Below, one piece after another: positions 1 to 64,000 of a DNA stretch of 64,000 bases. The first letter of the stretch is position 1, and each line of letters opens with the position of its first letter. The stretch comes from Gemmatimonadaceae bacterium (GTDB lineage: Bacteria; Gemmatimonadota; Gemmatimonadetes; Gemmatimonadales; Gemmatimonadaceae). Where the stretch lies: NCBI GenBank assembly GCA_011525845.1, contig WYBP01000020.1:1-64000 (forward strand). The letters run 5' to 3'. The notes beneath the pieces were generated by a model. That model had not been told where the DNA came from. It made no database searches and saw only the letters and a program-made list of their open reading frames with translations. A program made the position numbers and the translations under genes.

Positions 1-1031
1 GCGGCCTTCACGCTCGCCGCGATGTCGAGCACGCCCGCGAGCACGGCGGGCTGGTTGGCGATCACGCCCACGGAGTGGCCGCCGAGGTGCGCGAACCCGC
101 AGAGGATGTTCTGGGCGAAGTCCCGGTGCACCTCGAGGAACTCACCGCCGTCCACGACGTGGCGGAGCACCTCGTGCATGTCGTACGGCTTGTTCGAGTT
201 GTCGGGGATCAGGTCGAGCAGCGCCTCGTCGCGCCGGTCGCGCGGGTCGGTCGCCGCCCCGCGCGGGGGCGCATCGACGTTGTTGGAGGGGATGAAGCGC
301 AGCAGCTGCCGGATGCCCTCCAGGCACTCGAGCTCCGAGCCGGCCGTGAAGTGCGAGACCCCCGACGTGGCCCCGTGGGTGTCGGCGCCGCCCAGCGCCT
401 CCATGGTCACGTCCTCGTGCGTCACCGTCTTCACCACGTTCGGGCCGGTCACGAACATGTACGAGGTGCCGCGCACCATGTACACGAAGTCGGTGATGGC
501 GGGCGAGTAGACCGCCCCGCCCGCGCAGGGACCGAGGATCGCGGAGATCTGCGGCACCACCCCGGAGGCGAGCGTGTTGCGGAGGAAGATGTCCGCGTAG
601 CCGCCGAGGGAGACGACGCCCTCCTGGATGCGCGCCCCGCCGGAGTCGTTGAGCCCGATCACCGGTGCGCCGTTCTGGACGGCGAGGTCCATCACCTTGC
701 AGATCTTGCTCGCGTGCGCCTCGGAGAGCGACCCGCCGAAGACGGTGAAGTCCTGCGAGAAGACGTAGACGATCCGCCCGTCGATCCGGCCGTAGCCGGT
801 GACGACGCCGTCCCCGTACGGGCGCTGGTCGCCGAGGCCGAAGTCGTGCGACCGGTGGGTGACGAAGCGGTCCATCTCGACGAAGCTGCCGTCGTCGAGC
901 AGCGCGTCCAGGCGCTCGCGCGCCGAGAGCTTCCCCTTGTCGTGCTGCGCCTTGAGGCGCGCCTCGCCGCCGCCCAGCTCCGATTCCGCACGACGGCGTT
1001 CCAGCAACTCCAGCTTCTCGCGCATGGACAT
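1..1031 (-). CDS. Acyl-CoA (propionyl-CoA type) carboxylase, carboxyltransferase beta subunit, C-terminus cut by window edge
   Basis: About 343 residues are visible from the ATG at 1031; the rest lies beyond the left edge. The N-terminus (MSMREKLELLERRR) and the biotin-dependent carboxyltransferase blocks are clear: LNDSGGARIQEGV, then GPCAGGAVYSPA and MFVTGPNVVKTV. In this family the subunit moves carboxylate from biotin to an acyl-CoA such as propionyl- or acetyl-CoA in the cytoplasm. The exact substrate cannot be read from the sequence, and the biotin-bearing alpha subunit is not in the window. A second in-frame ATG at 1025 is possible. A TACCTT element seven bases upstream of the first ATG suggests a leaderless transcript. 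Confidence 0.93.
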   Translation of the reverse strand, partial: MSMREKLELLERRRAESELGGGEARLKAQHDKGKLSARERLDALLDDGSFVEMDRFVTHRSHDFGLGDQRPYGDGVVTGYGRIDGRIVYVFSQDFTVFGGSLSEAHASKICKVMDLAVQNGAPVIGLNDSGGARIQEGVVSLGGYADIFLRNTLASGVVPQISAILGPCAGGAVYSPAITDFVYMVRGTSYMFVTGPNVVKTVTHEDVTMEALGGADTHGATSGVSHFTAGSELECLEGIRQLLRFIPSNNVDAPPRGAATDPRDRRDEALLDLIPDNSNKPYDMHEVLRHVVDGGEFLEVHRDFAQNILCGFAHLGGHSVGVIANQPAVLAGVLDIAASVKA

Positions 1032-1038
1032 GGCGCGA

Positions 1039-1044
1039 AAGGTA
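1039..1044 (-). promoter_or_regulatory. Predicted -10 element just ahead of the carboxylase start
   Basis: On the minus strand TACCTT stands seven bases before the ATG at 1031, in the context TACCTTTCGCGCC-ATG. The same layout precedes dapE, clc, the DEDD exonuclease and the GT4 gene. It is read as a promoter giving a transcript that begins at or near the start codon. There is no Shine-Dalgarno sequence in the gap. Confidence 0.5.
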
Positions 1045-1086
1045 GCCGCGGACGACGGACAGTGACAGCCGCCCGGAGGCCCCCGG

Positions 1087-1509
1087 CTAGCGCACGCTGA
1101 ACGCGTTCGAGTAGGCGAGGAGCGTCGTGTCGCCGTCGGAGAACGAGACGCGCACGCGGTGGATCCCCGTGGGGATGCCGAGCGGGACGTAGAACTCCTC
1201 CTCGACCTCGGAACCGCGCAGCAGCGGATAGAGCACGGGCGTGCAGAGCGCGAACGACTCCCACGCATCCACCCACCGGGCGCCGTCGAGCCGCTGGAGG
1301 CGGCCGCCCGAGCAGAGGTTGTAGCGCAGCTCGCGCGGCGCCCGATTCTCGAGGCGCAGCATGATCGATGCGCCCCGCTCGACACTCGCACTCGTCGCCC
1401 GCACCACGGGGAGGAGCTGGTCGGTCGGCTCCGTCGGGCCGTCGTCGCAGGCGGCGGCCGCGAGGGCGGCGAGGGTCAGGGCGAGCAGCGCGCGCGTCGG
1501 TGCGATCAT
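1087..1509 (-). CDS. Small predicted lipoprotein, function unknown
   Basis: A 140-residue protein from ATG 1509. It opens with a short basic stretch, a hydrophobic alanine/leucine-rich segment and then a Cys (AALAAAACDDGPTEPT), which reads as a signal peptide with a lipobox and an acidic, proline-containing linker. The mature part has short beta-rich stretches, including YNLCSGGRLQRLDG and FYVPLGIPTGIHRVRVSF, resembling an immunoglobulin-like or accessory fold of a secreted protein. It contains two further cysteines. I do not recognise a family. It lies between rpsA and the carboxylase gene, with the rpsA terminator just upstream. A longer reading from 1578 would add 23 non-signal residues and is unlikely. 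Confidence 0.7.
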   Translation of the reverse strand: MIAPTRALLALTLAALAAAACDDGPTEPTDQLLPVVRATSASVERGASIMLRLENRAPRELRYNLCSGGRLQRLDGARWVDAWESFALCTPVLYPLLRGSEVEEEFYVPLGIPTGIHRVRVSFSDGDTTLLAYSNAFSVR

Positions 1510-1597
1510 GCGGGGGATCCTCCGCCCTGAGATACCCGCGGAGGCGCCGGAGGTGTCACCGCACGCGCGATCGCGCACGGGGCACGGCCGGACACAC

Positions 1598-1632
1598 GAC
1601 GCCCCGGCCGAGCCAGGCTCGACCGGGGCGTC
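1598..1632 (-). terminator. Long hairpin after rpsA
   Basis: A near-perfect inverted repeat: arm GACGCCCCGG at 1598-1607 pairs with CCGGGGCGTC at 1623-1632, and the loop region itself pairs (CGAGCC/GGCTCG). It begins about 20 bases after the rpsA stop. There is no T-run, so it may act as an RNA end or a Rho-assisted terminator. Confidence 0.6.
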
Positions 1633-1653
1633 GCGGACAGGGTGCCGACGCGA

Positions 1654-3450
1654 CTACTCGTCGTCCTCGATCTCGTCCGGGATCTCCACGACCTCATCCT
1701 CGGTGTGCACCTTGGACGGCTCCGCCGGGCGCTCCTGCCCCTCGGGGATGTCCACGACGCCGAGCACGATGCGGCGGTGGATCGGGTCCACCTCGAGGAT
1801 GCGGACGTTCATCGCCATCCCTTCCCACGCGACGTCGGCCGGGCTCTGCACCTCGGTGCCGGTGACGTTCAGGTGGGAGATCGGCACGAAGCCCTCGATG
1901 TCGTTGCCGACGTCGACCACCACGCCCTTGTCCATCAGGCGGGCGACCTTGCCCGGGAGCTCGGTGCCGACCGGGTAGGTCTCACCGATGCGGAGCCAGG
2001 GATCCTCGGAGGCCTGCTTGAGGCCGAGCGAGATGCGCTTGTTGTCGGAATCGATGTTGAGGATCACGACGTCCACGCTGTCGCCCTTCTTCACCACTTC
2101 CGACGGGTGCTGGACGCGCTTGGTCCAGCTCATGTCGGAGATGTGGATCAGGCCGTCGATGCCCGGCTCGATCTCCACGAAGGCGCCGAACGAGGTGAGG
2201 TTGCGGACCTTGCCGTTGAGGCGCGTGCCGACCGGGTACTTGAGCGGCAGCGACATCCAGGGATCCTGCTCGGTCTGCTTCATGCCGAGCGAGATCTTCT
2301 CCTCGGCCGGATCGACCTTGAGCACCACCGCCTCGATCGTCTCGCCGATGCTGACGAGCTTCGAGGGGTGCCGGACGTTGCGCGTCCAGCTCATCTCGGA
2401 GATGTGCACCAGCCCCTCGATGCCGGGCTGCAGCTCGATGAAGGCGCCGTAGTTCGTGATGGAGACGACCTTCCCCGAGATGCGCGTGCCGACCGGGAAC
2501 TTCTCGGCGACGTCCTTCCACGGGTAGGCCTGGAGCTGCTTGAGGCCGAGCGAGATGCGCTCGCGCTCCCAGTCGATGTCGAGGACCTTGATCTCGAGCT
2601 CCGCCCCGATCTGGACCATCTCGCTCGGGTGCGCGATGCGCCCCCACGACATGTCCGTGATGTGGAGCAGGCCGTCGACGCCGCCGAGGTCGATGAACGC
2701 CCCGAAGTCGGTGATGTTCTTGACCACGCCCTTCCGGATCTGGTCCTTGGCCAGCTCCTTCATGAGCTTCTCGCGCTTGCCGGCGCGCTCGGTCTCGAGG
2801 ATCACGCGGCGCGAGACGACGATGTTGCGGCGGCGCTTGTTGAGCTTGATGATCTTGAACTCGTACTTCTGGCCGAGGAGCTCGTCGATGTTCGGCACGC
2901 GGCGGAGCGCGATCTGCGAACCCGGGAGGAACGCGTCCACGCCCATGAGGTCGACGACGACGCCACCCTTGATCTTCTTGACGAGCACGCCTTCCACCGG
3001 CTGGTCGGACTCGTAGGCGACGCGGATGCGCTCCCAGACGCGCATGAAGTCGGCCTTCTTCTTCGACAGGACGACCGAGCCCTCGTTGTCCTCGAGGTGC
3101 TCGAGCAGGACCTCGACCTCGTCGCCCGCCTTGAGCTCGGGCATGTCCTTGAACTCTTCGAGCGGGATCGTCCCTTCCGACTTGAAGCCGATGTCGAGCA
3201 CCACGAGGTTCTCGCGGATCTCGAGCACGGTGGACTTCACGATCTCCCCTTCCTCGATCGAGGCGAGGGTGCCGTTGTACATGTCCATCATCGCCTCGAA
3301 CTCGTCGGACGAGATCTCGTCCTCGTCGTAGAGCTCGGGGCGGCGGTTGGCGAGGGGGCGGAGCTGCGCGCGCTGGGCGTCGCGCTTCTGACGGGCGATC
3401 TCTTCCGGCGTCAGGGCTTCGGCGTTGGTCTCGGCTTCAGCAACGGTCAT
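1654..3450 (-). CDS. rpsA: 30S ribosomal protein S1
   Basis: 598 residues from ATG 3450, with six S1 RNA-binding repeats at roughly 65-135, 150-215, 235-305, 320-390, 405-475 and 490-560. Repeats 3-5 carry the typical VxxITxxGAFIxL and GLxHISxMSW signatures (for example FGAFIDLGGVDGLLHI). Repeats 1, 2 and 6 are more divergent, as is usual for the ribosome-anchoring and C-terminal repeats. The tail is acidic (EVVEIPDEIEDDE). S1 binds mRNA at the small subunit and helps unfold leaders. In many bacteria rpsA follows cmk; here cmk lies about 1.6 kb upstream on the same strand, separated by the plus-strand clc gene. A strong promoter sits at 3552-3580, giving a leader of about 95 bases. Confidence 0.97.
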   Translation of the reverse strand: MTVAEAETNAEALTPEEIARQKRDAQRAQLRPLANRRPELYDEDEISSDEFEAMMDMYNGTLASIEEGEIVKSTVLEIRENLVVLDIGFKSEGTIPLEEFKDMPELKAGDEVEVLLEHLEDNEGSVVLSKKKADFMRVWERIRVAYESDQPVEGVLVKKIKGGVVVDLMGVDAFLPGSQIALRRVPNIDELLGQKYEFKIIKLNKRRRNIVVSRRVILETERAGKREKLMKELAKDQIRKGVVKNITDFGAFIDLGGVDGLLHITDMSWGRIAHPSEMVQIGAELEIKVLDIDWERERISLGLKQLQAYPWKDVAEKFPVGTRISGKVVSITNYGAFIELQPGIEGLVHISEMSWTRNVRHPSKLVSIGETIEAVVLKVDPAEEKISLGMKQTEQDPWMSLPLKYPVGTRLNGKVRNLTSFGAFVEIEPGIDGLIHISDMSWTKRVQHPSEVVKKGDSVDVVILNIDSDNKRISLGLKQASEDPWLRIGETYPVGTELPGKVARLMDKGVVVDVGNDIEGFVPISHLNVTGTEVQSPADVAWEGMAMNVRILEVDPIHRRIVLGVVDIPEGQERPAEPSKVHTEDEVVEIPDEIEDDE

Positions 3451-3551
3451 GGGTCAAACTCCAGATCGCGGAGGGTTCGGCTCGCCGCGTCGAGGCGTGG
3501 GGACATGGACGGAACCGGACGACGGATTCGCCCGGTTTCGAGTAGCCTTGA

Positions 3552-3580
3552 AGCATACTGGGCTCGTGGCACCGGGTCAA
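3552..3580 (-). promoter_or_regulatory. rpsA promoter (-35 TTGACC, 17-base spacer, -10 TATGCT)
   Basis: Read on the minus strand, TTGACC (3580-3575) and TATGCT (3557-3552) are exactly 17 bases apart, a near-consensus vegetative sigma promoter. Transcription would begin near 3545 and run into rpsA. It lies directly behind the divergent clc start. Confidence 0.75.
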
Positions 3581-3606
3581 CCGCAAAGCACCACCCCCGA
3601 ACGGGT

Positions 3607-3612
3607 TATCTT
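3607..3612 (+). promoter_or_regulatory. Predicted -10 element of clc
   Basis: TATCTT stands seven bases before the ATG at 3620 (TATCTTCCCCGCG-ATG), the spacing seen ahead of several other first genes in this window. It supports both the chosen start and a leaderless mRNA. Confidence 0.5.
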
Positions 3613-3619
3613 CCCCGCG

Positions 3620-5011
3620 ATGCCCGGACCGCTCCCCCCGCTCCTCGACAGGCTTCGGGACCTCGGCCACGCGGCGCGCACCGTGGCCATCCGGCGCTTC
3701 GACGCCCTGGGGCTGCAGGCCGAGGCGACGCTGGTGGTGTTCGCCGTGCCCATCGGGATCTTCACGGCGCTGGCGGTGATCCTGTTCTACCGGGGCATCG
3801 CCCTGGCGCACCTCGGGCTCATCACGGTGCCGGCCCTCCTCCTCCCCGAGCTCGGGCTGCTCGCCTTCCGGCCGATCGTCACGGGGATCGCCTTCGCCCT
3901 CGCCTCCTGGACCATGAAGGTCCTCGGGCGGGGGGACGACGGCCTGAACGTGCCGGACGTCCAGGCCGCGGTCGCCCACCGGGGCGGCCGGATCGCCCCG
4001 CGCCCGGCCCTCGCCCGCACCCTCGCCAGCGCCATCACCATCGGCGGCGGGGGGTCGGCAGGAAGCGAGGGGCCGGTGGTCGTCATCGGGGCGACCCTCG
4101 GGTCCTGGCTCGGGCGGCTCTTCCGTTTCCGTGCCAAGCGGCTGCGCGTGCTCGTGGCCTGCGGCGCGGCCGCGGGGATCTCGGCGGCCTTCAACGCGCC
4201 GCTCGCGGGGGCGTTCTTCGCACTGGAGGAGATCCTCGGCACCTTCGCCGGCGGCTTCTTCTCCCCCGTGGTCGTCTCCGCGGTGATCGCCGCCGTGGTG
4301 GCACGCGGCGTCTTCGGGAGCGGGCCCGCCTTCCCCGTGCCGGGCGAGCTCGGCGCGCTCTCGGGCTGGGAGGTCGCACTCCTCCTCCCCGCGCTCGGCG
4401 TGCTCTGCGCCATCGTGGGCACGCTCTTCGTGCGCACCTATTTCGGGGTGGACGCCGTCGTGCGCTCGGGGCGCATCTCGCCGCGCTTCGCGCCCTGGCT
4501 GGGCGGGGCCGCCGTCGGCATCCTCGTCTACCTCACCGCGGGGGCCGTCGCCGGCGACACGCACATCGCCGCGCCCCTCGACCTCTTCGGCCGGCTCCCC
4601 TGGTGGACGCTGTTCGCGCTCGCCGGCGCCAAGATCCTCGCCACCTCCATCACGCTGAACTCGGGGGGCTCGGGCGGCGTCTTCACGCCCGCCCTCTTCG
4701 TCGGGGCCGCGACGGGCGGCGCTTTCGGGTCGCTCGCCGCGCAGGCGTTCCCCACGTTGGGGATCGACCCCACGCTCTACGCACTCGCCGGGATGGGGGC
4801 GATGGTCGCCGGCGCGACCGGTGCCCCGATCACGGGGATCCTGCTCGTGTTCGAGATGACCCACGACTTCGCGCTCGTGATGCCGCTCATGCTCGGCGTG
4901 GTGGCCTGTCGGCTCGTGATGCGACGCTACGGCACGGAGTCGCTCTACTCCGGATGGCTCAGCCGGCGCGACATCGCGCTGCCGCGCGAGGAAGACCTCA
5001 CGAGCAGCTGA
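3620..5011 (+). CDS. ClC-family chloride channel or H+/Cl- antiporter
   Basis: 463 residues from ATG 3620, with around ten hydrophobic membrane segments. The ion-pathway signatures of the family are all present: GSAGSEGPVV near residue 150 with the gating glutamate, the AFNAPLAGAFFALEE stretch, and GGSGGVFTPALFVGA near residue 355. There is no C-terminal CBS pair, so this is the short form. It would move chloride (or another anion) across the inner membrane. Whether it is a channel or a proton-coupled exchanger cannot be settled. It is the only plus-strand gene in the first 12 kb, divergent from rpsA and convergent with cmk. The frame is open upstream to 3425, but those residues show no family similarity and overlap the rpsA promoter. 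Confidence 0.9.
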   Translation: MPGPLPPLLDRLRDLGHAARTVAIRRFDALGLQAEATLVVFAVPIGIFTALAVILFYRGIALAHLGLITVPALLLPELGLLAFRPIVTGIAFALASWTMKVLGRGDDGLNVPDVQAAVAHRGGRIAPRPALARTLASAITIGGGGSAGSEGPVVVIGATLGSWLGRLFRFRAKRLRVLVACGAAAGISAAFNAPLAGAFFALEEILGTFAGGFFSPVVVSAVIAAVVARGVFGSGPAFPVPGELGALSGWEVALLLPALGVLCAIVGTLFVRTYFGVDAVVRSGRISPRFAPWLGGAAVGILVYLTAGAVAGDTHIAAPLDLFGRLPWWTLFALAGAKILATSITLNSGGSGGVFTPALFVGAATGGAFGSLAAQAFPTLGIDPTLYALAGMGAMVAGATGAPITGILLVFEMTHDFALVMPLMLGVVACRLVMRRYGTESLYSGWLSRRDIALPREEDLTSS

Positions 5012-5047
5012 GGACGTTGGTCCGCGGGTCGAGCGGGGGGCCGGCGC

Positions 5048-5743
5048 TCAGCGCATCACGGAGCGGGCGAGCGCCACGATCCGCTCCACCTGCTCCCGCT
5101 GCGTCAGGTAGGTCGTGTCGATCAGCACCGCCTCGGACGCGCGCTGCGTCTGCGCCTCGTCCTTCGCGTCGCGCCGCACGAGCGCGTCGGTCTCCTCGGC
5201 GATCTCCGCCTCGGTCGGCAGGCGCTCGAAGCGCTGCAGCAGCCGGCGCTTGGCGCGCTCCCAGGGATCGGCCACGAGGAAGATCTTCACCCGCGCCTTC
5301 GGGAAGACCGCGGTTCCCATGTCCCGGCCGTCCACCACGACCGCGTGCCCCTCCGCGGCGGCGCGCACCCGGTCGTTCACCCAGGCGCGCACCCGCGGCA
5401 TCTTCGCGACGAGGGAGACCGCGCTCGTCACCGCACTCCCGCGCAGCTCCTCCTCCGCCGGCGCGCCCTCGAGGCGCGCCTCGAAGCTGCGCTCCCCGGG
5501 CACCAGCGTGACGATCGCCGCGGCGGCGAGCACCCCGTCCTCCGTCCAGCGGCGCGGATCGGGCTCGGCGCGGAGTGCGGCAGCCGTCGCGGCGCGGTAG
5601 AGCGCGCCCGAGTCCACGTGGCGGAAGCCGAGCTCGGACGCCACCCACTTGGCCGTCGATGACTTCCCCGAGGCGGCGGGGCCGTCGATCGCGACCACGA
5701 GCGGGCGGCGGCGCTCAGCGCTGTCGGTGTCGGGCAAGGTCAT
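5048..5743 (-). CDS. cmk: Cytidylate kinase
   Basis: 231 residues from ATG 5743. The P-loop GPAASGKSSTAKW lies near residue 20, followed by the CMP-site HVDSGALYRA. DGRDMGTAVFP and the lid residues RAKRRLLQRF follow further on. It phosphorylates CMP and dCMP with ATP in the cytoplasm. The start overlaps the last 29 bases of aroA, so the two are probably translationally coupled; aroA-cmk is a common bacterial pair. An upstream in-frame start at 5800 would lie deep inside aroA and adds an unrelated basic stretch. It is the last gene of the lysine/shikimate run. Confidence 0.95.
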   Translation of the reverse strand: MTLPDTDSAERRRPLVVAIDGPAASGKSSTAKWVASELGFRHVDSGALYRAATAAALRAEPDPRRWTEDGVLAAAAIVTLVPGERSFEARLEGAPAEEELRGSAVTSAVSLVAKMPRVRAWVNDRVRAAAEGHAVVVDGRDMGTAVFPKARVKIFLVADPWERAKRRLLQRFERLPTEAEIAEETDALVRRDAKDEAQTQRASEAVLIDTTYLTQREQVERIVALARSVMR

Positions 5744-6959
5744 CCCAGAAGGTAGGGTACGAGACCGACGCGTACGACGGGTCGTCGATCGTGACGTCAT
5801 TGCCGGCGACGGCGCCGAGGACCCCGAACGCCATCGCGATGCGGTGATCCGCGTGGGTGCGCACCGTGCCCCGCAGGGGTCGGTCGCTGCCGCGCACGAC
5901 GAGCCCGTCGGGGAGCTCTTCAGCGTCCGCCCCCAGTGCCCGCAGGTTCGCGACGATCGCGCGGATCCGGTCGCTCTCCTTGACGCGGAGCTCCTCGGCG
6001 CCGGTCACGCGGGTCTCCCCCTCCGCGCGCGCGGCCACGCAGGCGAGGAGCGGGAGCTCGTCGATCAGCGCGGGGACCTCATCCGCCGTGATGGTGACGC
6101 CGCGGAGCGCCGATGGCCCGACGGTCACCGATGCGACGCTCTCGCCCCCCTGCTCCGCCGACGCGCCGTACGTGACGCGCGCCCCCATGCGCCGCAGGAC
6201 GCGCAGCGCGCCGATCCGCAGCGGGTTCACGGAGATCGCCTCGATGGTCAGCGGCTCGCTGGCCCCCAGCGCGGCGAGTCCGGCGAAGAACGCGGCGCTC
6301 GAGGGGTCCCCGGGGACCTCGGTGTCGGCCGCGTCGAGGCGCGCGCCGGGGACGAAGCTCACGGCGAGGCCGTCCGTGCGGATGTCCGCCCCACGCGCGC
6401 GCAGCATGCGTTCGGTGTGGTCGCGCGTCGCGGCCGGCTCGTGCACCTCCACAGGCACGTCCGCCACGAGACCGGCGAGGAGGATCGCGCTCTTCACCTG
6501 CGCGCTCGCGACCTCCGAATGCCAGGTCAGGCCGCGGAGCGGTCCGCCACGCACCGTCATCGGCAGCCCGCCGTGCTCGGCGAGCTCGACCCGCGCACCC
6601 ATCGCCTCCAGCGGGCGCGCGACGCGCCGCATGGGGCGCGCACTCAGGCTCGCGTCACCGGTGAACCGAGCGTGCAGCCCTGCGCCCGCGACGATGCCGG
6701 CGAGGAGGCGCGTGCTCGTGCCGCTGTTCCCGCAGTCGAGGTCCGCGGCGGGCGCACGAAGCCCGCGCAGGCCCAGTCCCTCCACGACCACCTCGGCGCT
6801 GTCCAGCGGCGGGATGATCGCGCCGAGGGCGCGCAGCACGCCGGCGGTGGACTCGATGTCCGCCGAACAGAGGAGGCCCCGGATCCGCGAGCGGCCGCTG
6901 CCGAGCGCGGCGAGCATGAGCGCGCGATGGGAGATCGACTTGTCGCCGGGGACGCGCAT
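5715..6959 (-). CDS. aroA: 3-phosphoshikimate 1-carboxyvinyltransferase (EPSP synthase)
   Basis: 414 residues from ATG 6959. The protein opens directly with the substrate-binding motif RVPGDKSISHRALMLAALG. LDCGNSGTSTRLLAG follows near residue 75, and RTHADHRIAMAFGVLG near the C-terminus carries the usual Asp-His-Arg. It joins phosphoenolpyruvate to shikimate-3-phosphate on the route to chorismate. The start lies five bases after the dapD stop, with GGTAGG as a ribosome binding site overlapping that stop. No other shikimate genes are in the window, so this one appears to ride with the lysine genes. Confidence 0.96.
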   Translation of the reverse strand: MRVPGDKSISHRALMLAALGSGRSRIRGLLCSADIESTAGVLRALGAIIPPLDSAEVVVEGLGLRGLRAPAADLDCGNSGTSTRLLAGIVAGAGLHARFTGDASLSARPMRRVARPLEAMGARVELAEHGGLPMTVRGGPLRGLTWHSEVASAQVKSAILLAGLVADVPVEVHEPAATRDHTERMLRARGADIRTDGLAVSFVPGARLDAADTEVPGDPSSAAFFAGLAALGASEPLTIEAISVNPLRIGALRVLRRMGARVTYGASAEQGGESVASVTVGPSALRGVTITADEVPALIDELPLLACVAARAEGETRVTGAEELRVKESDRIRAIVANLRALGADAEELPDGLVVRGSDRPLRGTVRTHADHRIAMAFGVLGAVAGNDVTIDDPSYASVSYPTFWDDLARHRQR

Positions 6960-6964
6960 GCTGC

Positions 6965-7834
6965 CTACCGGAGCCAGGCTTCGAGCGCGGTCGCGAGGTC
7001 CGTCCGCTCGTCGCGGTACTTCACGATCACCGGGGTCTGCAGCGAGAGCCCTTCGCTCGCCGCGAACCCACCCTTCACCGCGCGAGCGCCCGGCACGACC
7101 ACGGCCCCGGCGGGGATCTCCAGCGGCGCGTCCGCCGAGCCGCGGATCACCGTCTCGCGCACGAGGTCGAAGACGGGCGTTCCGCGGGTGAGCACCACTC
7201 CGGCCGCGAGCACCGCGCCGGCGCGCACCACGGTCCCCTCGTACACGCCGCAGTTCCCTCCCACCGTCACGTCGTCCTCGATGATCACCGGGGATGCGTT
7301 CACGGGCTCCAGCACGCCGCCGACCTGCGCGGCCGCGCTCAGGTGCACGCGCGCGCCGACCTGCGCGCACGACCCCACCAGCGCGTGCGAGTCGATCATC
7401 GTCCCCGCACCCACCCAGCTCCCGACGTTCACGTACATCGGGGGCATGCAGACCACGCCCGCGGCGAGGTATGCCCCGCGGCGGATGGTGGAGCCGCCGG
7501 GCACCACGCGGACCTGGTCCGCGAGCGTGAGCGCGCGCGTCGGGTAGGTGTGCTTGTCGAAGAACCGGAAGGGCGAGTCGCCCGCCCCCATCTCCACCAT
7601 GCGTCCCACGCGGAATCCGAGCAGGATCCCGCGCTTCACCCAGGGCACCGCGCGCCAGACGCCGTCCACATCGCGCCGGGCGGCGCGCACCGCGCCGGTC
7701 TCGAGCGCGGAGAGGAGGTCGTTCACGACCTGCTCCGCATCGGGCGGGAGCGCATCCGCAGCGAGTGCGAAGAGCGCCTCCACCTGCCGCTCGAGCGCGG
7801 TCACGTAGGGCGCTCCGTCCGGGGCGCCGGTCAC
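6965..7834 (-). CDS. dapD: 2,3,4,5-tetrahydropyridine-2,6-dicarboxylate N-succinyltransferase
   Basis: 289 residues from a GTG at 7834 that overlaps the dapA stop (GTGA). After a helical N-terminal domain there is a left-handed beta-helix of hexapeptide repeats with the DapD block: YVNVGSWVGAGTMIDSHA, VGSCAQVGARVHLS and GGVLEPVNASPVIIED. It succinylates tetrahydrodipicolinate using succinyl-CoA, which commits the cell to the succinylase branch of diaminopimelate synthesis; the M20 peptidase at the head of the operon fits as the desuccinylase. No later ATG would keep the N-terminal domain. Confidence 0.93.
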   Translation of the reverse strand: MTGAPDGAPYVTALERQVEALFALAADALPPDAEQVVNDLLSALETGAVRAARRDVDGVWRAVPWVKRGILLGFRVGRMVEMGAGDSPFRFFDKHTYPTRALTLADQVRVVPGGSTIRRGAYLAAGVVCMPPMYVNVGSWVGAGTMIDSHALVGSCAQVGARVHLSAAAQVGGVLEPVNASPVIIEDDVTVGGNCGVYEGTVVRAGAVLAAGVVLTRGTPVFDLVRETVIRGSADAPLEIPAGAVVVPGARAVKGGFAASEGLSLQTPVIVKYRDERTDLATALEAWLR

Positions 7835-8718
7835 AGCTCCACCCCCGCGACGGAGAGCGCGGCCTCGAGTGCGGGCTGGTGGCGCGGGTCCATCGGGACG
7901 AGCGGGAGGCGGAGGACGTTCTTGATCCGCCCCATGCGCGCGAGTGCGGCCTTCACCGGGATCGGGTTGGATTCGACGAACGCCGCGTCCACGAGCGGTG
8001 CGAGGCGGTGGTGCCACTCCCGTGCCTCCTCCAGGTCGCCGCGGGCGACCGCGGCGCAGAGCGACGCGCAGGCGCGTGGCACCACGTTCGAGATGACGGA
8101 GACCACCCCTTCACCGCCCGACGTCATCACGGCGAGCGTCAGGCCGTCGTCGCCGGAGAGGACGCCGAAGCCGGCCGGCCGAGCCCGGATGATCTGGTCG
8201 ATCTGCGCCGGGTTCCCCGACGCCTCCTTCACCGCCACGATGTTCGGATGCTCGGCGAGCGCGAGCGTCGTCTCGGCCGCCATGTTGCTCGCCGTGCGCC
8301 CGGGGACGTTGTAGAGCACCACGGGCACGTCGGCCGCGTCGGCGATCGCGCGGAAGTGCGCGAGCAGGCCGCGCTGCGGCGGCTTGTTGTACATGGGCGA
8401 GACGTGCAGCAGGTGCGTCGCGCCCGCCGCCGCGAGCACGCGGCCGGCCGCGATCGCGGCGGCGGTGTCGTTGGACCCGGCGCCGGCGATGACCGGCACG
8501 CGACCCCCCGCGCGCTCCGCTGCGATCCGCACCACGCGTTCACGCTCCGCGAGCGAGAGCGTGACCGCCTCGCCGGTGGATCCCACCGGCACGAGGCCGT
8601 CGATGCCCTCCTGCAGCTGCCAGTCGACCAGCGCGGTGAAGGCGGCCTCGTCGAGGACGCCGTCGGCGCGGAAGGGGGTGACGATCGCGGTGAAGGCGCC
8701 GCGCAGGAGCCGGCTCAT
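7831..8718 (-). CDS. dapA: 4-hydroxy-tetrahydrodipicolinate synthase
   Basis: 295 residues from ATG 8718, whose ATGA overlaps the dapB stop. TIM-barrel aldolase landmarks are intact: PVGSTGEAVTLS near residue 45, VLYNVPGRTASNM with the catalytic Tyr near 135, and VAVKEASGN with the Schiff-base Lys near 163. It condenses pyruvate with aspartate semialdehyde, the first step specific to lysine and diaminopimelate. The length is normal for the family. Confidence 0.96.
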   Translation of the reverse strand: MSRLLRGAFTAIVTPFRADGVLDEAAFTALVDWQLQEGIDGLVPVGSTGEAVTLSLAERERVVRIAAERAGGRVPVIAGAGSNDTAAAIAAGRVLAAAGATHLLHVSPMYNKPPQRGLLAHFRAIADAADVPVVLYNVPGRTASNMAAETTLALAEHPNIVAVKEASGNPAQIDQIIRARPAGFGVLSGDDGLTLAVMTSGGEGVVSVISNVVPRACASLCAAVARGDLEEAREWHHRLAPLVDAAFVESNPIPVKAALARMGRIKNVLRLPLVPMDPRHQPALEAALSVAGVEL

Positions 8719-9428
8719 GGGGCGTGCCCTCCGAGGAAGTCGTCCAGCGTGAAGACACCGCGCCGGCCGGCGAGCCAGCGCGCGGCGGCGAGCGCCCCGG
8801 CCGCGAAGACGCGGCGGTCGCGCGCCTCGTGCACCAGGCGCACCTGCTCGAACGGGGCGTCGAAGACGAGCTCGTGCGTGCCCGGCACGTGCCCCGTGCG
8901 CACGCTCGTGATCGGCACGGGCTTCCCGGCCGCGGCACCCGCCGCGTCGGCGAGCGCGCGAGCGGTCCCGCTCGGCGCGTCGAGCTTGCGGGCGTGATGG
9001 GTCTCGACGAGGTGCAGGTCGAAGCCCGCGTCGGCGCGGGCGAGCTGGCGCGCCGCCTCGGCCACCACACGCTTGAACAGGTGGACGCCGATCGAGAAGT
9101 TGGGCGACCAGAGGAGCGCGCCCTCGGAGGCCCGCACGTAGGCCTCCACCGCCGCTCGCTCCGCGTCCCAGCCGGTGGTGCCACTCACGACCGGCACGCC
9201 GGCCTTCGCACAGGCACGCACGAGCGTGGCCGCCGCGCTCGGCACCGTGAACTCGATCGCGACCTGGGCATTCCCCAGCGCGTCGCGGGTCAGGCCGCTC
9301 GCGGTCTGCGCCGGGCCCAGCAGCGCCACGACCTCGCAGCCCGCCGCGGGGGCGAGCGCCGCGATCAGCTCCCCCATCCGTCCATCGCCCAGGATGGCGA
9401 TCCGCGTGCGGTCGCTGGTCGCGCTCAT
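8715..9428 (-). CDS. dapB: 4-hydroxy-tetrahydrodipicolinate reductase
   Basis: 237 residues from ATG 9428, coupled to lysC by ATGA. The Rossmann start is ILGDGRMGELIAAL. The active-site block is ETHHARKLDAPSGTA with the paired histidines and the Lys. SGTTGW and NFSIGVHLFKRVV are also typical. It reduces the DapA product with NAD(P)H. It is shorter than the roughly 270-residue enterobacterial enzyme but keeps all recognisable motifs. Confidence 0.95.
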   Translation of the reverse strand: MSATSDRTRIAILGDGRMGELIAALAPAAGCEVVALLGPAQTASGLTRDALGNAQVAIEFTVPSAAATLVRACAKAGVPVVSGTTGWDAERAAVEAYVRASEGALLWSPNFSIGVHLFKRVVAEAARQLARADAGFDLHLVETHHARKLDAPSGTARALADAAGAAAGKPVPITSVRTGHVPGTHELVFDAPFEQVRLVHEARDRRVFAAGALAAARWLAGRRGVFTLDDFLGGHAP

Positions 9429-10783
9429 GCCGCCTCCGCCGCGAAGAATGCCCGATGGAGCCGGCGCATCGCCTCGTGCACGCTGTCGTCGTCGACGATG
9501 AGCGTGAGGTTGATGCCGGTGGCGCTGAGCGAGACCATGTGCAGCCGCAGGTCGCCGAGCGCGCCAAGGGCGCGGGCCATGGTGGCGGTGCTCTCGCCGA
9601 GTCCGGCGCCGACGAGCGCGACGATGCCGCGTCCGCGCTCCACGGTCACGTCCCCGAGCGCCGAGAGCTGCGCGACGACGGCGTCGAGGTGCTGGTCGTC
9701 GTCGAGCGTGACGGAGACGGAGACCTCCGAGGTCGCCACGACGTCCACGGACGTGCGGTTGGCCTCGAAGACCGCGAAGATCGCGCGGAGGGCGCCGGGA
9801 CGCGCGAGCATCCGCGGGGAGCGCACCTTCACGACCACGGTCCGCGGCCGGCCCGCGATCGCCCGCACGGCGAGGCGCGGCGCGTCGAAGGTGATCCGGG
9901 TGCCGGCCCCCTCGGGACGGCGCGAGTTGAAGACGAAGACGGGGATGCCCCGCTTCACCGCCGGCGCGATGGTGCTGGGGTGGAGGACCTTGGCGCCGAA
10001 GCTCGCGAGCTCGGCGGCCTCGTCGAACCGGATGTGCTCGATGAGGCGCGCGTCGGGCACCACGCGCGGGTCCGCCGTGAGCATCCCGTCCACGTCGGTC
10101 CAGATCTCGATCGCCTCCGCGTCCATCGCGGCGCCGAAGAGCGAGGCGGAGAAGTCCGAGCCCCCGCGTCCGAGCGTGGTGGTGATGCCCGAGGCCGTGC
10201 CGCCGATGTAGCCACCCAGCACGGGGACCACGCCCTCGCGCAGGAGCGGCGCCAGCTCCGCACGGCAGGCGAGCGCGATCTCGTCCGCCTTCGGCTCGGC
10301 CCGGCCGAACTCATCCGAGGTGGCCATCACGCGGCGCGCATCGACCCAGCGGGCGGGGATCCCCGCGCGCGCGAGCGCGGCGGCGACGATCGGCGCCGAG
10401 AGCCGCTCGCCCATCGCGGCCACGGCATCCTGCGACCGGGGCGTGGCGTGGCCGAGCACGGAGAGCGCCTCCGCGAGGTGCGCGAGTTCATCGAAGAGCG
10501 CTCCCGTCTCGGTGGCGACCTCGGCGTGCGCGCGATCGCCCGCCAGCAGCTCGTCGACGACGGCGAAGTGGCGCGCCCGGAGCTCCTCCAGGATCGTGAG
10601 GGCGACGATGAGCTGCCCGCCCGCCGCGTGGGTGGCGATCTCGATCAGCTGGTTGGTGGTGCCGGCGAGCGCGGAGACCACCACGACGGGCTTCCGGTCG
10701 AGCCGGCCGCGCACGATGGCGGCCGTGCGCGCGATGGCCGCAGCATCGCCGACGGAGGTGCCGCCGAACTTGACGACGATCAT
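9425..10783 (-). CDS. lysC: Aspartate kinase
   Basis: 452 residues from ATG 10783 (ATGA overlap with asd). It begins MIVVKFGGTSVGD, the amino-acid kinase signature, and has GRGGSDFSASLFGAA near residue 210. The last 150 residues contain two ACT-like regulatory segments (VVVKVRSPRMLARPGALRAI and IVALVGAGLGESTATMARAL), so feedback control by a pathway end product is likely. It phosphorylates aspartate to start the lysine, methionine and threonine family. Layout and length resemble monofunctional LysC-type enzymes, with no homoserine dehydrogenase fused. Confidence 0.95.
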   Translation of the reverse strand: MIVVKFGGTSVGDAAAIARTAAIVRGRLDRKPVVVVSALAGTTNQLIEIATHAAGGQLIVALTILEELRARHFAVVDELLAGDRAHAEVATETGALFDELAHLAEALSVLGHATPRSQDAVAAMGERLSAPIVAAALARAGIPARWVDARRVMATSDEFGRAEPKADEIALACRAELAPLLREGVVPVLGGYIGGTASGITTTLGRGGSDFSASLFGAAMDAEAIEIWTDVDGMLTADPRVVPDARLIEHIRFDEAAELASFGAKVLHPSTIAPAVKRGIPVFVFNSRRPEGAGTRITFDAPRLAVRAIAGRPRTVVVKVRSPRMLARPGALRAIFAVFEANRTSVDVVATSEVSVSVTLDDDQHLDAVVAQLSALGDVTVERGRGIVALVGAGLGESTATMARALGALGDLRLHMVSLSATGINLTLIVDDDSVHEAMRRLHRAFFAAEAA

Positions 10784-11853
10784 GCGCCGGCCGGCGGCCG
10801 CCAGGGCAGCCGCCCCGAGGCCGCCAGGACCTCGGCGTTCAGGATCGAGCCGCCGGCCGCGCCGCGGATCGTGTTGTGGCCCGAGGCGACGAAGCGCAGG
10901 TCGAAGAGGTTGTCCTCGCGCACGCGCCCCACCGTGACCGTCATGCCGTTCCCCGCCATGACGTCGCGCCGCGGCTGAGGACGGTCGGCGGCGTCGCTCA
11001 CCAGGAGCGGGCGCGCGGGGGCACTCGGGAGCCCGCGGACGACCGGGTCGCCCGTCCACGCCTCGAGCGCGGCGCGTGCCGCCGCCGGCGTGGGCTTGGT
11101 CGCGAATCGCACGGAGCAGGCCGCCGTGTGGCCATGCTCCACCGGGACGCGGTTCGCGTGCGCACTCACCACGAACGGCGCCGGCTCCACCGCACTCCCG
11201 CGCAGGGTGCCGAGCATCTTCTGCATCTCGCGCTCGAGCTTCGGCTCCTCGTCCCCGATGTAGGGGATCACGTTCCCGAGGATGTCGAGCGAGGGGACGC
11301 CGGGGTACCCGGCGCCCGACACCGCCTGCATGGTCGCGACGAAGAGCTCCCGCACGCCGAACGCCGCGTGCAGCGGCGCCAGGGCCATCGCCACCACGGT
11401 CGCCGCGCAGTTCGCGTTGGTGATCACGCCCCCGGTCCAGCCGCGGGCCGCCTGCGCGTCGAGCAGGGCGAGGTGCGAGGCGTTCACCTCCGGGATGACG
11501 AGCGGGACGTCGGGTTCCATGCGGAAGTGCTTCGCGTTGCTGAGCACGAACCGGCCGGCGCGGGCGAAGCGTGGCTCGAGATCCGCCGCCGCCGTCGCAT
11601 CGAGCGCGGAGAAGACGAGCGGTGAGCGCACCCTCTCCGGGTCGCAGGTGGTGACGACGAGTGCCGCCGCCTCGCTCGGCATCGTCCCCTCGATCCAGCG
11701 TGTGGCGTCGGCGTACGTCTTCCCAGCCGAGCGCTCCGAGGCGGCGACCTCGGCCAGCCGGAACCAGGGGTGGCCGGCGAGGAGCCGGATGAAGGTCTGG
11801 CCGACGGCGCCGGTCGCGCCGAGCACGGCGACGGGAAGCCGGGCGTCAGTCAT
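10780..11853 (-). CDS. asd: Aspartate-semialdehyde dehydrogenase, archaeal/fungal-like type
   Basis: 357 residues from ATG 11853. The NADP-binding start is VAVLGATGAVGQTFIRLL. The catalytic Cys sits in VITNANCAATVVAMALAPL near residue 148, and the catalytic His in RVPVEHGHTAACSV. The NxNC-xxT context, the HPWFRLAEVAAS stretch and the length resemble the archaeal/fungal branch rather than the enterobacterial one. It reduces aspartyl phosphate from LysC to the semialdehyde used by DapA. A GTG at 11886, directly after the dapE stop, would add 11 residues; the ATG fits the fold better. Confidence 0.93.
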   Translation of the reverse strand: MTDARLPVAVLGATGAVGQTFIRLLAGHPWFRLAEVAASERSAGKTYADATRWIEGTMPSEAAALVVTTCDPERVRSPLVFSALDATAAADLEPRFARAGRFVLSNAKHFRMEPDVPLVIPEVNASHLALLDAQAARGWTGGVITNANCAATVVAMALAPLHAAFGVRELFVATMQAVSGAGYPGVPSLDILGNVIPYIGDEEPKLEREMQKMLGTLRGSAVEPAPFVVSAHANRVPVEHGHTAACSVRFATKPTPAAARAALEAWTGDPVVRGLPSAPARPLLVSDAADRPQPRRDVMAGNGMTVTVGRVREDNLFDLRFVASGHNTIRGAAGGSILNAEVLAASGRLPWRPPAGA

Positions 11854-11886
11854 GGGTGCCGCCCGTTCCGCACGCGAAGCCGCCAC

Positions 11887-12879
11887 TCATGCGAGCAACC
11901 GCCGCACGAGCGCCACGTAGGTGTCCACGCTCGCGCGCAACTCGTCCTCGCGCACGTACTCCTCGGTGGTGTGCGCGACGTGGATCGAGCCCGGCCCGAA
12001 CAGGAGGGGCTTCCCCCAGTTCGTGAGCAGGGGGATGTCGGAGGTGTACGCCACCGGCGCGGACTCGAACCCGGGCACGGTGTGGAAGTGCTGTGCCGGG
12101 ATGAACGAGCCGTACTCGAGCTCCGCCCGGCCCTTCGCCCAGCCGTCGAGCAGCGCGCGCACGGGCGCGACGTCGCCGACGAGGCGCACCATCATCTCCG
12201 CCTCACAGGCGCCGGGCACGATGTTCGCCTCCGTGCCCCCGCGGATGAGCCCGACGTTCACCGTGGTGGGACCGAGGACGGGATCGCTCGGGAACGGGAG
12301 CGCGTCGAGTTCGGGGAGCATGCGCAGCATCGGTGCGATCGCGGAGCGGCCGAGGTGCGGGTAGGCGGAATGCGCCTCCTTCCCCTCCGTGCGCACGATC
12401 ACGCGGAGCGCGCCCTTGCACCCGGAGGCGAGAATGCTCTCCGTGGGCTCGCCATTGATCAGCCAGCGGCTCGTCGCGGGCAGCTGGTTCGCGGCGCGCG
12501 CGCCGTCCGAGCCGCGCTCCTCGCCCACGACGAGCAGGAGATCCACCCGCTGTTCCCCCTCGGCCACCAGGCGTTCCGCGGCGACCATCATCGCGGCGGC
12601 GATCCCCTTGGCGTCACAGGCGCCACGCCCGTAGAGCCGGCCGTCCTCGCGGCGCGGCGGCAGGTGCGGCGGGACCGTGTCGAGGTGCGTGGAGAGCGTC
12701 ACGCCCCCGCCCTTCCGCGAGGCCCACACGTTCCCGCGTCCGGGGGTCACCTCCTGCACCGTGACGTTCCAGTCGCGGGCGACGAGCCAGCGCGAGACGA
12801 GGTCCACCACGGCGCCCTCGTCGCGCGTGGTCGAGGGGGTGGCGATCAGTTCGGCGGCGAGCGAGACGACGTCGTTCAT
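11887..12879 (-). CDS. dapE: M20-family metallopeptidase, probable succinyl-diaminopimelate desuccinylase
   Basis: 330 residues from ATG 12879, first gene of the lysine run. M20 metal ligands are visible in order: LSTHLDTVPP (His, Asp near 70), GRGACDAKGIAAA (bridging Asp near 90), LLLVVGEERGSDG (catalytic Glu and metal Glu near 119), a later NGEPTE, and the final His in GSIHVAHTTEEYV. The family hydrolyses N-acyl amino acids with two zinc ions. Position beside dapD makes DapE the best call; ArgE or LysK-type deacylases share the fold and cannot be excluded. A TACCTT element six bases upstream suggests a leaderless operon mRNA. Confidence 0.85.
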   Translation of the reverse strand: MNDVVSLAAELIATPSTTRDEGAVVDLVSRWLVARDWNVTVQEVTPGRGNVWASRKGGGVTLSTHLDTVPPHLPPRREDGRLYGRGACDAKGIAAAMMVAAERLVAEGEQRVDLLLVVGEERGSDGARAANQLPATSRWLINGEPTESILASGCKGALRVIVRTEGKEAHSAYPHLGRSAIAPMLRMLPELDALPFPSDPVLGPTTVNVGLIRGGTEANIVPGACEAEMMVRLVGDVAPVRALLDGWAKGRAELEYGSFIPAQHFHTVPGFESAPVAYTSDIPLLTNWGKPLLFGPGSIHVAHTTEEYVREDELRASVDTYVALVRRLLA

Positions 12880-12885
12880 GCGCGA

Positions 12886-12891
12886 AAGGTA
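12886..12891 (-). promoter_or_regulatory. Predicted -10 element of the dapE-cmk operon
   Basis: TACCTT in the context TACCTTTCGCGC-ATG, six bases from the dapE start. The 13-base string is nearly identical to that ahead of the carboxylase gene at 1031. No Shine-Dalgarno sequence fits in the gap. Confidence 0.5.
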
Positions 12892-12932
12892 GCCCGGTTC
12901 CTCCGCGGTCTGCAGGTCGCGTCCGTGCGCGC

Positions 12933-12961
12933 TTGCCCCATGCGCCCGCGCCCCCTACTCT
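12933..12961 (+). promoter_or_regulatory. tRNA-Gly promoter (-35 TTGCCC, 17-base spacer, -10 TACTCT)
   Basis: TTGCCC at 12933-12938 and TACTCT at 12956-12961 are separated by 17 bases. The tRNA begins nine bases after the -10, so the start site would be close to the mature 5' end. tRNA-Leu and crcB lie downstream on the same strand and may be read from here. Confidence 0.7.
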
Positions 12962-12970
12962 TCGACGCAT

Positions 12971-13043
12971 GCGGGAATAGCTCAGTTGGTAGAGCACAAC
13001 CTTGCCAAGGTTGGGGTCGCGGGTTCGAGTCCCGTTTCCCGCT
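12971..13043 (+). tRNA. tRNA-Gly, anticodon GCC
   Basis: A 73-base cloverleaf. Acceptor arm GCGGGAA pairs with TTCCCGC, the anticodon stem closes on loop TTGCCAA, and the T arm is GCGGGTTCGAGTCCCGT. The discriminator is T. CCA is not encoded. Confidence 0.97.
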
Positions 13044-13103
13044 CTGTGGATCGGCGACGGGTGGGTACGGGAGCGGCGGCGCCGCTCCCGTTCGTCTTTT
13101 CAG

Positions 13104-13190
13104 GCCGGGGTGGCGAAATTGGCGAGACGCGACGGACTTAAAATCCGTTGGGAGGCAACTCCCATGTGGGTTCGATTCCCACCCCCGGCA
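13104..13190 (+). tRNA. tRNA-Leu, anticodon TAA
   Basis: An 87-base class II tRNA. Acceptor GCCGGGG pairs with CCCCGGC, and discriminator A is at 13190. The anticodon loop CTTAAAA gives TAA (13139-13141). A long variable arm (TGGGAGGCAACTCCCA) marks it as leucine. CCA is not encoded. Confidence 0.97.
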
Positions 13191-13216
13191 TCCGCTCCGG
13201 ACCGCCGCACCGCCTG

Positions 13217-13612
13217 ATGCCGCCCGCAGCCGCCTTCCCCGCAGGCACCGTGCTCTGGGTCGCGCTCGGGGGCGCGATCGGCTCGGCGCTGCGCTTCGGC
13301 GTGAGCGAGCTCTTCCGCCGCGCGCCGGCGCTCGCCGGACTCCCCTGGGCCACGCTCCTCGTGAATGTCGCGGGCTCGCTGCTCATCGGGTGGTTCCTGC
13401 GCTGGTCGGCCACCGCCGAGACCACGCCGCAGCTGCGGGCATTCGTCGCGATCGGGATCTGCGGGGGCTTCACCACCTTCTCCGCCTTCGCCGCGGAGAA
13501 CCTGGCGATGCTGCAGGCCGGCCATCCCCTGCGCGCCGCGCTCCATGCCGCGGCCAGCGTGGCGCTCTCGGTGGGAGCGGTCTTCGTGGGGTACGCGCTG
13601 GCGCGTCCCTAG
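13217..13612 (+). CDS. crcB: Fluoride ion channel CrcB/Fluc
   Basis: 131 residues from ATG 13217 with four hydrophobic helices. Family signatures are LGGAIGSALRFGVS near the start, ATLLVNVAGSLLIGWF (conserved Asn), and ICGGFTTFSAFAAEN, the pore phenylalanine segment. Members work as dimeric channels that let fluoride leave the cytoplasm. The gene begins 27 bases after tRNA-Leu, so it may be co-transcribed with the tRNAs. No fluoride riboswitch fits in the short gap. A longer frame would begin inside the tRNA and is rejected. Confidence 0.92.
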   Translation: MPPAAAFPAGTVLWVALGGAIGSALRFGVSELFRRAPALAGLPWATLLVNVAGSLLIGWFLRWSATAETTPQLRAFVAIGICGGFTTFSAFAAENLAMLQAGHPLRAALHAAASVALSVGAVFVGYALARP

Positions 13613-13640
13613 CGCCGCCGGCCGGAGCGCCGCCGACCGG

Positions 13641-15461
13641 TCAGGGTCGCACGCCGTGCGCGTGGACCGTGTACCAGACTGCGTACGCGAGCAGCCCGCT
13701 GAGCGCGGCGTCCCCCCCGTGCGAGAGCGCACGCCCCTCCGCATCGACATGCTCCGCCGCCAGGCCGTGGCCCAGCGGCGCGCGCCGCAGCCATTCGAGC
13801 ATGCTCCCGCCCTCGGGACCGAAGAGCCGCGCGATCTGCACCACGAGCCGGTCCGAGTCGCCGATGCGCTTGGCCGTGCGCCGATAGATCGAGTCCGTCC
13901 GCTCCACCGCCTCCCAGAGCGGAAGCCAGAGGGCTGATCCGACCGGATCGTCGTCGAGTGTGCGCTCACCACGCAGGTCCGCCGTCGCGGCGAAGGTCGC
14001 CTTCCCCTCCGCGCCCGTCGCGAAGTGGCGGCGGAGCGCGGCGCGCACCGCGGCCGGGTCCTGCACGTCCTTGGCCGCCTCCTCGTCGAGCGTCTTCTTG
14101 AGCGCGTCGAGCGCGTACGCCACCACGGCGTTCCCGTGGAGGCTGTACGGGAGCGGCACGGGGCGGTGGTCGAGCGTGACCTCGGTGCGGTAGAGCGGAT
14201 GGTGCTCGTCCCGCCGCGCGGCGAGGTCGTCGTGGGAGACGTAGAGCGTGTCCGCCAGCACCATCTCCTCTACGATCTGGTCGTCCCCGGTCTCGCGGAT
14301 GTACCGCTCCGTGGCGATCGCGTACGACGCGGCGCCCTCGAGCGTGAACCCGGGCTCGAAGAGGGTGCCGTCGAGGTAGTGGACGCCGCGGCCGGGTGCG
14401 TACCCGTGCACCTCGCAGGCCCGCAGGATCAGCTCGCGCGCGAGCGGCGGGTCCGCGAGCTGCACCGCCGGCACGGTCCAGGCGAGCGCCTCCCAGTCGC
14501 GCACGGTGACGCCCCACGCACACCAGGGCGCGCGGCTCCGCACGAGGTAGAAGTGCGCGTCGTCGAGCGCGCGCCCCACGCCGTAGAAGTAGGCGAAGAG
14601 CAGGTTGCGGTTGATCAGTGCATCGAGCGACTCGAGACCGGTCCCCTGCTCGAGCGAGCGCAGCGCGTCGCGCGTGGCGGTGAGGAGCGCGCGCCATCCG
14701 CGGCGGCGCATGACCCCTGCCGTCGCCACCGCACCGTCACGCTCGGGTCCCGCCGCGATGTAGAACGCCGTCTCCAGGCGTTCGCCCGGGCCGAGCGAGA
14801 ACTCGCGCCGGATCGAGTACGCCGGCACGTCGCCCGGCGTGATCGCCACCTCGGCCGGACCGTCGGCCGCGACGGCGAGCGCGCAGAGCCCGGGGGCCGC
14901 GGCACCTTCCAGGATCACCACCTGCTCCCCCGCCTCGCTCACGCGGTGCGCGTCCTCCGCGGCGCGCGGCGTGCGCACCCGCAGCTGCCGGTGCCCGAGC
15001 GCCCCCTCGAGCCCCACCGCTACGGTGCGCCGCGCCGGCCCCCGGTTCTCGAACGCGAGCGCGTACACCACGCCGGCGATGTCCGCGTCGCGACCGAAGG
15101 GCGCGAAGACGGTGCCGCGCACCACGAGGTCGGCGGTCTGGCTGGTGAAGGTCGGCAGCCACTGCAGGGCGCGCTCCCAGGCCACGCCCCCCTTCGCGAG
15201 CGCCACGGGCTGGCCGTCGAGCGCGACGGTCGGGCGCGCGAGCGGTGCGCCCACGCCGTCGAGGAAGCGCGCGTCCCCCGCGAACTCGACCGCCGCGCGG
15301 GCACCGCGATGGAGGAGGCTCACGGCGTGGATGGCGCCGTCGGCCGGATGGATGCACGGCAGGGCGAGCCAGTGGTTGCCGGTGATCTGCCAGGGGACCG
15401 CGGGGAGCGGCGCATGCGTGGCCGCGCTCGGCGCCGCGCTCGGGGCTTCAGGGTGCGTCAC
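13641..15461 (-). CDS. Six-hairpin (alpha/alpha-barrel) glycosidase-like protein
   Basis: 606 residues from GTG 15461, preceded by AAGG four bases upstream. The first 250 residues are beta-rich (AVSLLHRGARAAVEFAGD and similar); the rest is helical in the style of (alpha/alpha)6 glycosidases and debranching-type enzymes. Visible stretches are LINRNLLFAYFYGVGRALDD, APWCAWGVTVRDWEALAW and YAIATERYIRETGDD. No signal peptide is evident, so it may act in the cytoplasm on stored or imported glycans. Acidic residues suitable for catalysis are present, but I cannot assign the pair or the substrate. It is divergent from a predicted outer-membrane protein, with 81 bases between. The frame stays open far upstream through the antisense of that gene and is not taken as coding there. 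Confidence 0.75.
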   Translation of the reverse strand: MTHPEAPSAAPSAATHAPLPAVPWQITGNHWLALPCIHPADGAIHAVSLLHRGARAAVEFAGDARFLDGVGAPLARPTVALDGQPVALAKGGVAWERALQWLPTFTSQTADLVVRGTVFAPFGRDADIAGVVYALAFENRGPARRTVAVGLEGALGHRQLRVRTPRAAEDAHRVSEAGEQVVILEGAAAPGLCALAVAADGPAEVAITPGDVPAYSIRREFSLGPGERLETAFYIAAGPERDGAVATAGVMRRRGWRALLTATRDALRSLEQGTGLESLDALINRNLLFAYFYGVGRALDDAHFYLVRSRAPWCAWGVTVRDWEALAWTVPAVQLADPPLARELILRACEVHGYAPGRGVHYLDGTLFEPGFTLEGAASYAIATERYIRETGDDQIVEEMVLADTLYVSHDDLAARRDEHHPLYRTEVTLDHRPVPLPYSLHGNAVVAYALDALKKTLDEEAAKDVQDPAAVRAALRRHFATGAEGKATFAATADLRGERTLDDDPVGSALWLPLWEAVERTDSIYRRTAKRIGDSDRLVVQIARLFGPEGGSMLEWLRRAPLGHGLAAEHVDAEGRALSHGGDAALSGLLAYAVWYTVHAHGVRP

Positions 15462-15542
15462 GTTACCTTGTCCGGGGTACAGCGCTAAACTAGCCGGGCG
15501 CGAGGAGAGGCGCGCCCCCAGACTTCCCCCGTCATCGCCTTC

Positions 15543-17243
15543 GTGATCGCTCGCCCGTCCGCGCCCCGGCCTGCACCGTGGCGACTGCTCCTGCCGCCCG
15601 CCGCGCTGATCGCCGCGCTGCTGGCCGCCGCGCCGCTCCCCGCGCAACGCATCCTCGGACCGGGCCCGGACGCGGTCACCATCCCGCGCGGCACATTGCG
15701 CATCGCGCTCGGCGCGGACCACACGATACAGCGGGACCGATGGTCCGACGGCACGCTCCAGGGACTCGGCGCCGCATTCTCCGGCGACGCGTTCGGGGCC
15801 GAGCGGCTCTCGATCCTCGGGCCCCTGCAACTGGCGGTGCGCGACCTCGGCGTCCCCGACTTCACCGCCTCGTTCGGGGCGAGTCGGCTCGACCTGCGCC
15901 AGCGGATCTTCGTCACGCCCCTCTCGGTGGAGTACGGGGCCACGGAGTGGCTCACCCTCGGCGTGCGCGGAAGCCTCGTGCGCAGCAAGTCGGAGGGCGC
16001 CTTCCGCATCCGGGGGGACAGCGGTCGCGCGACCGTCGGCCTCAACCCGCTCTTCATCGGCAGCGCCGTCGCGGGGACGAACCGCGCGACGATCGACCGC
16101 TACACCGCCGCGTCCGCGAACCTCACCGCGCGCCGCGCGGCCTGCCAGTCGAACCCGGGCGCGGCGCCCGAATGCCCGACGATCCTCGCCGAGCTCACGG
16201 CGGTCGGCGCGCTGATCGCCGGCACCGCGCAGTTCGCGAGCGGCCTCACTGCGGTCTACGGCGCCGCCGGCCTCGTGGGGGGGCGGCCCTACGTCCCGAT
16301 GGCGGGCTCCACCGGCGAGCTCGCGCTCCTCGCGCGGATCGATTCGCTGCGCACCGCGTTCACCCGGTACGGGATCAGCGACATCACCCCATCCACCGGC
16401 CTGCCCCTCGGCGCGCAGGCCCCGCTCGGCACCGCCGACGTCGCACGACTGCTGGCGGATTCGACCAACGGCTTCGGCGCGCGCTCCCTCGACGGGACCG
16501 CGATCACGGGGTTCGGCGACGTGGTGGTGAGCGCGAAGGTCAAGCTCTTCGATGCCTTCGGCCGCGGGAGCGATGCGCGCTTCTCGCGCGACCGCGGCTT
16601 CGGCGTGCGGCAGTCGGTCGGTGTCGAGGGACGCTTCGGCACCGGCACTCCCGCCGCGCCCGGCGACCTGCTCGACCTCGGCACGGGGACCGGCCGCGAT
16701 GCCCTCACCATCCGTTCGTCGACCGACGTCGTCTGGAGCGATCGCTTCTGGACGACGCTCGACGTGGCGATGACGCAGGAGGCGGCGAGCACGGAACTGC
16801 TGCGGGTGCCGGACGCGCCCGGCGAGGCGCTCCTCGAATCCTGGCGCGAGGCCGCCGTGCCCGTGCGCCACGGGCGCACGCTCGACGCGACGATCGCCCC
16901 GCGCTGGCTGGTCAACGACTACCTCGCGCTCGGGGCCAGCTGGCGATGGCTGCGCAAGTCGGCGGACCGGCACGCGATCGACGCCACGGTGGTGGGACCC
17001 GACGGGTCGAGCTACCAGCTCGCGGGCGGCGCCCTGGACGCCACCAGCGCCTTCGACGTCCAGCAGGTCCGCTGGCACGCGACCTTCTCGACGCTCGCCG
17101 CACGGGTGCGCGGCCTCGACGGCCTCGCGCTCGAGTTCAGCTACAGCCACGAGCAGGCCATCGCGAGCGGCTCCGGCATCGTGCCGAAGACCTGGGTGGA
17201 CCGCCTGCAGGTGCGCTACTACACGCGTCTCTTCGGGCGCTGA
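15543..17243 (+). CDS. Predicted secreted/outer-membrane beta-barrel protein, function unknown
   Basis: 566 residues from GTG 15543. The N-terminus is a signal peptide: basic start, a leucine/alanine-rich core, and a likely cut after PLPAQ. The rest alternates polar and hydrophobic residues as in porin-like barrels, with strand-like ends such as WLTLGVRGSLVRSKSEG, DVVVSAKVKLFDAF and the C-terminus VDRLQVRYYTRLFGR. A Cys pair (AACQSNPGAAPECP) in the middle could form a loop disulfide. I do not recognise a named family. Its 3' end overlaps the convergent recN by 25 bases. Confidence 0.7.
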   Translation: MIARPSAPRPAPWRLLLPPAALIAALLAAAPLPAQRILGPGPDAVTIPRGTLRIALGADHTIQRDRWSDGTLQGLGAAFSGDAFGAERLSILGPLQLAVRDLGVPDFTASFGASRLDLRQRIFVTPLSVEYGATEWLTLGVRGSLVRSKSEGAFRIRGDSGRATVGLNPLFIGSAVAGTNRATIDRYTAASANLTARRAACQSNPGAAPECPTILAELTAVGALIAGTAQFASGLTAVYGAAGLVGGRPYVPMAGSTGELALLARIDSLRTAFTRYGISDITPSTGLPLGAQAPLGTADVARLLADSTNGFGARSLDGTAITGFGDVVVSAKVKLFDAFGRGSDARFSRDRGFGVRQSVGVEGRFGTGTPAAPGDLLDLGTGTGRDALTIRSSTDVVWSDRFWTTLDVAMTQEAASTELLRVPDAPGEALLESWREAAVPVRHGRTLDATIAPRWLVNDYLALGASWRWLRKSADRHAIDATVVGPDGSSYQLAGGALDATSAFDVQQVRWHATFSTLAARVRGLDGLALEFSYSHEQAIASGSGIVPKTWVDRLQVRYYTRLFGR

Positions 17244-18964
17244 GCGCGGGGTGCGGTGCCGCGCGACGACGGGCGCGCCGGTGCCTCGGATTCGGCGGCG
17301 CGCGCGAGCGTGAGCAGCTCGCGGGCGTGCTCCCGGCTCGTCTCGCTCTCCTGGTCGCCGCCGAGCATGCGGGCGATCTCGTCCACCCGGTCGTCCTCGC
17401 GCACCAGGGCGACGTCCGAGGTGGTCACCCCGCCCTTCGGCGCCTTGCGCACCACGATGTGCTGGTGCGCGCGCGCGGCGATCTGCGGCAGGTGCGTGAT
17501 GGCGAACACCTGATGGTGCCCCGCGACGTCGCGCATCGCGTCCCCGACCATCAGCCCGGTCCGCCCGCCGATCCCCGCGTCCACCTCGTCGAAGATGAGC
17601 GTCGGGATGCCGTCGAGCCGCGCGAGGATGGTCTTGAGCGCGAGCATCACGCGCGCGAGCTCCCCGCCCGACGCCACCCGTGCGAGCGGACGCGCCTCGT
17701 GGCCGAGGTTGAGGGCCACCCGGAACTCCACCTCCTCCGCGCCCTGCGCGGAGGGCTCGGCGCGCGTCGTCAGCGCCACCTGGAAGCGACCGTCGGGCAT
17801 CCCGAGCTCGGGCAGCCGCGCCTCCACCGCCTTGGCGAGCGTCGCGGCGGCCTTCGTGCGCTTCGCCGTCAGCGATGCCGCGGCGGCGGTGAGGGCCGCC
17901 TCGGCCGCAGCCACGCGTGACTCGAGCCCCCGCAGGTCGAGCCCGGCGGTGTCGAGCAGGTCGAGCTCGGCGCGCGCCTCACGCCCCGCCTCGAGCACCG
18001 CGGCGATCGAGCCGCCGTACTTCTTCGTGAGGCGGAAGATCAGGTCGCGGCGGCGGCCGACCTCGTCGAGGCGTGCGGGATCGAGCTCCACCCCCTCGGC
18101 ATACGTCTCCGCCTCCCGGGCGAGCTCCTCGAGCGCGTACCACGCCGCATCGAACAGTTCCTGCAGGCGGCTCGTCGCGGGATCGATCTGCTGCAGCGCC
18201 GCGAGGGGCTTCTGCAGGTGGCCGATCCGGCCGAGCGCTCCCTCGTCGCTGCCGTCGAGGGTGGCCGTGATCTCGGACAGGAGCGACTGCAGCTCCTCGG
18301 CGTGCGAGAGCCGCCGCGCCTCCTCCTCGAGCCGCTCATCCTCGCCCTCACGGAGCTTCGCGTCGGCGATCTCCTTCGCCACGTGTGCGAGCCAGTCCGC
18401 ACGCTTCGAGGCTTCGTCGCGCCGCGCCGCGAGGGCGGCGATGGCGTCGCGCGCCTCGGCCAGTGAGCGGTGCGCCTGCTCGACCGCGGCCCGCTCGCCC
18501 TCCGCGTCGCCGAAGAGGTCGAGGATCCGCTGCTGCGCGTCCGACGCGAGGAGGGACTGGGCCTCATGCTGGCCGTGCACGTTCACGAGCGTGCGTCCCA
18601 CCTCGGCCAGGACGCCCGCCGTCACCGGCGAACCGTTGATCCAGGCGCGTGCGCGTCCCCCGGTCGCGGCCGGCACCTCGCGCTTGAGGACGAGCGTGCC
18701 GTCGGAGTCGATCCCGCGCGCGTCGAGCGCGTCGAGGAGGTCGCGCCGGGCGCCGATGTCGAAGAGACCCTCGACGGTCGCCTTGTCCGCCCCGCTCCGC
18801 ACGAGGTCGCTCGAGGCCCGCTCCCCGATCAGCAGGCCGAGCGCCCCGACGATGATGGACTTCCCCGCGCCGGTCTCCCCCGTCAGCACGTTCAGGCCGG
18901 GCGCGAGCGGAAGGACGATCGCGTCGATGATCGCGAGGTTCCGGATCCGCAGCTCGGTCAGCAT
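17219..18964 (-). CDS. recN: DNA repair protein RecN
   Basis: 581 residues from ATG 18964. This SMC-like ATPase has Walker A GETGAGKSIIVGALGLL at the N-terminus, followed by NVHGQHEAQSLL, a long central coiled coil (about 160-360), the ABC signature region ASGGELARVMLALK, and Walker B TLIFDEVDAGIGG. It helps repair double-strand breaks. It starts four bases after the nadK stop, a classic nadK-recN arrangement. The C-terminal 25 residues are basic and low complexity and lie partly over the convergent gene. Confidence 0.96.
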   Translation of the reverse strand: MLTELRIRNLAIIDAIVLPLAPGLNVLTGETGAGKSIIVGALGLLIGERASSDLVRSGADKATVEGLFDIGARRDLLDALDARGIDSDGTLVLKREVPAATGGRARAWINGSPVTAGVLAEVGRTLVNVHGQHEAQSLLASDAQQRILDLFGDAEGERAAVEQAHRSLAEARDAIAALAARRDEASKRADWLAHVAKEIADAKLREGEDERLEEEARRLSHAEELQSLLSEITATLDGSDEGALGRIGHLQKPLAALQQIDPATSRLQELFDAAWYALEELAREAETYAEGVELDPARLDEVGRRRDLIFRLTKKYGGSIAAVLEAGREARAELDLLDTAGLDLRGLESRVAAAEAALTAAAASLTAKRTKAAATLAKAVEARLPELGMPDGRFQVALTTRAEPSAQGAEEVEFRVALNLGHEARPLARVASGGELARVMLALKTILARLDGIPTLIFDEVDAGIGGRTGLMVGDAMRDVAGHHQVFAITHLPQIAARAHQHIVVRKAPKGGVTTSDVALVREDDRVDEIARMLGGDQESETSREHARELLTLARAAESEAPARPSSRGTAPRAQRPKRRV

Positions 18965-18968
18965 CCGC

Positions 18969-19835
18969 TCAGCGGTCGCGGTCCACGAGACCGCCCCAGC
19001 CGAGCTTCCGCCGGAGGCGCGTGAAGAAGGTGTTCCCCGCGAACCGCACGAGCTGCACGGTCGACGCGCTCCGTCGCACGGTGAGGGTCTGCCCGGCGCC
19101 CAGCGAGGTCCCGATCTGGCCGTCGGCGGTCACGAGCACCTCGTCGGGCGCATCCTCCACCTCGAGGCGGAGCACGCGGTCGGGCGGCAGGATCGTCGGC
19201 CGGAGCGCGAGCGTGTGCGGCGCCACCGGCGTGACGATCAGCGACTCGAAGGTCGGCACCACGATCGGCCCGCCCGCCGAGAGGGAGTACGCGGTGGAAC
19301 CCGTGGGGGTCGCGATCACCACGCCATCCGCCGCGAAGGCGCCGATCAACTCGTCGTCGGCGAAGAGCCGCAGGCGGAGCACGCGCGCGAACCCGCCCTT
19401 GTGGACGACCAGGTCGTTCAGCGCCCGGAGCCGCACCCCGATCGCGCCACCGATGGAGACCGACTCCGCGTCGAGCACCATCCGGTTCTGCACCTGGTAG
19501 TCGCCGCGGGCGAAGGCCGCGAAGCTCTCGGGGAACTCCTGGTGCCCGCAGGCGGTGAGGAACCCGAGCTTGCCGAGGTTCACGCCGAGGATCGGCACCG
19601 CCGCCCCCGCGAGGAAGCGCGCGCCGCGCAGGAGCGTGCCATCCCCGCCGAGCGTGATGAGCGCGTCCACCTGGTCGGGGCGCGAGAGGCGGACCGTGCG
19701 CGAGGGGTCGTCGAGCAACCCCGCCTCGTACGCCAGCGAGTAGCCGTGCGCCGGCGCCTCGCGGGCGAGGAACTCGAGGATCTCCGCGAGCCCGTCGTAC
19801 CCTTCGTGCCCGATGACGCCGAGGCGCGTGGTCAT
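18969..19835 (-). CDS. nadK: NAD kinase
   Basis: 288 residues from ATG 19835 (ATGA overlap with dxs). The kinase motif LGGDGTLLRGAR is near residue 60, then NLGKLGFL, and the conserved DGVVIATPTGSTAYSLSAGG in the C-terminal domain. It phosphorylates NAD to NADP. NADPH is also needed by the isoprenoid genes next to it. Confidence 0.96.
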   Translation of the reverse strand: MTTRLGVIGHEGYDGLAEILEFLAREAPAHGYSLAYEAGLLDDPSRTVRLSRPDQVDALITLGGDGTLLRGARFLAGAAVPILGVNLGKLGFLTACGHQEFPESFAAFARGDYQVQNRMVLDAESVSIGGAIGVRLRALNDLVVHKGGFARVLRLRLFADDELIGAFAADGVVIATPTGSTAYSLSAGGPIVVPTFESLIVTPVAPHTLALRPTILPPDRVLRLEVEDAPDEVLVTADGQIGTSLGAGQTLTVRRSASTVQLVRFAGNTFFTRLRRKLGWGGLVDRDR

Positions 19836-21724
19836 CCGGCGAGCGCCTCGCTCTCGTGCAGCGCGCGCACCTTGTCGGCGATCCCCGCGGCGTCCAGGCC
19901 GCACTGGCGGAGCTGGCGCGTCCGCGAGGCCGCGTAGACGATCCGGTCCGGCACGCCGTGCGCGTGCACGCGCACGCCCGGGTCCATCTCGCCGACCACC
20001 GCGGCCATGAACGCACCGAAACCGTTCACCACGGTCCCCTCCTCGACGACCAGCAGCTGCGCGTGGGACGCCACCAGGGCGGTGAGCGTGCTCGCGTCGT
20101 ACGGCTTCAGGAAGCGGCAGTCCACCACGGTCACCGGCAGCCCCTCGGCGGCGAGCGCCTCGGCGGCGCGCAGCGACTCGCCCACCATCGTCCCCACCGC
20201 CAGGATCGCCACCTCCTCGCCCTTCCGCAGCACCTCCCAGGTGCCGAACGGCACCGCGGGGATCCCCGTGGCGGGCCCCACGAGGTCGGGCGCCACGTCG
20301 CGCGGATACCGCAGCGCGAAGGGTCCGCCGTCGTGCTGCATCGCGGTGCGCAGCAGGCCGACGAGGGCGGTGCCGTCGCGCGGTGCCGCCACCGTCATGT
20401 TCGGCACGGCGAGCATGTACGCGATGTCGTAGATCCCGCCGTGCGTCTCGCCGTCCTCGCCCACCAGCCCCGCCCGGTCCATGCAGAAGATCACCGGCAG
20501 GTCCTGGATCGCCACGTCGTGGATGATGCTGTCGAACGCGCGCTGCAGGAACGTCGAGTAGATCGCGACGACGGGACGCACGCCCTGCGTGGCCATCCCG
20601 GCCGCGAAGGTGACGCCATGCGCCTCCGCGATGCCGACGTCGAAGAAGCGCGCGGGATGCCGCTTCTCGACCGTGCCGGTGCCGGTGCCGCCGGGCATCG
20701 CCGCCGTGATCGCGATGACCTTCGGGAACTCGTCCATCAGCTCCGCGAGCGCCTTGCCGAACACCGTCGTGTAGTTCGGGTTCGCGGTCGAGGACTTGAG
20801 CGGCTTCCCCGTCGCCGGGTCGTGCCCGGGCGGGAGCGCGTGCCACTTCTCGCCATGGTCCCCCGCCGGGAATCCCTTCCCCTTCGTGGTGATCACGTGC
20901 ACCAGGCGCGGCCCCTTGAACGACTTCACGGCACGGAAGGTCTCGATCATCTGCGGGATGTCATGCCCGTCGATCGGCCCGATGTACCGGAACCCGAGCT
21001 CCTCGAAGAGCACGCCGGGCGTGAGGAACGCCTTCACCGACTCCTCCCACCGGCGCACCAGCGCCCCCGCATCCTTGAACACGCCGGTCGCATGGTCGGC
21101 CCATTCGCCGAGGGCGGACCGCAGGCGGTTGTAGATCGGGTTGCGCTGCACCGACGTCAGGTACTTGTGCATCGCGCCGACGTTCGGGGCGATGCTCATC
21201 TCGTTGTCGTTGAGCACCACGATGAAGTCGCGGTCGCTCGCCCCGGCGTTGTTGAGCGCCTCGTACGCGAGGCCCGACCCGAGCGACCCGTCGCCGATGA
21301 TCGCCGCGACCTTGAAGTCGTCCCCGTTGAGGTCGCGCGCCGCCGCCATCCCGAACGCGGCCGAGATCGAGGTCGCGGCGTGCCCCGCGCCGAACGTGTC
21401 GTACTCGCTCTCCGTGCGCTTCAGGAAGCCGGAGATCCCGTCCTCCTGCCGCAGCGTGTGCATCCGGTCCTTCCGCCCCGTGAGCACCTTGTGCGGGTAC
21501 CCCTGGTGGCCCACGTCCCACACCAGCTGGTCGCGCGGCGTGTCGAACGCCGTGTGGAGCGCGATGGTCAGTTCCACCACGCCCAGTCCCGCGCCGATGT
21601 GGCCACCGGTCACGGAGCAGCTCTCGATGAGGAACTCGCGCACCTCCTGCGCGAGCTGCTGCAGCTGCTCCGGCGTCATCGTCCGGAGGTCGGCAGGGCT
21701 TCGCAGGTCGTCGAGCAGGGTCAT
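19832..21724 (-). CDS. dxs: 1-deoxy-D-xylulose-5-phosphate synthase
   Basis: 630 residues from ATG 21724. Thiamine-diphosphate enzyme landmarks are SVTGGHIGAGLGVVELTIAL, IIGDGSLGSGLAYEALNNAG (the GDG...N cofactor motif), GEDGETHGGIYDIAY and the transketolase C-terminal half. It condenses pyruvate with glyceraldehyde-3-phosphate, the first step of the MEP isoprenoid route. It follows ispA by 73 bases. An open extension to 21859 overlaps the ispA end and lacks similarity. Confidence 0.97.
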   Translation of the reverse strand: MTLLDDLRSPADLRTMTPEQLQQLAQEVREFLIESCSVTGGHIGAGLGVVELTIALHTAFDTPRDQLVWDVGHQGYPHKVLTGRKDRMHTLRQEDGISGFLKRTESEYDTFGAGHAATSISAAFGMAAARDLNGDDFKVAAIIGDGSLGSGLAYEALNNAGASDRDFIVVLNDNEMSIAPNVGAMHKYLTSVQRNPIYNRLRSALGEWADHATGVFKDAGALVRRWEESVKAFLTPGVLFEELGFRYIGPIDGHDIPQMIETFRAVKSFKGPRLVHVITTKGKGFPAGDHGEKWHALPPGHDPATGKPLKSSTANPNYTTVFGKALAELMDEFPKVIAITAAMPGGTGTGTVEKRHPARFFDVGIAEAHGVTFAAGMATQGVRPVVAIYSTFLQRAFDSIIHDVAIQDLPVIFCMDRAGLVGEDGETHGGIYDIAYMLAVPNMTVAAPRDGTALVGLLRTAMQHDGGPFALRYPRDVAPDLVGPATGIPAVPFGTWEVLRKGEEVAILAVGTMVGESLRAAEALAAEGLPVTVVDCRFLKPYDASTLTALVASHAQLLVVEEGTVVNGFGAFMAAVVGEMDPGVRVHAHGVPDRIVYAASRTRQLRQCGLDAAGIADKVRALHESEALAG

Positions 21725-21797
21725 TGCGTCAAGCGGTTGAGGGAAGGGCGCAGGTAGGTTGTGTCGCGGGCCGTGGGGACGCCAGTGTGTCGGGCGC

Positions 21798-22697
21798 TCA
21801 CGACGGCCGCTCCACCACGAATCGGGCGAGGCGCTCGAGCTCCGGCGTGAGCACGCCACTCGCCTCGAGCGCGCGGCACGCCTCCTGGACCAGCGCCCCG
21901 GCGCGCGCCCGCGCGCCGTCCACGCCGAGGAGCGCCGGGTAGGTGCTCTTGCGGAACTGCACGTCCTTCCCGGCCGTCTTGCCGAGCTGGTCCGTCGTCG
22001 CCGTCACGTCAAGCACGTCGTCGGCGATCTGGAAGGCGAGGCCGAGCGAGGCACCGTAGGTGCCGAAGGCATCGAGGAGCGCGTTCGACGCGCCGCCCGC
22101 GAGCGCACCGATGCGGGTGGACGCCTCGATCAGCGCCCCCGTCTTGCACCGATGGATGCGCTCGAGCGCGGCGAGGTCGAGCGAGAGCCCCTCCCCCTCG
22201 AGGTCGAGCAGCTGGCCGCCGATCATCCCGCCGGCCCCCGACGCCCGCATCAGGACGCGGACGACCTCACCCTGCGTCGCCTCGGGGAGCCCGAGCGCGG
22301 ACGCCCCCTCGACCGCCGCGACGGCGGCGAGCGGCACCATCGCCATCCCGGCGGCCGTCGCCACCTCCACGCCGTACACGCGGTGCACCGTCTGGCGGCC
22401 GCGGCGCATGTCGTCGTCGTCCATGCAGGGGAGGTCGTCGTGCACGAGCGAGTAGGCGTGCACCACCTCCACCGCGGCGCCGAGGAGGCTCGCGTCCCCC
22501 CGCCCTCCCGCGGCGCGGTAGGCCATGAGGAGGAGGATCGCGCGGAGGCGCTTCCCCTCCCCCTCGAGGCTGTAGCGGATGGCGTGCGCCACCGCCCCGA
22601 GCTCGGGGCGGAGGTGGCGCGCCATGAGCGTCTCGAGCGCGCCGGCGACCGCCGCCCGATCCGTCGCGAAGTCCGCCGCCACGTCCGTGGCGCTCAC
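21798..22697 (-). CDS. ispA: Short-chain polyprenyl (farnesyl/geranylgeranyl) diphosphate synthase
   Basis: 299 residues from GTG 22697 (GTGA overlap with xseB). The first aspartate-rich motif is LVHDDLPCMDDDDMRRG near residue 85 and the second is FQIADDVLDV near 225; GKDVQFRKSTYP follows. It builds C15 or C20 allylic diphosphates from IPP and DMAPP. Which chain length is made is not certain from the residues before the first motif (AVEVVHAYS). Operon order xseA-xseB-ispA-dxs is widespread. Confidence 0.92.
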   Translation of the reverse strand: MSATDVAADFATDRAAVAGALETLMARHLRPELGAVAHAIRYSLEGEGKRLRAILLLMAYRAAGGRGDASLLGAAVEVVHAYSLVHDDLPCMDDDDMRRGRQTVHRVYGVEVATAAGMAMVPLAAVAAVEGASALGLPEATQGEVVRVLMRASGAGGMIGGQLLDLEGEGLSLDLAALERIHRCKTGALIEASTRIGALAGGASNALLDAFGTYGASLGLAFQIADDVLDVTATTDQLGKTAGKDVQFRKSTYPALLGVDGARARAGALVQEACRALEASGVLTPELERLARFVVERPS

Positions 22698-22897
22698 TCC
22701 TCGGCCTCGAACACGCCGTCCGCCTGCTCGATGAGGGTGCGGACCTTCCCCTCCGCCTCGCCGAGCGCCGCGGACGCCTCGCGGAGCCGCGCGATCCCCT
22801 CCTCGAAGAGCACCAGGGCCTGCTCGAGCGGGACGTCGTCCCGGTCGAGCGCCGTGGCGATCTCCTCCAGGCGCTTGAGCGTCTGCTCGAACGTCAT
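22694..22897 (-). CDS. xseB: Exodeoxyribonuclease VII small subunit
   Basis: 67 residues from ATG 22897, whose ATGA overlaps the xseA stop. It is a short two-helix protein starting MTFEQTLKRLEEIATAL with the family motif PLEQALVLFEEGIARLR. It forms the helical arm that wraps the XseA large subunit. Confidence 0.94.
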   Translation of the reverse strand: MTFEQTLKRLEEIATALDRDDVPLEQALVLFEEGIARLREASAALGEAEGKVRTLIEQADGVFEAEE

Positions 22898-24066
22898 CTG
22901 CCCGTCCCGAGGTGGGGCCCGTCGGTGTGGACCGACTCGACGCTCGCGCGCACGCGGCCGTCCCGCAGCAGGAGGTCGAAGGGCGCACCCGGCGCGAACG
23001 CATCGCGCCCCGCCAGCGTGCCCCCCTCCGGGTTCCGCGCAACCGCGAAGCCGCGCGCGAGGACGGCCAGCGGCGAGAGCGCCTCGAGGCGTCCCCCGAG
23101 TTCCTGCAGCCGCGACCGGCGCCGCTCCACCGAGCGCCGCGCGCGCAGGGAGAGCCCGTCGCCGCGCACCCGGAGCTCGCGGGCACCGCGCTGCACCTTG
23201 TCCTCCAGCGCGTCCGCCAGCGTCCCCGCGAGCGCGCGCAGCGCCTGCTGCACCTCGGCGAGCACCGGCACCGCCGTCTCCGCGGCCGCCGAGGGCGTCG
23301 CCGCGCGCACGTCGGCCACCAGGTCCGCGATCGTCACGTCCGTCTCATGTCCCACGGCGGAGATGGTCGGGATCGGGCAGGCGGCGATCGCCCGCGCCAC
23401 GCCCTCGTGGTTGAACGCCCAGAGGTCCTCGCGGGAACCGCCCCCGCGCCCGATGATCACGAGGTCCGCCCCACGCCAGCGCGCGAGCCGGTCGAGCGCG
23501 GCGATGAGCGAGTCCGGCGCGGTCTCCCCCTGCACCGCCGCCGGGATCACGACCACCGAGACCCCGGGATGCCGCCGGCGGATCACGGCGACGATGTCGC
23601 GCAGCGCGGCGCCATCCGGGCTCGTGATCACCGCGACCGTGGACGGGAAGCGCGGGAGCGCGCGCTTGCGGGAGGGCGCGGTCAGTCCCTCCTTGTCGAG
23701 CCGCGCCTTGGTCTCGTCGAAGGCCTTCTTCCAGAGCCCCTCACCCTCCGCCTCGATCGCGTCCACCATGAACTGCATCTTCCCCTGCGCGGGATAGACC
23801 GTGAGCTGGCCGCGTGCCGTCACGGCCATCCCCTCGTCCGGCGCGCTCGGGATGCGGCGCACGTCGCGCGACCAGACCACGCACGGGAGCTGCGCGCTCG
23901 CATCCTTGAGCGAGAAGTACCAGTGGCCGTTGCGGTGCTTGGTGAGGTTCGAGACCTCCCCCTTCACCCACAGGCGCGGGAAGGCGCCCTCGATCACCGC
24001 CTTCGCGGTCTCGGTGAGCTCGGCGACGGCGATCGCGGAGTCGGCGGTCTCCCCCGGGGCCCGCAT
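22894..24066 (-). CDS. xseA: Exodeoxyribonuclease VII large subunit
   Basis: 390 residues from ATG 24066, eight bases after the folD stop. The N-terminal OB fold contains LWVKGEVSNLTKHRNGHWYF. The catalytic domain has VVIPAAVQGETAP, IGRGGGSREDLWAFNHE and GHETDVTIADLVADVRA, which are the conserved Glu/Asp/His positions. It degrades single-stranded DNA to oligonucleotides. The C-terminal third is shorter in coiled coil than in E. coli (about 456 residues), but the ending (GRDAFAPGAPFDLLLRDG) is normal. Confidence 0.95.
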   Translation of the reverse strand: MRAPGETADSAIAVAELTETAKAVIEGAFPRLWVKGEVSNLTKHRNGHWYFSLKDASAQLPCVVWSRDVRRIPSAPDEGMAVTARGQLTVYPAQGKMQFMVDAIEAEGEGLWKKAFDETKARLDKEGLTAPSRKRALPRFPSTVAVITSPDGAALRDIVAVIRRRHPGVSVVVIPAAVQGETAPDSLIAALDRLARWRGADLVIIGRGGGSREDLWAFNHEGVARAIAACPIPTISAVGHETDVTIADLVADVRAATPSAAAETAVPVLAEVQQALRALAGTLADALEDKVQRGARELRVRGDGLSLRARRSVERRRSRLQELGGRLEALSPLAVLARGFAVARNPEGGTLAGRDAFAPGAPFDLLLRDGRVRASVESVHTDGPHLGTGR

Positions 24067-24074
24067 CGTCCGGC

Positions 24075-24962
24075 TCAGTGCTCGAGGGTGAGGCGCGCCG
24101 CGCGCACCGTGTTGGCGAGCAGCATCGCGATCGTCATGCGGCCCACGCCACCCGGCACGGGGGAGATGCGCGAGGCCACCTTGCTCACCTGCTCGAAGTG
24201 CACGTCGCCGACGATCCGGTACCCCTTCGGCGCCGCGGGGTCGTCCACCCGGTTGATGCCGACGTCGATCACCACCGCGCCCGGCTTCACCATGTCGCCG
24301 GTGACCATCTCCGGCTTGCCGATGGCGGCGATCAGGATGTCCGCGCGCCGCGTGTGCGCCAGGAGGTCCTTCGTGCGCGAGTGGCAGATCGTGACCGTGC
24401 AGTTGGCGTTCTTCCCGCTCTGGATGAGCAGGGCCGCCATCGGCTTCCCGACGATGTTGCTCCGCCCGATGATGACCGCATCCTTCCCCGCGGTCTCGAC
24501 GCCCGCTTCCTCGAGCATCACCTGCACCCCCGCCGGCGTGCAGGGCGCGAAGCCGTCCGCATCGCCGGTGAAGAGCTTGCCGACGTTGAAGGGGTGGAAG
24601 CCGTCCACGTCCTTGGTCGGGGCGATGCGCCGGATCACCTTCTGCTCGCTGATCTGCTTCGGCAGCGGCATCTGCACCAGGATGCCGTGCACCGTGGGAT
24701 CGTTGTTCAGCGTGTCGATCAGCAGGAGGAGCGCCTCCTCCGACGTGGAAGCCGGGAGCCGGATCGACTTCCCGTTCATCCCCGCCTCCTTGCACGCGCG
24801 CTCCTTGCTCGCGACGTAGACGCCGCTCGCCGGGTCGTCGCCGACGAGCACGGCCGTCAGGCCGGGGGTGACGCCGCGCTTCCGCAGCTCGGCGGTCTCC
24901 TCGGCCACGCGGGCGCGGACCTTGGCGGCGATGGCGACGCCATCGATGATCTCAGCGGGCAA
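24075..24962 (-). CDS. folD: Bifunctional methylenetetrahydrofolate dehydrogenase/cyclohydrolase
   Basis: 295 residues if translation begins at TTG 24962, which overlaps the end of rny by 11 bases. The family N-terminus ([19 protein letters not shown]) starts precisely here, and AAGAGGG lies about eight bases before it, so a TTG start is the best choice. No ATG exists nearby. Landmarks are [18 protein letters not shown] (catalytic Tyr and Lys), [24 protein letters not shown] and [17 protein letters not shown]. It interconverts one-carbon folates with NADP. Confidence 0.93.
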
Positions 24963-26541
24963 TGTCGGTGGCCCTCTTCTCTCGGATCGCGACGACCTTG
25001 ATCTGGCCCGGGTACTGCAGCTCGGACTCGACGCGGCGCGCGATCTCCTCGGTGAGTGATTGCATCCGGGCGTCGTCCACGCCGTCCGGATCGACGATGA
25101 CGCGTACCTCGCGTCCGGCCTGGATCGCGAACACGCGATCCACACCCTTGTAGCTCGCGGCGATCTTCTCGAGCCCCTCGAGCCGCTTCACGTAGGTCTC
25201 GAACGCCTCGCGCCGCGCCCCCGGACGCGACCCCGAGATCGCGTCCGCCGCCTGCACCAGCACGGACACCTCGCTCTCGTGCGGCACGTCGTCGTGGTGC
25301 GCGGCGATGCAGTTCACCACGAGCGGGTGCTCGCCATGCTTGGTCGCGACCTCCACGCCGAGCTGCACGTGCGTGCCCTCGTGGTCGTGCGTGAGCACCT
25401 TGCCGATGTCGTGCAGCAGCGCCCCCCGCTTGGCCATCGCCACGTCCAGCCCCAGCTCCGCCGCCATGATCCCCGCGAGGAAGGCGACTTCCTTCGAGTG
25501 GAAGAGGATGTTCTGGCCGTAGCTCGTCCGCCACTTCATCCGGCCGATGAGCTTGATCACCTCGGGGTGGAGCCCGTGCACGCCCACCTCGTAGGCCGCC
25601 TGCTCCCCGGTCTCGACGATGCCGGCGTCCACCTCCTTCCGCGCCTTCTCGACGACCTCCTCGATGCGCCCCGGATGGATCCGCCCGTCGGCGACGAGCT
25701 TCTCCAGCGCCAGGCGCGCGACCTCGCGCCGCACGGGATCGAAGCAGCTCACGACCACCGTATCCGGCGTGTCGTCGATGATCACGTCCACGCCCGTCGC
25801 GAGCTCGAAGGCACGGATGTTCCGCCCCTCGCGCCCGATGATCCGGCCTTTCATGTCATCCTTCGGCAGGGCGACCGCCGAGGCGGTGATCTCGGCGGTG
25901 TGCTCCGCCGCGATCCGCTGGACGGCGAGCGCGACGATCTTCTTGGCCTCGCGGTCCGCGTCCCGCTTCGCGCGCTCCCGGATCTCGCGGATGCGGTTCG
26001 CCGCGTCCGCCTCGGCCTCGGCCTCGATGCGCCGGATCAACTCCGCCTTCGCGTCCACCGCGGAGAGGCCCGCGAGCTGCTCGAGCCGGCGCCGTTCCTC
26101 GCCGACAATCGCGTCGAGCTCCGCCTGGCGGTCCTCGATCACCTTCTCGCGCCGACCGAGCTCGCTGGCGCGCTTCCCGAGGTCGCGCTCCTTGGTGTCG
26201 ACGAGGTCGACCTTCTTGTCGAGCTGCTGCTCGCGTTCGGTGACGCGCCGCTCCTCCTTCTCGAGCTCCTCCCGGCGCTTGCGGGCCTCGACCTCCCAGG
26301 CCTCGCGCACCTTCATCACCTCTTCCTTCCCGCTGAGGAGCGCCTGCTTCTTCGCCGAGTCCGCGTCGCGCTCGGCCTCGCTCAGGATGCGCTTCGCGAC
26401 CTGCTCCGCCGCCTCACCCGCCGCGCGTCGTGCTGCCTCCTCCGCTGCGCGCCCGGCACGGCGCCCGAACACGAACGCGACCGGAAGGAAGGCCAGAAGG
26501 GCTGTTCCTATCGCGATCGCGATGGTCATCACTGGATTCAT
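24952..26541 (-). CDS. rny: Ribonuclease Y
   Basis: 529 residues from ATG 26541. An N-terminal membrane helix ([20 protein letters not shown]) is followed by about 160 residues of highly charged coiled coil. The KH domain has [16 protein letters not shown], and the HD domain has [19 protein letters not shown] and [13 protein letters not shown]. It is the membrane-bound endonuclease that starts mRNA decay in many bacteria lacking RNase E. It leads the run rny-folD-xseA-xseB-ispA-dxs-nadK-recN. All domain landmarks are intact. Confidence 0.96.
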
Positions 26542-26844
26542 TTTTCACTCGTATGCGCAGGGCGGCCGAACTGCACCGCGTACGGAACCGAGAGCACGTT
26601 CGGAGCGCCCGGCGCACTCGTCTCTCCGTCGGTCGGCCGTCCGGTCGCGCGCCGACGAAGGGCGCGGGACGGGACGGGCTAACTGTCGGGAGCGCATGCA
26701 CCTACGATCCTTCGCACCCACTTGCCGTGAAGCTATCGGTCCGCCGAGGGCTTGGCAACGCACGGCCCGAGCGAAACGCGACACATATGCGTAGGTTTCC
26801 CATCGCCAGTCGCCGACACCACCCCGATCCCTTCGCCACGCGCG
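26542..26844 (+). other. Gene-free stretch between rny and the receiver protein
   Basis: About 300 bases without a convincing coding frame. It must carry the divergent promoters for rny (minus) and the receiver gene (plus), but I see no clear -35/-10 pair. Several GC-rich inverted repeats (for example CCGTCGGTCGGCCG near 26627) could fold. 6S RNA genes often lie beside zapA, so a structured RNA is conceivable, but I could not derive a convincing 6S-like secondary structure by eye. Confidence 0.4.
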
Positions 26845-27315
26845 ATGCCTGAATCACCGGAGCCTGGTCCACACCCGGATCCACAGTCTCTCGAGCCCGA
26901 CAGCGGACCGCGCCCCTTCTCGTGGCAGGGGACCGGCGACGTGCTGCTCGCGGATGATGAGCCCACGGTGCGGCAGGTCGCCACGCGCGCGCTGGAGCGC
27001 CTCGGGCTCACCGTCACCTCGTGCGCGAACGGCAAGGAGGCCGTCGACCTGTTCGCGGCCCAGCCGAAGCGCTGGCGCCTCGTGGTGCTCGACCTCACGA
27101 TGCCCGTGCTCGCGGGGGACGAGGCGCTCGTCCTGATCCTCGCGGTACGACCGGACATGGCCGCCCTGCTCTACTCCGGCTACAGCGAGGTGGATGTCTC
27201 CCATCGCTTCGCGTCGCTCGGACGCGTGGGATTCCTCCAGAAGCCCTTCACGGTGCGCGCGCTCTCCGACGCCGTGCGCGACCTGCTGGGTCCCCCGGAG
27301 ACCGAGGCCGCGTGA
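26845..27315 (+). CDS. Single-domain response regulator (CheY-like receiver)
   Basis: 156 residues from ATG 26845. A proline-rich N-terminal extension of about 30 residues is followed by one receiver domain: acidic pair in VLLADDEPTVRQV, phosphoacceptor Asp in VVLDLTMPVLAGDEALV near residue 85, Ser in LLYSGYSE, and Lys in GFLQKPFTVRAL. No output domain follows, so it probably signals by protein contact, and no histidine kinase is adjacent. It is convergent with zapA; the stop codons are 19 bases apart and share a palindrome. An upstream GTG or other start around 26752 would add unrelated sequence. Confidence 0.88.
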   Translation: MPESPEPGPHPDPQSLEPDSGPRPFSWQGTGDVLLADDEPTVRQVATRALERLGLTVTSCANGKEAVDLFAAQPKRWRLVVLDLTMPVLAGDEALVLILAVRPDMAALLYSGYSEVDVSHRFASLGRVGFLQKPFTVRALSDAVRDLLGPPETEAA

Positions 27316-27328
27316 CCGCGGCCCGAGG

Positions 27329-27344
27329 GCGCGGCTAGCCGCGC
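27329..27344. terminator. Perfect 16-base palindrome between convergent genes
   Basis: GCGCGGCTAGCCGCGC is a perfect palindrome centred on the zapA stop codon and 14 bases after the receiver-gene stop. It could end transcription from both sides as a stem, although no T-tract follows on either strand. Confidence 0.45.
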
Positions 27345-27622
27345 TTCCCGGGGGGCAGCCAGCGCCGGAGCTCGCCGGAGAGCGACTGCATCCGCTCGGC
27401 GACTTCCTCCTGCTCGGCGCGCTCACGGAAGAGCTCGTCCGTGATCGACATCGCCGCGAGGATCGCGGCCTTCCCCGGATCGGTGATCGCGGGATTCTCC
27501 AGCACCTTCCGGATCGCGGCATCCACGTGCGCCGCCACCGCCTTCGTGTGCTCGGGCGGCACCTCGGACCGGATGGTGTACTCCTCGCCGACGATCCGGA
27601 CACGCGTGGAGTGCACGCTCAT
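27335..27622 (-). CDS. zapA: Cell division protein ZapA
   Basis: 95 residues from ATG 27622, overlapping the upstream coiled-coil gene by ATGA. The N-terminal beta stretch STRVRIVGEEYTIRSE is typical of ZapA, then a long helix with AKAAILAAMSITDELFRER. It binds FtsZ and helps bundle filaments at the division site. Position behind pheT is common in bacteria. Confidence 0.88.
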   Translation of the reverse strand: MSVHSTRVRIVGEEYTIRSEVPPEHTKAVAAHVDAAIRKVLENPAITDPGKAAILAAMSITDELFRERAEQEEVAERMQSLSGELRRWLPPGKRG

Positions 27623-27924
27623 GCGTCGCTCCCGAGGGCGTGCTGCTGGCGGAGGAAGCGCACGCGCTCGAGCGTCGAGCGCGTGCGCGTCGCGGCCTCG
27701 TCGAGCCGGCCGCGCAACCTCGCGTTCTCCGCCTCGAGCTCCGCCATCCGTTCCTCGGCCGACGCGTCCCCCGCCGGCGACGAGCCCAGGGTCTTCAGGC
27801 GCGACTCCGCCTGGTGCGCGCGCTTGCGGAACGTCGCGAGCTCCTCACCGAGGTTGCGCACCAGCAACTCCAGTTCGGCGAACGCGGAGGCGGCGGGGGC
27901 CTCAGGCCGTGCGGGGTCTGACAC
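27619..27924 (-). CDS. Small coiled-coil protein coupled to zapA
   Basis: 101 residues from ATG 27924, which lies inside the last 23 bases of pheT. Almost the whole length is heptad-like: LELLVRNLGEELATFRKRA, then a short SSPAGDAS break, then RMAELEAENARLRGRLDEA. It has no signal peptide or membrane segment. Its place between pheT and zapA and its shape suggest a ZapB-like or ZapA-partner role, but that is inference. No family is recognised. Confidence 0.72.
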   Translation of the reverse strand: MSDPARPEAPAASAFAELELLVRNLGEELATFRKRAHQAESRLKTLGSSPAGDASAEERMAELEAENARLRGRLDEAATRTRSTLERVRFLRQQHALGSDA

Positions 27925-30316
27925 CGAGTTGGCTCTCCAGGGTCTTGAGGAGTTGGGCGCGACGGCCCTCGATCTCCTTGTCGCGTAGAGTGCGCTCCGG
28001 ATGCCGGAAGGTCAATCGCCACGCGAGTGACCGATGCCCCGCCGGGACGCCGCCGCCCCGGAACTCGTCGAAGAGCTCGCACCGCTCGAGCATGGTCCCG
28101 CCCGCGTCGCGCAGCACCTCCCCCACCCGCGCAGCGGCGATCGTGTCCGGCACCAGGAGCGCGAGGTCGAAGACGGCCGCGGGCGTGGTGGGGAGCGCGC
28201 GGAACCGCGGCACCGCGGCGCGAGGCGCCGGAGCTCCCGCCGCGGCGCGCGACGGCGGCGCGCTGGGCATCACACCCAGCGTGAGCTCGATGCCGAACGC
28301 CGGACGCGCCCAGACCGGGGCGTCGAGCGCGAGGCGCGTCACGACCCCGGCCGGCGCCCCGTCCACGACGATGCTCCACAGGAGGGGCGCCTCAGCGGGT
28401 TCGAGCGCGATCGCGCGACCGGGAAGCGCCGCCGCAGAGAGATGCTCGGCGAGCGCCTTCGCGTCCCACGCGTCCCACGCCGGCGGTTCGGGCTCGCTGA
28501 AGTGGGGCGGGCGGCGGAGCCCCATCACCAGCACGCCGAGCCGGTGCTCCTCGTGCGGCAGCGCCCCGGGCACGGCCCGGAAGGTGGTGCCCACCTCGAA
28601 GAGCCGAACGTCGCCCTGCATCCGGTTGAGGTTGTACTCGGCGCGGCGCGCGAGCGTGTCGAGCACCGACGTGCGCAGGAACGGCTCGTCCTCGCCCAGC
28701 GGGTTCCGCACCCGCACCAGCGCATGGCCCTGTCCACCGGCCGCGAACGGGAGCGGCCGCACCTCCATCAGCCCCGAGGCCACGGCCAGGTCGCGCACGC
28801 GGCGGTATGCGGTCCAGAGCGGATGGTCCGGCACGGTCCCGGGACGCGCCCCTTGCAGCACGTCCGGCAGCCGGTCGAAGCCGCGCAGCCGCGCGACCTC
28901 CTCGATCAGGTCCACCTCGCGCGCCACGTCGTGGCGCCAGGAGGGGGGTGCACACCGCAGCGCGTCGCCCGAGGCTTCCACGCGGAACCCGATGCTCTCG
29001 AGCGCCGCACGGATCTCGCCCACCGGGACGGCGTCCCCAAGCAAGTGGCCCACGCGCGACGGCCGCAACGTGACCGGCGCCGGGTCGGGGCGCGGGGCCC
29101 CCACGTGCAGGAGGTGCTCCACACGGCCCCCCGCCACCGAGGCGAGCAGCGCGGCGCCGAGCGCGAGCAGTTCGCCGAGGGCGGCCTCGTCCACGCCGCG
29201 CTCGAAGCGGTAGCTCGCATCGGTCGAGAGCCCGGCCGCACGCCGCGTGGTGCGGGTGCGCCGCGGCTCGAAGGTCGCGACCTCGAGCACCACGCGCGTC
29301 GTCGCGGCGGTCACCTCGCTCGCCTCGCCCCCCATCACGCCCGCGAGCGCCGTTGCGCGCTCGGCGTCGGCGATCACGAGCATCTCCGTGCCCAGTTTCC
29401 GGTCGACGCCGTCGAGCGTGCGGAGCGTCTCTCCCGCCCGCGCGCGCCGCACGATGATCGCGTCCCCCGCGAGCTTCGCCGCGTCGAACGCGTGCACCGG
29501 CTGGCCGAAGCCATGCAGGAGGTAGTTGGTCGCGTCCACCACGTTGTTGATCGACCGGCCCCCGACCGCCTCGACCGCCGCCCTGAGCCACGCCGGGCTC
29601 GGCCCGACCGTCACGCCCGCGATGACCGCGGCCCCGTACTGCGGGCACCCCTCGCCGTCCTCGATGGTGACGCGGAGCCCGGGCACCCGGGCCTCCTGGG
29701 CTCCCGTGGCGGGCTTGCCCGGGAAGGCGGGGAGGGACGCGACCTCCGCCGGCAGCCGCAACGGCACGCCGGTGAGCGCCGCCACTTCGCGCGCGACCCC
29801 GCGGTGCGAGAGCAGGTCGGGGCGGTTCGGCAGCACGTCCACCACGAGCCGCACGTCGCCGAGCGGGAGCACGTCGAGCAGCGGCGTCCCAGGGTCGGCG
29901 TCCGTCTCGAGCGCGAGGATGCCGTCGTGATCCTCCCCGAGCCCGAGTTCACGGGCCGAGCAGAGCATCCCATTCGAGGTGAAGCCGCGGATCTTCCGCT
30001 TCTCGATCACGAGTCCCGCCGGCATCGTCGTGCCGGTGCGCGCGAACGGGTACTTCGCGCCGACCGCGACGTTCGGCGCGCCGCAGACCACCTCGAGCAG
30101 CGCGCCCGAGCCGTCGTCCACCTTGTTGAAGGAGAGCTTGGTGTCCGGGATGCGCTCACTCTCCACCACCCGACCCACCACGAAGGGGGCGAGGTCCGCG
30201 CGGAGCGGCTCGAACCCCTCGACGGTCGCCACGTGCGCCGTGAGGAGGTCGCGCACCTGCTCGGCGGTGCGCCCGTGCGGCACGAACCGCTCGAGCCAGT
30301 CGTGCGAGATGTTCAT
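27902..30316 (-). CDS. pheT: Phenylalanine-tRNA ligase beta subunit
   Basis: 804 residues from ATG 30316 (ATGA overlap with pheS). It starts MNISHDWLERFVPHG. An EMAP/tRNA-binding domain occupies about 40-150 (VCGAPNVAVGAKYPFARTG). The B3/B4 editing region includes QYGAAVIAGVTVG, the B5 domain and catalytic-like core follow, and a C-terminal anticodon-binding FDX-ACB domain ends in LTFRHPERTLRDKEIE. It pairs with PheS as an alpha2-beta2 enzyme that charges tRNA-Phe and edits misacylated Tyr. Full length. Confidence 0.97.
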   Translation of the reverse strand: MNISHDWLERFVPHGRTAEQVRDLLTAHVATVEGFEPLRADLAPFVVGRVVESERIPDTKLSFNKVDDGSGALLEVVCGAPNVAVGAKYPFARTGTTMPAGLVIEKRKIRGFTSNGMLCSARELGLGEDHDGILALETDADPGTPLLDVLPLGDVRLVVDVLPNRPDLLSHRGVAREVAALTGVPLRLPAEVASLPAFPGKPATGAQEARVPGLRVTIEDGEGCPQYGAAVIAGVTVGPSPAWLRAAVEAVGGRSINNVVDATNYLLHGFGQPVHAFDAAKLAGDAIIVRRARAGETLRTLDGVDRKLGTEMLVIADAERATALAGVMGGEASEVTAATTRVVLEVATFEPRRTRTTRRAAGLSTDASYRFERGVDEAALGELLALGAALLASVAGGRVEHLLHVGAPRPDPAPVTLRPSRVGHLLGDAVPVGEIRAALESIGFRVEASGDALRCAPPSWRHDVAREVDLIEEVARLRGFDRLPDVLQGARPGTVPDHPLWTAYRRVRDLAVASGLMEVRPLPFAAGGQGHALVRVRNPLGEDEPFLRTSVLDTLARRAEYNLNRMQGDVRLFEVGTTFRAVPGALPHEEHRLGVLVMGLRRPPHFSEPEPPAWDAWDAKALAEHLSAAALPGRAIALEPAEAPLLWSIVVDGAPAGVVTRLALDAPVWARPAFGIELTLGVMPSAPPSRAAAGAPAPRAAVPRFRALPTTPAAVFDLALLVPDTIAAARVGEVLRDAGGTMLERCELFDEFRGGGVPAGHRSLAWRLTFRHPERTLRDKEIEGRRAQLLKTLESQLGVRPRTA

Positions 30317-31347
30317 CGGGCGAACTGCTCCAGGAAGCGCACGTCGGAGTCGTAGAGGATGCGGATGTCGGGGATGCCGTAGCGGGAGATCGCGGTGCGC
30401 GCCGGCCCCATGCCGAAGGCCCACCCCGTGTAGCGCTCGCTGTCGAGCCCGGCGGCCTCGAGCACCGCCGGGTGCACCATGCCGGAGCCGAGGATCTCGA
30501 CCCACCCCGAGTGCTTGCAGACCGCGCACCCGCTCCCCGCGCAGACGCCGCACGCCACGTCCATCTCCGCGCTCGGCTCGGTGAACGGGAAGAAGGAGGG
30601 GCGGAAGCGCGTGCGCGTGGTGGGGCTGAAGAAGCGGTGGGCGAAGTGCGTCAGCGTCGCCTTGAGGTCGGCGAAGGTCACGCCCTCGTCGACGACGAGT
30701 CCCTCGATCTGCGCGAACATCGGCGCGTGCGAGGCGTCGAAGAAGTCGCGGCGGTACACGTTGCCGGGCGCGAGGATCCGCACCGGCGGCGGGTACTGCT
30801 GCAGCGTCCGCACCTGCACGGGCGAGGTGTGCGTCCGCAGCACCTGGTCGTCGCCGAGGTAGAGCGTGTCGTGCAGGTCCATGGCCGGGTGGTCGGCCGG
30901 GAAGTTGAGCGCGCCGAAGTTGTACCAGCTCGTCTCCGCCTCGGGGCCGAGCGCCACCGTGAAGCCCAGTTCACGGAAGATCTCGATCACCTCGTCGATC
31001 ACGAGCGAGACCGGGTGCACCGCCCCATGCCAGGTGCGGCGGCCCGGCATGGTCAGGTCGAGCGCGGGACCGGATGTCGCGGCGGCGGCGGCGATCGCGG
31101 CGCGCCGCTCCTCGAGGGCGCCCTCGAGCGCCTGCTTCACCGCGTTGGCGCGCTGCCCCGCCTCCCGCCGGTCCTCCTTGGCGAGCGCGCCCAGTCCATT
31201 CATGATCTCCGAGAGCCGGCCCGCCTGCCGCCCGACGAGGGCGTTCCGCACCTCCGACCACGCCTCGAGCGAGTCGGCGGCGGCGATCCGGGCGGGCCCG
31301 TCGGTCGCGAGCTGGTCCAGCGAGGCGAGGAACGCGGCGAGGCTCAT
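30313..31347 (-). CDS. pheS: Phenylalanine-tRNA ligase alpha subunit
   Basis: 344 residues from ATG 31347. After an N-terminal coiled coil it has class II synthetase motifs: TSPVQVRTLQQYPPPVRIL, NVYRRDFFDASH (motif 2) and GWAFGMGPARTAISRYGI (motif 3). A Cys-rich insertion, ACGVCAGSGCAVCKHSGW, is the metal-binding-like loop also seen in Bacillus-type PheS. The gene is separated from rplT by 132 bases that hold a large hairpin. Confidence 0.97.
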   Translation of the reverse strand: MSLAAFLASLDQLATDGPARIAAADSLEAWSEVRNALVGRQAGRLSEIMNGLGALAKEDRREAGQRANAVKQALEGALEERRAAIAAAAATSGPALDLTMPGRRTWHGAVHPVSLVIDEVIEIFRELGFTVALGPEAETSWYNFGALNFPADHPAMDLHDTLYLGDDQVLRTHTSPVQVRTLQQYPPPVRILAPGNVYRRDFFDASHAPMFAQIEGLVVDEGVTFADLKATLTHFAHRFFSPTTRTRFRPSFFPFTEPSAEMDVACGVCAGSGCAVCKHSGWVEILGSGMVHPAVLEAAGLDSERYTGWAFGMGPARTAISRYGIPDIRILYDSDVRFLEQFAR

Positions 31348-31419
31348 GCGTGGACGGCAGGGTGGGAGGTGGGAGGTGTAAGGTAAAACAGACCCACGCG
31401 TGGCGCGCGGCGCGGAACG

Positions 31420-31459
31420 AGGAACGGCGGCTCGAAGCTCTCTTCGCGCCGCCGTTCCT
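31420..31459 (-). terminator. Large hairpin between rplT and pheS
   Basis: Arms of 12 bases (AGGAACGGCGGC at 31420-31431 and GCCGCCGTTCCT at 31448-31459) with an inner CGAAG/CTTCG stem. It follows the rplT stop by 20 bases, and a TTTT run comes about 25 bases later on the minus strand. It is likely the terminator or partial attenuator of the infC operon. The flanks at 31354-31383 and 31459-31486 are complementary-like GGTGGGAGG/CCTCACCCC tracts. Confidence 0.6.
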
Positions 31460-31479
31460 CACCCCTCACCCCTCACACC

Positions 31480-31842
31480 TCACCCCTTCTTCAGCGCCCC
31501 GCGCGCCTTGTCGGCCAGCACGGTGAACGCGGCGGCATCCTTCACCGCGATGTCCGCGAGGATCTTGCGGTCCACCTCGATCCCGGCCGTCTGGAGGCCG
31601 TTGATGAACGACGAGTAGGTCATGTCGTTCAGGCGGGCCGCGGCGTTGATGCGCATGATCCAGAGCTTCCGGAAGTCACGCTTCTTGTTCTTGCGATCGC
31701 GGTAGGCGTACACCCACCCGCGCTCGACGGTCTCCTTCGCGGCCTTCCAGAGCTTCGACCGGCCGCCGAAGGCGCCCTTGGCCGCCTTCATGATCTGCTT
31801 CTTGCGCTTGAGGCGCACGACGTTCGACTTGACGCGTGGCAT
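31480..31842 (-). CDS. rplT: 50S ribosomal protein L20
   Basis: 120 residues from ATG 31842. The family start [19 protein letters not shown] is followed by the conserved core [18 protein letters not shown] and [16 protein letters not shown]. It is needed for early 50S assembly, and in several bacteria it also represses its own operon by binding the mRNA leader. Confidence 0.98.
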
Positions 31843-31854
31843 GGTCCGTTCTCC

Positions 31855-32052
31855 TTAGGCCTGCAGCAGGCGCTTCAGGTTCTTGGCTTCGCCGTTCGTC
31901 GCTACGGTCGTCGGGCGGCGGAGGTTGCGCTTCCGCTTCGAGGTCTTCTTGGTGAGGATGTGGCTCTTGAACGCCTTGAGTCGGCGCACCTTGCCCGTCC
32001 CCGTGATGGAGAAGCGCTTCTTGGCGCCCTTGTGGGTCTTCATCTTCGGCAT
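31855..32052 (-). CDS. rpmI: 50S ribosomal protein L35
   Basis: 65 residues from ATG 32052. The sequence [18 protein letters not shown] and [15 protein letters not shown] is characteristic. It lies 13 bases after infC and 12 before rplT, the standard infC-rpmI-rplT order. Confidence 0.97.
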
Positions 32053-32065
32053 ATATCCGCCTTTC

Positions 32066-32584
32066 TCACTTCGGCGTGAGGATCATGGTGAGGGCCTTCC
32101 CTTCGAGCTTCGCAGCCGTCTCGATCTTCGCGACGTCCGCCAGGTTCTGGGCGACCCGTTCGACCACGGCCATGCCGAGCTCCGGATGAGCGATCTGCCG
32201 GCCGCGGAACATCAGCGTCACCTTCACCTTGTTGCCGTCTCCGATGAAGCCGCGCGCGCGGTTGGTCTTCGTGTCGAAGTCGTGCTTCTCGATGCCGGGA
32301 CGGTACTTCACTTCCTTGAGCTGGATCACGTGCTGCTTCTTCTTCGCCTGCCGGGCCTGCTTGGCCTGCTCGAACTTGTACTTCCCGTAGTCCATGATCC
32401 GGACCACCGGGGGACGCGCCATCGGGGCCACTTCCACGAGGTCGAGACCGGCCTCGACCGCCATGCCGAGCGCGACGTCCACTTCGAGCACGCCGAGCTG
32501 TGCGCCATCGGCGCCGATCACGCGGACCGGGCTGATGCGGATCTGCCGGTTGATTCGGGGGCCCCGCTTGGTGGTGTCCTGGAT
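32066..32584 (-). CDS. infC: Translation initiation factor IF-3, apparent ATC start
   Basis: 172 residues if initiated at ATC 32584. The family N-terminus ([18 protein letters not shown]) begins immediately after this codon, and AGGAG lies seven bases upstream, an ideal Shine-Dalgarno distance. The frame has no ATG near this point; a GTG at 32602 lacks a ribosome binding site. infC genes commonly use rare start codons (ATT, ATC) that IF-3 itself discriminates against, giving autoregulation. The N-domain ([20 protein letters not shown]), linker ([16 protein letters not shown]) and C-domain ([19 protein letters not shown]) are complete. Confidence 0.93.
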
Positions 32585-32589
32585 ACGAC

Positions 32590-32596
32590 GACTCCT
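32590..32596 (-). promoter_or_regulatory. infC ribosome binding site
   Basis: AGGAGTC read on the minus strand, seven bases from the proposed ATC start. It decides the start codon. It is also perfectly complementary to seven bases of the 5' arm of the upstream hairpin (32637-32630), so that arm could hide it. Confidence 0.7.
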
Positions 32597-32610
32597 GAGC
32601 ACAGAGATGG

Positions 32611-32640
32611 AAAACGCGGACCCTCGGTGAGGAGTCCGCG
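32611..32640 (-). terminator. Intrinsic-terminator-like hairpin in the infC leader
   Basis: On the minus strand CGCGGAC pairs with GTCCGCG, with a further TCCT/AGG inner pairing and loop CACCG, directly followed by TTTT. It ends about 25 bases before the ATC start. Its 5' arm holds GGACTCCT (32637-32630), which could pair instead with AGGAGTCC at 32695-32688. This looks like transcription attenuation of infC-rpmI-rplT. Confidence 0.6.
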
Positions 32641-32764
32641 TCACGCACGACACGCCACGGCGGTCCGCCGCGGGGTCGAGAGCTTCAGGACTCCTGCAGC
32701 ACGACGCGCGCGGTCCGCGCGAAGGCCAGAGGGTGGGGCGAGCAGGGCTCACCCACTTGCTTGG

Positions 32765-32804
32765 ATTATCCCTTGAATCTGGGCGTGAGGACGCCCGGGG
32801 TCAA
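32765..32804 (-). promoter_or_regulatory. Possible infC operon promoter
   Basis: TTGACC (32804-32799) is 17 bases from CAGATT (32781-32776), and GATAAT (32770-32765) lies a little further on. Which hexamer is the true -10 is unclear. The -35 overlaps the stop codon of the upstream hydrolase. A small GGGCGT/ACGCCC stem at 32781-32796 lies in the same stretch and may end the hydrolase mRNA. Confidence 0.35.
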
Positions 32805-33679
32805 GGCGCCACCACCTCGAACCCCTTCTTGCCCTCCGCGAGCCGTCCCCACGGGGTGGTCGCGTCGTGCTCGAAGACCAGGAGCCAGCCCCCCGCCATC
32901 GCGTCCGCCCAGAGCGCACGCTTCGACTCCATCGTGCGGAGCGGCTCGACGTCGTATCCCATGATCCAGGGCAGCGGGACGTGGGCTGCGGTCGGGCAGA
33001 CGTCGCCGAGGAATACGGCCGTCTCGCCCCCGCCGTCGACCACGATGCTCTGATGGTCCGGGGTGTGACCGGGCGTCGGACGCATGTGGATGCCCGGCAG
33101 GAGCGCACCCTCGCTCTCGACCATCTCCAGCTGCCCGCTCTTGATCAGCACGTCCCAGTTCGCCGGGAAGTAGCTGGCCGCCGTGCGCTCGTTGGTGTGC
33201 GTGGCGTAGTGGAACTCGCCCGGGTGCACGAAGTACCGCGCGTTCGGGAATGTGGGCTCCGGGGCACCGTCCCCGTCGAGCATCGTGTTCCCGCCGGCGT
33301 GGTCGAAGTGCAGGTGCGTGTTGATCACGTACCGCACGTCATCCGCGGCGAACCCGGCGGCGGCGAGCGCCGCGTCGAGCATCGACCGGTGCCCGGCCAC
33401 GCTCGCCTCGACCCCGTAGATGTCGAGGAACTTCTGGTTCTCCTTGTTACCGATGCCCGTGTCGAGCAGCACCAGCCCGTCCGGGTGCTCGATGAGCAGG
33501 CAGCGCATGCCGAGGGCGATCCGGTTGCGCTCGTCCGCCGGGATCCGCCGCTCCCAGAGGGGCTTCGGCACGACCCCGAACATCGCACCACCATCGAGGC
33601 GCTGGCCCCCGGCCTGGAGGGCGTGGATGCGGAGGCGGCCCAGCATGCGTGATTCGTGGAGCGGGCTCGGGGCGGACAT
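32801..33679 (-). CDS. MBL-fold metallo-hydrolase
   Basis: 292 residues from ATG 33679. The metal motif NTHLHFDHAGGN is near residue 118, then PGHTPDHQSIV, FLGDVCPTAAH and the final FEHDATTPWG, giving a complete dinuclear zinc site. The N-terminus has no signal peptide. The sequence resembles the broad quorum-quenching/N-acyl-homoserine lactonase-like and general MBL hydrolase group; the substrate cannot be told. A GCATCCTTCGCGC element precedes the start, as in other leaderless-looking genes here. It is followed by the infC operon on the same strand. Confidence 0.88.
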   Translation of the reverse strand: MSAPSPLHESRMLGRLRIHALQAGGQRLDGGAMFGVVPKPLWERRIPADERNRIALGMRCLLIEHPDGLVLLDTGIGNKENQKFLDIYGVEASVAGHRSMLDAALAAAGFAADDVRYVINTHLHFDHAGGNTMLDGDGAPEPTFPNARYFVHPGEFHYATHTNERTAASYFPANWDVLIKSGQLEMVESEGALLPGIHMRPTPGHTPDHQSIVVDGGGETAVFLGDVCPTAAHVPLPWIMGYDVEPLRTMESKRALWADAMAGGWLLVFEHDATTPWGRLAEGKKGFEVVAP

Positions 33680-33893
33680 GCGCGAAGGATGCACGGGCGC
33701 GCCCGGCGGGACCAGTCCGGATGCGAGGGATCCCCCGCGGGACGATGCCGGTCCGCCTGGTCGCCGGACCTCGTCCCCGGGGGATCTCCGCTCCCCTCGC
33801 GCTCCTCTGCGGCCAGCGTATCAGCGCGCGGTCACCCGGCCGTCACCGCCTGTCCCGGCGCGCCCCGGCGCGCCCGTGAGCGCGCGCCCGCGG

Positions 33894-34535
33894 TCAGACC
33901 CCGTCGGCACCATCCGAGGAGGCCGGCATCGCCCGCCGCCGGCGCGACCGCGAGGTGCGCGCGCCGAGCAGCGTCTCGAGGTCCTCCCAGGTGTGCACCC
34001 CGCGATGCGACGCATCGCGGAGGAGCGCCCGGAGCACCTCGGCCGTCGCGAGCGCATCGCCGGAGGCCCGGTGCCGGTCGGCGATCGAGACGCCGTAGTG
34101 GTGCGCGACGGCATCGAGGTTCCGGCGCGGGAGGTGGTTGAGGAGGCGCCGCGCCAGCCGCACCGTGCAGAGCTGGCCCATCAGGAGTTCCGGCAGCGGG
34201 GTCGGCGCCACCCGGGCGAACTCGGCGGAGAGGAAGCCGAGGTCGAAGCGCGCGTTGTGCGCGACGAAGACCCGTCCCACGAGGTGCGCGGCGAACTCCC
34301 CCGCGAGGTCGCGGAAGGTGGGCGCGTCCCGGACCATGGCATCGTCGATCCCCGTGAGGCGGGTGATCATCCAGGGGATGGGGCGCCCCGGGTTCACGAG
34401 CGAGTGGAAGGCGAGGGAGACGCGCTCGCCGTCGACGTGCACGGCCGCCACCTCGGTGACGCGGTCGATCCCGCCGGGCTGGCCGCCGGTCGTTTCCACG
34501 TCGACGACCACGAAGGGGAGCGTGTGCAACTCCAT
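33894..34535 (-). CDS. DEDD-type 3'-5' exonuclease (DnaQ/PolC epsilon-like)
   Basis: 213 residues from ATG 34535. ExoI is FVVVDVETTGG (Asp, Glu), ExoII is FVAHNARFDLGFL, and ExoIII is DRHRASGDALATAEVL (His and Asp, DEDDh type). A basic C-terminal tail (RTSRSRRRRA) follows. It could be a proofreading subunit or a stand-alone DNA/RNA exonuclease; no polymerase gene is nearby. It is divergent from rex, and the Rex operator lies in the shared 88-base gap. TAGCTT sits five bases before the ATG. Confidence 0.88.
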   Translation of the reverse strand: MELHTLPFVVVDVETTGGQPGGIDRVTEVAAVHVDGERVSLAFHSLVNPGRPIPWMITRLTGIDDAMVRDAPTFRDLAGEFAAHLVGRVFVAHNARFDLGFLSAEFARVAPTPLPELLMGQLCTVRLARRLLNHLPRRNLDAVAHHYGVSIADRHRASGDALATAEVLRALLRDASHRGVHTWEDLETLLGARTSRSRRRRAMPASSDGADGV

Positions 34536-34540
34536 CCGTG

Positions 34541-34546
34541 AAGCTA
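34541..34546 (-). promoter_or_regulatory. Predicted -10 element of the exonuclease gene
   Basis: TAGCTT read on the minus strand, five bases before the ATG at 34535 (TAGCTTCACGG-ATG). No Shine-Dalgarno sequence is present between. Confidence 0.4.
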
Positions 34547-34585
34547 CCACCCTCCCCCATTGAGTCCTCAAGGCGGGAGCACTAG

Positions 34586-34605
34586 CTTGTGAAGGATTTC
34601 ACAAG
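34586..34605. promoter_or_regulatory. Rex operator
   Basis: CTTGTGAAGGATTTCACAAG is an inverted repeat whose arms TTGTGAA and TTCACAA match the known Rex-box consensus exactly, with a 4-base centre. It lies 19 bases before the rex GTG, so rex most likely represses itself when NADH is low relative to NAD+. It may also act on the divergent exonuclease gene. Confidence 0.88.
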
Positions 34606-34623
34606 CCCCCGGATACGCTCCCC

Positions 34624-35262
34624 GTGAAGCACATCGCCGAGTCCACCGTCCGCCGCCTCTCGCTCTATCTCCGGTTCCTGGAGGAGGGGGAGGCGCGCGC
34701 GCAGGACACCATCTCCAGCGGCGAGCTCGCGCGGCTCGGCGGCACCACCTCGGCACAGGTGCGGAAGGACCTCTCCTTCTTCGGGTCCTTCGGGAAGCGC
34801 GGGCTCGGCTACCACGTGAAGGACCTCATCGAGGCCATCCGCGAGATCCTCGGGCTGGACAAGACCTGGCCCGTCGTGATCGTGGGCGCGGGGAAGATCG
34901 GCGCGGCGCTCGCCCAGTACCGCGGGTTCAGCAGCCGTGGGTTCCGCGTGGTCGGCGTCTACGACCGCGACCCGGCGCGCATCGGCCAGCGCCTCGACGG
35001 ACTCACCATCCGCGCGGAGAGCGAGCTCGAGCGCGACATCGCGAAGCTCAAGGCGCAGATCGCGGTGCTCTGCGTGCCGAGCGAGGCCGCCCAGGTGCTC
35101 CTCGACCGCGTGACGAAGGCGGGGATCCGCGCGGTGCTCAACTTCGCCCCTTCCCCGCTCCGGGTGCCCAAGGGGGTCGCGCTGCGCTCGGTCAACATGG
35201 CGACCGAGCTCGAGATCCTCACCTTCGCCCTCACCAACCGGATCGAGGGCGGACCCCGCTAG
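34624..35262 (+). CDS. rex: Redox-sensing transcriptional repressor Rex
   Basis: 212 residues from GTG 34624. The N-terminal winged helix contains SGELARLGGTTSAQVRKDLS and FFGSFGKRGLGYHV. The Rossmann domain has VVIVGAGKIGAALAQY and ends with NMATELEILTFAL, the domain-swapped helix. In other bacteria Rex senses the NADH/NAD+ ratio and represses fermentation and respiratory genes. The start is decided by the family N-terminus (HIAESTVRRLSLYLRFL). There is no Shine-Dalgarno sequence, and TACGCT at 34614-34619 could be a -10 giving a leaderless message. Confidence 0.96.
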   Translation: MKHIAESTVRRLSLYLRFLEEGEARAQDTISSGELARLGGTTSAQVRKDLSFFGSFGKRGLGYHVKDLIEAIREILGLDKTWPVVIVGAGKIGAALAQYRGFSSRGFRVVGVYDRDPARIGQRLDGLTIRAESELERDIAKLKAQIAVLCVPSEAAQVLLDRVTKAGIRAVLNFAPSPLRVPKGVALRSVNMATELEILTFALTNRIEGGPR

Positions 35263-35305
35263 TCCCGCCGCCGGGGCGTGGCGCGCGCCGCCGCGCGCGT
35301 GACGC

Positions 35306-36100
35306 TCACGCGCCGGTCCGGGCACGGAGCAGGCGCGCGAACTCCCCGGGGGACAGCGTCTCCGGCCGCGCCTCTCCCTCGAGCCCGGCACGCGCGAGCA
35401 CCGCGTCGGCCTCCTCCGCGCCCAGCGACCAGAGCGTGCGGATGACCCGGCGCAGCTGCTTCCGGCGCAACCCGAACGCCCCCTGCACCAGCGTGCGGTA
35501 CGGGTCCTCCTCCTCGGGCGCGACCACCGGATCCGCGCGCGGCGTGATGCGGATGACCGCCGAGTCCACCTTCGGCGGTGGCGTGAAGGCGCGCGCGGCG
35601 ACGCCGAACAGCAGCTCGGCCCGCGCGACCGCCTGCACGTTCACCGAGAGCGCGCCGTACGCCTCGCCGCCGGCCGGCGCCGCGATCCGCTCGGCCACCT
35701 CGCGCTGCACGAGGTACACCGCGCGCAGCGGCCGCGGGCGGCGCAGCGCGTGGAAGATGATCGGCGTGGTGATGTTGTACGGAACGTTCCCCGCCAGGAG
35801 ATAGGGGCCGCCGGCGAGCGCGGCGAGGTCCTGCTCGAGCACGTCCCCCTCCACGACCTGGAGGCGCGGTTCATCCGCCCAGCGCTCGCGCAGGAGTGGC
35901 GCCAGCTCCCGGTCGAGCTCGATCGCGATCACGCGCCCGGCGCGTGCGAGCAGCGGCGCGGTGAGGGCCCCGCGCCCCGGACCGATCTCGATCACCGTGT
36001 CGTCGCGCGTGGCACCGACCGCGTCGGCGATGCGCGCGAGCAACCGGGGGTCGGTGAGGAAGTGCTGGCCGAGCCGTTTCTTGGCCCGCGGGAGGCTCAC
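35306..36100 (-). CDS. rsmA: 16S rRNA dimethyladenosine transferase
   Basis: 264 residues from GTG 36100 (GTGA overlap with the phosphatase gene). The start PRAKKRLGQHFLTDPRL is diagnostic; the SAM motif is IEIGPGRGALTAPLL and the catalytic motif GNVPYNITTPIIF. It dimethylates two adjacent adenines near the 3' end of 16S rRNA (also called KsgA). It closes the long minus-strand run that starts at rpsU. Confidence 0.96.
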   Translation of the reverse strand: MSLPRAKKRLGQHFLTDPRLLARIADAVGATRDDTVIEIGPGRGALTAPLLARAGRVIAIELDRELAPLLRERWADEPRLQVVEGDVLEQDLAALAGGPYLLAGNVPYNITTPIIFHALRRPRPLRAVYLVQREVAERIAAPAGGEAYGALSVNVQAVARAELLFGVAARAFTPPPKVDSAVIRITPRADPVVAPEEEDPYRTLVQGAFGLRRKQLRRVIRTLWSLGAEEADAVLARAGLEGEARPETLSPGEFARLLRARTGA

Positions 36101-37710
36101 GAGCTGCGAAGGACGACGACGGCCTGGTCGTCGTGCGGCCGGTTGCGCCCCATGTGCCCCTCGACGAGCGCGAACACCCCGTCCACGATGCGCGAGGGCA
36201 GCTCGCGCCGCCGCGCGGTGAGCACGTCGAGCACGCGCTTCTCGCCGAGCGCCTTCCCTCGCGCGTCGCGGGCATCGCTGACGCCGTCGGTGAAGATCAC
36301 GAGCAGGTCGTCCGCCTTCCACGGCCGCGCGGCCGCGTGCAGGGCGTCCGGGCCGAGCCCGAGGGGCGGGTCCGTCGCCTCGAGGCGCGTGACCGTCCCG
36401 TCGGCGCCGATCACGAACGCGTGCGGATGCCCGGAGTTCGTCCACCGCAGCGTCCCCGCGTCGCGGTCGATCACGGCGTAGCAGAGCGAAAGGAACATCT
36501 CCGTCTCGTGCAGCTCCTCCTCGAGCGTGGCGAGCAGCGCCTGCACCGTCTCCGCGGGGTCCGCGGTGGTCTGGGCGTGGATGGCCGAGGCGCTCATCAC
36601 GAGGGCCATGATCAACGCGGCACGGTACCCGTGGCTCGACACGTCGCCGACGAGGACGCCGGTGCGTCCTCCCCCGAGCCGGAAGAGGTTGTAGAAGTCG
36701 CCCCCGACGCCGTCGGCGGCCTCGACGCGCGCGGCGCACATCGCGTCCGGCGCGACCGCGGCGCCCGAGGGGAGGAGGCGCATCTGCAGGTCGTGCGCGA
36801 GGCGCATCTCGGAGGCCAGCCGCTCCTGGTCGATCGAGGCGCGCACGAGGCGCGCGTTCTGGATCGCCGTGCCGATCTGCGAGCCCACCGCGGCGACGAG
36901 CTTCTCGTCCCCGGCGGTGAACCCGAACCCGCCCCGGCGTCCCGAGAGGCTCACCACGCCGAGCGGGATGCCGCCGTCCGGGGTGGTCCAGACGATCGGC
37001 ACGCTCAGCATCGCGCCCTCGCGGAACGACGCCTCGTACTCGCTCTCGAGCACCCCCGCGTTCACGAGGAGGGCGCGCCGCGTGCGGAAGACGCGAGCCG
37101 TCACGCTCACCGCCTCGTCGATCGGGATCGGGATGGCCGTCGCTGCGCCGGCCACGCGCAGCGCCGTCACCGGGCGGAGGAGGCCTGAGACGGCATCGTG
37201 CACCAGCAGCGCCCCGTACTCGGCGCCCACCGTCTCGGCGACCTCCATGAGGATCGTGCGCGCCGCCTCCTCGAGCGTGACGGTGCGGCCGAGGATCTCG
37301 CTGATGGAGTACAGGAGGTTGATCTCCTCGTACCGCTCGGCGAGTTCGTCGGTCGCGCGGCGCGCCTCCCACTGGCTCTGCAGCATCTGCGCGAGCACCG
37401 GGACGAGCACGCGCATCCAGCGCATGGCGTCGCCATCGTCGTCCGCCACGGGGCCCACGCCGAGCCAGGCCCGGGTGCGGCCGGGGATGCGCGCGACGAG
37501 CTGCCGGCCGAGGGCCGTGGCGCGTTCGCGGACCTGATCCTCGGGCGCGCCGTCGGTTGCGCCGAGCTCCGCGCGCGCGGGGGGCGTCACGTCCCCGCCC
37601 GAGGTCGCGGCGACCTCGAGCGGCGCGTCGGCCCCGGCCTGCGTCCAGAGCACGGCGCCGCACCCATAGGCCTCGCTGAAGGCATCGAGGACGCGCGCGA
37701 GCTCGCTCAC
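36097..37710 (-). CDS. PP2C-type (SpoIIE/RsbU) serine phosphatase with GAF-like sensor
   Basis: 537 residues from GTG 37710 (GTGA overlap with the anti-sigma gene). About 1-150 is a divergent N-terminal region, then a linker helix (DELAERYEEINLLYSISEIL), a GAF domain at about 170-310, and a PP2C domain from about 330. Metal-binding motifs are ADGVGGDFYNLF, VLVGDVSSHGYRAALIM, LVIFTDGVSDARD and HDDQAVVVL. It probably removes phosphate from the STAS protein two genes upstream when the GAF domain senses a signal. The ligand is unknown. Confidence 0.9.
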   Translation of the reverse strand: MSELARVLDAFSEAYGCGAVLWTQAGADAPLEVAATSGGDVTPPARAELGATDGAPEDQVRERATALGRQLVARIPGRTRAWLGVGPVADDDGDAMRWMRVLVPVLAQMLQSQWEARRATDELAERYEEINLLYSISEILGRTVTLEEAARTILMEVAETVGAEYGALLVHDAVSGLLRPVTALRVAGAATAIPIPIDEAVSVTARVFRTRRALLVNAGVLESEYEASFREGAMLSVPIVWTTPDGGIPLGVVSLSGRRGGFGFTAGDEKLVAAVGSQIGTAIQNARLVRASIDQERLASEMRLAHDLQMRLLPSGAAVAPDAMCAARVEAADGVGGDFYNLFRLGGGRTGVLVGDVSSHGYRAALIMALVMSASAIHAQTTADPAETVQALLATLEEELHETEMFLSLCYAVIDRDAGTLRWTNSGHPHAFVIGADGTVTRLEATDPPLGLGPDALHAAARPWKADDLLVIFTDGVSDARDARGKALGEKRVLDVLTARRRELPSRIVDGVFALVEGHMGRNRPHDDQAVVVLRSS

Positions 37711-38126
37711 CGGCGGTTCAACGTCAGCCGCACGACGTTCCCGTCGCCGCGGAAGCGCTCCACGCGGTCCATCAGCGAGCGCATGAGGAAGAGCCCGCGC
37801 CCGTCCTCGCGCTCGAGGTTCTCGGGCGTCGTCGGGTCCTCGGTGCACGCCTCGAGGTCGAACCCCGCCCCCTCGTCCTCCACCTCGAGCACCAGGCGCA
37901 TCTCGGTCACCTCCGCGCGCACGCGCACGCACTTCCCCGCCGCGTCGCCGTTGCCGCGCAGGATCGCGTTGGAGAGCGCCTCGGTGAGCGCCACGGGGAC
38001 GTTGAGCGAGAGTTGCCGGCCGTCGAACCGGTGCTCGCGGCAGCGCCGCACCACCTGCGCGACGATGGCCTCGATCTGTTGGACGTCGCTGGGGACCCGG
38101 ATGTCCAGCGCCGCGTGCATCCCCAC
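37707..38126 (-). CDS. Anti-sigma factor/serine kinase, RsbW-SpoIIAB type
   Basis: 139 residues from GTG 38126, immediately after the STAS stop; ATG 38120 is an equally possible start. The GHKL ATPase boxes are present: N box LTEALSNAILRGNG (with the Glu and Asn), G1 VEDEGAGFDLEA and G2 GRGLFLMRSLMDRV. In known systems such proteins phosphorylate a STAS antagonist and sequester a sigma factor. No sigma gene is adjacent here. Confidence 0.9.
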   Translation of the reverse strand: MGMHAALDIRVPSDVQQIEAIVAQVVRRCREHRFDGRQLSLNVPVALTEALSNAILRGNGDAAGKCVRVRAEVTEMRLVLEVEDEGAGFDLEACTEDPTTPENLEREDGRGLFLMRSLMDRVERFRGDGNVVRLTLNRR

Positions 38127-38459
38127 CTAGAAGCTCTCGAGGGCGCGTTCGCGGGTGTCGGCGATCTGGAAGAGCGAGTCGAGCTTGGTGAGCTCGAAGA
38201 GCGTCTGCAGGTCGTCGTTCAGGTTGGCGAGCCGGAGGTCGCCGCCGAGCTCGCGCATCCGCTTGGCGAGCGAGACGAGCACGCCGAGGCCGGAGCTGTC
38301 GATGTAGCCCGCGCGCGCGAAGTCGATCAGGATCTTCCGCGCGCCGCCCTCCGCCTCGTCGAGCACGCGCTGCTTCAGCTCCTGGCGGTTGCCGACGATC
38401 AGTTGTCCGTCCACTTCGATGACGACGACGTCGCCGTTCTTGGAGACCTGCAGGCTCAT
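38127..38459 (-). CDS. STAS-domain anti-sigma factor antagonist, RsbV-SpoIIAA type
   Basis: 110 residues from ATG 38459. The phosphorylatable serine lies in AGYIDSSGLGVLVSLAKRM near residue 57. The surrounding fold (VVVIEVDGQLIVGNRQEL, LRLANLNDDLQTLFELT) is standard. Unphosphorylated, it would bind the kinase downstream and free its partner. The three genes RsbV-RsbW-RsbU stand in operon order. Confidence 0.92.
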   Translation of the reverse strand: MSLQVSKNGDVVVIEVDGQLIVGNRQELKQRVLDEAEGGARKILIDFARAGYIDSSGLGVLVSLAKRMRELGGDLRLANLNDDLQTLFELTKLDSLFQIADTRERALESF

Positions 38460-38493
38460 GGCGTACTCGGGCCGGGGTTCACCTGAAAGATGG

Positions 38494-38973
38494 CTACTGG
38501 TACTTCTGGCGCAACGCCGCCGCGACGGCCGGGTGCACCAGCGCGTCGATCTCCCCGCCGAACCGCGCCACCTCGCGCACGAGGGACGAACTCACGTAGC
38601 TCACGTCGAGCGAGGGGACCATGAACATCGTCTCGAGCTGCGGCGCGAGGTGGCGGTTCATCAGGGCCATCTGGTACTCGTACTCGAAGTCCGAGACCGC
38701 GCGGAGGCCGCGCAGCACCACGCTCACGCCCGCCTCCTTCGCGAAGCGGACCATCAGCCCCTTGAAGGAGCGGACCTCCACGCGCGGATCGTCGTCGAGC
38801 GCGGCCCGGATGAGCGCGACGCGCTCCTCCACGCTGAAGAGCGGCTCCTTCGAGACGTTGATCGCCACCGCGACCACGAGCCGGTCCACGAACTGCAGCG
38901 ACCGCTTGATGAGGTCGGTGTGGCCGTTGGTGATGGGGTCGAAGCTGCCGGCGTAGAGCGCGGCTTTCGGCAT
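38494..38973 (-). CDS. coaD: Phosphopantetheine adenylyltransferase
   Basis: 159 residues from ATG 38973, which directly follows the rsmD stop codon. ALYAGSFDPITNGHTDLI holds the TxGH nucleotide motif, then VVLRGLRAVSDFEYEYQMA and VSYVSSSLVREVARFGG. It adenylylates 4'-phosphopantetheine in coenzyme A synthesis. rsmD-coaD is a conserved pair. Normal length. Confidence 0.97.
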   Translation of the reverse strand: MPKAALYAGSFDPITNGHTDLIKRSLQFVDRLVVAVAINVSKEPLFSVEERVALIRAALDDDPRVEVRSFKGLMVRFAKEAGVSVVLRGLRAVSDFEYEYQMALMNRHLAPQLETMFMVPSLDVSYVSSSLVREVARFGGEIDALVHPAVAAALRQKYQ

Positions 38974-39519
38974 TCAGCGGTCCGTGCGGAAGAGGGTGAT
39001 CGCCGTGCCACCGTACACGCGGCGGTCGGCGGCGCGGGCGTCGTCGTCGGGTAGCACGAGTTCGGCCTCGTGCTCCACGCCAAAGATCGTCGCGAACGGG
39101 GCCGCGAGCCAGCGCTGGACGAGCGCCCCGGCGACCTCCTGCTTGTAGGGCGGGTCCGAGAACGCCACGTCCCAGGGTCCCCCCGCGCCCTCGACATCCT
39201 CGAGGAACTCCACGACGTCCGCGCGGTGGATCGTGGCGCGCTCCTCGGCGCCGAGCGTCGCGATGTTCTTGCGGAGGGTCTTCAGCACTGCCGGATCACG
39301 GTCGACGAAGTCGCAGTGTGCGGCGCCGCGCGAGAGGGCTTCCAGGCCGAGTGCGCCGGACCCGGCGCAGAGGTCGATCACCCGCGCGCCATCGATCGAC
39401 GGGCCCACGATGCTCATCCAGGCCTCGCGGACGCGATCGGAGGTCGGCCGAACCTGCTCCTCGGGCACGACGATGCGGCGCCCGCGCCACTCTCCCGCCA
39501 CGATCCGGAGGTCAGACAT
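38974..39519 (-). CDS. rsmD: 16S rRNA (guanine-966 N2) methyltransferase
   Basis: 181 residues from ATG 39519, overlapping the recJ end by 8 bases. LRIVAGEWRGRRIVVPE and VRPTSDRVREAWMSI are the family start; VIDLCAGSGALGLEALSRGA binds SAM and AFSDPPYKQEV is the catalytic DPPY motif. It methylates 16S rRNA in the assembled 30S subunit. Confidence 0.95.
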   Translation of the reverse strand: MSDLRIVAGEWRGRRIVVPEEQVRPTSDRVREAWMSIVGPSIDGARVIDLCAGSGALGLEALSRGAAHCDFVDRDPAVLKTLRKNIATLGAEERATIHRADVVEFLEDVEGAGGPWDVAFSDPPYKQEVAGALVQRWLAAPFATIFGVEHEAELVLPDDDARAADRRVYGGTAITLFRTDR

Positions 39520-41263
39520 CGGCGGGCACCCGGAAGTCCTGCACCACCGCCTGCAGGGTGCGGGTACCGCGATACTCGTTCACGTCGAGGCGGTACGCGA
39601 TGTCGACGCTCGCCCCCGCCCGGAGCTCGGCCGCCCGCGAGGCGAGTCCCCACCCCACGCCGTCCATCGCGCCGCGCCCCGTCTCGAGCGAGAGCTTGAG
39701 GCCATCCGTCCCGATCCGCCGGGGGGGCGCGCCCACCCGCACGCCGCGCGCGACGAGCACGGGCCCCGGGTTCCCCACGCCGAACGGCTCCAGGTGCCGG
39801 AGCGCGCGCTCGAACGCCTCGTCCGCCTCCTCCAGCGGGAGGTCGAGGTCCGTGCGCAGCCGAGGCACGAGGTCATCGACCGTCAAGCGCTCACGGGCGA
39901 CCGCGTTGAAGCGCTCGGCGAACTCGGGGATGCGCGCGGCGTCGATCGTCAGCCCGGCCGCGGCCTTGTGCCCACCGTACTTCACCAGGAGGTCGCCGCA
40001 GGAGAGGAGCGCGGCGTGGAGGTCGAATGCGGCGATCGAGCGGCCGCTCCCTTTGCCGAGGCCGTCCTGCACCGCGATCATCATCGTCGGCCGGTGCGTG
40101 CGCTCGACCACGCGCGAGGCGACGATGCCGATCACGCCCGGATGCCAGTCCGCGGAATCGAGGACGATCCCCCAGGTCGCGTCGAGGTCCATCGCGTCGA
40201 TGCGCGCCCCGGCCTCGTCGAGGATCCGCCGGTCCATCGCCTGCCGCTCCTCGTTCAGCTCCTCGCACTCCCGCGCGATGCCGTTGGCCACGGCCTCGCT
40301 CTCGGCCAGCAGGAGCGCCACGCCGCGCAGCGCGTGGCGGAGCCGGCCGAGGGCGTTGAGCCGCGGCGCGAGCGTATAGCCCACGCGGCCGGCGGTGAGC
40401 GGCTTCCCGTCGAGGCGCGCCGCGCGGATCAGGGCGCGGAGGCCGAGGTTCGTCGTCTGCTGCAGCTGCCGCAGGCCGAGCCGCGCGAAGACGCGGTTCT
40501 CGCCGCGGAGCGGTGCGACGTCGGCGATGGTGGCGAGCGCGACGAGGTCGAGCATCCCGTGCACCGCCTCCTCGTCCCCACCGAGCCGCCGGGTGACCGC
40601 GAGGGCGAGCTTGTACGCGACGCCGACCGCCGCGAGGTCCTTGTCGGCCGAGGCGCAGTCCGGCCGTCTCGGGTTGACCACCGCGAAGGCCTGCGGGAGC
40701 GGGCCGCCCGGAAGGTGATGGTCGCTGATGATCAGGTCCACGCCCATCGCGCGCAGCGCATCCGCCGCCGGGTGGGCCGTCGTCCCGCAGTCGCAGGTGA
40801 GCACCACGCGCGCGCCGAACCGCTCCGCCGCCGCCACGCCCGCGGGCCCGAGGTCGTAGCCGTCGCGCATCCGGTCGGGGATGAAGGGCTCCACCACGCC
40901 GCCGAGGCGCCGGAGCGCGGCCGTCATCAGGGCCGTCGAGCAGATGCCGTCCACGTCGTAGTCGCCATGGACCATCACCGTCTCACCGCGGCGCACCGCG
41001 TCGGCGAGCCGGTCCGCCGCGCGCGGCAGGTCGGCCATCGCCTCGGGCGACTCGACCTGCTCGAGTGCGGGGCGCAGGAAGCGCTTCGCCTCCTCCACGG
41101 AGACGATCCCGCGCGCGGCGAGGAGCTGGCAGACCGCCAGGGGCACCGCCGCCTGCCCCGTGCGCTCCCCGTTCGGGCGCAGCGCGGCAGCCAGCGTCTC
41201 GGCGACCCCGGCCGGAGCCGGCGCCGGAGGGAGCCAGCGCGCCGCCGGGCGGGAACGACTCAC
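39512..41263 (-). CDS. recJ: Single-stranded-DNA-specific exonuclease RecJ
   Basis: 583 residues from GTG 41263 (GTGA overlap with the zinc-ribbon gene). The DHH domain has MVHGDYDVDGICSTALMTA, LTCDCGTT and IISDHHLPGG. The DHHA1 part has SADWHPGVIGIVASRVVE and LVKYGGHKAAAGLTI. The C-terminal OB-like domain ends LQAVVQDFRVP. It degrades single-stranded DNA 5' to 3' in recombination and mismatch repair. Confidence 0.96.
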   Translation of the reverse strand: MSRSRPAARWLPPAPAPAGVAETLAAALRPNGERTGQAAVPLAVCQLLAARGIVSVEEAKRFLRPALEQVESPEAMADLPRAADRLADAVRRGETVMVHGDYDVDGICSTALMTAALRRLGGVVEPFIPDRMRDGYDLGPAGVAAAERFGARVVLTCDCGTTAHPAADALRAMGVDLIISDHHLPGGPLPQAFAVVNPRRPDCASADKDLAAVGVAYKLALAVTRRLGGDEEAVHGMLDLVALATIADVAPLRGENRVFARLGLRQLQQTTNLGLRALIRAARLDGKPLTAGRVGYTLAPRLNALGRLRHALRGVALLLAESEAVANGIARECEELNEERQAMDRRILDEAGARIDAMDLDATWGIVLDSADWHPGVIGIVASRVVERTHRPTMMIAVQDGLGKGSGRSIAAFDLHAALLSCGDLLVKYGGHKAAAGLTIDAARIPEFAERFNAVARERLTVDDLVPRLRTDLDLPLEEADEAFERALRHLEPFGVGNPGPVLVARGVRVGAPPRRIGTDGLKLSLETGRGAMDGVGWGLASRAAELRAGASVDIAYRLDVNEYRGTRTLQAVVQDFRVPADV

Positions 41264-41961
41264 ACCGCGTGGTACATCAGGACGCCGCAGACTTCGCAGA
41301 GCTCGATCGCCGTGCCCGACATCATCTCGTGGCGCCGCTGCATGGGGATCGCCGTGTCGCAGGCGCCGCAGGAGAGGGAGTTGAGCGCGACGACCACGTG
41401 GACGCGCTTCTTGTTGCGGATGCGGTCGTAGCGGTTGAGGAGCGCCGAGGGCACCTCCTTGGCGGCGACGGCGCGCTTGGCGACCGCGGCCTTGAGCTCC
41501 CCCTCGTACGTCGCGCGCTCGGCGGCGACCTCCGACCGGGCGGTGGCCTGCTCCTCCTCGCATGCCGCGAGGTCCGCCTTGGCGCCGTTCAGCGCGCCAC
41601 GCATCTCCTCGAGCTTCCGGTTGAGCGAGAGCAGGTCGCTCTCCTCGCCCGCGACGATCTTCTTCGCCTGCTCCATCTGCGCGGCCGCGGCGGTGGCCTG
41701 CCGCATGGTCTTCACCGCGTCGAGCTGCGCCTGGTTGCGCTCGATGAGCTGCCGGTGCTCCTGGATCTTGTCGCGGAGGAAGGCCTGCTTCTTCTCCTCC
41801 GCCGCCACGAGCGCGGACTGTCGCTCGATCGTGTCGAGGATCCGCTGCTTGCGCGCGTCGAGCTCGCGGATGCGCGGCTCGAGGGCCGCGAGTTTCGTCT
41901 CGAGTTCGTGGATCGCGAGATCGTCGGACTGCAGGGCGAGCAGGGACTGGATATCGGACAT
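41260..41961 (-). CDS. Coiled-coil protein with C-terminal C4 zinc ribbon
   Basis: 233 residues from ATG 41961. Residues 1-170 form a long charged coiled coil starting MSDIQSLLALQSDDLAIHEL. The end carries two Cys pairs, LSCGACDTAIPMQ and ELCEVCGVLMY, which form a zinc ribbon. This architecture is a widespread bacterial family often annotated as a C4-type zinc ribbon or nucleic-acid-binding protein. Its placement between dnaG and recJ suggests a link to DNA or RNA metabolism, without proof. Upstream frame residues (from 42048) overlap the dnaG end and are not counted. Confidence 0.85.
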   Translation of the reverse strand: MSDIQSLLALQSDDLAIHELETKLAALEPRIRELDARKQRILDTIERQSALVAAEEKKQAFLRDKIQEHRQLIERNQAQLDAVKTMRQATAAAAQMEQAKKIVAGEESDLLSLNRKLEEMRGALNGAKADLAACEEEQATARSEVAAERATYEGELKAAVAKRAVAAKEVPSALLNRYDRIRNKKRVHVVVALNSLSCGACDTAIPMQRRHEMMSGTAIELCEVCGVLMYHAV

Positions 41962-42020
41962 TCGATGTAAGGTGTGGTGGGTGAACGGATCGCGCGAGGG
42001 GGTGGAGCGGTCGGATCGTG

Positions 42021-43949
42021 TCAACGTCGCCGGCGGACGCTCCCCCAATGCTGTACGCCGAGGGAGCGCTTTTCGTCGCTGAGCCGCTTGATCGCGAGGT
42101 TGAGCGCATCCTTCTCGCCGGGCGCAGCGAGGGGGAGCAATGATTCGAGCGCGCGCAGGCGCGAGTCCACGCCACGCGCGCGCAACTGGCGGACGGCGTC
42201 CGTCATGGAGGCCGACGCATCGACCACGGCATCCTTCTCGCCGCGCAGGTCCTCATACACGCGCACGGCGAGAGGGTCCAGCCGCTCGGCCAACGCCTCC
42301 GGCGCCGCGTCGGCACCGAGGTCGACCACCGCGTCGTAGATCTCCCGGTAGACGGGGTCGCGCCAGGCGCCGGAGTGCTCGTCCACGAGCGCGTCCGCCG
42401 CGTCCGAACCGCTCGGGAGGTCCTCGTCCTCCAGCTTCCCGACCTCCTCCACGATCTGGTCGAACCAGCGCGGGTGCGTGAGCAGCACACGCAGCAGCGT
42501 CTGCTCGGCACTCCCCTTCTCCACGGACGAGCGATAGGGGCCGAGCGGGAGCGCCGCCGACTCGCGGTGCGACGGATCGCCGGGGTCGCCCGGCCCACCT
42601 CCGCCAGGCCCGTGCCCGTGGGGCGCGCGGTCGGCCGTCGCCGCGGGGCCCGCGGTGCGCCGCGCCGCGCGACGCACGGCATGCAGCTCGCTCAGCAGCA
42701 CCTCGCGCGCGACGCCCGCGGCCTCGGCCGCCCGCGCCAGGTAGAGGTCCCGGGTCACCGGGTCGCTCGCCGCGCGGATCGTCGGGAGCAGGCGGTCGAG
42801 CGCCCGCCGCTTGTGCTGGAGGTCGGCGAACCACCCGGCGCGCTCCAGCAGCTGCACCTTGCGGTCGAAGACGTCGAGCGCCTCCTCCAGCAGCCGGTGC
42901 ACCGCATCGGCGCCCTTCGTGCGGGTGAAGGTGTCGGGGTCCTCTCCCTCCGGGAGCGTCACCACGCGCACCTCGAGCCCCTTGCTGAGCAGCACGTCGG
43001 CCGCGCGGAAGGTCGCCTTCTGCCCCGGCGCATCGGAGTCGTAGAGCACGAACACATGCCGCGTGTAGCGGCCGAGGAGCTCGGCCTGCTGGTCCGTGAG
43101 CGCGGTGCCCATCGGGGCGACCGCGCACTCGATCCCCGCCTGCACGAGCCGGAGCACGTCGAAGTACCCCTCGACGAGGATCACGCGGTCGTCGCGGCGG
43201 ATCGCATTGCGCGCGCCGCCGAGGTTGTAGAGGAGCCGTCCCTTGGAGAAGATCTCCGACTCGGCCGAGTTGAGGTACTTCGGCTCGCCCGGCCCCAGCA
43301 ACCGGCCGCCGAACCCCACCGTGTGCCCCGAGGCGTCGAGGATCGGGAAGATCAGCCGGTCGCGGAAGCGCGGGCGCAGCTCCTCCTGGTCCTCGCGCCG
43401 GGTGAGCAGTCCGGCGGCGTGGAGGCGGTCGTCGTCGTAGCCGAGGCCGTTGAGGTAGGTGCGCATGGTGCCGATCTCGCGCGGGGCGAAGCCGATCCCG
43501 AGGCGCTCGGCCAGCGGGCGCGGCACCTCGCGGCTGGCGAGGTAGTCGCGCGCGGCCGCGCCGGCGGCCGAGTCCCAGAGCGTGCGCTGGAAGAACTCCG
43601 AGACCGTGGCGTGCAGCTCCCACATCGGCTCGCGCGGGTCGGGGCCCTCGCGCTTCCGGTCGACCTCCTGCACGTCGATGCCCGCCTTGGCGCCCACGTG
43701 CTTCACCGCCTCCACGAAGCTCATCCCCAGCCGCTTCTGCACGAAGGTGAAGACGGACCCCTTCTCCCCGCACACGAAGCAGGTGTAGCCACCCCCGGGC
43801 ACCACGGAGAAGTTCGGCCCCGTGCCCTGGTGGAACGGGCAGGGCCCGCGGAAGACCGACCCCACCTTCTTCAGGCGCACATGCTCGCCGATCACCGCGA
43901 CGATGTCGGCCTGCTGCGAGACCTGCTCGACCACGTCGTCGGGGATCAT
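42021..43949 (-). CDS. dnaG: DNA primase
   Basis: 642 residues from ATG 43949 (ATGA overlap with mutS2). The CHC2 zinc finger is CPFHQGTGPNFSVVPGG, continuing TCFVCGEKG. The TOPRIM core has VILVEGYFDVLRLVQAG, and FVLYDSDAPGQKATFRA holds the acidic metal residues. The C-terminal 200 residues, after a Gly/Pro/His linker (HGHGPGGGGPGDPGDP), are the DnaB-interacting helical domain. It makes the RNA primers at the fork. The usual neighbour rpoD is absent. Confidence 0.96.
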   Translation of the reverse strand: MIPDDVVEQVSQQADIVAVIGEHVRLKKVGSVFRGPCPFHQGTGPNFSVVPGGGYTCFVCGEKGSVFTFVQKRLGMSFVEAVKHVGAKAGIDVQEVDRKREGPDPREPMWELHATVSEFFQRTLWDSAAGAAARDYLASREVPRPLAERLGIGFAPREIGTMRTYLNGLGYDDDRLHAAGLLTRREDQEELRPRFRDRLIFPILDASGHTVGFGGRLLGPGEPKYLNSAESEIFSKGRLLYNLGGARNAIRRDDRVILVEGYFDVLRLVQAGIECAVAPMGTALTDQQAELLGRYTRHVFVLYDSDAPGQKATFRAADVLLSKGLEVRVVTLPEGEDPDTFTRTKGADAVHRLLEEALDVFDRKVQLLERAGWFADLQHKRRALDRLLPTIRAASDPVTRDLYLARAAEAAGVAREVLLSELHAVRRAARRTAGPAATADRAPHGHGPGGGGPGDPGDPSHRESAALPLGPYRSSVEKGSAEQTLLRVLLTHPRWFDQIVEEVGKLEDEDLPSGSDAADALVDEHSGAWRDPVYREIYDAVVDLGADAAPEALAERLDPLAVRVYEDLRGEKDAVVDASASMTDAVRQLRARGVDSRLRALESLLPLAAPGEKDALNLAIKRLSDEKRSLGVQHWGSVRRRR

Positions 43950-46408
43950 GTGAACTCGGCGATCGTCACGCCGGCCCCACCCTCGTTCCACGCGCCCAGG
44001 CGGAACTGCTTCACGCGACGGTCCGTGCGAAGCAGCTCGTTCACCCGCTCGCGGAGCGCGCCCGTTCCCTTGCCGTGGATGATGCGGAGCGCGCCGAGGT
44101 CGGCGCGGATCGCGTCGTCGAGCGCCTGCTGCACCGCCGCGTCCACTTCGTGCACCCGCATCCCGCGCACGTCCACCTCGGTGCGCGCCGCGACCTCCGG
44201 CACGTCGATGAGCGCGACCTCCACCCGCTCCTCGCGCAGGTGGCGCGCGCTGAGGCGTCGGAGCGTGCCGAACGGCACGGTGAGCTTCATCGCGCCGACC
44301 GCGACCACCGCGTCGTCCCCGCGCCGCTCGACCAGCTGTCCCGTCTTCCCGCCGAGCGTCCCCACGGCGACCGCGTCGCCGATCGCGAGCGCGACGCCGC
44401 GGGCGTCCGCGGGCTCGAGCCCGGCGGCATCGGCGCGCACGCGCGCCGCGACCTCGCGTGCGGCGCGTTCATCCGCATCGAGGCGGTCGAGCGCCTCCTG
44501 CTCCGCCGCCGCACCGGCCTCGAGCGCGCGTCGCGCCTCGGCCGCCGCCGCGTCCACCGAGGCGGCGCCCGCCGCCTTGAGCTCCTGGATCGTGCGCTCC
44601 ACCGCGCGACGGGCGTCCAGCAGATGGCGCCGTGCATCCGCGCGCGACTCCCGCTCCACGTCGCGTTCGCGCGTGCGCACGCTGGCCTCGCGCTCACCCA
44701 CGCGCGTGGCGCGCGCCTGCAGGTCCTCCTGCTGCGCCGCGACCTCCGCCTCGCGCGCGGCGAGGGCCGCCGCGCGCCGCTCCACGTCCGCGAGGAGCGC
44801 CGTCAGGTCCCGCTCGATGCGCGGCACCCGCTCCTCCGCGCGCGCGAGCACATCCGCCGGCATCCGCAGTCGCTGGGCGATCGCGAGTCCGTAGGAACGG
44901 CCCGGAATGCCCTTCACCAGCCGGTACGTGGGGGCGAGACGCTCCGCGTCGAACTGGAGCGAGGCGTTCACCACGCCCGGCACTTCGCCCGCGAGCTCCT
45001 TGAGCGCGCCGAGGTGGGTCGTGGCGATGGTGGTGGTGCCGCGCGTGGTCAGCGCCTCGAGGATCGCACCGCCGAGCGCCGCGCCCTCGAGCGGGTCGGT
45101 GCCGGAGCCGAGTTCGTCGACGAGGACGAGCGCGTCGGGGGAGGCGCGCTCGAGGATCTCGGTGAGGTGCTTGAGGTGCGCGCTGAAGGTCGAGAGCGAG
45201 GCCTCGAGGCTCTGCTCGTCGCCGATGTCCGCGAAGATATCGTCGAAGCAGGGCACGCGGCTCTCGGCGCCGACCGGTGCCGGGATCCCGCTCTGGACCA
45301 TCAGGGCGCAGAGGGCGAGCGCCTTGAGCAGCACCGTCTTGCCCCCGGTGTTGGGGCCGGAGACGAGGAGCGTGCGCTCGGCCGGCGCCATCTCGAGGTC
45401 GAACGGGACCACCGCGATCCCCTGCGCCAGCAGGAGCGGATGGCGCCCGTCGCGGATGTGGAATCCGTCGCGCGCGGCCACGAGGTCGGCGTCGGCGCAG
45501 CGCGCCGCGATCCCGTACCGAGCGCGGCCGTAGAGCGAATCGAGTTCCACGAGCGCGTCGAGGGCGGCCGCGAGGCCCTCGCGCTCGGGGCGCAGCTCGT
45601 CGGTGAGCTCGCGCAGGATCCGGTCGCACTCCTCGAGTTCCTCGTTCTCGAGCTCGCGGATCCGGTTCCCCGCCTCGACGGCGGCCGGAGGTTCCACGAA
45701 GAGCGTCTGGCCGGACTGCGAGCTGTCGTGGACGATCCCCCCGAGCTGGGCGCGTCCCTCACGGCGCACCGGGATCACGTAGCGGCCGTTGCGGAGCGTG
45801 ACCGAGGCGTCGTCCACGCGGTGATGCGACTCGAGCTTCGCCATCAGTCGTTCGAGGAGGCGCACGAGTTCACCCGCCGCGCCGCGCAGCTCCTTGCGGA
45901 TCCGCCGGAGGGCCGGGGAGGCGTCGTCGCGCAGTTCCCCCTCCTCGGTCAGGACGCGCTCGAGCCGCTGCTCGATCGCGGGCCTGGCGATGAGCGCGTC
46001 GGCGAAGCGCGCGAGCGCCGCCCGGGCGGCGGCGGGGCGTGCTTCGTCGCGCAGGGCGAGCTGCGTGCGGCGCGAGGACTGCAGGAGCACGATCGCGAGG
46101 CGGAGTTCCTTCCCCGTCCACGCGGTGCCGGCGACCCGGAGCCTCGCGAGGGCGTCGCCGAGTTCGGGGACCGCCTCCGGGCGCCACCCCTCCTCGCCCT
46201 CGAGGAAGGCGCGCATGGCGACGAGCCGCCCCTGCGCGCTCCGGAGCGCCGCGAGCGCCTCCGCACGTTCCGGCGCGGACCCCCCGACAGCCAACGGGCG
46301 CAGGGCGCGAATGCGCTCTGCGCCCGGTGTGCTCGATGCGTGTCCGGCGACATGCTCGAGCAATCGTGCGAACTCGAGGACCTCGAGGGCGTGCGCCTGG
46401 AAGGTCAC
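43946..46408 (-). CDS. mutS2: Endonuclease MutS2
   Basis: 820 residues from GTG 46408 (GTGA overlap with yqeY). A MutS-like core and clamp are followed by the ATPase: Walker A VSGPNTGGKTVLLKALAL, Walker B ALVLVDELGSGTDPLEG and IATTHLGALKELAG. A long charged coiled coil (about 500-640) leads to the C-terminal Smr domain, EVDVRGMRVHEVDAAVQQAL and LRIIHGKGTGALRERV. MutS2 is linked to suppression of recombination and, in Bacillus, to collided ribosomes. Confidence 0.95.
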   Translation of the reverse strand: MTFQAHALEVLEFARLLEHVAGHASSTPGAERIRALRPLAVGGSAPERAEALAALRSAQGRLVAMRAFLEGEEGWRPEAVPELGDALARLRVAGTAWTGKELRLAIVLLQSSRRTQLALRDEARPAAARAALARFADALIARPAIEQRLERVLTEEGELRDDASPALRRIRKELRGAAGELVRLLERLMAKLESHHRVDDASVTLRNGRYVIPVRREGRAQLGGIVHDSSQSGQTLFVEPPAAVEAGNRIRELENEELEECDRILRELTDELRPEREGLAAALDALVELDSLYGRARYGIAARCADADLVAARDGFHIRDGRHPLLLAQGIAVVPFDLEMAPAERTLLVSGPNTGGKTVLLKALALCALMVQSGIPAPVGAESRVPCFDDIFADIGDEQSLEASLSTFSAHLKHLTEILERASPDALVLVDELGSGTDPLEGAALGGAILEALTTRGTTTIATTHLGALKELAGEVPGVVNASLQFDAERLAPTYRLVKGIPGRSYGLAIAQRLRMPADVLARAEERVPRIERDLTALLADVERRAAALAAREAEVAAQQEDLQARATRVGEREASVRTRERDVERESRADARRHLLDARRAVERTIQELKAAGAASVDAAAAEARRALEAGAAAEQEALDRLDADERAAREVAARVRADAAGLEPADARGVALAIGDAVAVGTLGGKTGQLVERRGDDAVVAVGAMKLTVPFGTLRRLSARHLREERVEVALIDVPEVAARTEVDVRGMRVHEVDAAVQQALDDAIRADLGALRIIHGKGTGALRERVNELLRTDRRVKQFRLGAWNEGGAGVTIAEFT

Positions 46409-46848
46409 GCCGGCGTCCCGAGCTCCTCGCGCGCGATGCGATTGATCACGCTGCCGTCGAGCCGCCCCTTGAAGCGCGGCATCACCTTCCCCATCACGGC
46501 ACCGATCGCCGTCGCCCCGCCGGCGATGGCCTCGCGGACCGCGGCGCGCACCTCGTCATCCGAGGGCGCCGCCGGAAGCCAGACCTCGAGGGCCTGGGCC
46601 TCCGCGGACTCGACGGCGGCCAGTTCGGTGCGCCCCGCCTTGGTGTACATCTCGGTCGATTCCCGCCGCCGCTTGATCGCCTTGCGGATGACCTCGACGA
46701 CGTCCTCGTCGGTGAGGTCCCGCCCCAGCTCGATCTCCCGGTTCTTGATCTCCGACAGCACGGTGCCCAGCAGCAGGACCCGGGCCTTCTCCTGTGCCTT
46801 GCGGGCGGCGTTGAGCTCGCCCTGGAGCCGTGCCGCCATCCCGGACAT
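46405..46848 (-). CDS. GatB/YqeY domain-containing protein
   Basis: 147 residues from ATG 46848; the ATG shares one base with the rpsU stop (TGATG). The family pattern is clear: LQGELNAARKAQEKARVLLL, LSEIKNREIELGRDLTDEDV, and VMGKVMPRFKGRLDGSVIN at the end. The domain resembles the tRNA-binding tail of GatB amidotransferase; the stand-alone protein's role is not established. The rpsU-yqeY pair is widespread. Confidence 0.93.
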   Translation of the reverse strand: MSGMAARLQGELNAARKAQEKARVLLLGTVLSEIKNREIELGRDLTDEDVVEVIRKAIKRRRESTEMYTKAGRTELAAVESAEAQALEVWLPAAPSDDEVRAAVREAIAGGATAIGAVMGKVMPRFKGRLDGSVINRIAREELGTPA

Positions 46849-47036
46849 CAGTGCGAGCGGGTACGGCGATTCTTGCGCTGGGCGGCGTTGAGCTTCCGCT
46901 TCCGCTTCTCGCTGGGCTTCTCGTAATGGCGATGCTTGCGGAGATCCGAGAGGATCCCTGCCTTCTCGCACTTCTTCTTGAAGCGCTTCAGCGCGCGCTC
47001 GAAGTTTTCATCTTCATGGATGATGACTTCTGACAA
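46848..47036 (-). CDS. rpsU: 30S ribosomal protein S21, TTG start
   Basis: 62 residues if translation starts at TTG 47036, where the family N-terminus ([18 protein letters not shown]) begins. No ATG or GTG lies near, and a GGGGGGAAG stretch 6 to 14 bases upstream can serve as ribosome binding site. [20 protein letters not shown] and the very basic tail are typical. It heads the run to mutS2 and dnaG and has its own promoter at 47101-47129. Confidence 0.93.
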
Positions 47037-47100
47037 ACTGGTCTTCCCCCCTTCGTGGCGTTTGTGCGCCGGCAAGGGAATCGTGAGGTGGTAGCCTTGC

Positions 47101-47129
47101 AAGTTAGGCCGGGCACCACCGGCGGGCAA
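47101..47129 (-). promoter_or_regulatory. rpsU promoter (-35 TTGCCC, 17-base spacer, -10 TAACTT)
   Basis: On the minus strand TTGCCC (47129-47124) and TAACTT (47106-47101) are 17 bases apart, the same design as the tRNA-Gly promoter at 12933. It lies just after the HIT gene stop and likely drives rpsU-yqeY-mutS2-dnaG and beyond. Confidence 0.7.
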
Positions 47130-47132
47130 CCC

Positions 47133-47471
47133 TCAGCCGGGCGGCCATTTGAGGCCCCGGCCCCCCAGGACGTGCAGGTGCAGGTGCCCCACCGTCTGCC
47201 CCCCGTCGGCACCGGTGTTGATCACCAGCCGGAACCCGCCCTCGGCGATCCCCTCGGCGCGCGCCACCTCCTGCGCCAGCATCACCATGTCCCCGACCAC
47301 CGGCCCGTCCTCCACGGCGAGCACGGAATCGAAGTGCGCCTTGGGGATCACCAGGACGTGCGTGGGCGCCTTCGGCGCGATGTCGCGGAACGCGAGGCAG
47401 GACGCGCTCTCCGCGACCTTGGCACTCGGGATCTCCCCGCGGACGATGCGACAGAACAGGCAATCGCTCAT
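47133..47471 (-). CDS. HIT-family nucleotide hydrolase/transferase
   Basis: 112 residues from ATG 47471 (ATGA overlap with rsmE). MSDCLFCRIVRGEIPSAKV is the standard start with a CxxC metal-type pair; IAPKAPTHVLVIPKAHFDS follows; the histidine triad is VGHLHLHVLGG near the C-terminus. Such proteins (HinT-like) cleave AMP-linked phosphoramidates and similar compounds. The physiological substrate here is unknown. Confidence 0.94.
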   Translation of the reverse strand: MSDCLFCRIVRGEIPSAKVAESASCLAFRDIAPKAPTHVLVIPKAHFDSVLAVEDGPVVGDMVMLAQEVARAEGIAEGGFRLVINTGADGGQTVGHLHLHVLGGRGLKWPPG

Positions 47472-48265
47472 GTCGTGGACTCCCCACCGGCGGCGCCGGC
47501 GTCGTGGAAGGTGGCGGCCATCCAGTCGAGGGTGGCCCGGACGGCGACGAGCCCAGCCAGGGCCGCGGTCTCGAAGCGCAGGACGTTCCGCGCGAGCGAG
47601 ACGCGCGCGAAGCCGGAGGCCTCCAATGTCGCCAGTTCGGTGGGCTCGAAGCCACCCTCGGGCCCGACGGCGAGCGTCACCGCCGGGATCCCCTGCCCGG
47701 CGCGGAGCGGCCCCTCGAGCGCCGGCCCCAGGGCATCGAAGAGCGGCCGGGCGCCCTGGTCCAGCACGTACGCGACCCCGGGAGGCCGGCCCGCGATCGC
47801 GTGCTCGAGCGAGGCCTCCGGGAAGGTGACGGGCAGCCAGGCGCCGTGGCTCTGCTCGAGGGCGCCCGCCATCCGGGACCGGACCTTCTGCTGGAACGTC
47901 GTGCCCTCCCCCCGCGGGTTCACGTGCTTCGACCGGCGGTAGAGCACCGGGCGCCAGCTCGTGAGCGAGAGCTCCGTCGCCTTCTCCGCGAGCCAGAGCA
48001 TCCGGTCCTTGTCCGCGACCGGCACGAGCAGGTGCACCGCGGGCGCGGCCGCCACCCGCTCGGCGCTCTCGACACTCACGATCGCGTGTCGCTTGGCGAG
48101 CTGCGTCAGCACCCCCTCGCCCCGCGTGCCGGCGCCATCCACCAGCCCCACGCGCACCCCGCTCTCGAGCCGCCGCACGCGCATGTGGTGCGCCGCGTCC
48201 TCTCCGAGCGTCACGGTCCCTGGCGCGGTGAACGGGTCGTCGGTCACGAAGGTCGGCAGGCTCAT
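47468..48265 (-). CDS. rsmE: 16S rRNA (uracil-1498 N3) methyltransferase
   Basis: 265 residues from ATG 48265 (ATGA overlap with prmA). The PUA-like N-terminus has EDAAHHMRVRRLESGVRVGL. The SPOUT knot has LAVGPEGGFEPTELATLE and VSLARNVLRFETAALAGL. ADKDRMLWLAEKATEL is also diagnostic. It methylates U1498 of 16S rRNA. The dnaJ-prmA-rsmE order is common. Confidence 0.95.
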   Translation of the reverse strand: MSLPTFVTDDPFTAPGTVTLGEDAAHHMRVRRLESGVRVGLVDGAGTRGEGVLTQLAKRHAIVSVESAERVAAAPAVHLLVPVADKDRMLWLAEKATELSLTSWRPVLYRRSKHVNPRGEGTTFQQKVRSRMAGALEQSHGAWLPVTFPEASLEHAIAGRPPGVAYVLDQGARPLFDALGPALEGPLRAGQGIPAVTLAVGPEGGFEPTELATLEASGFARVSLARNVLRFETAALAGLVAVRATLDWMAATFHDAGAAGGESTT

Positions 48266-49083
48266 CGACGCACCTGCACCGACCACCACTGTTCCTCGGC
48301 GTCCTCGGCGACCACCTGCCAGCCCCCTTCGGCGAGCGCGCCGAGCATCCGCGGGCGCTCCTCGAGGAGGATCCCGCTGAGGATCGCCGTGCCATCCGGC
48401 GTGAGGGCGGCGGCGATGGCGGGGAGCAGCCCGAGCAGCACACCGGAGATGATGTTCGCGACCACCACCCGCACCGGCGCGACCAGCGGGAGGAGCGTCT
48501 CCGCATCTCCCTCGAGGACGGCCACCGCATGCGCCACCCCGTTCCGCACGACGTTCTCCTCCGCGTTCGCGATGGAGTCGTGGTCGTTCTCGATCGCGAA
48601 GGCGCGTGCTGCGCCGAGCTTCACCGCCGCGATCGCGAGCACGGCACTTCCCGCCCCGAGGTCCGCGACCGCATCCCCGGGACGGATCACCGCCTGCAGG
48701 AGGCGCACGACACCGCGTGTGGTGGGATGCTCCCCGGTGCCGAACGCCATCGCGGGCTCGATGACGACCGTCGTGGACGGATCGCGCCCCTCGGCGAGCC
48801 AGGGGGGCGTGACCGTGAGCGACCCCAGTTGGTGCGCACCGATGCGATCGCGCCATCGCACCGACCAGTCGACGTCCTGCAGCGGCGCATGGGCGCCGAC
48901 GAGATCCTCGTCGGCCGCGCGCACGGCGGCGATGAACGCCTCGGGACTCGCGTCGGGCGCGAGGTGGGTCACCAGGTGCGCGCCATCCTCGTGCACCCCC
49001 TCGGCGCCGGCCTCGAACATCCGCGCCGCGATGGCGGCGGCGAGGTCGGCGCTCGACGGGGTGATCTGGACGCGATGCCACAT
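48262..49083 (-). CDS. prmA: Ribosomal protein L11 methyltransferase
   Basis: 273 residues from ATG 49083, where family similarity begins (MWHRVQITPSSADLAAAI). MAFGTGEHPTTRGVVRLLQ and VADLGAGSAVLAIAAVKLGA form the SAM and substrate site; VVANIISGVLLGLLPAIAA follows. It trimethylates L11. A GTG at 49128 that overlaps the dnaJ stop (GTGA) would add 15 residues and is a real alternative given how often such overlaps occur in this window. Confidence 0.9.
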   Translation of the reverse strand: MWHRVQITPSSADLAAAIAARMFEAGAEGVHEDGAHLVTHLAPDASPEAFIAAVRAADEDLVGAHAPLQDVDWSVRWRDRIGAHQLGSLTVTPPWLAEGRDPSTTVVIEPAMAFGTGEHPTTRGVVRLLQAVIRPGDAVADLGAGSAVLAIAAVKLGAARAFAIENDHDSIANAEENVVRNGVAHAVAVLEGDAETLLPLVAPVRVVVANIISGVLLGLLPAIAAALTPDGTAILSGILLEERPRMLGALAEGGWQVVAEDAEEQWWSVQVRR

Positions 49084-49124
49084 GGGACGGTGGGTGAAGG
49101 GAGGCAGATGTGACCCGGGTGGTG

Positions 49125-50249
49125 TCACCCGGAGATCACTTCCTTCATCTTCGCCCAGAATCCCTTCGCGCGCTTCTCGGGGGGCTTCGCCTGCACCTCG
49201 TGCAGCTGCTCGATCAGGCGCTCCTCCTCGCGGTCGAGGTCCTGGGGCGTCCAGACCTGCACGCGGGCGTGGAGGTCGCCCACGCCGCTCGCGTTCACGC
49301 GCGGCAGGCCGCGGCCCCGGAGCGTGAACACCTCCCCGCTCTGCGTCCCCGCCGGGATGCGGAGCGTCAGCGGCCCCGTCACGCCCGGCACGTCGACGTC
49401 GGCGCCGAGCACCACCTGGGGATAGGTGACCAGCACCTCGCAGTAGAGGTCCTCGCCATCGCGCTCGAACCGGTCGTCCTCGAGCACGTCGAAGACGACG
49501 ATCACGTCGCCCCGCGGCCCGCCGCGCACCCCGGCGTTCCCCACGCCGCGCAGGTGCATGTACTGGCCGCTCGAGACGCCCGCCGGGACCTTGAGCTCGA
49601 TCTCGTGCTCACCGCGCTGCCGTCCCTCGCCGCGGCACGACTTGCAGGGGCTCGTGATCGTCACGCCCTCGCCGCGACACGCCGGGCAGGGCGCCACGCT
49701 CACGAACTGCCCGAAGAAGCTCTGCTGCGCCCGCCGCACCTCGCCCTGCCCCGCGCAGGTCGCGCAGCGCTGCGCGGTGGTGCCGGGCTCCGCCCCCTTC
49801 CCCGAGCAGCGGTCGCAGGGATCGAGGAGCTTGAGCTTCACTTTCTTCGTGATGCCGGTGGCGACCTCGAGCATCGTGAGGTCGAGGTCCAGCTTCACGT
49901 CGGCGCCCGAGCGCGGCGACGACTGCTGCCGGCCGCCGGCACCGAAGAGGTCGCCGAAGCCGAAGTCGCGCATGAAGATGTTGAGCGCCTCGGAGAGGTC
50001 CACGTGGTGGAACCCCTGCCCGCCGCCGCCGCGCAGTCCGGCCTCACCGTAGCGATCGTACGCGGCGCGCTTCTGCGGGTCGCGCAGCACGTCGTACGCC
50101 TCGGTGAGCGACTTGAACTTCTCCTCCGCCTCCTTCGATCCCCCGTTCTTGTCGGGGTGGTACTGCATCGCGAGCTTGCGATACGCCTGCTTGATCTCGT
50201 CGTCGGAGGCGGTCTTCGGGACGCCGAGCGCGGAGTAGAAATCAGCCAT
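49125..50249 (-). CDS. dnaJ: Chaperone protein DnaJ
   Basis: 374 residues from ATG 50249. The J domain (1-70) has the HPD triad in LAMQYHPDKNGGSKEAEE. A short Gly/Phe-rich region is followed by four zinc-binding repeats: CDRCSGKG, CATCAGQG, CPACRGEG and CKSCRGEG. The substrate-binding C-terminal domains end GFWAKMKEVISG. It is a co-chaperone for DnaK, which is not in the window. It is preceded by a Ser/Thr kinase and hrcA; a TAACTT element at 50300-50305 may give it its own promoter. Confidence 0.96.
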   Translation of the reverse strand: MADFYSALGVPKTASDDEIKQAYRKLAMQYHPDKNGGSKEAEEKFKSLTEAYDVLRDPQKRAAYDRYGEAGLRGGGGQGFHHVDLSEALNIFMRDFGFGDLFGAGGRQQSSPRSGADVKLDLDLTMLEVATGITKKVKLKLLDPCDRCSGKGAEPGTTAQRCATCAGQGEVRRAQQSFFGQFVSVAPCPACRGEGVTITSPCKSCRGEGRQRGEHEIELKVPAGVSSGQYMHLRGVGNAGVRGGPRGDVIVVFDVLEDDRFERDGEDLYCEVLVTYPQVVLGADVDVPGVTGPLTLRIPAGTQSGEVFTLRGRGLPRVNASGVGDLHARVQVWTPQDLDREEERLIEQLHEVQAKPPEKRAKGFWAKMKEVISG

Positions 50250-50299
50250 TATTGAACGCCAGAGTGACACGGGCCTGCCGGCATGGCGGGCTCGCGCGA

Positions 50300-50305
50300 A
50301 AGTTA
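50300..50305 (-). promoter_or_regulatory. Possible -10 element upstream of dnaJ
   Basis: TAACTT in the context TAACTTTCGCGCG, the same extended string as other start-proximal elements here, but about 50 bases from the dnaJ ATG. No clear -35 is visible. With the terminator-like hairpin at 50357-50374, it suggests dnaJ can be transcribed apart from the kinase. Confidence 0.35.
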
Positions 50306-50356
50306 GTGGCTAGTCGAGCAAGCCGGGTGCCACACCGGGACGGCCGACGAAACCCC

Positions 50357-50374
50357 GGTCCGCGCACACGGACC
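50357..50374 (-). terminator. Hairpin after the kinase gene
   Basis: GGTCCG and CGGACC arms with a 6-base loop immediately follow the kinase stop codon on the minus strand, then GGGGTTTCG. The stem is short but GC-rich; it may reduce read-through into dnaJ. Confidence 0.45.
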
Positions 50375-52282
50375 CTACGCCGGTGTCCTCGCGATCTCCC
50401 GCGGGAAGCGCAGCGCCCGTTCCACCTCGCCGCGGGCGTCGATCAGGCGTGCGACCTGATCCGCCACCTCGGTCGCCAGGCCGACCTGCGTCGTCACGCC
50501 CTCCACCGTGCCGGTCCCGGCGTGCAGTCGCAGGAGGTCCAGCCGGATCCCCTCGAGCAGCGCGACCACCTCGGACAACTTGCGCTTGGCCTCGTCGCGC
50601 ATCACGCGATATCCCTCGTACGCGTCGGTGGCGCCCGCCTCGCCGGCCGCGGCCAGGAGGTCCACCAGCCGGTCGTGCTGCTCACGGAGCCGTTGCGCGT
50701 CATCCTGGAGTCGATGCAGCACGGCCGGCACGTCACCCAGCGCCTCCCGCGTCGCGGGCGGGAGCTGATCGAAGAGCTCCTCGGCGGCCACGCTGAGCGA
50801 GAGCTCCGTGGCACGGTGGGTCATGGGCCCGAGCCCCGCGCGGCGCTTCGTCAGTCGACCCGCCAGCCCGAACAGCGAGCGCCCCAGGCGGCCAGTCCAG
50901 ACGCGGCCCCAGAACGACGTGTCGAGATCCTCGTAGCGTTGCACGCGCATTCCGTGTCCGACCAGCGTGAGCATGGAGCTCGTGATCGAGAGGAAGAACC
51001 AGGTGGCGAGCGCGTCCGTGGCTCTCCCGCCGAGCGGCAACACCGTCACGCCCGCGACCAGGACCGGGAGCGAGATCCCGGCCGACACGGTCGACGCCAC
51101 CGCGGCCCCGCGCCAGATCCTGTCCCACGGCCCTCTCACGCGCCCCTCGTGCGCGGTGCGCTCCTCGCTGCCCTGCTCGAGCACGGAGCGGAACGCGGGA
51201 GCGAGGTCGCGATGCGTGAATCCGGCCGCGACGAGCGCCCGCGCCGACTGTACCAGGTACGCGAGCGGCATGCCCGCGGCGCCGAGCGCCAGCGTGCCGA
51301 AGCCGGCGAGCGCGCCGTACACGGATCCCACGCCGACCGCGACGAAGGGGAGGATCGTCGCGCCCACGAGTGCGCCCGCCCCGTCGACGCGACCGGAACG
51401 CTTGACGAAGTCGCGCAGAAGGGCCGGCACCTCCCGGCGGACCTCGACCGCGACCGACAGCTGCTCGGCCAGCGCAGCGGCATCGCTCGGTCGGTGGTCG
51501 GGATCCTTCGCCAGGCAGCGGTCCACGAGGGCGGCGAGTCGCCGCGACACGGGCGCCCCGACCGTCGCGAGACTCGGCGGTACCGCCGTGACCTGCTTGG
51601 CCAGCGTCTCCGTGTGCGAGGCACCCTCGAACACGAGCCGTCCGGTGAAGGCATAGAAGGCCGTCGCGCCGAGCGAGTAGATGTCACTCCGCGCGTCGAC
51701 CGGCTTCCCCAGCGCCTGTTCCGGACTCATGAACTCCGGGGTTCCGGCCACGCCCTCCGCGGCGAGGTCGCCGGTGGCCGCCGCGATCCCGAAGTCCGCC
51801 ACGAGCGCGCGCCCCGAGACCGCCTCGAGCAGGATGTTGTCCGGCTTGACGTCGCGGTGGACGAGCCCCTGCCCGTGCGCGTGCGAGAGGGCCCACGCGG
51901 CCTCCTTGAGCACCCGCGAGCCGTCCGACGCCGAGAGCGGTCCGCGGGAGCGCACGCGGTGCGCGAGCGTCTCCCCGTCGACGTACGCCATCACGAAGAA
52001 CACGAACCCGCCCACCTCGTCGACCGCGTGTATCGGGATGATGTTCGGGTGCGAGAGCTTCGCGGCGAGACGCGCCTCCCGGAGGAATCGAGCGCGCAGG
52101 TCGGGGTCGCCGGCGCGCTCCGGCGGGAGGAGCTTGATCGCCACGAGGCGGTCGAGGTGGACCTCGCGCGCGAGGAAGACGATCCCCATGCCACCGCGTC
52201 CGAGCTCCCGGTCGAGCGAGTACCGCCCCGCGACCGCGAACTGGAAATCGAGAAAGAGCGAGTCGAGCTCGGCCCCGGGCAT
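50375..52282 (-). CDS. Membrane serine/threonine protein kinase (PknB-like)
   Basis: 635 residues from ATG 52282. The N-terminal kinase domain is complete: LGRGGMGIVFLA (P-loop), VAIKLLPPE (Lys), LVHRDVKPDNILLE (catalytic Asp), VADFGIAAATG, and GTPEFMSPEQALGKPVDARSD. From about 300 to 450 there are probably four membrane helices (AGALVGATILPFVAVGVG, GISLPVLVAGVTVLPL and others). The last 150 residues are helical and charged (LHRLQDDAQRLREQHDRLVD), likely cytoplasmic coiled coil. There is no PASTA or other extracellular sensor. It sits between hrcA and dnaJ where grpE or dnaK often stand. The substrate is unknown. Confidence 0.93.
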   Translation of the reverse strand: MPGAELDSLFLDFQFAVAGRYSLDRELGRGGMGIVFLAREVHLDRLVAIKLLPPERAGDPDLRARFLREARLAAKLSHPNIIPIHAVDEVGGFVFFVMAYVDGETLAHRVRSRGPLSASDGSRVLKEAAWALSHAHGQGLVHRDVKPDNILLEAVSGRALVADFGIAAATGDLAAEGVAGTPEFMSPEQALGKPVDARSDIYSLGATAFYAFTGRLVFEGASHTETLAKQVTAVPPSLATVGAPVSRRLAALVDRCLAKDPDHRPSDAAALAEQLSVAVEVRREVPALLRDFVKRSGRVDGAGALVGATILPFVAVGVGSVYGALAGFGTLALGAAGMPLAYLVQSARALVAAGFTHRDLAPAFRSVLEQGSEERTAHEGRVRGPWDRIWRGAAVASTVSAGISLPVLVAGVTVLPLGGRATDALATWFFLSITSSMLTLVGHGMRVQRYEDLDTSFWGRVWTGRLGRSLFGLAGRLTKRRAGLGPMTHRATELSLSVAAEELFDQLPPATREALGDVPAVLHRLQDDAQRLREQHDRLVDLLAAAGEAGATDAYEGYRVMRDEAKRKLSEVVALLEGIRLDLLRLHAGTGTVEGVTTQVGLATEVADQVARLIDARGEVERALRFPREIARTPA

Positions 52283-52324
52283 CGCCTCAGTATGCGGTCC
52301 GGGCGCGGCGGCCGCGAGGAGGGC

Positions 52325-53368
52325 CTATCCCAGCAGGTCGGTGACCAGGGACGACGTGTGCGTCACGAGGGAGATGACCTTCTCGTACGGCATGCGCGTG
52401 GGGCCGATCACGCCGATGACGCCCGTCAGGCCCCCCGCTCGGTACTCGGCCGTCACGAGGGTCAGCCCACCGAGGAGCTGCGAGCCGTGCTCGTCGCCGA
52501 TGGTGATCGAGACGCCCGGCACCGACGCGCGACCGCGGAGGACCTCCGCCAGGTGCGTCCGGGTCTCCGTGAGCGCGATGAGCCGCTTCATCGACTCGCC
52601 CGTGGCGAACTCGGGCTTCTCGGCCAGCACGGAGGCCTGTCCGAGGACCACTGCGTCCTCGCCGCGCACGCCGGCCACGTCGAAGAGCTGCTCGCCTTCC
52701 TGCAGGAAGATGTTGAGGAGCTCGGAGGCGCCGCCGCCGGGAGCGACGTCGCGCAGCCGCGCCCCGAGCGTGGTGCGCACCTCCGCGAGCGACAGGCCGC
52801 CCAGGCGCTCGTTGAGGACCCGCTGCACCTCGGCGATGGCGTCGTCCGCGATCTCGCCCCTGATCTCGATGAAGATCGTGCGCACCCCGCCACCGGCGAG
52901 CGTCAGCACGAGGATCATCTTCTCGGAGGAGAGCCGCACCAGCTCGAGCTTCTGCAGGACGGCCTGGTCGAGTCGCGGTCCGAGCGCCACGCCCAGTTCC
53001 TGCGAGAGGACGCCGAGCGACTGGGCGGCCCGGCGGAGGATGCTCTCGATCGCGGACCCACCACCGCCGATCTGCTCCGCGAGCCGGTCGCGGTCCCGAA
53101 CGGTGAGCGGCTGCACGCGGATCAGGGCGTCCACATAGAGCCGGTACGCCTTGTCCGTCGGGATCCGCCCCGCCGACGTATGCGGATGGTAGAGGAACCC
53201 CTTCTCCTCGAGGTCGGCCATCGTGTTGCGGATGGTGGCCGGAGAGACCCCCAGGCCGAAGCGCTTGGCGATGGTGCGCGAGCCTGCCGGCTCCGCGGTC
53301 TCCACGTATGACCGGACGACGGCCTCGAGCACGTTCCGTTCGCGTTCGGTCAGCTCGAGGGAGGCCAT
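52325..53368 (-). CDS. hrcA: Heat-inducible transcription repressor HrcA
   Basis: 347 residues from ATG 53368. The winged-helix N-terminus has LTERERNVLEAVVRSYVETA, GSRTIAKRFGLGVSPATIRN and TMADLEEKGFLYHPHTSAGR. The GAF-like core and the C-terminus (GVIGVIGPTRMPYEKVISLV) are typical. HrcA represses chaperone genes by binding CIRCE. I found no CIRCE sequence next to hrcA or dnaJ in the window. It starts 10 bases after the hemW stop. Confidence 0.96.
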   Translation of the reverse strand: MASLELTERERNVLEAVVRSYVETAEPAGSRTIAKRFGLGVSPATIRNTMADLEEKGFLYHPHTSAGRIPTDKAYRLYVDALIRVQPLTVRDRDRLAEQIGGGGSAIESILRRAAQSLGVLSQELGVALGPRLDQAVLQKLELVRLSSEKMILVLTLAGGGVRTIFIEIRGEIADDAIAEVQRVLNERLGGLSLAEVRTTLGARLRDVAPGGGASELLNIFLQEGEQLFDVAGVRGEDAVVLGQASVLAEKPEFATGESMKRLIALTETRTHLAEVLRGRASVPGVSITIGDEHGSQLLGGLTLVTAEYRAGGLTGVIGVIGPTRMPYEKVISLVTHTSSLVTDLLG

Positions 53369-53378
53369 AAGTCGAAGA

Positions 53379-54527
53379 TTACGAACGACTTCTAGCGGAA
53401 GTCAAGGCGACGGCCAGGGCGTCGAGCCGGAGCCAGCCGAGCGGTGTGAGCTGGAGGCGATCGGCCGCGACCCGCGCCCAGCCACGCTCGATCCATGGAG
53501 TAACCGTCATCGCGTCATATTGACGGATACTAAGTCCGTCGGTCGTCCGGAGGCCGAGGTAGACAGACTCCGCGAGCCGGTCGTTCTCCGACAGATCCTC
53601 ACTTCCCTCCAGCGGATCAGCGCCGGCCGCGACCGCGTCCGACCAGGCGGCGTAAGCCGCTATGTTCCAACGCCTTGCCCTGCCATCGAAGCCGTGGGCC
53701 GACGGACCCAGTCCCAGGTAGCTGGCCCCCGACCAGTAGGCGGAGTTGTGCACGGCCCGGTGGCCGGGCCGGCCGTAGTTGGAGACCTCGTAGTGCTCGT
53801 ACCCGGCGAGTCCCAGCGCACGATGTGCCGCCAGGAACTCTGCCTCGAACCGCTCCTCGGGCGCCTCGGCCACCTCGCCGCGGGCGGACCACCGTCCGAG
53901 TGGGGTCTTCGGCTCGACCGTGAGTCCATAGAGGGAGAGGTGGTCGGGCTCCAGTTCAAGGGCGAGCTCGATGTCCCGCGTCCAGTCGCGCTCGAGCTGG
54001 TCGGGAAGGGCGAAGATCAGGTCGAGGGAAAGGCTCCCGATCCCCCCGGCGCGCAGGAGCTGGGCCGCACGAACGGAATCCTCAGGTCCGTGTTCGCGGT
54101 GCATCCATTGAAGGACCGCCGGGTCGAATGACTGGACGCCGAGCGAGGCTCGATTGACGCCTGCGGCCGCCCAGGCGGAGACTGCCTGCTCCGTCACGTC
54201 CTCCGGATTGACCTCGATCGTGATCTCCGGATTCCCGGGAAGCGTGGACAAGTTGTCCACACCGAGTCGATGTGCGAATCCCGCCAGCAGTGCCGGGATC
54301 CCGTGCTGGCCCAGCTTGGACGGGGTGCCGCCGCCGAGGTATAGCGACTTGAGCGACCGCGGATCGAGGTCGACGGACCTGGTTGCCAACTCCGCCATAA
54401 TGGCGTCATTGAACGCACGCCACGGGACGGTTCGCCGGACGGCGATCGCGAAGTCGCAGTAGCTGCAGCGGCGTCCGCAGAAGGGGACGTGGACGTAGAT
54501 GTGACGTGTCGGGCCGGAGGAGCTCAT
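53379..54527 (-). CDS. hemW: HemW-type radical SAM protein (heme chaperone, formerly HemN-like)
   Basis: 382 residues from ATG 54527. The iron-sulfur motif is IYVHVPFCGRRCSYCDFAIA (CxxxCxxC with Tyr before the last Cys, as in HemW). SLYLGGGTPSKL, IEVNPEDVTEQAV, NRASLGVQSFDPAVL and LSLDLIFALPDQ follow. HemW proteins bind heme and pass it to respiratory enzymes; they lack the coproporphyrinogen oxidase activity of true HemN. A hemW-hrcA neighbourhood is frequent in bacteria. Confidence 0.94.
   Translation of the reverse strand: MSSSGPTRHIYVHVPFCGRRCSYCDFAIAVRRTVPWRAFNDAIMAELATRSVDLDPRSLKSLYLGGGTPSKLGQHGIPALLAGFAHRLGVDNLSTLPGNPEITIEVNPEDVTEQAVSAWAAAGVNRASLGVQSFDPAVLQWMHREHGPEDSVRAAQLLRAGGIGSLSLDLIFALPDQLERDWTRDIELALELEPDHLSLYGLTVEPKTPLGRWSARGEVAEAPEERFEAEFLAAHRALGLAGYEHYEVSNYGRPGHRAVHNSAYWSGASYLGLGPSAHGFDGRARRWNIAAYAAWSDAVAAGADPLEGSEDLSENDRLAESVYLGLRTTDGLSIRQYDAMTVTPWIERGWARVAADRLQLTPLGWLRLDALAVALTSARSRS
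53387..53403. repeat. Inverted repeat upstream of hrcA, inside the hemW end
   Basis: GACTTC and GAAGTC arms with a 5-base centre, about 20 bases before the hrcA start. A second pair, AAGTCG (53369-53374) and CGACTT (53386-53391), overlaps it. It is not the CIRCE sequence. It could be a local operator or only an RNA stem. Confidence 0.4.
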
Positions 54528-54929
54528 CGACGGGTCACGTTTTCCACATCAGGCGAAGCACTCCCTTGTGGATAACTTGTGGATGCAGAGAACTCAGATC
54601 GAGCCTGGCCCGAAGCGCGCGGCGCGGCCGACCGCCGAGGAAGCGAAGCGGCCGTCGGCGCGGACGATCCGCCGATTGAGAAAGACTTAAAGTATTTTCT
54701 CATAGCATTCCAGAATAACAGGATACACTGTGCAGTTTATGTTGTTTCTACAGGAGACTTCGGCGGCCGAAATCTCGTGGCCGGAACGACTTGCCGCCCG
54801 CTTTCCGGGCGTCCAAAGCTCGATTCCGCGCTTCCTTGAGGAGGCTTCCGCTCGCCGGAGGGACCAGCTCGCAGCATCTCGTCGATCCGCTTGGCCCGAG
54901 ACCTGGAGTGTACCCTGCCCTCCTCCCGG
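54528..54929. other. Gene-free region with DnaA boxes and an AT-rich island (candidate origin or DnaA-bound locus)
   Basis: About 400 bases between hemW and dprA without a convincing gene. TGTGGATAA (a perfect DnaA box on the reverse strand) is at 54567-54575, a degenerate copy TGTGGATGC follows at 54578, and TTTTCCACA at 54540-54548 fits the relaxed DnaA consensus. A further perfect box lies at 55176-55184 inside dprA. The segment 54674-54756 is roughly one-third G+C by my count, against very GC-rich flanks, and includes GAGAAA/TTTCTC arms. dnaA, dnaN, gyrB and parA are not nearby. It must also hold the promoter for hemW-hrcA. Confidence 0.5.
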
Positions 54930-55856
54930 TCAGCCGCCCTGGCTTCCTGCGTACACCAGTCCTCGTCTCTCGACGAGTCCCCTGATCTCCAGCTCGGACA
55001 GCCATATCGATACCTGCCTTACTGACAGTTCCAGTTCGTTCGCGAACTCCTCGGGCGAACAGGGGCGCACCAGCGCCATCGCCAACAGCCGCTGCTGATC
55101 GGACGAACTCACCGTGGGGACGTGGGGTGCGCGAGCGGACTCCCCGTCCACCCGAGGGTCCGGCGCGGCAGTCCGTGTGGATAACCCGTACAGTCCCAAC
55201 AAGTCTTCCACATCGGTGATCACCTGCGCGCCGTCCCTGATCAGGCCGTTGCACCCCGCCGACCGGGGGGAGTCCACCTGGCCCGGAACAGCCGCGACCA
55301 CCCGGCCAAGGTCGAGTGCCTGGCTGGCCGTATTGATCGCCCCGGACTTGAACCCGGCCTCGACCACCACGGTCACCTCGGCGAGCGCCGCGATCAGCCG
55401 GTTCCGGCGTGGGAAGCAGCCCGGACCCGCCCGGGACCCCGGTTCGACCTCGGAGAGCACCGTGCCCCGGTCCACCAGCGTGCCGTGGAGCTCCCGGTGC
55501 CCGACGGGATAGGGGACATCGACCCCGGTTCCCTGGACCGCCACGGTGCTCCCGGAGTGCGCGAGCGCCGTGCGATGGGCCACGGCATCGATGCCGCGCG
55601 CCAGCCCGCTCACCACCACGAGCCCGGCCCGGACGCAGGCTGCCGCGAGCCGCTCCGCGACCCGGACGCCATACGGGGAGGCGTCCCGGGTCCCCACGAT
55701 CGCGACATGGCGCCGCGGCGCGCCGTCCAGTCCTGCCGGATCGCCCAGCAACCAGAGCCCCGCCGGCGGGTGCGCAATGTCCCGGAAGCACGCGGGAAGC
55801 TCCGGCGCGCCGATCCATCGTGGCGCCCGGGCCGGGGCCTCCCGCGGGGCCGTCAC
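54930..55856 (-). CDS. dprA: DNA-processing protein DprA
   Basis: 308 residues from GTG 55856 (GTGA overlap with obgE). The Rossmann-like core has VAIVGTRDASPYGVRVAERL, VSGLARGIDAVAHRTAL and FPRRNRLIAALAEVTVVVEA. A C-terminal winged helix (SPEEFANELELSVRQVSIWL) completes the DprA layout. It protects incoming single-stranded DNA and loads RecA in transformation. Upstream frame through obgE is not coding. Confidence 0.93.
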   Translation of the reverse strand: MTAPREAPARAPRWIGAPELPACFRDIAHPPAGLWLLGDPAGLDGAPRRHVAIVGTRDASPYGVRVAERLAAACVRAGLVVVSGLARGIDAVAHRTALAHSGSTVAVQGTGVDVPYPVGHRELHGTLVDRGTVLSEVEPGSRAGPGCFPRRNRLIAALAEVTVVVEAGFKSGAINTASQALDLGRVVAAVPGQVDSPRSAGCNGLIRDGAQVITDVEDLLGLYGLSTRTAAPDPRVDGESARAPHVPTVSSSDQQRLLAMALVRPCSPEEFANELELSVRQVSIWLSELEIRGLVERRGLVYAGSQGG

Positions 55857-56845
55857 GCGCCCTGTTTGCGCATCTCGAGCAGCTGCGTCCACCAGGTCGC
55901 CTTGAGTTCGTCCAGTCCGATCCGGCCTGCGGCCGAGATGGAGAGCTTGGCGAACGCCCCGGGGGCCTCGATCTCGGGCACGTAGGGCTCTCCCAGGAGG
56001 TCGAGCTTGGTGAAGACGACGCAGTGCGGCTTGGCGGCGAGCTCCGCCGAGTACTGCGAGACCTCCTGCCGGAGCTGGTCGTACTCGGCCTGCCAGTCCA
56101 TGGCGTCGATCGGGATCATGAACGCCAGGAGGCGCGTGCGCTCGATGTGCCGCAGGAAGCGCAGCCCCAGACCCTTCCCCTCGTGGGCCCCCTCGATGAT
56201 GCCCGGGATGTCGGCGACGACGAAGGTCCGGGAGTCGGAGAGCTGCACGACGCCGAGGTTCGGGGCGAGCGTCGTGAACGGATAGTCGGCGATCTTGGGG
56301 CGCGCGGCCGAGATCACGGAGAGGAGCGTCGACTTGCCGGCGTTGGGCTGTCCCACGAGGCCGATGTCGGCGATGAGCTTGAGCTCGAGCTCGAGGTTCC
56401 GGGCCTCCCCCTCCTCCCCGGGCTGCCACTCGCGCGGGGCCTGGTGCGTGGCGGTCGCGAAGAAGGCGTTCCCCTTCCCGCCGCGCCCGCCCTTGGCCAC
56501 GCGGATCTCCTCCCCATGCTCCAGCACCTCGGCGATCCGCTCCCCGGTGTCCCGGTCGCGGATCACGGTGCCCGGCGGGACCGGCATGATCACGTCGCTC
56601 CCGGAGCGGCCGGTCTTGTTCGACCCCATCCCGTGTTCGCCGCGCTCCGCCTCCCAGTGGTCCCGGTACTTGAAGTCGAGCAGCGTGGCGAGGTTGGAAT
56701 CGCCGCGGACGATCACGTCGCCCCCCTTCCCGCCGTCCCCGCCGTCCGGGCCACCCATGGGCGCGAACTTCTCGCGGCGGAACGAGGTGCAGCCGGAGCC
56801 GCCGGTGCCGGCGGTGACGCGAACGGTGACGAGGTCGATGAACAC
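55853..56845 (-). CDS. obgE: GTPase Obg/CgtA
   Basis: 330 residues from GTG 56845. The glycine-rich Obg domain has TAGTGGSGCTSFRREKFAP and GPDGGDGGKGGDVIV. The GTPase G1 is GLVGQPNAGKSTLL, G3 VADIPGIIEGAHEGKGLG and G4 VVFTKLDL. There is no C-terminal OCT domain. It acts in 50S assembly and stress control. The start fits the family beginning (FIDLVTVRVTAG), although no strong ribosome binding site is visible. Confidence 0.96.
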   Translation of the reverse strand: MFIDLVTVRVTAGTGGSGCTSFRREKFAPMGGPDGGDGGKGGDVIVRGDSNLATLLDFKYRDHWEAERGEHGMGSNKTGRSGSDVIMPVPPGTVIRDRDTGERIAEVLEHGEEIRVAKGGRGGKGNAFFATATHQAPREWQPGEEGEARNLELELKLIADIGLVGQPNAGKSTLLSVISAARPKIADYPFTTLAPNLGVVQLSDSRTFVVADIPGIIEGAHEGKGLGLRFLRHIERTRLLAFMIPIDAMDWQAEYDQLRQEVSQYSAELAAKPHCVVFTKLDLLGEPYVPEIEAPGAFAKLSISAAGRIGLDELKATWWTQLLEMRKQGA

Positions 56846-56896
56846 GATGGACGGCGCGAGGGAGAGGATGGACGGGACGCCGGATGCGCCCGTCCC

Positions 56897-57550
56897 TTAC
56901 TGTAGCGACTTCCCGACGACGCGGTCGAACAGGAGGCGCGCCCGGAGCAGCTCCTCCGCCCCGACGCACCCTTCGAGCGCGGCCAGCGTGCGCCGCACCT
57001 CCTCGACCGTCGCGCCCGCGTGAAGCGCGCCGTGGAGGTGCGAATGCAGCTGCCGGTCCTGCCCGGCGGCGACGCAGGCCGCCACCACGCAGAGCTCGCG
57101 GACGCGGAGGTCGAGCCCCGGCCGCGAGAGGATCTTCCCGTACCCTTCCACGATCATCCACTCGTCGAGCGCCGGATGGAGTGCGGCGATGTTCTGCCGG
57201 AGCTTCTCGTACGAGCGGCCGTAGACCACGGCGCAGGTCGCCTCCCCCTGCTCGCGCCAGCGCTCGAGGTCGGGCGCCGGCAGGTCCTCGGCGACGGGCG
57301 CCACCCTCCCCGAGACACGGCGCCACTCCCGCATGGCATTGAGCGTCCGGGGGAACCCGCAGAAGAGGTACGACTGCAGCAGCATCTCCTCCACCCAGGC
57401 GTCCGGGACCGCCGCCGCCACGCACTGCGCGCACGCACCCCGGACAGCCTCCTCCGAGCCGGCCGCGACCTGGGCGGAGAGCCGGACGAGCGCCCGGAGC
57501 GCGTCGGCATCCGCGACGGTGGGGTCGGGGCCCTCGACGAACGACACCAT
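56897..57550 (-). CDS. Carboxymuconolactone decarboxylase/AhpD-like family protein
   Basis: 217 residues from ATG 57550. It is an all-helical protein with two halves; the C-terminal part resembles a CMD domain (ELCVVAACVAAGQDRQLHSH, HGALHAGATVEEVRRTL). The AhpD CxxC pair is not present in that position, where Gln-Asp-Arg stands instead of a second Cys, so a peroxidase partner role is doubtful. An N-terminal Cys pair (RGACAQCVAAAV) exists. It begins one base after the neighbouring asparaginase-type gene ends. Function is unknown. Confidence 0.75.
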   Translation of the reverse strand: MVSFVEGPDPTVADADALRALVRLSAQVAAGSEEAVRGACAQCVAAAVPDAWVEEMLLQSYLFCGFPRTLNAMREWRRVSGRVAPVAEDLPAPDLERWREQGEATCAVVYGRSYEKLRQNIAALHPALDEWMIVEGYGKILSRPGLDLRVRELCVVAACVAAGQDRQLHSHLHGALHAGATVEEVRRTLAALEGCVGAEELLRARLLFDRVVGKSLQ

Positions 57551-57551
57551 C

Positions 57552-58562
57552 TCAGTGCGTGAGGTGGCGAACGCCCGCGACACCGCGCAGCTCACCCACC
57601 GTCTCCCCGCGCGTGTTCCGGACCGGGCGGACGGCGAACTCGGCCAGGCGGGGCGGCAGCTCCGTGGGAAGGACCCCGAGTTGCTGGAGCGCGGCGAGCA
57701 CGGCGATGTGCTGCGCCCGGAGCGCCCCATCCTCCACCTTCACGGCGACGCCGAGCCCGAGCGAGGGCACGGCGATCGAGTGCACCCCTTCGGCACCGAC
57801 CTTCGCGATCACGGCGCCCTGCGTCTCCTGGAGGATGACCGTATCGAAGCGGTCCGTCCCTCCGAGCAGCTCGGGATGGGCGCGCAACGCGGTCGCCGTC
57901 CGGAGCGGGATCGCGTCACCGGCGTGCACCGCGCGCGCCCAGCGCGCGTACGCCAGTGCCATGCGGTCGAGCGGGAGCGCCATGACGGTGACCCCGCAGC
58001 CATCCACGGCGAGCGGCATGTCGTCGAGCGGCACGCCGGTCCAGGCGGACACCTCGCCCACGCAGGCCCGCTGGACGGGATGCTCCGCCTGCTCGTAGCC
58101 GCGCGTCGCCCACCCGGAGGTCTTCGCCCGCGCGAGCATCGCCGCGTGCTTGCCGGAGCAGTTGTTGTGGAGGCGCGAGAGGGGCGCGCCACTCTCGCGC
58201 CAGAGCCGGGCCCCGCGCGACGAGAGCGGCTCGTGCGGGCCGCAGGCGAGGTCCCCTTCCTCGAGGCCGAGGGAGGCCAGCATGGCGCTCGCGAGGGCGA
58301 CGTGCTCGGGCTCCCCGCCGTGCGACGCGCAGGCGAGCGCGAGTTCGCGGTCGCCCCACCCGAGCTGGTCGAACCCCCCGGACGCGAGCAGGGGGATCAC
58401 CTGGAAGAACTTGGAGCAGGAGCGCCAGTGCGACACCAGGCCCGTGTCGCGGGCCGCGCCCACGAGCACCTCATCCTCGCCGATCACGGCCGCATGCACG
58501 CGGTGCACCGACTCGACGATCTCGCCGCGGGTGACTTCGACATCGAGGTTCAGAGCGAGCAT
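57552..58562 (-). CDS. Asparaginase II family protein (thermolabile/Rhizobium type)
   Basis: 336 residues from ATG 58562. Family motifs: SHWRSCSKFFQVIPLLASG (Ser/Lys near residue 50), SRLHNNCSGKHAAMLARA (Cys and Lys near 137), and PLDDMPLAVDGCGVTVMALP. These residues match the metal-binding and nucleophile-like set of the Rhizobium etli inducible asparaginases, unrelated to the E. coli AnsA/AnsB fold. It would release ammonia from L-asparagine. It has no signal peptide, so it is cytoplasmic. Confidence 0.85.
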   Translation of the reverse strand: MLALNLDVEVTRGEIVESVHRVHAAVIGEDEVLVGAARDTGLVSHWRSCSKFFQVIPLLASGGFDQLGWGDRELALACASHGGEPEHVALASAMLASLGLEEGDLACGPHEPLSSRGARLWRESGAPLSRLHNNCSGKHAAMLARAKTSGWATRGYEQAEHPVQRACVGEVSAWTGVPLDDMPLAVDGCGVTVMALPLDRMALAYARWARAVHAGDAIPLRTATALRAHPELLGGTDRFDTVILQETQGAVIAKVGAEGVHSIAVPSLGLGVAVKVEDGALRAQHIAVLAALQQLGVLPTELPPRLAEFAVRPVRNTRGETVGELRGVAGVRHLTH

Positions 58563-58578
58563 GGTGCCTGAATGCTAG

Positions 58579-59925
58579 TCAGTCGGCGCGCTGGGAGGAT
58601 GACGCGCCCGACGCGATGAGGGCGAGGAGTTGCGTGCGCGTGTTGCGCGCCGGATCCTCGAGCACGGCGTCGAGCAGCCGCTCCAACGCCTCGCCGATCG
58701 CGCGACCGGCGGGCACGCCCGCGCGCCGGAGATCGTCGCCGTCGAGCGCGAGGTCCGCGATGGCGATGGGGTCGTGCCAGGCGATGCGCATCGCGCGGCG
58801 GTAGAGCGCGATGCCGGCGAGGCGCGCCTCGCGCGAGGCGCCTGTCGCACTCGTGGCGCCCGGGGCGCGGACGGAGGCCCGTGCCCAGAGCAGGCGGGCC
58901 ATGCCGGGCACCGTGAGCCGCCCCACCGCCGCGACGAGGCGGCGGAGGTCCGTGTCACTCGGCGGCGGCGAGAGCGGCACCGTCCCATTCCCCTCCCCCT
59001 CGAGCGAGACGCGGGCGACGGCGTGTGCGAGTTCCTCGCAGGCGCGCGCCTCGACATTCGAGAACTTGAGCGCCTTGAGCGTGCGCGCGAGGTCGCGGGC
59101 CGGCGCGACGCCCGGCTCGGCGAAGAGCGCCGCGAGCCGGAGGAGGCGGCGATGCGGCCGCCCGGGAAGCCCCGGGAGCGCGAGGGCATCGAGCGCGGCG
59201 AAGCGCTCGCGCGGTGCCGCCGCGAGGGCGGGCACGAGCGTGCCGAGCGCCCCCGACTCGCGGTAGCGCTCGAGCGTCGCCGCGGGACGTGCGACCTGCT
59301 CCATCACCTTCTCCAGTTCCTGCTTCACGCGCTCCATCGAGAGCCGCCCCAGGTGCGGGGCGCTCTCGCGGATCGCGGCCCACGTCGCAGGCTCGATCGT
59401 GAAGGAGAAGCGCCCCGCGAAGCGGAGCGCCCGGAGCGCCCGCAGGCGATCCTCCTGCATGCGCTCGCGCGCGTCGCCCACGCAGCGCACGATCCCCGCC
59501 GCGAGGTCGGTGCGGCCGCCGTACGGGTCGCGCACCTCGAGGCGCTCGGCGTGCACCGCGATCGCATTGATCGTGAAGTCGCGTCGCGCGAGGTCCTCGT
59601 CGAGCGAGGCACCGAAGCGCACGACCGCGTGCCGTCCGTCGGTCTCGACGTCGTGGCGGAAGGTGGTGACCTCGTGCAGGACGCCGGCGGCGTCGAGCAC
59701 GCCCACGGTGCCGAACTTGAGGCCGACCGGGACCGTCCGCTTGAAGAGCCGCTGCACCGCGTCGGGATGCGCCGAGGTCGCGATGTCCCAGTCGAGCGTC
59801 CGGATGCCGAGGAGGGCGTCGCGCACCGCACCGCCGACGCACCATGCCTCGTGCCCGGCGCGCTCCAGGGTACGGCAGATCTCCCGGATGGCCTCGGGGG
59901 GCTGGAGGCGCGGCTCGGCGGTCAT
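58579..59925 (-). CDS. cca: CCA tRNA nucleotidyltransferase (poly(A) polymerase family)
   Basis: 448 residues from ATG 59925. The class II nucleotidyltransferase head has WCVGGAVRDALLGIRTLDWD with the metal-binding Asp-x-Asp, then LARRDFTINAIAVH and EDRLRALRALRFAGRF. The C-terminal half is helical. It adds or repairs CCA at tRNA 3' ends; none of the four tRNA genes in this window encodes CCA, so the enzyme must be essential. A CATCTT element six bases upstream resembles the start-proximal -10 of hldE. Confidence 0.93.
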   Translation of the reverse strand: MTAEPRLQPPEAIREICRTLERAGHEAWCVGGAVRDALLGIRTLDWDIATSAHPDAVQRLFKRTVPVGLKFGTVGVLDAAGVLHEVTTFRHDVETDGRHAVVRFGASLDEDLARRDFTINAIAVHAERLEVRDPYGGRTDLAAGIVRCVGDARERMQEDRLRALRALRFAGRFSFTIEPATWAAIRESAPHLGRLSMERVKQELEKVMEQVARPAATLERYRESGALGTLVPALAAAPRERFAALDALALPGLPGRPHRRLLRLAALFAEPGVAPARDLARTLKALKFSNVEARACEELAHAVARVSLEGEGNGTVPLSPPPSDTDLRRLVAAVGRLTVPGMARLLWARASVRAPGATSATGASREARLAGIALYRRAMRIAWHDPIAIADLALDGDDLRRAGVPAGRAIGEALERLLDAVLEDPARNTRTQLLALIASGASSSQRAD

Positions 59926-59944
59926 GCGCGAAAGATGCCCGTGG

Positions 59945-60919
59945 TCACCCTCTCGCGCGACGGGGCGCGATGGTCCCGAGTGCGAGTCCAGCGAGCACGA
60001 CGGCGCCGCCGGCGAGCGTCCACGCGCCCGGAAGCTCGCGGATGCCGGGGAGGAGCGCGGCGAGCAGGGTGGCGCCCACCGGCTCCGCGAGGATCGCGAG
60101 GCTCACCACGTAGGCGGGCACGTACCGCAGGGCCCAGTTGAATCCCGTGTGGCCGAGCATCATCGGACCGATCGCGATGCCGAGGAAGATCGCCCACTCG
60201 CGCGGCGGCTGCGGCCAGAGCGGCGCCCCGGTGACGAGGACGAACGCGAGGAGCGTGAGGAGGGCGGCCGTGTACACGAGCCCGACGTAGGGCCAGAGGG
60301 TCAACCGCTGGCGAAGGGAGCGGCCCACCAGATAGTAGACGCCGACGGTGACCGCGCCGAGCACCGCGAGCAGGTCCCCGAGGACCGCGCGGCCACTCAG
60401 GTCGAAGAGGCCGTCCGCGCCGCGGCTGTCGCCCCACGCTACGAGGAGTGCGCCGAGCATCGCCACCGCGATCCCCGCGAGCTGGCGGGGCGTCGGGCGC
60501 TCGTCAAGGAAGAGCGCGGAGCCCGCGACGATCACCACGGGGTGGAGGTTCACCAGCACCACGCTCGCGGCGATGGAGGTGTAGGAGAGGGAGGCGATCC
60601 AGCTCCAGAAGTGCACGGCGAGCATCGCGCCGGCCATGAGCGCGATCAGGAGGTCGCGGCGGCTGAGCCGCCGGTACTCGGCCCAGCCGCGCGTCGCCGT
60701 CAGGAACCCCGCGACGAGGACGAGCGCGATCGAGAGGCGCCAGGCGGCGATGGCGAGCGGGTGCGCCTCGGAGAGCCGGGCGAGCGGGCCGCTCACCGAC
60801 ATCCCCACGATCGCGGCCGCGAGGACGAGTGGCAGGATCCGGGGGCGTGCGCCGGGCGGAACGGTGTCTGGCAACTGGAGCCGGGAGTGAGAGTAGGCGC
60901 GCGGCGCCAGTTTACGCAT
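59945..60919 (-). CDS. EamA-family (DMT superfamily) transporter
   Basis: 324 residues from ATG 60919 with about ten membrane helices in two EamA repeats. Examples are ILPLVLAAAIVGMSVSGPLA, YTSIAASVVLVNLHPVVIVA (end of repeat 1), WAIFLGIAIGPMMLGHTGFN, and YVVSLAILAEPVGATLLAAL (end of repeat 2). Such proteins export amino acids, sugars or other metabolites; the substrate is unknown. The ATG overlaps the predicted -10 of the divergent hldE. A TTG at 60874, just before the first helix and downstream of TACTCT, is an alternative start giving 309 residues. Confidence 0.87.
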   Translation of the reverse strand: MRKLAPRAYSHSRLQLPDTVPPGARPRILPLVLAAAIVGMSVSGPLARLSEAHPLAIAAWRLSIALVLVAGFLTATRGWAEYRRLSRRDLLIALMAGAMLAVHFWSWIASLSYTSIAASVVLVNLHPVVIVAGSALFLDERPTPRQLAGIAVAMLGALLVAWGDSRGADGLFDLSGRAVLGDLLAVLGAVTVGVYYLVGRSLRQRLTLWPYVGLVYTAALLTLLAFVLVTGAPLWPQPPREWAIFLGIAIGPMMLGHTGFNWALRYVPAYVVSLAILAEPVGATLLAALLPGIRELPGAWTLAGGAVVLAGLALGTIAPRRARG

Positions 60920-60922
60920 CTT
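60917..60922 (+). promoter_or_regulatory. Predicted -10 element of hldE
   Basis: CATCTT stands seven bases before the hldE ATG (GCATCTTTCCCCGC-ATG). It resembles the GCATCTTTCGCGC string before cca. It lies over the putative ATG of the divergent transporter. Confidence 0.35.
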
Positions 60923-60929
60923 TCCCCGC

Positions 60930-61922
60930 ATGCCGAAAGCCCTCATCGCGCGCGAGCGCCTGCACGAGCTCCTCGACGCGCCCCGGCGCGAGCGCGCCCG
61001 CATCGCCATCGTCGGGGACGCGATGCTCGACATCTACCTGCGCGGCGACGTGGACCGGATCTCCCCCGAGGCGCCGGTGCCCGTGGTGCGCGTGCGGGAG
61101 CGGCGGCGCGCGCTCGGCGGGGCCGCCAATGTCGCGCAGAACGTCGCCGCGCTCGGCGCCACCGGCGAGCTCGTGGCGGCGGTGGGGACGGATGGGCCAG
61201 GCGCCGAGCTTCGCGCGATGCTCACCGCGCTCGGCGCGAGCGCGCGGGGCCTGGTGGACACCGCGCGGCCGACGACGACGAAGACGCGGGTCGTCGCGCG
61301 TGGCCAGCAGGTGGTGCGCGTGGACGAGGAGACCGACGAGGACCTCGCGGGCGCGGAGATCGAGGCCGTGCTCGCCGCCGTGGATCGCGCGGTGGCGGAC
61401 GCCGGCGCGCTCATCCTGGAGGACTACAACAAGGGCGTGCTGGTGGAGCGCGTGATCGCGCGGGCGATATCCGCGGCGCGCGCCAAGGGCATCCCGGTGA
61501 TCGTCGATCCCAAGTACCGGAACTTCTTCGCGTATCGCGGCGCGACGGTGTTCAAGCCGAACCGCCGCGAGCTCGAGGCGGCCCTCGGCGCCGCCGTGGA
61601 CCTCGAGCACCCGGAGGCGCTGCCGGCCGTGCTGGAGCGACTGGGTGCGGAGCGTCTCCTGCTCACGCTCTCCGAGCGCGGAATGGTGCTCATCGACACC
61701 GGGGCGACGATCCGGCGGATCCCCTCCACCGCGCGGGAGGTCTACGACGTGGTCGGTGCCGGGGACACGGTGACGGCGTACCTCGCCGCGATGATGGCCG
61801 TGGGGGCGGACGCGTTCGAGGCCGCGGTGATCGCGAACTTCGCCGCGGGGGTCGAGGTGGGGAAGCTGGGCGCGGCGACCGTCTCGCCCGAGGAGATCCT
61901 CGCGGCGTACGACGCGGGGTAG
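60930..61922 (+). CDS. hldE: D-glycero-beta-D-manno-heptose-7-phosphate kinase
   Basis: 330 residues from ATG 60930, a PfkB-family kinase. IVGDAMLDIYLRGDVDRISP and APVPVVRVRERR mark the HldE kinase branch; LGGAANVAQNVAALGA, LILEDYNKGVL, VDPKYRNFFAYRGATVFKPN and YDVVGAGDTVTA (catalytic Asp) follow. Only the kinase domain is present; the adenylyltransferase domain of full HldE is missing, so this is an HldA/RfaE1-type protein. It works in ADP-heptose synthesis for lipopolysaccharide. Confidence 0.92.
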   Translation: MPKALIARERLHELLDAPRRERARIAIVGDAMLDIYLRGDVDRISPEAPVPVVRVRERRRALGGAANVAQNVAALGATGELVAAVGTDGPGAELRAMLTALGASARGLVDTARPTTTKTRVVARGQQVVRVDEETDEDLAGAEIEAVLAAVDRAVADAGALILEDYNKGVLVERVIARAISAARAKGIPVIVDPKYRNFFAYRGATVFKPNRRELEAALGAAVDLEHPEALPAVLERLGAERLLLTLSERGMVLIDTGATIRRIPSTAREVYDVVGAGDTVTAYLAAMMAVGADAFEAAVIANFAAGVEVGKLGAATVSPEEILAAYDAG

Positions 61923-61937
61923 CGCCGCGGCCCGCCA

Positions 61938-61997
61938 CGGCTACAGCCGGCTACCTTCGGCCACTCTCGGCAGGCGGCTACTCGGCTACCCGGCTAC
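61938..61997. repeat. Five CGGCTAC heptamers between convergent genes
   Basis: CGGCTAC occurs at 61938, 61948, 61975, 61983 and 61991, the last three nearly in tandem and running into the GT4 stop codon. The stretch fills the gap between hldE and the convergent glycosyltransferase gene. No hairpin terminator is evident. Confidence 0.6.
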
Positions 61998-63163
61998 CCG
62001 CGACTCGCGCGCCAGCCCTCCAACACCTCGTCGCGCAGCTGCGCGCGGAATCGCTCCGCGGTGAACCGGAGTGCCTGCGCGCGGCAGGCGGAGGCCGTCG
62101 GCGCCGGGGTGAGCGCCTCGAACCGGTCGATCGCGTCGCGGATCACGCTGGCGCGGTCGTCGTCGAAGAAGAGCCCGGTGCGGTCCTCGCCCGGTGCGCC
62201 CCGCACGGTCTCGAGGGCCCCGCCCCGCCCGAGCGCGACCACCGGCGTGCCGCAGGCCTGCGCCTCGAGGGGAACGATGCCGAAGTCCTCCTCCGCCGCG
62301 AAGACGAAGGCGCGCGCCCGGCGGAACCAGGCGCGGAGTTCATCGCGGCCGACCTCGCCGCGCACGTCGATGTGCGCGGCGCCCGACGCGAGCTCGCGGA
62401 TGCGGGCGTGCTGTGGACCGTCGCCGAGGACGACGAGGCGGCGCGCGGGCGTGTCGCGGAACGCCTCGACGATGCGGTCGATGCGCTTGTAGGGGACCTG
62501 GCGGCTCGCGGTGACGTAGAGGTCCGGTTCCCGCGGCGCCTCCACGCCGGACGCCGCAGGCGTGAAGAACTCCGTGTCGACCGGGGGATGGATCACGCGG
62601 CTCTCGCGCTGGTACTGGCGCGAGACGCGCTCGCGCACGTACTCCGAGTTCACGACGAACCGGGTGACGCCGGCCGCGGTGCGGAGGTCCCAGCGCTGGA
62701 GCTGGTCGAGGACGCGGCGGGCGACGAACGCCTTGGTGCCGCGGATGCCGTGGTCCGCCAGGTACTCGTCGCGGCGGTCCCAGAGGTAGCGGGCGGGCGT
62801 GTGGCAGTAGCAGAGGTGGAACTGGCCCGGCCGCACGCGCACGCCCTTCGCGACCGAGTGGTGGCTCGAGATGACGATGTCGGCGTGACGGACGTCGAGG
62901 GTGCGGAGGGCGCTCGGCATGAGTGCCATGAGGCGGCGGTACCGTTCCCCGATGCGCGGCAGGCGCTGGAGGAAGGACGTATGGGCCGCGCGCGCGGTGA
63001 CCGCGGCGCGGTCCGCGGGCCGCATCACATCGAAGAGCGCGTGCAGCGACGCGGACGGGAAGGCGGCGAGGATCTCGCGGATGACGAGTTCGGCCCCGCC
63101 GAGCTGGGCGAGCCAGTCGACGACGACGGCGACGCGCGGTTCGCGCTCCGTGGCGGGGGGCAT
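61994..63163 (-). CDS. GT4-family glycosyltransferase
   Basis: 389 residues from ATG 63163. A GT-B fold is indicated: N-terminal VAVVVDWLAQLGGAELVIRE, donor-domain start DLYVTASRQVPYKRIDRIVE, and the nucleotide-sugar motif EDFGIVPLEAQACGTPVVAL with the E(x7)E signature. It has no signal peptide; it likely adds sugars to cell-surface polysaccharide or lipopolysaccharide. Donor and acceptor are unknown. TATCTT lies seven bases before the start. Confidence 0.92.
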   Translation of the reverse strand: MPPATEREPRVAVVVDWLAQLGGAELVIREILAAFPSASLHALFDVMRPADRAAVTARAAHTSFLQRLPRIGERYRRLMALMPSALRTLDVRHADIVISSHHSVAKGVRVRPGQFHLCYCHTPARYLWDRRDEYLADHGIRGTKAFVARRVLDQLQRWDLRTAAGVTRFVVNSEYVRERVSRQYQRESRVIHPPVDTEFFTPAASGVEAPREPDLYVTASRQVPYKRIDRIVEAFRDTPARRLVVLGDGPQHARIRELASGAAHIDVRGEVGRDELRAWFRRARAFVFAAEEDFGIVPLEAQACGTPVVALGRGGALETVRGAPGEDRTGLFFDDDRASVIRDAIDRFEALTPAPTASACRAQALRFTAERFRAQLRDEVLEGWRASRG

Positions 63164-63170
63164 GCGCGGG

Positions 63171-63176
63171 AAGATA
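63171..63176 (-). promoter_or_regulatory. Predicted -10 element of the GT4 gene
   Basis: TATCTT seven bases before the ATG (TATCTTCCCGCGC-ATG), the same arrangement as clc on the other strand at 3607. No ribosome binding site lies in the gap. Confidence 0.45.
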
Positions 63177-63262
63177 GTCGCGGCGGGCGGCCCGGGCGCT
63201 TGCCGGGCTCCTCCGGGGGCCGCAGACTTCGCGCGGACGGGCGCATGGCACCGGCAGGCGCA

Positions 63263-63335
63263 GGGCCCATAGCTCAGCGGTTAGAGCGGCGGACTCATAA
63301 TCCGAAGTGCGCAGGTTCGAATCCTGCTGGGCCCA
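63263..63335 (+). tRNA. tRNA with CAT anticodon, probably tRNA-Ile2
   Basis: A 73-base cloverleaf. Acceptor GGGCCCA pairs with TGGGCCC, and the anticodon loop CTCATAA gives CAT. The D arm (TAGCTCAGCGGTTAGAGC) and general layout resemble the isoleucine tRNA whose C34 is converted to lysidine, rather than initiator tRNA. Elongator Met cannot be fully excluded. The outermost anticodon-stem pair is G-A. CCA is not encoded. Confidence 0.9.
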
Positions 63336-63408
63336 TGAAGGGCAGAGGGGAGATGGGAGAGGGGAGATGTGAGGGGGCCGGAGGGAGGATGCTCACCTCC
63401 GGACCACC
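63336..63408. other. Purine-rich spacer between two tRNA genes
   Basis: GGGAGATGGGAGAGGGGAGA-type short repeats fill 63340-63390. Similar G/A-rich tracts flank pheS. I see no gene here. Confidence 0.5.
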
Positions 63409-63437
63409 TTGTAGGAGGGGTGGTGGCCGGATATCTT
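63409..63437 (+). promoter_or_regulatory. tRNA-Val promoter (-35 TTGTAG, 17-base spacer, -10 TATCTT)
   Basis: TTGTAG at 63409-63414 and TATCTT at 63432-63437 are 17 bases apart. Transcription would begin near 63444, about 28 bases before the tRNA. The -10 lies within a CCGGATATCTTCCGG imperfect palindrome. Confidence 0.6.
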
Positions 63438-63471
63438 CCGGCCCTGTCCGACGGCTGCACCTGGGCCGTTC

Positions 63472-63545
63472 GGGCGCGTAGCTCAGCTGGTTAGAGCGCT
63501 GCTTTCACACAGCAGAGGTCGGGGGTTCGAGTCCCTCCGCGCCCA
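63472..63545 (+). tRNA. tRNA-Val, anticodon CAC
   Basis: A 74-base cloverleaf. Acceptor GGGCGCG pairs with CGCGCCC, the anticodon stem CTGCT/AGCAG closes loop TTCACAC, and the T arm contains GGTTCGAGTCC. Discriminator A is at 63545. CCA is not encoded. Confidence 0.96.
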
Positions 63546-63593
63546 TCTCGCAGAAGTCTCCCATCAGAACATGTTGTCCACGCACCGCTCGTC

Positions 63594-63622
63594 AGGGCGC
63601 CGTCCCATCGGGGCGGCGCCCT
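63594..63622 (+). terminator. Hairpin after tRNA-Val
   Basis: AGGGCGCCG (63594-63602) pairs perfectly with CGGCGCCCT (63614-63622), a 9-base stem with an 11-base loop, 49 bases after the tRNA. What follows is CGTGTCGTT rather than a T-run. Confidence 0.6.
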
Positions 63623-63653
63623 CGTGTCGTTCGAGGGGTGGCGGCACGTCGCG

Positions 63654-63682
63654 TTGTCGTGCTCCGACGCAGGGGCTACATT
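63654..63682 (+). promoter_or_regulatory. Promoter of the right-end secreted protein (-35 TTGTCG, -10 TACATT)
   Basis: TTGTCG (63654-63659) and TACATT (63677-63682) have a 17-base spacer; the GTG start at 63710 lies 27 bases beyond the -10. This would give a short leader of about 20 bases. Confidence 0.5.
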
Positions 63683-63709
63683 CCGTCGACTCCCAACACT
63701 CCCTCTGCC

Positions 63710-64000
63710 GTGCGTCCCTTCCGCATCGTCCTCCTCGGCCTCGCGGCCCTCGCGCTCGTCCCGCTCCACGGACTCGGAGCCCAAGCGCGTCCCACAGCGG
63801 CGCAGGCAGAGGCACTCCTGCGAGCGCGCCCGGACCTTGCCTCGCAGCTCCAGTCCCGGATCGCGGGATCCGGGCTGACGCCCGAGCAGATCAGGCAACG
63901 CCTGCGGGCTGAGGGATACCCGGAGTCGCTGCTCGACAGCTACCTCTCGGGGACCGGGACCGTCGGATCGACCCCGAGTGGACAGGTGTTCGAGGCCGTC
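63710..64000 (+). CDS. Secreted protein, N-terminus only; possibly SLBB/polysaccharide-export type
   Basis: 97 residues visible from GTG 63710; the gene runs off the right edge. A signal peptide (FRIVLLGLAALALVPLHGLG, cut near GAQA) is followed by a helical stretch: AQAEALLRARPDLASQLQSR and SGLTPEQIRQRLRAEGYPES. Such N-termini precede SLBB/Wza-like polysaccharide export domains in related bacteria as far as I recall, but no export domain is visible here. The glycosyltransferase and heptose kinase upstream fit a surface-polysaccharide locus. Confidence 0.55.
   Translation, partial: MRPFRIVLLGLAALALVPLHGLGAQARPTAAQAEALLRARPDLASQLQSRIAGSGLTPEQIRQRLRAEGYPESLLDSYLSGTGTVGSTPSGQVFEAV

Follow-up and report, generated by a model that had tools for sequence, protein, structure and literature searches.

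A PknB-like kinase gene as a probable tolerated insert between hrcA and dnaJ, and predicted sigma-54 type chaperone promoters, in Gemmatimonadaceae

The genes considered here lie on the minus strand of a 64,000-nucleotide stretch of a Gemmatimonadaceae genome, hereafter the window. The upstream end of the cluster is formed by a hemW-like radical SAM gene (53379–54527; Pfam Radical_SAM and HemN_C), which was found 5' of hrcA in 13 of the 14 loci of the genus, the fourteenth contig beginning within hrcA. The next gene, hrcA (52325–53368), encodes the 347-residue heat-shock repressor (PF01628, E 1e-45; NCBIfam TIGR00331, 275.1 bits, cut-off 197.2), and is separated by 42 nt from the gene of a 635-residue membrane Ser/Thr kinase (50375–52282; PF00069). 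The chaperone gene dnaJ (49125–50249; 374 residues; PF00226, PF00684, PF01556; TIGR02349, 401.3 bits, cut-off 377.2) starts 125 nt beyond the kinase gene, counted from its ATG, which was taken as the start codon in place of the earlier GTG at 50270 where the mechanically called reading frame begins. The end of dnaJ is overlapped by prmA (48262–49128; PF06325, E 6e-49) and that of prmA by rsmE (47468–48268; PF04452, E 6e-25). The gene order hrcA, Hanks-type kinase, dnaJ, as originally predicted, was thereby confirmed. As the first gap is only 42 nt, the kinase gene is probably transcribed together with hrcA. The GC content of the kinase stretch (0.69–0.75) resembles that of its flanks; nothing in the composition thus points to a recent transfer, and a recent foreign insert was discarded as an explanation.

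The kinase domain (residues 21–272; 51467–52222, minus strand) matches PF00069 with E 6e-45 (154.1 bits, cut-off 31.7) and retains the motifs GxGxxG, VAIK, HRDVKPxN, DFG, and SPEQ; the same five catalytic motifs (GxGxxG, VAIK, HRDxKPxN, DFG, SPE) recur in the four tandem copies of the related genomes G064 and G069. Judged by domain and motifs, the protein is an intact PknB-like Hanks-type Ser/Thr kinase. Its best solved match is the Ser/Thr kinase 3orm (E 1.5e-49), the best named PknB is 1mru (E 6.9e-49), and many PknB chains are among the closest solved chains. It differs from Stk1/PknB kinases with PASTA repeats: its NF033483 score of 260.9 bits falls short of the cut-off of 450, and only residues 17–283 align to that model. 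Neither PASTA nor any other outer domain is visible; what follows the kinase domain is a pair of presumed membrane hairpins and then a conserved helical tail. An AlphaFold model of residues 285–635 (mean pLDDT 82.4, pTM 0.51) is entirely helical, with two long hairpins in the hydrophobic region (residues about 302–450; 50933–51379, minus strand) and the tail after them. The hairpins would cross the membrane as presumably four helices and anchor the protein, leaving catalytic domain and tail in the cytoplasm. No extracytoplasmic domain was seen in this model, in agreement with the prediction that an outer sensor domain is lacking. The tail (residues about 488–625; 50408–50821, minus strand) is conserved in alignments, including the motifs THRATE and LLxxHAG, and merits naming, as a Pfam scan returned no family above cut-off. 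For the C-terminal part, Foldseek yielded nothing at E ≤ 0.001, and VIA-align matched designed repeats and other helical bundles with Z values that reach 10.5 and stay inside the quoted range of chance helical matches; no fold is therefore claimed.

Between kinase gene and dnaJ, the minus strand contains TGGCACCCGGCTTGC (50318–50332), a TGGCAC-N5-TTGC element read from 50332 to 50318 that begins 83 nt before the dnaJ ATG and matches the -24/-12 consensus of sigma-54 promoters in all 10 of 10 letters. These letters and the GG-N10-GC spacing constitute the textbook sigma-54 consensus. Relatives keep the element: it is present at 9–10 of 10 letters in 9 of the 14 loci of the genus, 82–94 nt upstream of dnaJ, compared with like matches in 8 of 2010 random 200-nt windows from the same loci. 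It is retained at the kinase-free loci of G023, G049, G061, G070, and G071, and missing from those of G060, G062, G066, G068, and G072. Since G062 and G072, as well as the two g13 loci with genes in the slot, combine an insert with the absence of this element before dnaJ, an insert does not need this promoter. A second conserved block, of the TTAGCTTCC type, follows the dnaJ element. In the window, only one match with at most one mismatch occurs, below the shuffled mean of 2.23. The 3.58-Mb genome contains five exact matches, upstream of dnaJ, groES, grpE, and fbp and once inside a coding sequence; by our estimate, ten fixed letters would turn up about this often by chance in so large a genome. 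The weight of the case lies in the positions of the sites and their conservation, not in the match count. Thus, dnaJ likely has its own predicted promoter of sigma-54 type, in support of the separate dnaJ promoter that had been suspected. The hairpin proposed at the same place did not hold up (z -1.19; 19 of 200 shuffles fold equally well or better) and was rejected, also as a terminator. Simple pattern scans of 49000–54900 revealed neither sigma-70-like nor terminator-like sites on the minus strand.

Two further chaperone genes share the element. Upstream of grpE, 14 of 17 genomes of the genus carry 8–10 of its letters at a distance of 47–49 nt from the start codon (sites of G000 and G067 taken from a separate scan); in a control on the 17 grpE loci, at least 8 letters were found 45–52 nt upstream of 16 out of 602 ATGs. 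G060 and G068 lack both the dnaJ and the grpE element. In 10 of 13 sampled genomes of the genus, groES is preceded by TGGC-N7-TTGC and, 19–21 nt further on, the CIRCE core. The groES element overlaps a conserved sigma-70-like promoter (TTGAC-17-TAnnnT) that could be sufficient on its own. As in a CIRCE/HrcA regulon, the only exact CIRCE core of the genome is the one upstream of groES; an exact sigma-54 element lies just upstream of it. In contrast to such a regulon, the window yielded no CIRCE match with up to 3 mismatches, so that hrcA, the kinase gene, and dnaJ appear to be outside CIRCE control. The genome encodes a full RpoN, with activator, core, and DNA-binding domains (PF00309, PF04963, PF04552) all above cut-off and a TIGR02395 score of 422.9 bits (cut-off 277.35). 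Sigma-54 requires an activator; by motif, one activator-like protein was found in 857 kb of the genome, and its start is response-regulator-like by eye. A motif search of the same 857 kb did not detect dnaK or clpB.

The dnaJ element might alternatively be a site of another sigma factor or regulator, or have no function, in which case dnaJ would be transcribed by read-through from the two genes upstream, hrcA and the kinase gene. The location of the groES element inside a conserved sigma-70-like promoter fits this alternative, as do the five genus loci without the dnaJ element and the TTAGCTTCC-type block, which could belong to another promoter. However, letters and GG-N10-GC spacing agree with the sigma-54 consensus, and this spacing remains constant while the distance from the element to the next block differs between dnaJ and grpE. 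Together with the encoded RpoN and the fixed position of the grpE element in 14 of 17 genomes, these features make this alternative rather unlikely.

Among Gemmatimonadaceae, dnaJ is the usual follower of hrcA. The expectation that hrcA would be followed by grpE, dnaK, or dnaJ consequently stood for dnaJ and failed for grpE and dnaK. Of the 55 family genomes with HrcA, G028 (a fragment) was left out. For the gap survey, 67 loci were read and 64 counted, 14 from the genus and 50 from other genera of the family, as contig ends cut hrcA in L053, L054, and L085. The spacing between hrcA and dnaJ is below 200 bp in 47 of the 50 loci of other genera; gaps of at least 200 bp occur in 11 of 14 loci of the genus versus 3 of 50 elsewhere. 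Kinase genes occupy the otherwise near-direct junction in 4 of the 14 genus loci, in one or two copies each and within one subclade, and in none of the 50 others. The order is accordingly not unique to this strain, nor is it kept across the family. Tandem pairs are present in G064 and G069, whereas the window genome carries only a B-type copy, which resembles the second kinase of these pairs, and G071 has no kinase gene at the junction despite its position within the carriers' subclade. In sister lineages, this slot is filled by genes of unrelated kinds, namely a DUF218 gene in G049 (Pfam; similar frames in G061 and G070) and an antisense 23S_rRNA_IVP gene in G062 (similar frame in G072), showing that the slot tolerates insertions.

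The four carriers and G071 form one clade with support of 85/78, which is below the usual mark. In kinase trees, the window kinase groups with kinB of G064 and G069 (99/98; 99 in a larger tree). The hrcA-locus kinase of G065 is not directly grouped with kinA of these genomes; it joins g13 kinases encoded near grpE-dnaJ (100/98 with G012; 96 in the larger tree), and in the larger tree these g13 kinases and the A-type kinases of the hrcA loci fall into a single clade. A single gain of the kinase pair followed by losses is insecure for this reason and was weakened by the larger tree. A- and B-type kinases probably entered the junction in one subclade of the genus, where they were gained once or twice and subsequently lost in places. 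Compared with kinB of G064 and G069, the window kinase shows dN/dS of 0.29 and 0.37 at dS near 1.

Could the gene order reflect a regulatory unit, with the membrane kinase as a sensor of envelope stress whose phosphorylation targets would be HrcA, DnaJ, or a further heat-shock protein, as the original prediction had it? The order recurs in four species of one genus, two of them with tandem kinases, and kinB is under purifying selection (dN 0.14, dS 1.0, G064 versus G069). In four g2 genomes, a related kinase gene lies just beyond rsmE in the hrcA-dnaJ-prmA-rsmE region, and in three g13 genomes, whose kinases belong to the A-type clade, one lies 3–5 kb from grpE-dnaJ. By a rough post hoc estimate, this nearness to chaperone loci is somewhat above chance; it leaves room for a link between kinase and chaperones. 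On the other hand, absence of the order in other genera and the unrelated genes in the slots of sister lineages argue against a dedicated HrcA/DnaJ kinase, and the kinase-free junction of G071 points the same way. Within fetched stretches of up to 6 kb per side, 46 of 52 loci of kinase relatives (species genomes) showed no match to hrcA, dnaJ, hemW, prmA, or rsmE, and in 19 of 55 neighborhoods a conserved membrane protein follows instead (L160 and L247, where the kinase is absent from the gene calls, were counted as partner-bearing from coordinates). The kinase also evolves faster than its neighbor (window versus G064: dN 0.31 for the kinase, 0.11 for HrcA), and the window is devoid of CIRCE. 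Control of HrcA or DnaJ by the kinase was thus not borne out, and we regard a regulatory unit as improbable. The membrane partner of the relatives in other genera is 455 residues long, gave no Pfam match above cut-off in the three members tested, and merits naming.

We favor, with a probability of about 0.58, the reading that the kinase gene is a tolerated insert at the junction and that dnaJ, with grpE and groES, is under predicted sigma-54 promoters. The kinase would then be no dedicated regulator of HrcA or DnaJ, and dnaJ in this genus would be driven by its own promoter, which may in part be why the junction tolerates inserts. The element shared with grpE and, nested in a sigma-70-like promoter beside the CIRCE operator, with groES suggests that sigma-54 RNA polymerase and an enhancer-binding protein probably drive part of the chaperone set. 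We regard as very unlikely a kinase-gated sigma-54 heat-shock circuit of groESL, grpE, and hrcA-linked dnaJ, in which kinases would relay envelope signals by phosphorylating the enhancer-binding protein at chaperone promoters and kinase and dnaJ promoter would form one circuit. Kinase gene and dnaJ element adjoin, sigma-54 depends on an activator, and kinase-linked sigma-54 activators are known in Myxococcus, but the dnaJ element is kept at five loci without the kinase (G023, G049, G061, G070, G071), the grpE element is genus-wide, and the sole activator-like protein in 857 kb has the response-regulator-like start noted above.

Bacteria are generally described as raising chaperone levels via an RpoH-like sigma factor or by release of a repressor. 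If sigma-54 indeed carries part of the load, the heat-shock response of Gemmatimonadaceae would be activator-dependent and the controlling signal a different one. The tolerated-insert reading further suggests that a dnaJ with its own promoter may free the junction to gather unrelated genes, and the locus warns against inferring regulation from gene neighborhood alone. Among the literature matches listed, we found none that describes chaperones under sigma-54 control in Gemmatimonadota or that places a kinase gene between hrcA and dnaJ.

Parallels exist in other phyla. According to PMC7482065 and PMC8762339, the hrcA-grpE-dnaK promoter of Chlamydia combines tandem sigma-66 and sigma-54 promoters with CIRCE, the sigma-54 element being located in the -35/-10 spacer of a CIRCE heat-shock operon, similar to groES here. 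Differences are that the element described here, known from sequence and in another phylum, is found at groES with separate ones at grpE and dnaJ, and that hrcA has none, given that the window holds no further match within one mismatch. Sigma-54 chaperone clusters have also been predicted in Bacteroidota and Planctomycetota, where the enriched cluster includes GroES, GrpE, and DnaJ (PMC12316311); the string “Gemmatimonad” is absent from the main text of that paper. We read the Gemmatimonadaceae elements as a putative sigma-54-linked chaperone set of the kind reported in Chlamydia and Bacteroidota.

On the minus strand of the window, hemW (54527-53379) is followed by hrcA (53368-52325), a 635-residue kinase (52282-50375) and dnaJ (50249-49125), after which come prmA and rsmE on the same strand. 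The kinase insert between hrcA and dnaJ proposed in the original prediction is thus real. All catalytic motifs checked for an active Hanks kinase are present, and PknB-type kinases are the closest solved relatives. C-terminal to the kinase domain, an AlphaFold model (residues 285-635, mean pLDDT 82.4) places two long helical hairpins and then a helical tail; this part matched no Pfam-A family above cut-off, and no outer domain was seen in the kinase, in agreement with the predicted lack of an extracellular sensor domain. The kinase lies 42 nt from hrcA, a spacing from which we infer that both genes are probably read together, and 125 nt from the dnaJ ATG. Genome-wide, 33 Pkinase matches were found (32 above cut-off), two of them being pieces of one 626-aa frame.

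HrcA is present in 55 of 59 sampled genomes of the family Gemmatimonadaceae and in 14 of the 17 genomes of the window's genus. We compared the hrcA-dnaJ gap in 64 family loci with a readable hrcA end and dnaJ start, 50 from other genera and 14 from the genus. Among other genera it is shorter than 200 bp in 47 of 50 loci, 324 bp in one and longer than 2 kb in two; in the genus it measures at least 200 bp in 11 of 14. Four genus loci hold a kinase inside the gap (the window and genomes G064, G065 and G069), with a tandem pair, kinA and kinB, in both G064 and G069, whereas none of the 50 other loci does. The gene order is therefore not unique to this strain. Unrelated genes occupy the same slot: a DUF218 gene (Pfam) in G049, similar frames being present in G061 and G070; an antisense 23S_rRNA_IVP gene (PF05635) in G062 (locus L176), with a similar frame in G072 (L178); and, in G040 and G012 of another genus, g13, genes that appear glycosyltransferase-like by eye (L044:3857-6163, L045:3470-6316), one of which was compared with Pfam and gave no match at E <= 0.001. 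The junction thus accepts inserts of several kinds, and the kinase, originally proposed to regulate heat-shock components, looks more like an insert restricted to one lineage at a permissive site.

In a 26-row kinase tree, the window kinase groups with kinB of G064 and G069 (B type; support 99/98), and the G065 kinase falls in a clade with their kinA (A type; 100/99), where it pairs with the kinase of G012 (100/98). A quick tree with more rows (55) groups the G065 kinase with four g13 kinases (support 96), one of which lies at the end of its contig. The other three, A-type kinases of G148, G150 and G012 (L243, L251, L263), sit 3-5 kb from grpE-dnaJ, so that this kinase type neighbours dnaJ in both genera, although at different dnaJ loci. 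Three of a dozen or more placements being close to dnaJ is, by a post hoc hand estimate, somewhat above chance, although these placements are perhaps not independent of one another. The four carriers form one clade with G071, whose hrcA-dnaJ locus lacks a kinase (85/78; tree of HrcA, DnaJ, HemW, PrmA and RsmE). Together, these trees point to one or two kinase gains in this subclade and to a loss in G071; that the pair was gained once is possible, though not secure, and exchange of the A-type kinase with g13 at some point is likely. Purifying selection acts on the kinases (kinB of G064 versus G069, dN 0.14 and dS 1.0; window kinase versus G064 kinB, dN 0.31, with HrcA at dN 0.11), the dN/dS ratios being only rough because synonymous sites are near saturation.

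Close relatives of the kinase (E <= 1e-30) occur in 49 of 179 family genomes. A scan of an 84,980-species collection, which may omit records of the window's own genome, yielded 52 loci, whose titles name Gemmatimonadota or one of its subgroups (48), 'bacterium' (3) or a Chloroflexota MAG (1); the last (L278) may reflect mis-binning or a transfer. Matches to hrcA, dnaJ, hemW, prmA or rsmE also occur within the fetched stretches of six of these 52, four being hrcA loci and two lying near another dnaJ. Four genomes of genus g2 carry a related kinase, reversed, just beyond rsmE; it is sister to the B type in the 26-row tree (89/86; three of the four genomes), a placement not recovered in the 55-row tree. 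The gene after the kinase encodes a ~455-aa protein with one hydrophobic stretch in 19 of the 55 neighbourhoods compared, which comprise 54 fetched loci and the window (for example L245:6120-7469, L236:2145-3560 and L257:8695-10086, besides 16 further loci). Three members tested had no Pfam match, and none was called beside the window kinase; the protein may be an old partner of the kinase.

We judge a different feature of the locus to be the better lead. Alignment across relatives revealed a conserved TGGCACC-N4-TTGC in the kinase-dnaJ gap, which matches the sigma-54 -24/-12 consensus, and the separate dnaJ promoter envisaged by the original prediction thereby gains a candidate. Scored over the ten letters of TGGCAC-N5-TTGC, nine of 14 genus loci (the window, G069, G064, G065, G071, G023, G061, G070 and G049) match nine or ten letters 82-94 nt upstream of dnaJ; within the 105 nt scanned, the element is missing in G060, G062, G066, G068 and G072. 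Its position is held with the kinase, with DUF218 and without a coding insert. A wider 200-nt scan found a nine-letter match at 193 nt in G062 and nothing above eight letters outside the genus, with 8 of 2010 random control windows scoring nine or more. The dnaJ element is the sole window match with at most one mismatch; shuffled sequences average 2.23 and contain at least one in 89 of 100 cases, so that its mere presence is unremarkable and the claim rests on position and conservation. Its distance from dnaJ becomes 62 nt if an alternative GTG is the start.

The 3.58 Mb genome encodes RpoN with all three domains and contains five exact matches to the pattern (reversed control, one). Four precede dnaJ (83 nt), groES (97 nt, hand count), grpE (48 nt) and fbp; the fifth lies inside a coding sequence. 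About five ten-letter matches are expected by chance, so the count means little; what matters is that three of the five lie at chaperone starts. The fbp match (L408:5678, contig C3) lies 83 nt upstream of the fructose-1,6-bisphosphatase gene and fits the sigma-54 type element perfectly. We read 857 kb, comprising the window and 40 stretches of contigs C3, C10, C21 and C22, the first three picked with prior knowledge of their exact matches. Eighteen sites with both GG and GC matched nine or ten letters. Four of them are perfect and correspond to the elements before dnaJ, groES, grpE and fbp; the other 14 lie within genes (11), lack a downstream start (2) or precede a called start by 10 nt (1).

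Of the 17 genus genomes, 14 carry the grpE element (8-10 letters), which begins 47-49 nt upstream of the ATG; in G062 seven letters match at 48 nt, and the element is missing from G060 and G068. Among 602 ATGs in these 17 loci, 16 have at least eight letters 45-52 nt upstream, 14 of them grpE starts. In other genera the element lies at 47-50 nt in three of 13 genomes (G001, G009 and G045), and in G040 and G017 8-9 letters match, with a different spacing to the called start. Neither the dnaJ nor the grpE element is present in G060 and G068, where hrcA and dnaJ are 5 bp apart (L181, L182); these two genomes may have lost rpoN.

The groES element is more ambiguous. In a 395-genome phylum sample, TGGC-N7-TTGC, 19-21 nt and the CIRCE core occur in this arrangement in ten of 13 genus genomes; overall, 16 of 395 genomes match versus 11 of 395 in the reversed control (counted by eye), which puts matches outside the genus at background level. 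Two g13 matches also precede groES. The genome's only exact CIRCE core is at groES, and none lies in the window. All ten genus matches have TTGAC just before the element and TAnnnT three bases after it, a predicted sigma-70-like promoter overlapping the sigma-54 one and the source of the ambiguity. These patterns suggest dnaJ, grpE and perhaps groESL as candidate sigma-54 targets.

Among the matches listed, no paper reports sigma-54 chaperone control for Gemmatimonadota. For Bacteroidota and Planctomycetota, chaperone clusters linked to sigma-54 were predicted in a 2025 survey (PMC12316311), in whose main text 'Gemmatimonad' does not occur. The arrangement at groES resembles the Chlamydia hrcA promoter, for which one report describes the same nesting of a sigma-54 element in a sigma-70-like promoter (PMC7482065).
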